From positions 1-14,921 of the forward strand of contig DXJI01000048.1 in NCBI GenBank assembly GCA_019057595.1: a stretch of DNA of 14,921 nucleotides. The letters run 5' to 3'. Of this stretch, positions 1 to 14,921 are shown one piece after another. Numbering within the stretch: position 1 is the first letter of the stretch; each line of letters opens with the position of its first letter. This stretch comes from Candidatus Thorarchaeota archaeon. GTDB taxonomy: Archaea; Asgardarchaeota; Thorarchaeia; Thorarchaeales; Thorarchaeaceae. The position numbers were made by a program, and so were the translations under genes. The notes below the pieces were generated by a model, which searched no databases, was not told the DNA's origin, and saw nothing but the letters and a program-made list of their open reading frames with translations.

Positions 1-977
1 ACGACTTTGCCAACAGGCCAACAGGGCAGTTTATTCTCAGCAAGGATTCCACAGAACTCTTCCTTCTTCTCAAAGTCCAAGAACACAAGCATTCCACCAG
101 CAGTTTCCGCACCAAGACCAGTCGACAGCTTGTGACCAAAGAACTCCGCAAGTTGAAGTGTTCCACGAATGACAGGGACTTGATCGATGATCACATCGAC
201 CCCGCTGAGAGAACAGACGTTACCAGCATGTCCGAGTAGACCAAATCCCGTGACATCTGTTGCAGCATGTACTCCAACAGCGCGCATCGCCTGAGCCACC
301 TCAAGATTGCTGAAAGTCATGATTCTGACAGCAGTTTCCTGCATTCGTTTCAGGTCGGATTCCTTGAACGCGGATAAGAGCGTGTCTCGCTTCTCATCCT
401 TGAGGTCCCTGTACGATCTCATCGCTGGTTGGATACCCAGTGGTTTTGTCAAAAGAATCACATCACCAGGCTTGGCGCCCTGTGAGTAGACAATGTCACG
501 CGGATGCGCAGTGCCAAGTGCAATCCCCCCGAAAACGGGGACAGGATTTGTGATTGTCTGACCACCTGAGAGCTTTGCTTCATGGCGTTCCATGAAACTT
601 CTCATTCCTTTGAGGACTCCAACGACAATTTCCTCAGGTAATTCCTTGGGATAAGCCAAGAACGCCTGAAGAGAGAGAATGTCTGTAGCACCCATGGCAA
701 AGATGTCGTTTGTTGCGTTACAAGCGACAATCTCTCCTTGAACGTGAGGGTCATCATGGATAGGTGTAAAGATATCCACGTTCTCTACAATTGCCACATC
801 ATCGTTGACGACACGGACCACAGCGTCATCACCAATTTCCTCCGTAGTGGTTGATCCGGAGGGAAGGATGCCAGCAGTCTGTAAGAGACGAGTGAGATCA
901 TCCTGGTTGACCTTACAGCTTCAGCCGTGAGAAGTTACCATTGCAGTCAGTCGTACATCCGGCACCTGGTGACTCAT
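1..977 (-). CDS. selD: Selenophosphate synthetase SelD, a probable selenoprotein (in-frame UGA = Sec); C-terminus beyond window edge
   Basis: SelD makes selenophosphate, the selenium donor for selenocysteine, from selenide and ATP. Reading leftward from ATG 977-975, codon 19 is TGA (923-921), and the frame then stays open to the window edge for about 306 more codons. The residues around it, SHG-U-SCKV, align with the catalytic loop of E. coli SelD (SHGAG-C17-G-C19-K20): the UGA replaces the catalytic Cys and the essential Lys follows. Further family motifs are present: GDDA, NATNDIFAMGA, SGGQT, DVTGFGLLGHA and ETAGGM. About 20-30 C-terminal residues should lie outside. The Shine-Dalgarno GGAGG (982-978) abuts the ATG, so GTG at 965 or an upstream TTG at 1013 could be the true start. 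The gene is divergent from rtcB. SelD is a recurrent selenoprotein, also in archaea; a 3'UTR SECIS would fall outside this window. A frameshift-free open frame makes a pseudogene unlikely. Confidence 0.93.
921..923 (-). other. UGA codon predicted to be read as selenocysteine
   Basis: This in-frame TGA sits exactly at the catalytic Cys/Sec position of SelD, followed by Ser-Cys-Lys. Homology on both sides of it (RLTAMVTSHG before; CKV, then the ATP-binding core after) argues for recoding rather than termination. Confidence 0.88.
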
Positions 978-985
978 CCTCCTTT
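978..985 (-). promoter_or_regulatory. Strong Shine-Dalgarno of selD, unusually close to the first ATG
   Basis: On the minus strand AAAGGAGG ends directly before ATG 977-975, leaving no spacer. The GTG at 965-963 has a 12-base spacer, which is long. The start of selD is therefore uncertain by a few codons. A small hairpin (GGGCA/TGCCC, 994-1007) lies just upstream in the leader. Confidence 0.55.
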
Positions 986-1062
986 CTTGTATAGGGCAGT
1001 CATGCCCGACCAACCTCTATGAGTTGCGAGTAATAAGATTCTGGGTCAAGCTACTTCACAAG

Positions 1063-1070
1063 CCTTATAG
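1063..1070 (+). promoter_or_regulatory. TATA-like box for rtcB
   Basis: CCTTATAG lies about 40 bases before the GTG at 1107. Transcription starting about 25 bases downstream would begin near 1093-1096. A start at GTG 1074 would then be upstream of the transcript, which favours the GTG at 1107. Confidence 0.35.
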
Positions 1071-1106
1071 CAGGTGTCACGAAGCGGTGCGCCGTTGATA
1101 GAGAGA

Positions 1107-2561
1107 GTGGTTCTTTTGGAAGTCAAGAAAGTATCAGAGTACATGTACGAAATTTCACAGGACACACAACCTTGTATGAAAGTCCCTGTGACAGTCTTCG
1201 CTTCAGATCTTCTTGTGCGAAAGATGAAGCAGGACAAGACTTTCACTCAGGCGACAAATGCAGCATGTCTTCCAGGAATCTACAAGCACAGTATTGTACT
1301 TCCTGATGGACACCAGGGATATGGATTTCCTATTGGTGGTGTTGCAGCCACAGATTATGAGAGTGGCGTAATATCTCCCGGTGGTGTTGGATATGACATC
1401 AACTGTGGAGTACGTGTTCTCCGGACTAATCTTGATGAGAAAGATGTGCGACCAAAACTTCGTACCCTGATCGACACGCTCTTTCAAGAAATACCAACTG
1501 GAGTAGGTAAGCAGGGCAAGATACACTTGAGAAACTTCCAGGGTGTAGATGAGGTCCTCGCCAATGGTGCTGCATGGGCTGTTGGAGAGGGTTACGGTTG
1601 GGAGGAAGATCTAGATCATCAGGAAGCAAACGGTAAGCTGGAGATTGCCAACACTGATGATGTACCTGACTCTGCGAAGAGCAGAGGTCTCAAGCAGAGT
1701 GGTACTCTTGGTTCTGGAAACCACTTTCTAGAGATACAGCTGGTAGACGAGATTTATGATAATGAAGCCGCCAAAGCTATGGGCATCAACCGAAAGGGAC
1801 AGGTCATGATAATGATACACAGTGGTTCCCGAGGTCTGGGTCACCAGGTATGTTCTGAATACATCAAAATCATGACACAAGCTATGAGGAAATACAAGAT
1901 TGATGTTCCAGACAGGGAGCTCTGTTGTGCACCTACAACTACTCCCGAAGGACAGGCATACCTAGGGGCGATGAGTGCGGCAGCCAACTACGCCTTTGCG
2001 AATAGGCAGGTCATGATGCACTGGACTCGTGAAACATTCGCAAATATAATGGGTCAATCAGCGGAAGACCTTGACATGGGTCTCATCTACGATGTGGCTC
2101 ACAACATTGGCAAGGTTGAGGAGCATGACGTTGAGGGAAAGAGGCGAAAGGTTGTCGTCCACAGAAAAGGAGCCACCCGAGCATTTCCACCTGGACATCC
2201 AGAGATTCCAAGTAAATACCGCAATATTGGACAACCAGTCCTCATTCCTGGAACAATGGGTACCGCATCATACATTCTGATTGGCAATGAGAAAGGGATG
2301 GACCTGACTTGGGGTTCAACTGCACATGGTGCTGGAAGATTCATGAGCCGTTCCAGGGCCAAAAAGGAGTTCTTTGGAAAAGAAGTGCAGAGCAAGCTTG
2401 CCAGTGAAGGAATCATCGTCAGGGCAACCAAGGGGATAGTCATTGCAGAGGAAGCACCAGGAGCCTACAAGGACGTGGACGAAGTCGTAAAGGTCTCAGA
2501 TGCCGTAGGAATCGCCACCAAGGCGGTACGACTACGACCCATTGGCGTCATCAAGGGATGA
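1107..2561 (+). CDS. rtcB: RNA-splicing ligase RtcB
   Basis: GTP- and Mn2+-dependent ligase joining RNA 2',3'-cyclic phosphate (or 3'-phosphate) and 5'-OH ends; in archaea it seals tRNA exons after intron removal. The protein follows Pyrococcus RtcB from end to end: PGIYKHSIVLPDGHQGYGFP, then DINCGVR carrying the Mn ligands Asp97 and Cys100 (numbered from GTG 1107), GSGNHFLE, HSGSRGLGHQ, YDVAHNIGKVEEH, and HGAGRFMSR with the histidine that forms the GMP adduct. No intein interrupts it. The start is not certain: GTG 1074 gives 495 residues, GTG 1107 gives 484 (closest to the roughly 481 of the Pyrococcus protein), TTG 1116 and ATG 1143 are also in frame. I chose 1107 because of length and the TATA-like box at 1063. 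The 3' end overlaps the convergent transporter gene by 30 bases. Confidence 0.97.
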   Translation: MVLLEVKKVSEYMYEISQDTQPCMKVPVTVFASDLLVRKMKQDKTFTQATNAACLPGIYKHSIVLPDGHQGYGFPIGGVAATDYESGVISPGGVGYDINCGVRVLRTNLDEKDVRPKLRTLIDTLFQEIPTGVGKQGKIHLRNFQGVDEVLANGAAWAVGEGYGWEEDLDHQEANGKLEIANTDDVPDSAKSRGLKQSGTLGSGNHFLEIQLVDEIYDNEAAKAMGINRKGQVMIMIHSGSRGLGHQVCSEYIKIMTQAMRKYKIDVPDRELCCAPTTTPEGQAYLGAMSAAANYAFANRQVMMHWTRETFANIMGQSAEDLDMGLIYDVAHNIGKVEEHDVEGKRRKVVVHRKGATRAFPPGHPEIPSKYRNIGQPVLIPGTMGTASYILIGNEKGMDLTWGSTAHGAGRFMSRSRAKKEFFGKEVQSKLASEGIIVRATKGIVIAEEAPGAYKDVDEVVKVSDAVGIATKAVRLRPIGVIKG

Positions 2562-3479
2562 ATCTTTCGATCGTTCCTTTGCTGCAATATCTGAGAGAAC
2601 AATCGCGACTCCAATCAGAATGACAATAAATCCGATGATTGTAGTGGGACCTGGAATCTCAATGAATATTAGAGCCGCCATGATCGCTGCTCCGATTGGT
2701 TCTCCAAGCACAGCAGCTGACACAACATAAGCAGGGACCTTTGTAAGGAGATAGTTATTGACAGAGTGACCAAGAACTGTCGGGAAGATAGCGAGAGCAA
2801 GAAAGATCAACACCTCACTGGGCTCAAACACCATAACATTGAGGTTCAAGGGAATACAAAATCCAAGGGTTGTCATCGCAGCTATCAAGTAGATGATGAA
2901 TGTGTAGACTGTGATTGGCATCTCTTTTGCAAATCTTCTGCCCCCAATGAAGTACAGAGCAAGAAACAGAGCACCAGTGAGAGCCAGGAGGTCACCTGTC
3001 AATGCAACGACATCAGTCCCACCAAAATCACCCCAAGCTAAAAAGATCGCACCTACAACTGCTAAAACCACTCCAATCCATGACCTTCGTCGTAGAGCCT
3101 CACCAAGGATGAGTGTTGAAAGAATTGCAGTGAATATAGGGGAAGTGTTCACCAAGACGACACTCGCAGCCACTGTGGTCATGAAGAGAGACTGAAACCA
3201 AGTTGAGAAATGGAGCGAAAGAGTGATTCCGATTGCTACCAACCAGTGCCAGTTCTCACGCACGACTGGTCTTCGCAGAGCAGAAAGATCTCTACGAACA
3301 GCACCTATTGATGCCATCAGTATTGCGCCATAGAGAGTCCTCCAGAACACGATTACAAGGGGAGGAGATGTACTCAATCGAATGAAGATACTTGCACTGG
3401 AAACCATAGACACTGATAGTATTAGGAGAAGAATGACCTGAGTCTTGCTGCTGGATTCGTCAATCAGTGACTCCGCCAT
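2532..3479 (-). CDS. EamA/DMT-superfamily transporter
   Basis: A 315-residue integral membrane protein with about ten hydrophobic segments arranged as two similar halves (roughly residues 15-150 and 160-295), the layout of the drug/metabolite transporter superfamily EamA repeat. Typical family phrases are visible: PLVIVFWRTLYGA in the first half, NTSPIFTAILSTLILGE at the end of repeat 1, and VVSAAVLGEPIGAAIMAALIF at the end of repeat 2. The substrate cannot be predicted; relatives export amino acids or metabolites. The ATG is 3 bases after the stop of the upstream gene, so it is very likely co-transcribed with the OB-fold and deoxyribosyltransferase-like genes. A weak GGTG lies 6-7 bases before the start. 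Its last codons overlap the convergent rtcB end (2532-2561). Confidence 0.9.
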   Translation of the reverse strand: MAESLIDESSSKTQVILLLILSVSMVSSASIFIRLSTSPPLVIVFWRTLYGAILMASIGAVRRDLSALRRPVVRENWHWLVAIGITLSLHFSTWFQSLFMTTVAASVVLVNTSPIFTAILSTLILGEALRRRSWIGVVLAVVGAIFLAWGDFGGTDVVALTGDLLALTGALFLALYFIGGRRFAKEMPITVYTFIIYLIAAMTTLGFCIPLNLNVMVFEPSEVLIFLALAIFPTVLGHSVNNYLLTKVPAYVVSAAVLGEPIGAAIMAALIFIEIPGPTTIIGFIVILIGVAIVLSDIAAKERSKDSSLDDANGS

Positions 3480-3482
3480 GAT

Positions 3483-3983
3483 TTACACCGTTGTCTGATG
3501 AATCTCAAAACCACAACCAACGCAGCATAAGTTATCATTGTCCACTTCGACAACCTGAGAGTCGCAGGCCGGACATTTCTGTACAATCAAGTGTTCAAGA
3601 TTGTGACTTCGAAGAATTTGCTCAACATCTTCAAGACTACGATATTCGAAAAGGACTTTTCCGTCAGCACCTTTAACCATCTTTGATAAGGGATTTGAAC
3701 CAATTTCATAAAACATCAATAATGGTTTCATTAGCTCTATTCCAAGCATAATCTCCATACCCACACCGAGAGATGGTTTGGAGACTTCGACCACCACAAA
3801 GTCACACATTCTGACGTTGTGTACATCCCTCCTGTAAATCTCTTCAGGCTCTGCAGGTTCCTGGAACTGAGGAGCAAAGATGCGTATCCCACGCTCCTCA
3901 ATGACTCGCACTACTGTACGACAGAAATCATCCTTACGGGATCCTTTGTGTATGATAGGAGCTGAAAGATAGACTAGAACCAA
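3483..3983 (-). CDS. Nucleoside 2-deoxyribosyltransferase-like protein with C-terminal zinc ribbon
   Basis: The first strand VLVYLSAP, the helix-rich middle (RDVHNVRMCDFVVVEV) and the segment SLGVGMEIMLGIELMKPLLMFY match the Rossmann-like fold of nucleoside 2-deoxyribosyltransferases and relatives (Rcl/DNPH1-type N-glycosidases), which use a Glu in the G-x-E-x-x-x-x motif. Activity could be hydrolysis or transfer on (deoxy)nucleosides or nucleotides; the substrate is unknown. The last 35 residues hold CPAC...CVGC, a zinc ribbon rarely seen on this fold, suggesting nucleic-acid or protein contact. I chose TTG 3983 because it places the first beta strand right at the N-terminus, as in the family, and starts just after the OB-fold gene ends. 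ATG 4052 or 4133 would overlap that gene and add residues that look like out-of-frame translation. Next gene starts 3 bases after its stop. Confidence 0.72.
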   Translation of the reverse strand: MVLVYLSAPIIHKGSRKDDFCRTVVRVIEERGIRIFAPQFQEPAEPEEIYRRDVHNVRMCDFVVVEVSKPSLGVGMEIMLGIELMKPLLMFYEIGSNPLSKMVKGADGKVLFEYRSLEDVEQILRSHNLEHLIVQKCPACDSQVVEVDNDNLCCVGCGFEIHQTTV

Positions 3984-3996
3984 TGAAAGACCCCGT

Positions 3997-4350
3997 TCAT
4001 ATGGTGGACTCGGTTGAAGATCCAAGCTCAGTGATAGTGGGGATTGAGCCATCGTCATCAAGCTCCTCGTATCTACCATTCTTTCCAAGGGACAGTTGAA
4101 CCTTACCACGCCACTCCTTTGCCCAACCATCAATTATCTTGATCACTTTTCCAGCTGAAAGGTCACTACCTTTTCCGTATCCCCAGAGGGAGAGAATTGC
4201 ACTTGACCCGGGTTCGTCAGAAACAAGGACCTCTGTGAGTTGGGTATTCTTGCCGTACCTTGTAGTAATCATTCGTGGAGAGGCCACTGATACAACTCGA
4301 ACAACAAGCTCTAACACATTTTTTTCAGGTTCAACCTCTGCTAATTTCAT
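3997..4350 (-). CDS. Single-stranded DNA-binding OB-fold protein (RPA/SOSS-B-like)
   Basis: A 117-residue single OB fold close in layout to Sulfolobus SSB and human hSSB1/SOSS-B: N-terminal strands VLELVVRVVSVASPR, the loop TRYGKNTQLTEVLVSDEPGS, then ILSLWGYGKGSDLSAGKVIKI and IDGWAKEWRGKVQLSLG. The aromatic residues in SLWG, GWAKEWRG are the usual base-stacking positions. It likely coats single-stranded DNA in replication or repair; RNA binding is also possible. The acidic end (ELDDDGS) is the short counterpart of the SSB tail. A Shine-Dalgarno GAGGG sits about 8 bases before ATG 4350. It opens a three-gene string with the deoxyribosyltransferase-like and EamA genes; 67 bases separate it from the upstream GTPase gene. 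Confidence 0.88.
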   Translation of the reverse strand: MKLAEVEPEKNVLELVVRVVSVASPRMITTRYGKNTQLTEVLVSDEPGSSAILSLWGYGKGSDLSAGKVIKIIDGWAKEWRGKVQLSLGKNGRYEELDDDGSIPTITELGSSTESTI

Positions 4351-4417
4351 CTGGAATCCCTCACGATTGCAGAATCAAACTAGCAAATCAGTCTTTCCGA
4401 TTGACGATATTCTTGTA

Positions 4418-6145
4418 TCATTCATCAGATTCTTCAGATTCTCGAGCGTCAAAAAGACGGTCCAGTTCCGCTAGGGTCTCTCCATTAAGCGGAAGGTGCT
4501 CGTCATCATCATCTTCATTCTCAACAGCCCCTAATCCACCTACAGATCTGTCTAGAGGACCCAGAATGGTCTCCAGCTCTAAGAGTGATTCTTCGTCTAA
4601 CTGGTCTGTTACATCAGTCTCGTCGTCTATGGGGATAGCTTCATCGCTGCCAATGGCCTCCAGGGCAATGTCTATCTCTTCAGCAGAAACCTGGTCAATC
4701 TCAGCGACAATGATGTCATCGGCTTCCAGCGCCTCAAAAATGATGTCCTTGGCCATCTGTATGGCTTCAGCATTCTCCTCGACAACGAGTTCCGGACCTT
4801 CGTCAAAGTAAGAGTGTTCTTCTGCGAGAATCTCAGGTTCAGGAGCCTTTACTTCGACCTCTGCTTCCTCGTCCTCATCGATAGTTGGAACCTCAAAGTC
4901 TTCGACCTCTTCTGGTTCCACCTCTTCATCTTCAATCTCGACCTCAACAGATTCAGGTTCTTCAGGCGAGGGTTCTACATCGACTGTGATCTCCTCGACA
5001 ACCTCTTCTTCCTCTTCAGGTTCAACTTCGTCGACTACAACTTCTTCCTCTTCATCGATTTCCCCTATCTCTTCGACCTCTTCCTCAATTTCTACAACTT
5101 CTTTTTCATCAATAATCTCGTAATCTTCAATATCCTCTAAGACTCGCCCATCCTCGTCGACATACACTTCCTCAATGATGGTCTCATACTCTTCATCATC
5201 ATCCTCTTCTTCTTCCTCCTCAGCAGCTGTTTCGGCGATTGCCTCTTCTGTGGCCGCATCTGTGAATTTCAGGAGTTCAGATGCAGGGAGATCTGGAAGA
5301 GCAACTCCGACATATTGCGAGGCGGCGGTCATCAAGATTCTGAGCATCTCGTCTCGTCGATCTTTGTCGATGGCAACCATTGGGTATGTTGGGATGCCAA
5401 GTATCTTCTGGACCACTTCTGGTTTCATAGCATTGGGTTTGTCTTGCTTGTTTGCCATGGCAAAGACTGGAACCTTCGGTGCATCTCGTTTGATGAGTTT
5501 TAGAATGTCTTTGCTGATGATCACATTACGTAGACTCGAATCACAAACCAGGAATATGACGTCTGCACCGTGGAAATAGAATCTCCAGAGTGTTCGGAAC
5601 CGCTCCTGACCTGCAAAATCCCACAAAACAAGTGAGTAGTTACCAAAGCGGATGTTCTCTACAGTCTCCAGATTAAGTGCGATAGTTGGAACATACTGCA
5701 ATGGGGGAGTATCACCAAGAAGGAGGTGCAGTGTAGTTGTTTTTCCAACACCACCCTCTCCAACCAGGGCTATCTTCAGACGTGTGGTTACTGAGGGTTC
5801 GATGAGGGTCTCATAATTTTCAACAACACCCTCGATTCCCTTTTTCTTGAAAGTCTTCGTGAGAGCCTTCAGTGCTTGATCTATCTTCTCGTAGATATTG
5901 CCCTCATCCTCGCCCTTGTCTGTTACAAACACTAAAACCGAGTCGTCAATCCAATCTCTTCCGAGAAACTTGTGGTCACCAATAATTAATGGTAGTTCAG
6001 AAACCTCGTCGTGCTCAGATCTCAGGTCCTCCCTGGTGGATACAAACTCCTCCATAGCTTCGTCAGTTACTTCTACTGGCCAGTACTGTGTCGATGCTAT
6101 GATTTTACGGGTCGATATTCGTACAAGGAAGGTATTGTGGATCAC
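4418..6145 (-). CDS. Longin-like domain fused to Arf/Rab-like small GTPase with a long acidic tail
   Basis: Three parts are visible in 575 residues. Residues 1-110 look like a longin/profilin-type fold (IIASTQYWPVEV, LIIGDHKFLGRDW, DSVLVFVTD, then a long helix). Residues 120-280 are a small GTPase: G1 GEGGVGKTT (129-137), G2 Thr154 in YVPT, G3 WDFAGQE (175-181) with the Gln for hydrolysis, G4 NKQD (232-235); G5 is degenerate (MVAID instead of a SAK-type motif). Residues 300-575 are extremely acidic: 79 of residues 301-450 are Asp/Glu by my count, then two or three amphipathic stretches. No prenylation Cys or membrane segment ends the protein. Fused longin and GTPase resembles SRP-receptor alpha in layout, and hints at a membrane-trafficking or cytoskeletal switch in Asgard archaea. 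Start GTG 6145 has GGTGAT 8 bases upstream. Fold of the N-terminus is inference. Confidence 0.9.
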   Translation of the reverse strand: MIHNTFLVRISTRKIIASTQYWPVEVTDEAMEEFVSTREDLRSEHDEVSELPLIIGDHKFLGRDWIDDSVLVFVTDKGEDEGNIYEKIDQALKALTKTFKKKGIEGVVENYETLIEPSVTTRLKIALVGEGGVGKTTTLHLLLGDTPPLQYVPTIALNLETVENIRFGNYSLVLWDFAGQERFRTLWRFYFHGADVIFLVCDSSLRNVIISKDILKLIKRDAPKVPVFAMANKQDKPNAMKPEVVQKILGIPTYPMVAIDKDRRDEMLRILMTAASQYVGVALPDLPASELLKFTDAATEEAIAETAAEEEEEEDDDEEYETIIEEVYVDEDGRVLEDIEDYEIIDEKEVVEIEEEVEEIGEIDEEEEVVVDEVEPEEEEEVVEEITVDVEPSPEEPESVEVEIEDEEVEPEEVEDFEVPTIDEDEEAEVEVKAPEPEILAEEHSYFDEGPELVVEENAEAIQMAKDIIFEALEADDIIVAEIDQVSAEEIDIALEAIGSDEAIPIDDETDVTDQLDEESLLELETILGPLDRSVGGLGAVENEDDDDEHLPLNGETLAELDRLFDARESEESDE

Positions 6146-6202
6146 TTCAATATCACCAGATTCGGAGTGAGGAACTCATTTTCGCAGGCCTAGCCATTAC
6201 TA

Positions 6203-6210
6203 GATTAAAC
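6203..6210 (-). promoter_or_regulatory. TATA-like box of the longin-GTPase gene
   Basis: GTTTAATC on the minus strand lies 58 bases before the GTG start, which would give a leader of about 30-35 bases that contains the GGTGAT ribosome-binding site. A second AT-rich site, CTTAATC, sits at about 6222-6229. Confidence 0.4.
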
Positions 6211-6290
6211 CTGTAGGAATAGATTAAGTTGTTCCGTGTGTGTATTTTGATGTTCTTTGTACCTATTATGCTCCCTAGAAGAAATAATGA

Positions 6291-6513
6291 TGTTGGAGCG
6301 GGGGTCCGCCGAAACGAACCTTCCGCATCCGTGGAGCTCTTTCCAACAGGATGCATGGTAAAATCAAATTACATGCGCAAGACTTGCCCCAAAGGGCAAA
6401 TAGGGACCTAGAAACTCACTTTGGGACCGTGTTTGAGTTCCTTTGACGGGGGAAACCATGCAACCCTGTTCTGAAAGATTTCAAAGAAACGATGCTGGTC
6501 CCCATATATATGG
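6291..6513. ncRNA. Candidate structured RNA (hairpin cluster)
   Basis: Successive perfect or near-perfect stems are visible: TGTTGGA 6291-6297 with TCCAACA 6342-6348; GCATG.GTAA 6353-6361 with TTACATGC 6369-6376; TTGCCC 6384-6389 with GGGCAA 6394-6399 around a 4-base loop; AACTCA near 6412 with TGAGTT near 6433; and a long-range GGGACC 6423-6428 with GGTCCC 6497-6502. The palindrome CCATATATATGG (6502-6513) could be a TATA box for a minus-strand transcript. I do not recognise tRNA, SRP RNA or RNase P signatures, so this is only a candidate; strand unknown. Confidence 0.25.
6502..6513. promoter_or_regulatory. Perfect 12-base palindrome CCATATATATGG, TATA-like
   Basis: A symmetric AT-rich core flanked by CC/GG. 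It could serve as a TATA box in either direction: leftward into the hairpin cluster, or rightward, where no gene follows on the plus strand. It is far (about 360 bases) from the longin-GTPase start. Confidence 0.3.
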
Positions 6514-6616
6514 ATTTCTAGGAGTGAAAGAGTCGCAGAAACGCTCTGAGTTAATTGTGGAAATCGCAGGTCACCTGCAGAGTAATCAGACCAACCGCAA
6601 TTCCACTAAGTGTGAC

Positions 6617-6647
6617 AAAAATTGAACCCCATCTCAATAGCGAGATG
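6617..6647 (-). terminator. Hairpin plus T-run after the longin/winged-helix gene
   Basis: On the minus strand a stem CATCTC/GAGATG (6-base loop, 6630-6647) begins 11 bases after the stop codon and is followed by GGGGTTCAATTTTTG, with TTTTT at 6621-6617. T-runs end transcription in archaea, so this is a likely terminator. Confidence 0.6.
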
Positions 6648-6658
6648 AGGATATCCCA

Positions 6659-7798
6659 CTACCTGGGGAAATTGTCTCTCAGAAGGCGAAGGTGATGATG
6701 CACCATTTCCATCTGTTTTGGATCATCAGGAGTCTTCTCTAGATCTGTGACAAGTGTCTGTAAGAAGTACTCGGGGAAGAAGAGTCGTACACGAATGTCA
6801 TTGAGCAAGAACAGCCACTTGTCGTACTCGCCTGAAGCACCCTTTCTCCTCTTCTCGGAGATGATTCTGAATTTCTTAAGAGTCTGAATTGCAGACTTCA
6901 ACTCCTTTGGCGGAATTGCTAGAGTCGCTTCCAATTCTGAGATATTGACCGGTCTTCGTCGAAGCTCACTGAGCGTGTCATAGCAATCCGGATCCGCCAA
7001 TACTTGAGCCACGGATACTGTATCCTCAGGTGTCTTCTGCCACTCGGTGAGAAACTCAAGCACTTCACCTTTGTATTCAGCTGCAAGTTCAGGATCAAGC
7101 ACACTGCCAGCTGACTCCATTGCCATGAGTGGCGGAGCACGAAAGACTTCTAGATCCTTTATCATGAAAATGCATGTACGGCCAATCTCATCAACCCACT
7201 CTGTCTTAACCAGACCAAGCTCTTCAAAGGGAGCCATGATTGAATCAACACTGACACTTGGCAAGCCCGTGACCATTTTGAGCCATTCTTCAAGTTCTTC
7301 TTTCGATATCCCACCCTTCCAAAGCTTTGGAAATACAGCTCGAGAAACCTCATCTGAGAATAGACGTGCAAGGCGCGACTCATCAGTCATTCCAGCAAGT
7401 CGTATAATTCGACGATAGGTGTTATCGAGTTCAGTCTGCAGTTCAGCATCAGTCATAGCTACAACTGCATTTGTCAGTGGTGTGACCACAGAGGTAATTG
7501 CAGCCTCGTAGGTCTTTGGATCTTCAGATGTTGTGAGCAGGAGTGATACACAGTATTGTTCCTCTTCCCTCACAATTCCTGTGTAGTAAGAGGCAACACT
7601 ATACTCCTCTCCGCCAATTCTAACGCTCAATGATGAGAATCCAGCAGTGGCGTCTCCCATGGCGTGTGACGTGAAGATACGCATAATTTCCGTATTGAGA
7701 TCTTCTCGGTAATAGTCCGCAAAGTCTCCAGGAACTTTTGCCTTTAGAACAGCGCCTATCTTCGAGTCCCAGTCTATGAGCAGCATTGCAACGGGCAT
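6659..7798 (-). CDS. Uncharacterised protein: probable longin-like domain followed by winged-helix regions
   Basis: I do not recognise the family. Residues 1-120 (AMLLIDWDSKIGAVLKAKVP, then alternating strands VRIGGEEYSVAS and EQYCVSLLLTT, then a helix) resemble a longin/roadblock-type alpha-beta fold. Residues about 140-222 and 272-340 look like two winged-helix units; the second contains PVNISELEATLAIPPKELKSAIQTLKKFRIISE, a clear helix-turn-helix pattern followed by a wing and strand. No membrane segment, signal peptide or catalytic motif. A role as an adaptor or regulator that couples a GTPase-type partner domain to winged-helix binding is possible but is inference. ATG 7798 is preceded by GGGAG about 11 bases upstream. 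The neighbour upstream is tmk, 165 bases away, with a possible separate promoter (TTTTTTAGG near 7873-7881). Confidence 0.85.
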   Translation of the reverse strand: MPVAMLLIDWDSKIGAVLKAKVPGDFADYYREDLNTEIMRIFTSHAMGDATAGFSSLSVRIGGEEYSVASYYTGIVREEEQYCVSLLLTTSEDPKTYEAAITSVVTPLTNAVVAMTDAELQTELDNTYRRIIRLAGMTDESRLARLFSDEVSRAVFPKLWKGGISKEELEEWLKMVTGLPSVSVDSIMAPFEELGLVKTEWVDEIGRTCIFMIKDLEVFRAPPLMAMESAGSVLDPELAAEYKGEVLEFLTEWQKTPEDTVSVAQVLADPDCYDTLSELRRRPVNISELEATLAIPPKELKSAIQTLKKFRIISEKRRKGASGEYDKWLFLLNDIRVRLFFPEYFLQTLVTDLEKTPDDPKQMEMVHHHLRLLRDNFPR

Positions 7799-7920
7799 TT
7801 TTACTTCTCTCCCTGTCCCTGGGGGAATGTCAGTGTAAAGGCCAGATTACTTTACGATGCAAAGAACCAGCCTAAAAAACCTTGTCTTATTTGGATTCGT
7901 GAATGGGAAATTTCGACAAA

Positions 7921-7937
7921 ATAAGCGCTTTTTGGAG
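7921..7937 (-). terminator. Possible terminator after tmk
   Basis: The palindrome AAGCGCTT (7923-7930) is followed on the minus strand by ATTTTG, about 35 bases after the tmk stop. Short and weak, but the only T-rich structured element before the next gene. Confidence 0.25.
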
Positions 7938-7963
7938 AGGTATTTCGGGTTTCAGAAGCGATT

Positions 7964-8611
7964 CTATTCACTCATTATGATGGTGTCAGTGATAATATCG
8001 TATATCTCATCAATAACTTGGTCCAGTGGATTCTTAGAATCAATCAATTTGAATGTCGCACTGTCAGTCTCTATCATCTCGAGGTAGTTCTTTCGCACCT
8101 TGACAAGACGTTCTATTTTTTCGAACTGCAGATTTGCTTTTCCAGTTCTTTCAGTTGCACGCTCCAAACCAATTTCAGCTGGAACATCAAGAATGAACAC
8201 AATGTCAGGTTCTGGAGCTGAGATATCCTCACGATTTATCCGGAGGATTTCACTCCAATGAAGATTCAGGACAGTTGACTGGTAGGCACCTGATGCGAAG
8301 AAATAGCGGTCCATAAGGACTACCTTTCCTTTCTCGAGAGCAGGCAGAATCCTATTGGCAATATGCCACTCACGATCCTTTGTATAAAGATCAAGTTCTT
8401 CATCTGGACTCAGTTCACCAGCTGGAGACCTTGTTCTGATCTCCTTCCCCCACTGGCTCTCAGTCGTGGGCTCTCGTAGATGGACTACGTCATATCCGAT
8501 AGATTGTAGTCTCTTTTCCAGCTCCTTGCAAGCACACGTCTTACCGGAACCATCTATCCCCTCAATGACAAAGAGAAAGCCATTGTATTTCTTTGGAGTT
8601 GTATCAGTCAA
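7964..8611 (-). CDS. tmk: Thymidylate kinase
   Basis: Phosphorylates dTMP to dTDP with ATP, the step before dTTP synthesis. The 215 residues show the family layout: P-loop GIDGSGKT near residue 18, LREPTTESQWG (the dTMP-binding Arg-Glu-Pro motif), the DRYFFASGAYQ motif with the catalytic Asp-Arg, the LID region with ERATERTGKANLQFE, and PDIVFILDVPAEIGLERA before it. Arginines in the LID rather than the P-loop resemble the bacterial-type arrangement. Start is TTG 8611, supported by AGGAG 9-10 bases upstream and by the distance to the P-loop. Transcribed away from the DUF4430 operon; the shared 130-base spacer carries two inverted repeats. Confidence 0.96.
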   Translation of the reverse strand: MTDTTPKKYNGFLFVIEGIDGSGKTCACKELEKRLQSIGYDVVHLREPTTESQWGKEIRTRSPAGELSPDEELDLYTKDREWHIANRILPALEKGKVVLMDRYFFASGAYQSTVLNLHWSEILRINREDISAPEPDIVFILDVPAEIGLERATERTGKANLQFEKIERLVKVRKNYLEMIETDSATFKLIDSKNPLDQVIDEIYDIITDTIIMSE

Positions 8612-8637
8612 GAAGGGGTTCTCCTGGTCGCACGAAT

Positions 8638-8653
8638 GAGTTTCGTCAAACTC
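8638..8653. promoter_or_regulatory. Inverted repeat GAGTTT-N4-AAACTC upstream of tmk
   Basis: A perfect 6-base inverted repeat with a 4-base spacer, 27 bases before the tmk start and just downstream of a weak TATA-like CTAATACG (minus strand, near 8659-8666). Position suits an operator, but the stem is short and chance cannot be excluded. Confidence 0.3.
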
Positions 8654-8695
8654 GAACTCGTATTAGGTGCTTCGGTCACACCCAATGCGGGAATG

Positions 8696-8703
8696 CTTAA
8701 ATG
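8696..8703 (+). promoter_or_regulatory. TATA-like box of the DUF4430/ECF operon
   Basis: CTTAAATG lies about 47 bases before ATG 8743, placing the transcription start near 8722-8730, inside the palindrome at 8714-8735. The leader would then be only about 15-20 bases and I see no Shine-Dalgarno in it. Confidence 0.45.
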
Positions 8704-8713
8704 GAAGATGTTG

Positions 8714-8735
8714 TAGGATAGGTTAACCTATCCTA
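8714..8735. promoter_or_regulatory. Perfect 22-base palindrome, probable operator
   Basis: Half-site TAGGATAGGTT is followed directly by its exact reverse complement, with GTTAAC in the centre. It lies between a TATA-like box (8696-8703) and the start codon (8743), covering the predicted transcription start, the usual position of an archaeal repressor site. The regulator is not known; the winged-helix protein encoded three genes downstream is one candidate. Confidence 0.65.
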
Positions 8736-8742
8736 TGACGTG

Positions 8743-9243
8743 ATGAATTTGTGCCGTGTAAATATCTGGTGGGTGCTCTCACTCATCTCACTCTTGCTTG
8801 TAATCCAACCTGTTGGAGTTCTTGCAGAGAGTGAACCAGACACGGTCATCGCGGCAGAAGGAATCTCGGTTTCAATAGACTTTGGCAATGGAACCATTTT
8901 GGAATTTGACAACCTAAGCGGCTCCACAGTCCTCGATGTGACATCAGAGGTCGCTAACGTTCAAGTACAATGGTATGGACCATTGGCGTATATCAGGAGC
9001 ATAGAGGAAATCGTTGGTGAAGGACAAAACGGTTGGCAATACTGGGTGAATGGTGAGTTTGCCTCGATAGCTGTGAATCTCTATTCTCTCGCAGACGGTG
9101 ACACAGTGGATTGGATTTACTCAGGTCCTGTATCCCAATCACAAGAGGATCCAACACTACTTCCAGGGACATTGTTTGTGTCGATTTCTGGACTCGGTTT
9201 CATAGCTTTAGTCTACATTCAAACTACACGAAGGTTACAATAA
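8743..9243 (+). CDS. Secreted, C-terminally anchored DUF4430 (transcobalamin-like beta-grasp) protein
   Basis: Residues 5-28 form a signal peptide (WWVLSLISLLLVIQPVGVLA), followed by a domain of about 100 residues with SVSIDFGNGTILEFDNLSGSTVLD, then GQNGWQYWVNGEFASIAVNLYSLADGDTVDWIYSG. This pattern, especially the G-W-x-Y-x-V-N-G stretch and the closing DGD-x-V-x-W, is that of DUF4430, related to the C-terminal beta-grasp of transcobalamin. A hydrophobic helix (LFVSISGLGFIALVYIQ) near the C-terminus followed by RR anchors it outside the cell. Two N-glycosylation sequons (NGT, NLS). With an ECF-type S component two genes on, it may capture a small ligand, perhaps a corrinoid; that is inference. 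GTG 8740 directly before ATG 8743 is an equally possible start. The next gene begins 1 base after the stop. Confidence 0.8.
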   Translation: MNLCRVNIWWVLSLISLLLVIQPVGVLAESEPDTVIAAEGISVSIDFGNGTILEFDNLSGSTVLDVTSEVANVQVQWYGPLAYIRSIEEIVGEGQNGWQYWVNGEFASIAVNLYSLADGDTVDWIYSGPVSQSQEDPTLLPGTLFVSISGLGFIALVYIQTTRRLQ

Positions 9244-9244
9244 A

Positions 9245-10015
9245 ATGAGAAAAGGTATAACACTCCTGTTGGTAGTGGCTCTACTTTCAGTTTCCATCAG
9301 CAGTACACCTCAAGCAATGGCATACAGCTCAGAAATTGATGTAGATCACGCTATATTGTGGGAAATTGAATCCACTCCAAGTGATGCCTTCAACATGTAC
9401 TATACTGGAGGAGGGAATTGGCTTGCGCAGAATGAATCCACTATTTTCTTCGGTGTAGCCTCTGTCGGACAAGATGTCCTTGGTTCCCTAACAATTGGAA
9501 ATGTGACTGTTCTAGCAAACGACACCAATGTAGCAAAGGACCTCACACTCGGAGTATGGGGAACACCAACCGAATGGTGGCCAGGATTGATCATAGAAGT
9601 TGGTCTAAGTGAAATAGAGAATCTCAATGAGACAGCATATGCTTCTGCAGAGAGAGTTTCTGGCAACTATCTGAATGGAACAATGGCATCAAGCTATGAC
9701 ACAATCACCGACTCGAATGATCAGCAGCATCAATGCATAATTTTTGACTACGTGCAAGACTCAACAGGTTTTGGCGAACCCCAAATAACACACCTGGCTT
9801 ATTCTCTGGATTCTGGAATATTGATTGAGGCAAACACAAGCTATTCCTTTGGAGTCCCTTATGAGCTCGCTTTCAGGTTCGCAGGTGTTGCAACTCCTAC
9901 AATTGTAGATTTGTACCCACCGTGGGGAGGATTCATCACTTACCTAGGAGTTGCGGGAGGTCTTCTTGTAGCTCTGGTAGTTCTAGTGTTTTGGAGATTG
10001 AGTAAGCGTAGCTGA
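9245..10015 (+). CDS. Uncharacterised surface protein with signal peptide and C-terminal membrane anchor
   Basis: I do not recognise the family. Residues 4-26 are a signal peptide (ITLLLVVALLSVSISS...AMA), the middle about 200 residues are hydrophilic and probably beta-rich, and residues 229-250 are a membrane helix (ITYLGVAGGLLVALVVLVFW) ended by RLSKRS, so the body faces outward. Six N-glycosylation sequons (NES, NVT, NDT, NET, NGT, NTS) fit an exported archaeal glycoprotein. No catalytic motif is apparent. It starts 1 base after the DUF4430 gene and ends 19 bases before the ECF-type gene, so the three are almost certainly one transcription unit and this protein is likely an extracellular partner of the uptake system. 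Confidence 0.85.
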   Translation: MRKGITLLLVVALLSVSISSTPQAMAYSSEIDVDHAILWEIESTPSDAFNMYYTGGGNWLAQNESTIFFGVASVGQDVLGSLTIGNVTVLANDTNVAKDLTLGVWGTPTEWWPGLIIEVGLSEIENLNETAYASAERVSGNYLNGTMASSYDTITDSNDQQHQCIIFDYVQDSTGFGEPQITHLAYSLDSGILIEANTSYSFGVPYELAFRFAGVATPTIVDLYPPWGGFITYLGVAGGLLVALVVLVFWRLSKRS

Positions 10016-10034
10016 AAGGAACTGGGGCTGAAAC

Positions 10035-10661
10035 ATGAAAACTCGTCAACGCAGAAGAGGCATGAGTGATAGCAGATGGGTGTCAATAACTGCAATCATG
10101 ACCGCTCTTGCTCTAGTTGGCAATTATGCATTGGTATCAGTCCCAAATCTCGAGTTAGGTTCCAGTATTCTATTTGTGACAGCATATGTCTTTGGAGCAC
10201 AGATGGCAATCTGGTCAACACTCATCATGTCACTGTTGTTCGGAGTCATAAATCCCTGGGGAGGATTCATCCCTCAAATCTGGTTATCACAGGTCGTCGG
10301 ATGGTTCTATATCGTTGCAACTGGGGCGATTATGGGCAAGACTGGAAAGACTGGAAAAAGACTGGAACCTAGAAAATGGGAGCTTGCATTGACTGGAGCA
10401 GTCGTGACTTTCATCTTTGAACAGGTAACCAATATCGGATACTCTGTGACGTTTGGTGTCCCTTTCATAATCGCGATAACTGCCGCCATTCCATTTACAA
10501 TCATCCACATCATATCAAATGCCATTGTATTCTCACAGGTAGTTCCGATGTTGGATTCTGCTTTGACACGACAGCTCAAAGGGCTTATCTGGAATGCTGA
10601 GCCTGAACATGACAGTATAAGGGAAACTGAACTACAATACTATGGAGAAAACCGCAGTTGA
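10035..10661 (+). CDS. ECF-type transporter S (substrate-binding) component, probable
   Basis: A 208-residue membrane protein with about six hydrophobic segments. The first helix (SRWVSITAIMTALALVGNYALVSVPNLELGSSILFVTAYVFG) has the typical start of ECF S components: a small-residue helix with A-x-x-x-A pattern for docking on EcfT, then a loop and the phrase F-V-x-A-Y-x-F-G. Later NPWGGFIPQIWLSQVVGWFYIVATGAIMG and PFTIIHIISNAIVF continue the fold. S components bind a vitamin or metal outside and need the shared EcfT and ATPases, which are not in this window. The pairing with a DUF4430 protein recalls cobalamin-type systems, but the ligand is not settled by sequence. ATG 10035 is used; ATG 10062 is possible. 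The stop overlaps the next gene's TTG start (TTGA). Confidence 0.72.
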   Translation: MKTRQRRRGMSDSRWVSITAIMTALALVGNYALVSVPNLELGSSILFVTAYVFGAQMAIWSTLIMSLLFGVINPWGGFIPQIWLSQVVGWFYIVATGAIMGKTGKTGKRLEPRKWELALTGAVVTFIFEQVTNIGYSVTFGVPFIIAITAAIPFTIIHIISNAIVFSQVVPMLDSALTRQLKGLIWNAEPEHDSIRETELQYYGENRS

Positions 10662-11296
10662 CATGGAAAGACGAGTTCATTAGTCTCTCACAACCCGCAG
10701 ATGGGCGAGTAGCACCAGCCTTCAAACCACATCATGCCGCTGTGGCCCTGATCATGATTGGTAGGGAACAACCTCTCGGAAGGTATGAGCTCTGTGGAAA
10801 GATGTCGATTGGTGAAGGGAGTGCACGGACTCTATTGAAACGCCTCTCAGAAGCAGACTACATTGAACCAGAGGGGAAACAGGGACAGAAGCTAACGTCA
10901 AAGGGACGTAGGTTGTTTGACGAAGTCTCCGTGGATATTCCAATTAGTCTCTCACTAGAAATCAGACGACTCGTCATGTATGAACATGCCCATGCCAACT
11001 TGGTGAAGAATAAAGCAACGCAGGTGACGGATGGTATCAGGCAGAGAGATGAGGCAATCATCCAGGGAGGTTACGGAAAGGCTGGAGCCACAACTCTCAT
11101 TCAGAAGAGTGTCCGACTTGTCATGCCTCCAGATGATTTTCATGTCTTGTTATCATATGAACCTGAAACCCTCCTCATCATTGAGAGTCTAAGACCTGAA
11201 GAGGGGGATGTTATTGTGATTGGTTCTGCAGATGATATGAACATTGCTCGAGAGGTTGCAATGGCCTCAGTCATGACCTTGTTCGGTGAGGGGTGA
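10658..11296 (+). CDS. Winged-helix protein, DUF4443-like
   Basis: Residues 25-90 form a winged helix: HHAAVALIMIGREQPLGRYELCGKMSIGEGSARTLLKRL is the helix-turn-helix and IEPEGKQGQKLTSKGRRLFDEV the wing. Residues 105-212 are an alpha-beta domain (QRDEAIIQGGYGKAGATTLIQ, MPPDDFHVLLSYEPETLLIIE, GDVIVIGSADDMNIAREVAMAS) that I associate with the archaeal DUF4443 family, function unknown; the family name is from memory. A ligand-sensing regulator is a reasonable guess. The TTG start overlaps the preceding stop (10658-10661), so translation is probably coupled to the S component, and the nuclease gene follows after 3 bases. It is a candidate for the protein that reads the palindrome at 8714-8735. 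Confidence 0.78.
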   Translation: MTWKDEFISLSQPADGRVAPAFKPHHAAVALIMIGREQPLGRYELCGKMSIGEGSARTLLKRLSEADYIEPEGKQGQKLTSKGRRLFDEVSVDIPISLSLEIRRLVMYEHAHANLVKNKATQVTDGIRQRDEAIIQGGYGKAGATTLIQKSVRLVMPPDDFHVLLSYEPETLLIIESLRPEEGDVIVIGSADDMNIAREVAMASVMTLFGEG

Positions 11297-11299
11297 CCA

Positions 11300-12130
11300 A
11301 TGCAGTCCGACCTCTTTGGAAATGTCCCAGAGATTGTCATTGATGTGCACGAGACTGGCGGAAAGCGGATGAACTCCGTCAAGCACTTGATGTCAATGTT
11401 GGACAAGGAGAACATCCGTTATGTTGTGGAGAAGATACCTATTGGAGACATACTCGGTATGGAAGGTATCGCAATCGAACGCAAAACCATCAACGATCTA
11501 GTGAACACACTGAAGGGCAGCAGCTCCGGCGTACCACGATTCACGAAGCAGATGGATGCCCTAGTGGAGTACGAGAAGCCATACGTGTTGATTGAGAACC
11601 TTCTCGCAATCCGTAGAGACCCTATGAAGGGATGCGTCTATGTCCCATTTTCCACAAAGCAGACCAAAGGAAAACCATTCTTTGTGACCATGGAGAGGGC
11701 AAATTACATTCATCCAAGCGCTTTGGATGCGCTTATCGAAAGCATCCGCGAGAGAGGAATCCAGGTGATTGAAGGATTCAACGCGTTGCACTCAGCCGGC
11801 CTCATCTATGGAATCCTAGTAGGAGACACCAAGGAGCGAAAGAAGAAAGGACAGAGACTCCCAGTAATCCGGACAAGAAAGGGACTGGACACAGTCAATG
11901 ATGAACAAGAGTTTTTCATCGCAGGTTTTCCCGGGATCAATGTTGTTCGTGCCAGGAGCATACTGGAGCGATTTGGCTCACCCCAAGAAGCTATCATGCA
12001 GATTGATGACTGGGGGCAAATAGCAGGAATAGGTCCAAAGACCATAGCTACTGCAAAGAAGTTACTTTTCTCTGACTATGAAGCGGAAGAATCGAAGGCA
12101 GAGAATAACGAAAAGTCCCCTGAACCATAA
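11300..12130 (+). CDS. XPF/ERCC4-family nuclease with helix-hairpin-helix domain
   Basis: A structure-specific endonuclease of the short archaeal XPF type, expected to cut branched or flapped DNA in repair or fork processing. The ERCC4 core is in residues 10-170: motif I VIDVHE (Asp15, Glu18), then GD (49-50) and IERKTINDL (Glu60, Arg61, Lys62, Asp66), matching the GD...ERK...D signature. Residues 203-257 hold two helix-hairpin-helix motifs (FIAGFPGINVVRARSILERFG and IAGIGPKTIATAKKLL). Two oddities: His17 replaces the Arg found in the usual D-x-R-E, and there is a basic insertion of about 25 residues (105-130). The tail (258-276) is charged and has no PCNA-binding motif. ATG 11300 follows the winged-helix gene by 3 bases with GGGGTGA overlapping its stop. 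There is no helicase domain here. Confidence 0.9.
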   Translation: MQSDLFGNVPEIVIDVHETGGKRMNSVKHLMSMLDKENIRYVVEKIPIGDILGMEGIAIERKTINDLVNTLKGSSSGVPRFTKQMDALVEYEKPYVLIENLLAIRRDPMKGCVYVPFSTKQTKGKPFFVTMERANYIHPSALDALIESIRERGIQVIEGFNALHSAGLIYGILVGDTKERKKKGQRLPVIRTRKGLDTVNDEQEFFIAGFPGINVVRARSILERFGSPQEAIMQIDDWGQIAGIGPKTIATAKKLLFSDYEAEESKAENNEKSPEP

Positions 12131-12148
12131 CTTTGCCAGCTCGATAAT

Positions 12149-12156
12149 CTTAAAAG
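12149..12156 (+). promoter_or_regulatory. TATA-like box of the inositol-phosphate synthase gene
   Basis: CTTAAAAG is about 65 bases before ATG 12218, giving a start near 12176-12182 and a leader that includes the GGAG ribosome-binding site at 12205-12208. A second AT-rich run (TTATATGATTATAG, 12184-12197) would start the transcript after that site, so it is less likely. Confidence 0.4.
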
Positions 12157-12204
12157 AAGTCTTCATGAGAAATCAGAGAACTATTATATGATTATAGAAT
12201 AGTT

Positions 12205-12208
12205 GGAG
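12205..12208 (+). promoter_or_regulatory. Shine-Dalgarno that decides the inositol-phosphate synthase start
   Basis: GGAG sits 9 bases before ATG 12218. The in-frame TTG at 12203 overlaps this site and so is not the start. Confidence 0.6.
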
Positions 12209-12217
12209 ACTATTACA

Positions 12218-13306
12218 ATGGGCGATGTCAAAGTAGCAATTGCTGGTTTGGGTAACTGTGCTAGCGCACTGATTCAGGGTGCACATTATTATAGAAACGC
12301 AAAAGCGAATGAAGAAGTACCAGGGCTGATGCACGTAGATTTCGGTGGTTATTTCCCCAAAGACCTCAAATTTGTTGCAGCATTCGAGGCAAACAGCAAG
12401 AAGATAGGTCTCGACATAGCAGACGCTATGTGGGTAGAACCAAACTGCTGTGTGAAGTTCGCGCCAGATGTTCCAAAGACCGGAGTGAAGGTGCTCCCAG
12501 GTCCAATTTCAGATGGTGTAGCTCCTCACATGAGAGAGTCCTTCTTTGCTTATGATGAGAAAGAAATGGAGTCAGTCGACATCGTGGAGGAGCTGAAGAA
12601 GTCAAAGGCGGATATGCTGGTTTCATACCTCCCAGTTGGAAGTGCTGAGAGCTCTAGGATCTACGCAAAGGCAGCACTCGATGCGGGAATCGGATACATC
12701 AACGCAATTCCAGAGTTCATTGTTTCAGATCCAAAGTCCCCAATCGCACAAGCATTCGAGAAGGCGGGCATCCCCTGTGCGGGAGATGACATCAAGAGCC
12801 AGCTGGGTGCAACTATCCTCCATCGTGTTCTCGCCCAACTCTTTGACAAGAGAGGATTGATTCTTCAGAACACCTACCAACTGAACATCGGGGGCAATAC
12901 TGACTTCGAAAACATGCAGGTTGAAGATCGATTGGCATCTAAAAGAATCAGCAAGACCGAAGCAGTCACGAGCTGTGTCGAGTACGAACTACCAACCAAA
13001 ATTGGTCCAAGTGACTACGTTCCATTCCTCGATGACAACAAGGTCTGTTACATCAGCATGAGGTCCAAGGCGTTCGGAGACCTCCCACTAGACCTCGATC
13101 TGAAGCTGTCAGTTCAAGACTCACCCAACAGTGGTGGAGTCATCATTGATGTCGCACGAGCGATCAAGATTGCTTTAGACAGAGGTGTTGGTGGAGAGCT
13201 TTCAAGCATTAGCTCCTATAGCTTCAAACACCCGCGTTACCAGATAGATGACTTTGAGGCAAGAGATCGCGTCGACGAGTTCATCGATGGTAAGCGTGAG
13301 CGATAG
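12218..13306 (+). CDS. ino1: Inositol-3-phosphate synthase
   Basis: NAD-dependent isomerase converting glucose 6-phosphate to inositol phosphate, the precursor of archaeal inositol phospholipids and of compatible solutes. The 362 residues carry the archaeal-length family: NAD-binding GLGNCASALIQG at the N-terminus (residues 10-21), SYLPVGSAESSRIYAKAALDAGIGYINAIPEFI, the catalytic-domain GDDIKSQLGATILHR with the Lys of the active site, LNIGGNTDFENM, and YSFKHPRYQI near the end. Start ATG 12218 is chosen on its GGAG ribosome-binding site; TTG 12203 would add five residues. It has its own promoter after the nuclease gene (87-base gap) and ends at a strong hairpin shared with the convergent M42 gene. 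Confidence 0.97.
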   Translation: MGDVKVAIAGLGNCASALIQGAHYYRNAKANEEVPGLMHVDFGGYFPKDLKFVAAFEANSKKIGLDIADAMWVEPNCCVKFAPDVPKTGVKVLPGPISDGVAPHMRESFFAYDEKEMESVDIVEELKKSKADMLVSYLPVGSAESSRIYAKAALDAGIGYINAIPEFIVSDPKSPIAQAFEKAGIPCAGDDIKSQLGATILHRVLAQLFDKRGLILQNTYQLNIGGNTDFENMQVEDRLASKRISKTEAVTSCVEYELPTKIGPSDYVPFLDDNKVCYISMRSKAFGDLPLDLDLKLSVQDSPNSGGVIIDVARAIKIALDRGVGGELSSISSYSFKHPRYQIDDFEARDRVDEFIDGKRER

Positions 13307-13320
13307 TTTTCAAAAAGAAT

Positions 13321-13360
13321 GTGAGTCAGCCTAGTGATTGACTAGGCTGTCCTTTCTCAC
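13321..13360. terminator. Strong hairpin between convergent genes, probable bidirectional terminator
   Basis: A perfect 9-base stem CAGCCTAGT/ACTAGGCTG with loop GATTG (13327-13349), extended by GTGAG/CTCAC (13321-13325 and 13356-13360). It fills the gap between the ino1 stop (13306) and the M42 gene stop (13361). A TTTTCAAAAAG stretch before it would give a T-run for the leftward transcript. Confidence 0.65.
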
Positions 13361-14512
13361 TCAGAGTGCAGTGAAGCTCTTGACTGCATTCTCATCTAGT
13401 TTCTTCAGAACTTCCACAAGGAGTTGGACTGCACTCTCGACATCTTCGAGATCTAGCATTCCGTTGTGTGAATGGATGTACCGGGTTGGAATTCCTAGGA
13501 ATAATGAAGGAGCACCCATTCCAGCCAGATGGATTTGACCAGCGTCGGTACCACCAGATTTCAGGAAGGCGGGTTGATGACGAATCTCGTTCTCCTCTGC
13601 AATGTTCATGACAAACTTGCGTAATTTAGGATTTGGAATCATAGAACCATCCCCAGCAGATATTGCAACTCCCTTACCCATCTTCTGGACCAGTCCCTCT
13701 GATCCAGGTGAATCACCAGATATGTCAACATCAAGTGCAAAGCCGATATCGGGCTTGATCATCTGAGCTGATGTCTTTGCACCCCGAAGGCCTATCTCCT
13801 CTTGCACGGTTGAAACAAAGTAGACTGTGTTGGGGAGAGAGATATTCTCCTCTGAGATTCTGCGCAGTGCTTCCAGAGCAATGAAGACACCAATTCTGTC
13901 ATCAAAGGCCTTTGCAACAGCGAGAGTAATTTCTCGTTCCTCTTCTTTCGCATCTTTGTCATCTTCATCCTTCTTTTCCTTGCGGGTCCTCTTCATGGTC
14001 CTGAAGTCAGCGCGCGGTACAGCAGGGTCACCTACGCGTATTCCCAGCTTCTTGACCTCTTTTGCAGATGAACATCCAATATCGAAGTACATCTTTTCTT
14101 TAGTGATGACCTTGTTTCGCAACTCTGGTGTCAGAACGTGTGGTGGAGGTGCACCTATGACACCGATGATCTTCTCGTTGCCCTCGGACGGCCTAATGAC
14201 GACCTCTTGTGTCAATAGGGTCTGATCCCACCAGCCACCTAGCTGATGGAACTGAAGATAACCATCCTTCTTGATGTTGGTGATGACAAAACCAATTTCG
14301 TCAACATGTCCAGCAATCATTACTTTAGGTCCACCATCTCCTTTCTTGAAGATGAGCGACCCGATACCATCTTGGAGCACTTCGACTCCGAACTTATTGG
14401 CGTACTCAAGTGCTATTTTCTGAGCCTCGTCTTCGTGACCGCTAGGTCCGAAAGCATTGCAGAGGTCCTCCAGCAGCTTCAAATTAAGATTCAAATCAGT
14501 CATGGAACTCAC
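13361..14512 (-). CDS. M42-family metallo-aminopeptidase (TET/glutamyl aminopeptidase type)
   Basis: A two-metal aminopeptidase that usually forms 12-subunit tetrahedral particles and trims peptides released by the proteasome. In 383 residues the metal and catalytic motifs are in order: GHVDEIGF (His69), AFDDRIG (about residues 202-208), TVQEEIGLRG (Glu238, Glu239), ALDVD (259-263) and YIHSHNG (His347/349). SGGTDAGQ (319-326) is also conserved. A highly charged insert (residues 173-196, KRTRKEKKDEDDKDAKEEER region) sits just before the metal-binding Asp; it is unlike the rest of the protein. Start GTG 14512 has GGGAG 5 bases upstream; ATG 14503 is the alternative and starts three residues later. 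Ends at the bidirectional hairpin. A GTPase gene of the same direction lies 81 bases upstream. Confidence 0.95.
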   Translation of the reverse strand: MSSMTDLNLNLKLLEDLCNAFGPSGHEDEAQKIALEYANKFGVEVLQDGIGSLIFKKGDGGPKVMIAGHVDEIGFVITNIKKDGYLQFHQLGGWWDQTLLTQEVVIRPSEGNEKIIGVIGAPPPHVLTPELRNKVITKEKMYFDIGCSSAKEVKKLGIRVGDPAVPRADFRTMKRTRKEKKDEDDKDAKEEEREITLAVAKAFDDRIGVFIALEALRRISEENISLPNTVYFVSTVQEEIGLRGAKTSAQMIKPDIGFALDVDISGDSPGSEGLVQKMGKGVAISAGDGSMIPNPKLRKFVMNIAEENEIRHQPAFLKSGGTDAGQIHLAGMGAPSLFLGIPTRYIHSHNGMLDLEDVESAVQLLVEVLKKLDENAVKSFTAL

Positions 14513-14593
14513 TTCGTCTCCCTTGGGATACGATTCGTCCCATATATTCTACTCTTTAGTGGTTTTGGTATGAGCATAACAAAAGAGAATAGA

Positions 14594-14921
14594 TCACATA
14601 TTTTGGAGGCTGCTCTTGGCGAGGAGGGCGAAGGCCTCTTCGACGTTTTGTCCTGACAATGCACTTGTTTCGAGATAACCTGTGAGATTATTTTCACGCA
14701 CGAATTCCATGGCCATCTCACTAGTGATGATTCTGTGTTCAACAAGATCAACCTTGTTGGCTAGAAGAATGATGGGAATGCGTTCACCAAGGGCATCCTC
14801 AGTTTCCTTGATCCACTTTGGAAGCTCAATCCAGGTGCTTTTGCGAGTAGTGTCGAAAACGAGTAGGGCTCCCTTTGATCCACGATAGTAGCTACCTCGG
14901 ATAAAATCAAACCTCTGCTGC
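14594..14921 (-). CDS. Rab/Ras-like small GTPase, C-terminal part (5' end beyond window edge)
   Basis: Reading from the window edge leftward to TGA 14596-14594 gives about 108 residues: QQRFDFIRGSYYRGSKGALLVFDTTRKSTWIELPKW, the stretch after the G3 motif (W-D-T-A-G-Q in the family; only the Q-x-R-F part is inside); LLANKVDL is G4; YLETSALSGQNVEEAF is G5. The order and spacing match Rab/Ras GTPases. The P-loop and switch regions are outside, as are about 60-70 residues. The C-terminus ends AKSSLQNM with no cysteine for prenylation. Such GTPases are abundant in Asgard archaea and probably act in membrane or cytoskeletal control. The M42 gene follows 81 bases downstream in the same direction. 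Confidence 0.92.
   Translation of the reverse strand, partial: QQRFDFIRGSYYRGSKGALLVFDTTRKSTWIELPKWIKETEDALGERIPIILLANKVDLVEHRIITSEMAMEFVRENNLTGYLETSALSGQNVEEAFALLAKSSLQNM

Follow-up and report, generated by a model that had tools for sequence, protein, structure and literature searches.

A selenocysteine codon in a thorarchaeal selD gene and a three-way-junction model for the SECIS element at the selD stop codon of its relatives

The window, a 14,921-nucleotide stretch of DNA from Candidatus Thorarchaeota, opens with a selD reading frame that is interrupted by one in-frame TGA, and it raises the question of whether this codon is read as selenocysteine (Sec) and, if it is, which signal directs the reading. 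The frame lies on the minus strand at positions 1 to 977 and runs off the window edge about 23 codons short of its stop. Read from position 977, it is MSHQVPDVRLTAMVTSHG-UGA-SCKVNQDDLTRLLQ..., and apart from the TGA at 921 to 923 (minus strand) it contains no stop up to the window edge (codon 325). The window holds approximately the first 93% of the gene, given that the orthologues have 348 codons on the same numbering; full-length SelD is 344 to 348 aa on the orthologues' numbering. The translation scores above the curated NCBIfam cut-offs for SelD (TIGR00476, 227.2 bits with a cut-off of 125; NF010705, 292.1 bits with a cut-off of 291), and its Pfam domains also identify it as SelD. A plasmid search returned SelD proteins only, all of them less than 60% identical. 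In the translation, the UGA is followed by SCKVNQ (U-SCKVNQ...). We take its position to be that of Cys17 of Escherichia coli SelD and of the Sec of SEPHS2, and in human SEPHS1 it aligns with the T of K-G-T-G-C-K. The eukaryotic SEPHS2 presumably carries its Sec in a K/H-G-U-x-C-K motif, as the SelD of the window does.

A scan of genome contigs yielded 21 orthologous loci (20 titled Thorarchaeota and one titled "archaeon isolate"), whose proteins are 67 to 89% identical to that of the window. Even L001, the closest locus by protein, is only ~76% identical to the window at the DNA level, and therefore the species of the window is not among these loci. All 21 have TGA at the Sec codon. Two of the opened database homologues span this site, P0051 (343 aa) and P0061 (346 aa), and both have Cys there (HG-C-SCK). 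Compared with the window and summed over the 21 orthologues, codon positions 1, 2, and 3 show 47, 6, and 102 differences in codons 5 to 18 and 207, 142, and 408 in codons 20 to 52, which indicates that the sequences on both sides of the TGA evolve as protein. A sequencing or assembly error that turned TGC or TGT into TGA, or decay of selD into a pseudogene, might be entertained for a site that is known in the window from a single read-out and at which Cys occurs naturally in P0051 and P0061, but it has virtually no chance of being correct when TGA is found at 21 of 21 independent loci and, on either side, the remainder of the frame is uninterrupted and resembles protein-coding sequence. The combination of a conserved in-frame UGA and homologues with Cys marks selD as a selenoprotein gene, and these sequence comparisons confirm the assignment of Sec to the catalytic site of the window's SelD. 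Catalysis by this protein, the ATP-dependent formation of selenophosphate, is predicted. The original prediction had described a SelD with an in-frame UGA at the catalytic position, in a frame that is intact and conserved around the TGA, and had attributed the DNA to an Asgard archaeon; all of this agrees with the conservation at the site, with the open frame and its protein-like flanks, and with the Thorarchaeal titles of 20 of the 21 loci.

The start of the gene requires a revision of numbering. ATG977 directly abuts GGAGG, a Shine-Dalgarno-like sequence at 978 to 982 (minus strand); a stop falls within codons 1 to 4 in 6 of the 21 orthologues; and codon 5 (963 to 965, minus strand) is GTG in the window and in 20 orthologues and TTG in the remaining one. 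Therefore, selD probably starts at GTG965 and not at ATG977. The catalytic TGA had originally been called codon 19. It is indeed located at 921 to 923, but the number 19 counts from ATG977, and from the probable start the Sec is residue 15. A standard open reading frame call begins much farther downstream, at the GTG of codon 53 (819 to 821, minus strand), as does the database homologue P0004, and it had been anticipated that gene callers would truncate the gene in this manner. Database entries bear this out: among the 120 homologues listed (2972 found, 8000 scored), 118 do not exceed 326 aa in length and many are 296 aa, which matches a start at GTG 819 to 821, and 6 of the 8 that were opened begin downstream of the catalytic residue. 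Gene prediction for Sec-containing selD needs correction. Taken at face value, the callers' choice of this GTG and the many 296-aa homologues would fit a TGA that is a true stop, with a protein that begins at or near 819 to 821 and does not include the catalytic residue. However, codons 5 to 18 and 20 to 52 are conserved as protein, the homologues with Cys retain the N terminus, and in the relatives the gene is followed by a covarying SECIS element (see below), all of which make a true stop very improbable.

Components of the Sec machinery were computed in the genomes of the 21 relatives. Over their cut-offs, tRNA-Sec is found in 17 of these genomes, SecS in 19, and EFSec in 15. The tRNA-Sec and SelB searches also match all 14 control genomes (5 and 2 of which, respectively, score over the cut-off), and for this reason only hits over the cut-off are counted for these two components. 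The anticodon of tRNA-Sec is TCA in the six loci scanned with ARAGORN. PSTK-like proteins are encoded in 17 of the 21 genomes with scores of 112 to 151 bits, which is below the family cut-off of 290.5, and each of their genes shares a contig with a tRNA-Sec gene, at a distance within ~1 kb. EFSec, SecS, tRNA-Sec, and the PSTK-like gene are together on one contig in 13 of the 21 relatives, in one of which EFSec is just under its cut-off. No Sec component scores over the cut-off in two of the genomes (G008 and G021), although their selD has TGA. From the sequences of these relatives, we infer that the organism of the window would possess the full Sec machinery.

We are highly confident that the UGA at 921 to 923 encodes the catalytic Sec and that its signal is a SECIS element at the 3' end of selD, off the window, which takes the form of a three-way junction in the relatives. 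A signal of the bacterial type, i.e., a SECIS stem-loop in the coding sequence right after the UGA, is highly unlikely. All five stretches that were folded allow a stem of some kind, but for the 60 nt taken from the UGA onward the z scores are 0.05 (window), 0.07, 0.14, −0.45, and −0.98, and the five folds have no stem in common. The 3'-end element is described here from the relatives, all 21 of which have it right at the stop of selD. The SECIS had been expected in the 3' untranslated region past the left edge of the window, and its position at the end of the gene agrees with that expectation, but the element is not confined to the untranslated region: one strand of its closing helix is in the last codons of selD, and its core includes the stop UGA.

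When RNAalifold was applied unprompted to the 21 Thorarchaeal sequences, it found four helices: P1, UCC/GGA, P2, and P3. P1 is formed by GAGACC, which lies in codons for Glu-Thr (or Glu-Ala), paired with GGUCUC ~55 nt past the stop. The core has the form [A/G]UGA...GA, and both A/G-UGA and GA are present in all 21 sequences. Between UCC/GGA and P2 there are three unpaired bases and a GA...GA quartet, in which the 5' GA is supplied by the stop UGA; we take this to be a kink-turn arrangement. Above the core stands P2, the upper stem, which carries an AAA motif, and beside it is the short hairpin P3, of the type GCCGC-NGNRA-GCGGC. The P3 loop conforms to NGNRA in 21 of 21 sequences (UGCGA in 8, CGCGA in 6, CGCAA in 5, and AGUGA and AGCAA in 1 each). 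The UGA_GA core is shared with the type II SECIS of eukaryotic SEPHS2. In contrast to the selD element of the relatives, however, the SEPHS2 SECIS is a single stem-loop in the 3' untranslated region and functions with SBP2.

Because the 5' strand of P1 is coding sequence, its codons do double duty, serving both the protein and the helix. The Thr/Ala codon within P1 is ACC in 12, GCC in 6, and ACT in 3 of the 21 genes, and the three T's accompany an altered 3' partner. All 21 use TTC as the Phe codon, compared with 163 TTC and 117 TTT in the rest of these genes. The 36 selD genes that carry this element, which we refer to as Thorarchaeal-type, all terminate in UGA.

In the 21 Thorarchaeal sequences, changes on both sides of a pair occur at 14 of 24 pairs (3 in P1, 3 in P3, 8 in P2, and none in either UCC/GGA, where 2 of the 3 pairs are invariant, or the apical ministem), and 90.2% of cells are paired, versus 33.6 to 43.1% when the structure is slid by 1 to 3 columns. 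Unpaired A's are present, as is the apical ministem, which is paired in 83.8% of cells without double changes. The minimum-energy folds of nine chosen elements contain P1 and P3 in 9 of 9 cases (z scores of −1.3 to −4.2), with a different middle helix in L076. Covariation thus supports a model in which the relatives' selD element is a three-way junction, with P2 above the core and P3 at its side, closed by P1.

It is conceivable that P3 is an independent 3' feature outside the SECIS, for example one concerned with mRNA end formation or stability. P3 does sit at the end of the gene, and as a lone hairpin it is more stable than shuffled sequence at P < 0.05 in only 2 of 33 Thorarchaeal-type elements, 15 of 57 other selD elements, and 2 of 12 frhD elements. 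However, P3 is enclosed by the covarying P1, and its loop keeps the NGNRA form in every one of the 21 Thorarchaeal elements, and we consider independence of P3 from the SECIS to be unlikely.

A covariance model of the element, R1, finds one strong copy (at least 85.6 bits) per genome in the 21 relatives; its four other matches score no more than 26.2 bits. Under stricter filters, 37 of the 227 genomes of the phylum match R1, at 73 to 106 bits. SelD-like matches at an E value of ≤1e-20 are present in 126 of the 227 genomes, and most among the matches listed span one in-frame TGA. Five selD matches from other Asgard archaea (L070, L071, L128, L129, and L130, from G099, G097, G100, G098, and G095) contain one TAA besides the TGA, possibly because the gene starts after a stop, as it does in some Thorarchaea. 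The script used to locate cores finds one in 33 of the 36 Thorarchaeal-type regions; two cores (L177 and L179) are far from the stop and are false.

Among 65 selD 3' ends from other Asgard archaea, 54 have a core near the stop and were aligned (alignment A3); 2 that are too near the sequence end, 6 without a core by script, and 3 in which the core is too distant from the stop were left out. In these 54 elements, 90.9% of cells in P1, the C-stem, P2, and P3 are paired, versus 31.9 to 53.8% when slid, and 17 of 17 pairs have double changes. This count comes from a structure drawn with the sequences in view, and it is better judged by the slide control than by a shuffle control, which inflates significance for related sequences. 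Here P1 is mostly GAUG/CAUC and is placed after the stop, while the C-stem is UC/GA in 20, UU/AA in 12, UU/GA in 5, GU/AC in 4, and CC/GG in 1, with other pairs in the rest. At fixed columns, 43 of the 54 retain three or more of the 4 P1 pairs together with three or more P3 pairs, and 11 fail; in some of these 11 (e.g., L132, L139, L152, and L160), P1 and P3 can be seen by eye in a different register, and these are not counted. Unprompted RNAalifold on the gappy 54-sequence alignment found only P2. No SECIS family of Rfam matches in 20 loci at an E value of ≤1, the one weak match being to an unrelated family. L139, L146, L152, and L160 represent a second Asgard selD SECIS class, in which the apical loop is of the AAAAA type, the closing helix is CUCCA/UGGAG, and a hairpin of the GCAA/GCGA type is visible by eye. 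Also by eye, several frhD 3' ends have a GCAA-type hairpin after a UGA core.

Sec-containing SelD of Asgard archaea has already been published, so the window adds one member to a known group: Huang, Xiao, and Zhang (2024; PMC11227280) present it as the most widespread Asgard selenoprotein, Thorarchaeia included, with a Sec machinery of archaeal/eukaryotic type. As far as the text of that paper was available, the protein part is the same as ours, and the start codon and the database truncation are details added here. Its type II elements include GUGA_GA in Thorarchaeal selD and GAG_CUC-type pairs in selD lower stems, and it cites Mariotti 2016 for UGA stops overlapping AUGA in Lokiarchaeia. With these type II eukaryotic SECIS-like (eSECIS-like) elements, as given in the accessible text, the elements described here share the [A/G]UGA_GA core, the unpaired A's, the apical ministem, and the GAG_CUC lower-stem pairs. 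Unlike the type II models as that text describes them, they have P3 between the core and the closing helix, and the P1 of Thorarchaeal-type selD extends into the coding sequence. Backed by covariation as it is, P3 sets them apart from the single stem-loop of the type II eSECIS-like element. The excerpts available from two further sources give the Lokiarchaeal SECIS one apical loop (review PMC9499178) and repeat the two-type model (PMC13188914). The novelty of P3 is provisional, the comparison having been made without Mariotti 2016 (10.1093/molbev/msw122). Judged by the accessible part of PMC11881835, the SECIS of methanogens resembles that of the Asgard archaea in its 3' position, its kink-turn-like core, and its use with an archaeal machinery that lacks SBP2, and it differs in having a GAA_A bulge, in contrast to the UGA_GA quartet of the Asgard elements.

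How might such an element work? By the known pathway, applied here on the basis of the relatives, Sec-tRNA(Sec) would be produced by SerRS, PSTK, and SecS with the selenophosphate made by SelD itself. EFSec, together with a putative SECIS binder, would deliver Sec-tRNA(Sec) to the proximal UGA while the SECIS is intact. Kink-turns are the targets of L7Ae-type proteins, which makes L7Ae or L30e a candidate for this binder, and P3 may be an additional contact for it. In the 21 selD genes measured, the Sec UGA and the terminal UGA are 990 or 987 nt apart. With the stop UGA in the core and the Sec UGA 990 nt away, one mRNA would contain two UGAs with opposite meanings. We infer that the distal UGA would act as a terminator because the ribosome that arrives there has already melted P1 and the core. 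We somewhat favor the broader proposal that Asgard SECIS elements are three-way junctions in which the core and an NGNRA hairpin share a common helix, that the arrangement of P1 and the stop in Thorarchaea lets translation itself switch UGA from Sec to stop, and that P3 docks a replacement for SBP2.

SelD had been considered as the sole Thorarchaeal selenoprotein, and this idea was dropped in view of a VhuU-like mini-selenoprotein open reading frame (...VVRCYDC-UGA-LSCGAH...) that directly follows the NiFe hydrogenase large-subunit gene at 7 of the 9 loci read (L188, L189, L190, L191, L192, L193, and L195). Its terminal UGA lies within an AUGA core. By eye, a GCAA-type hairpin follows the UGA core of this gene, and in 5 of the 7 a script finds an overlapping hairpin with a higher score. 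The FlpD matches (PF02662) in 8 Thorarchaeal-type genomes have no in-frame TGA.

In the window, selD is adjoined by a divergent gene for the tRNA-splicing ligase RtcB (1074 to 2561, plus strand). By tblastn, each of the 21 orthologous loci has an RtcB match on the other strand upstream of selD, with only a partial match in L007 and L009, and the two genes possibly have a promoter region in common. Farther along are a gene for a protein of 575 aa that combines an Arf/Ras-like GTPase domain with a long, highly acidic tail (4418 to 6145, minus strand), a partial gene for a Ras-like GTPase (14594 to 14920, minus strand), and, at 8740 to 10661 (plus strand), a row encoding a DUF4430 protein, a protein without a Pfam match, and an ECF-type S component, which is perhaps a vitamin uptake unit.

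The finding in the window is right and is ordinary for its group, and the element beyond the window is the part worth following. The selD family makes two questions testable, namely, how archaea that lack SBP2 recognize SECIS elements and how the SECIS of eukaryotes originated. According to the available portion of PMC11881835, a lokiarchaeal SECIS was not functional in Methanococcus maripaludis, and P3 may bear on this failure, depending on which stretch was used there. The second covarying hairpin in Asgard selD is a concrete determinant to mutate.
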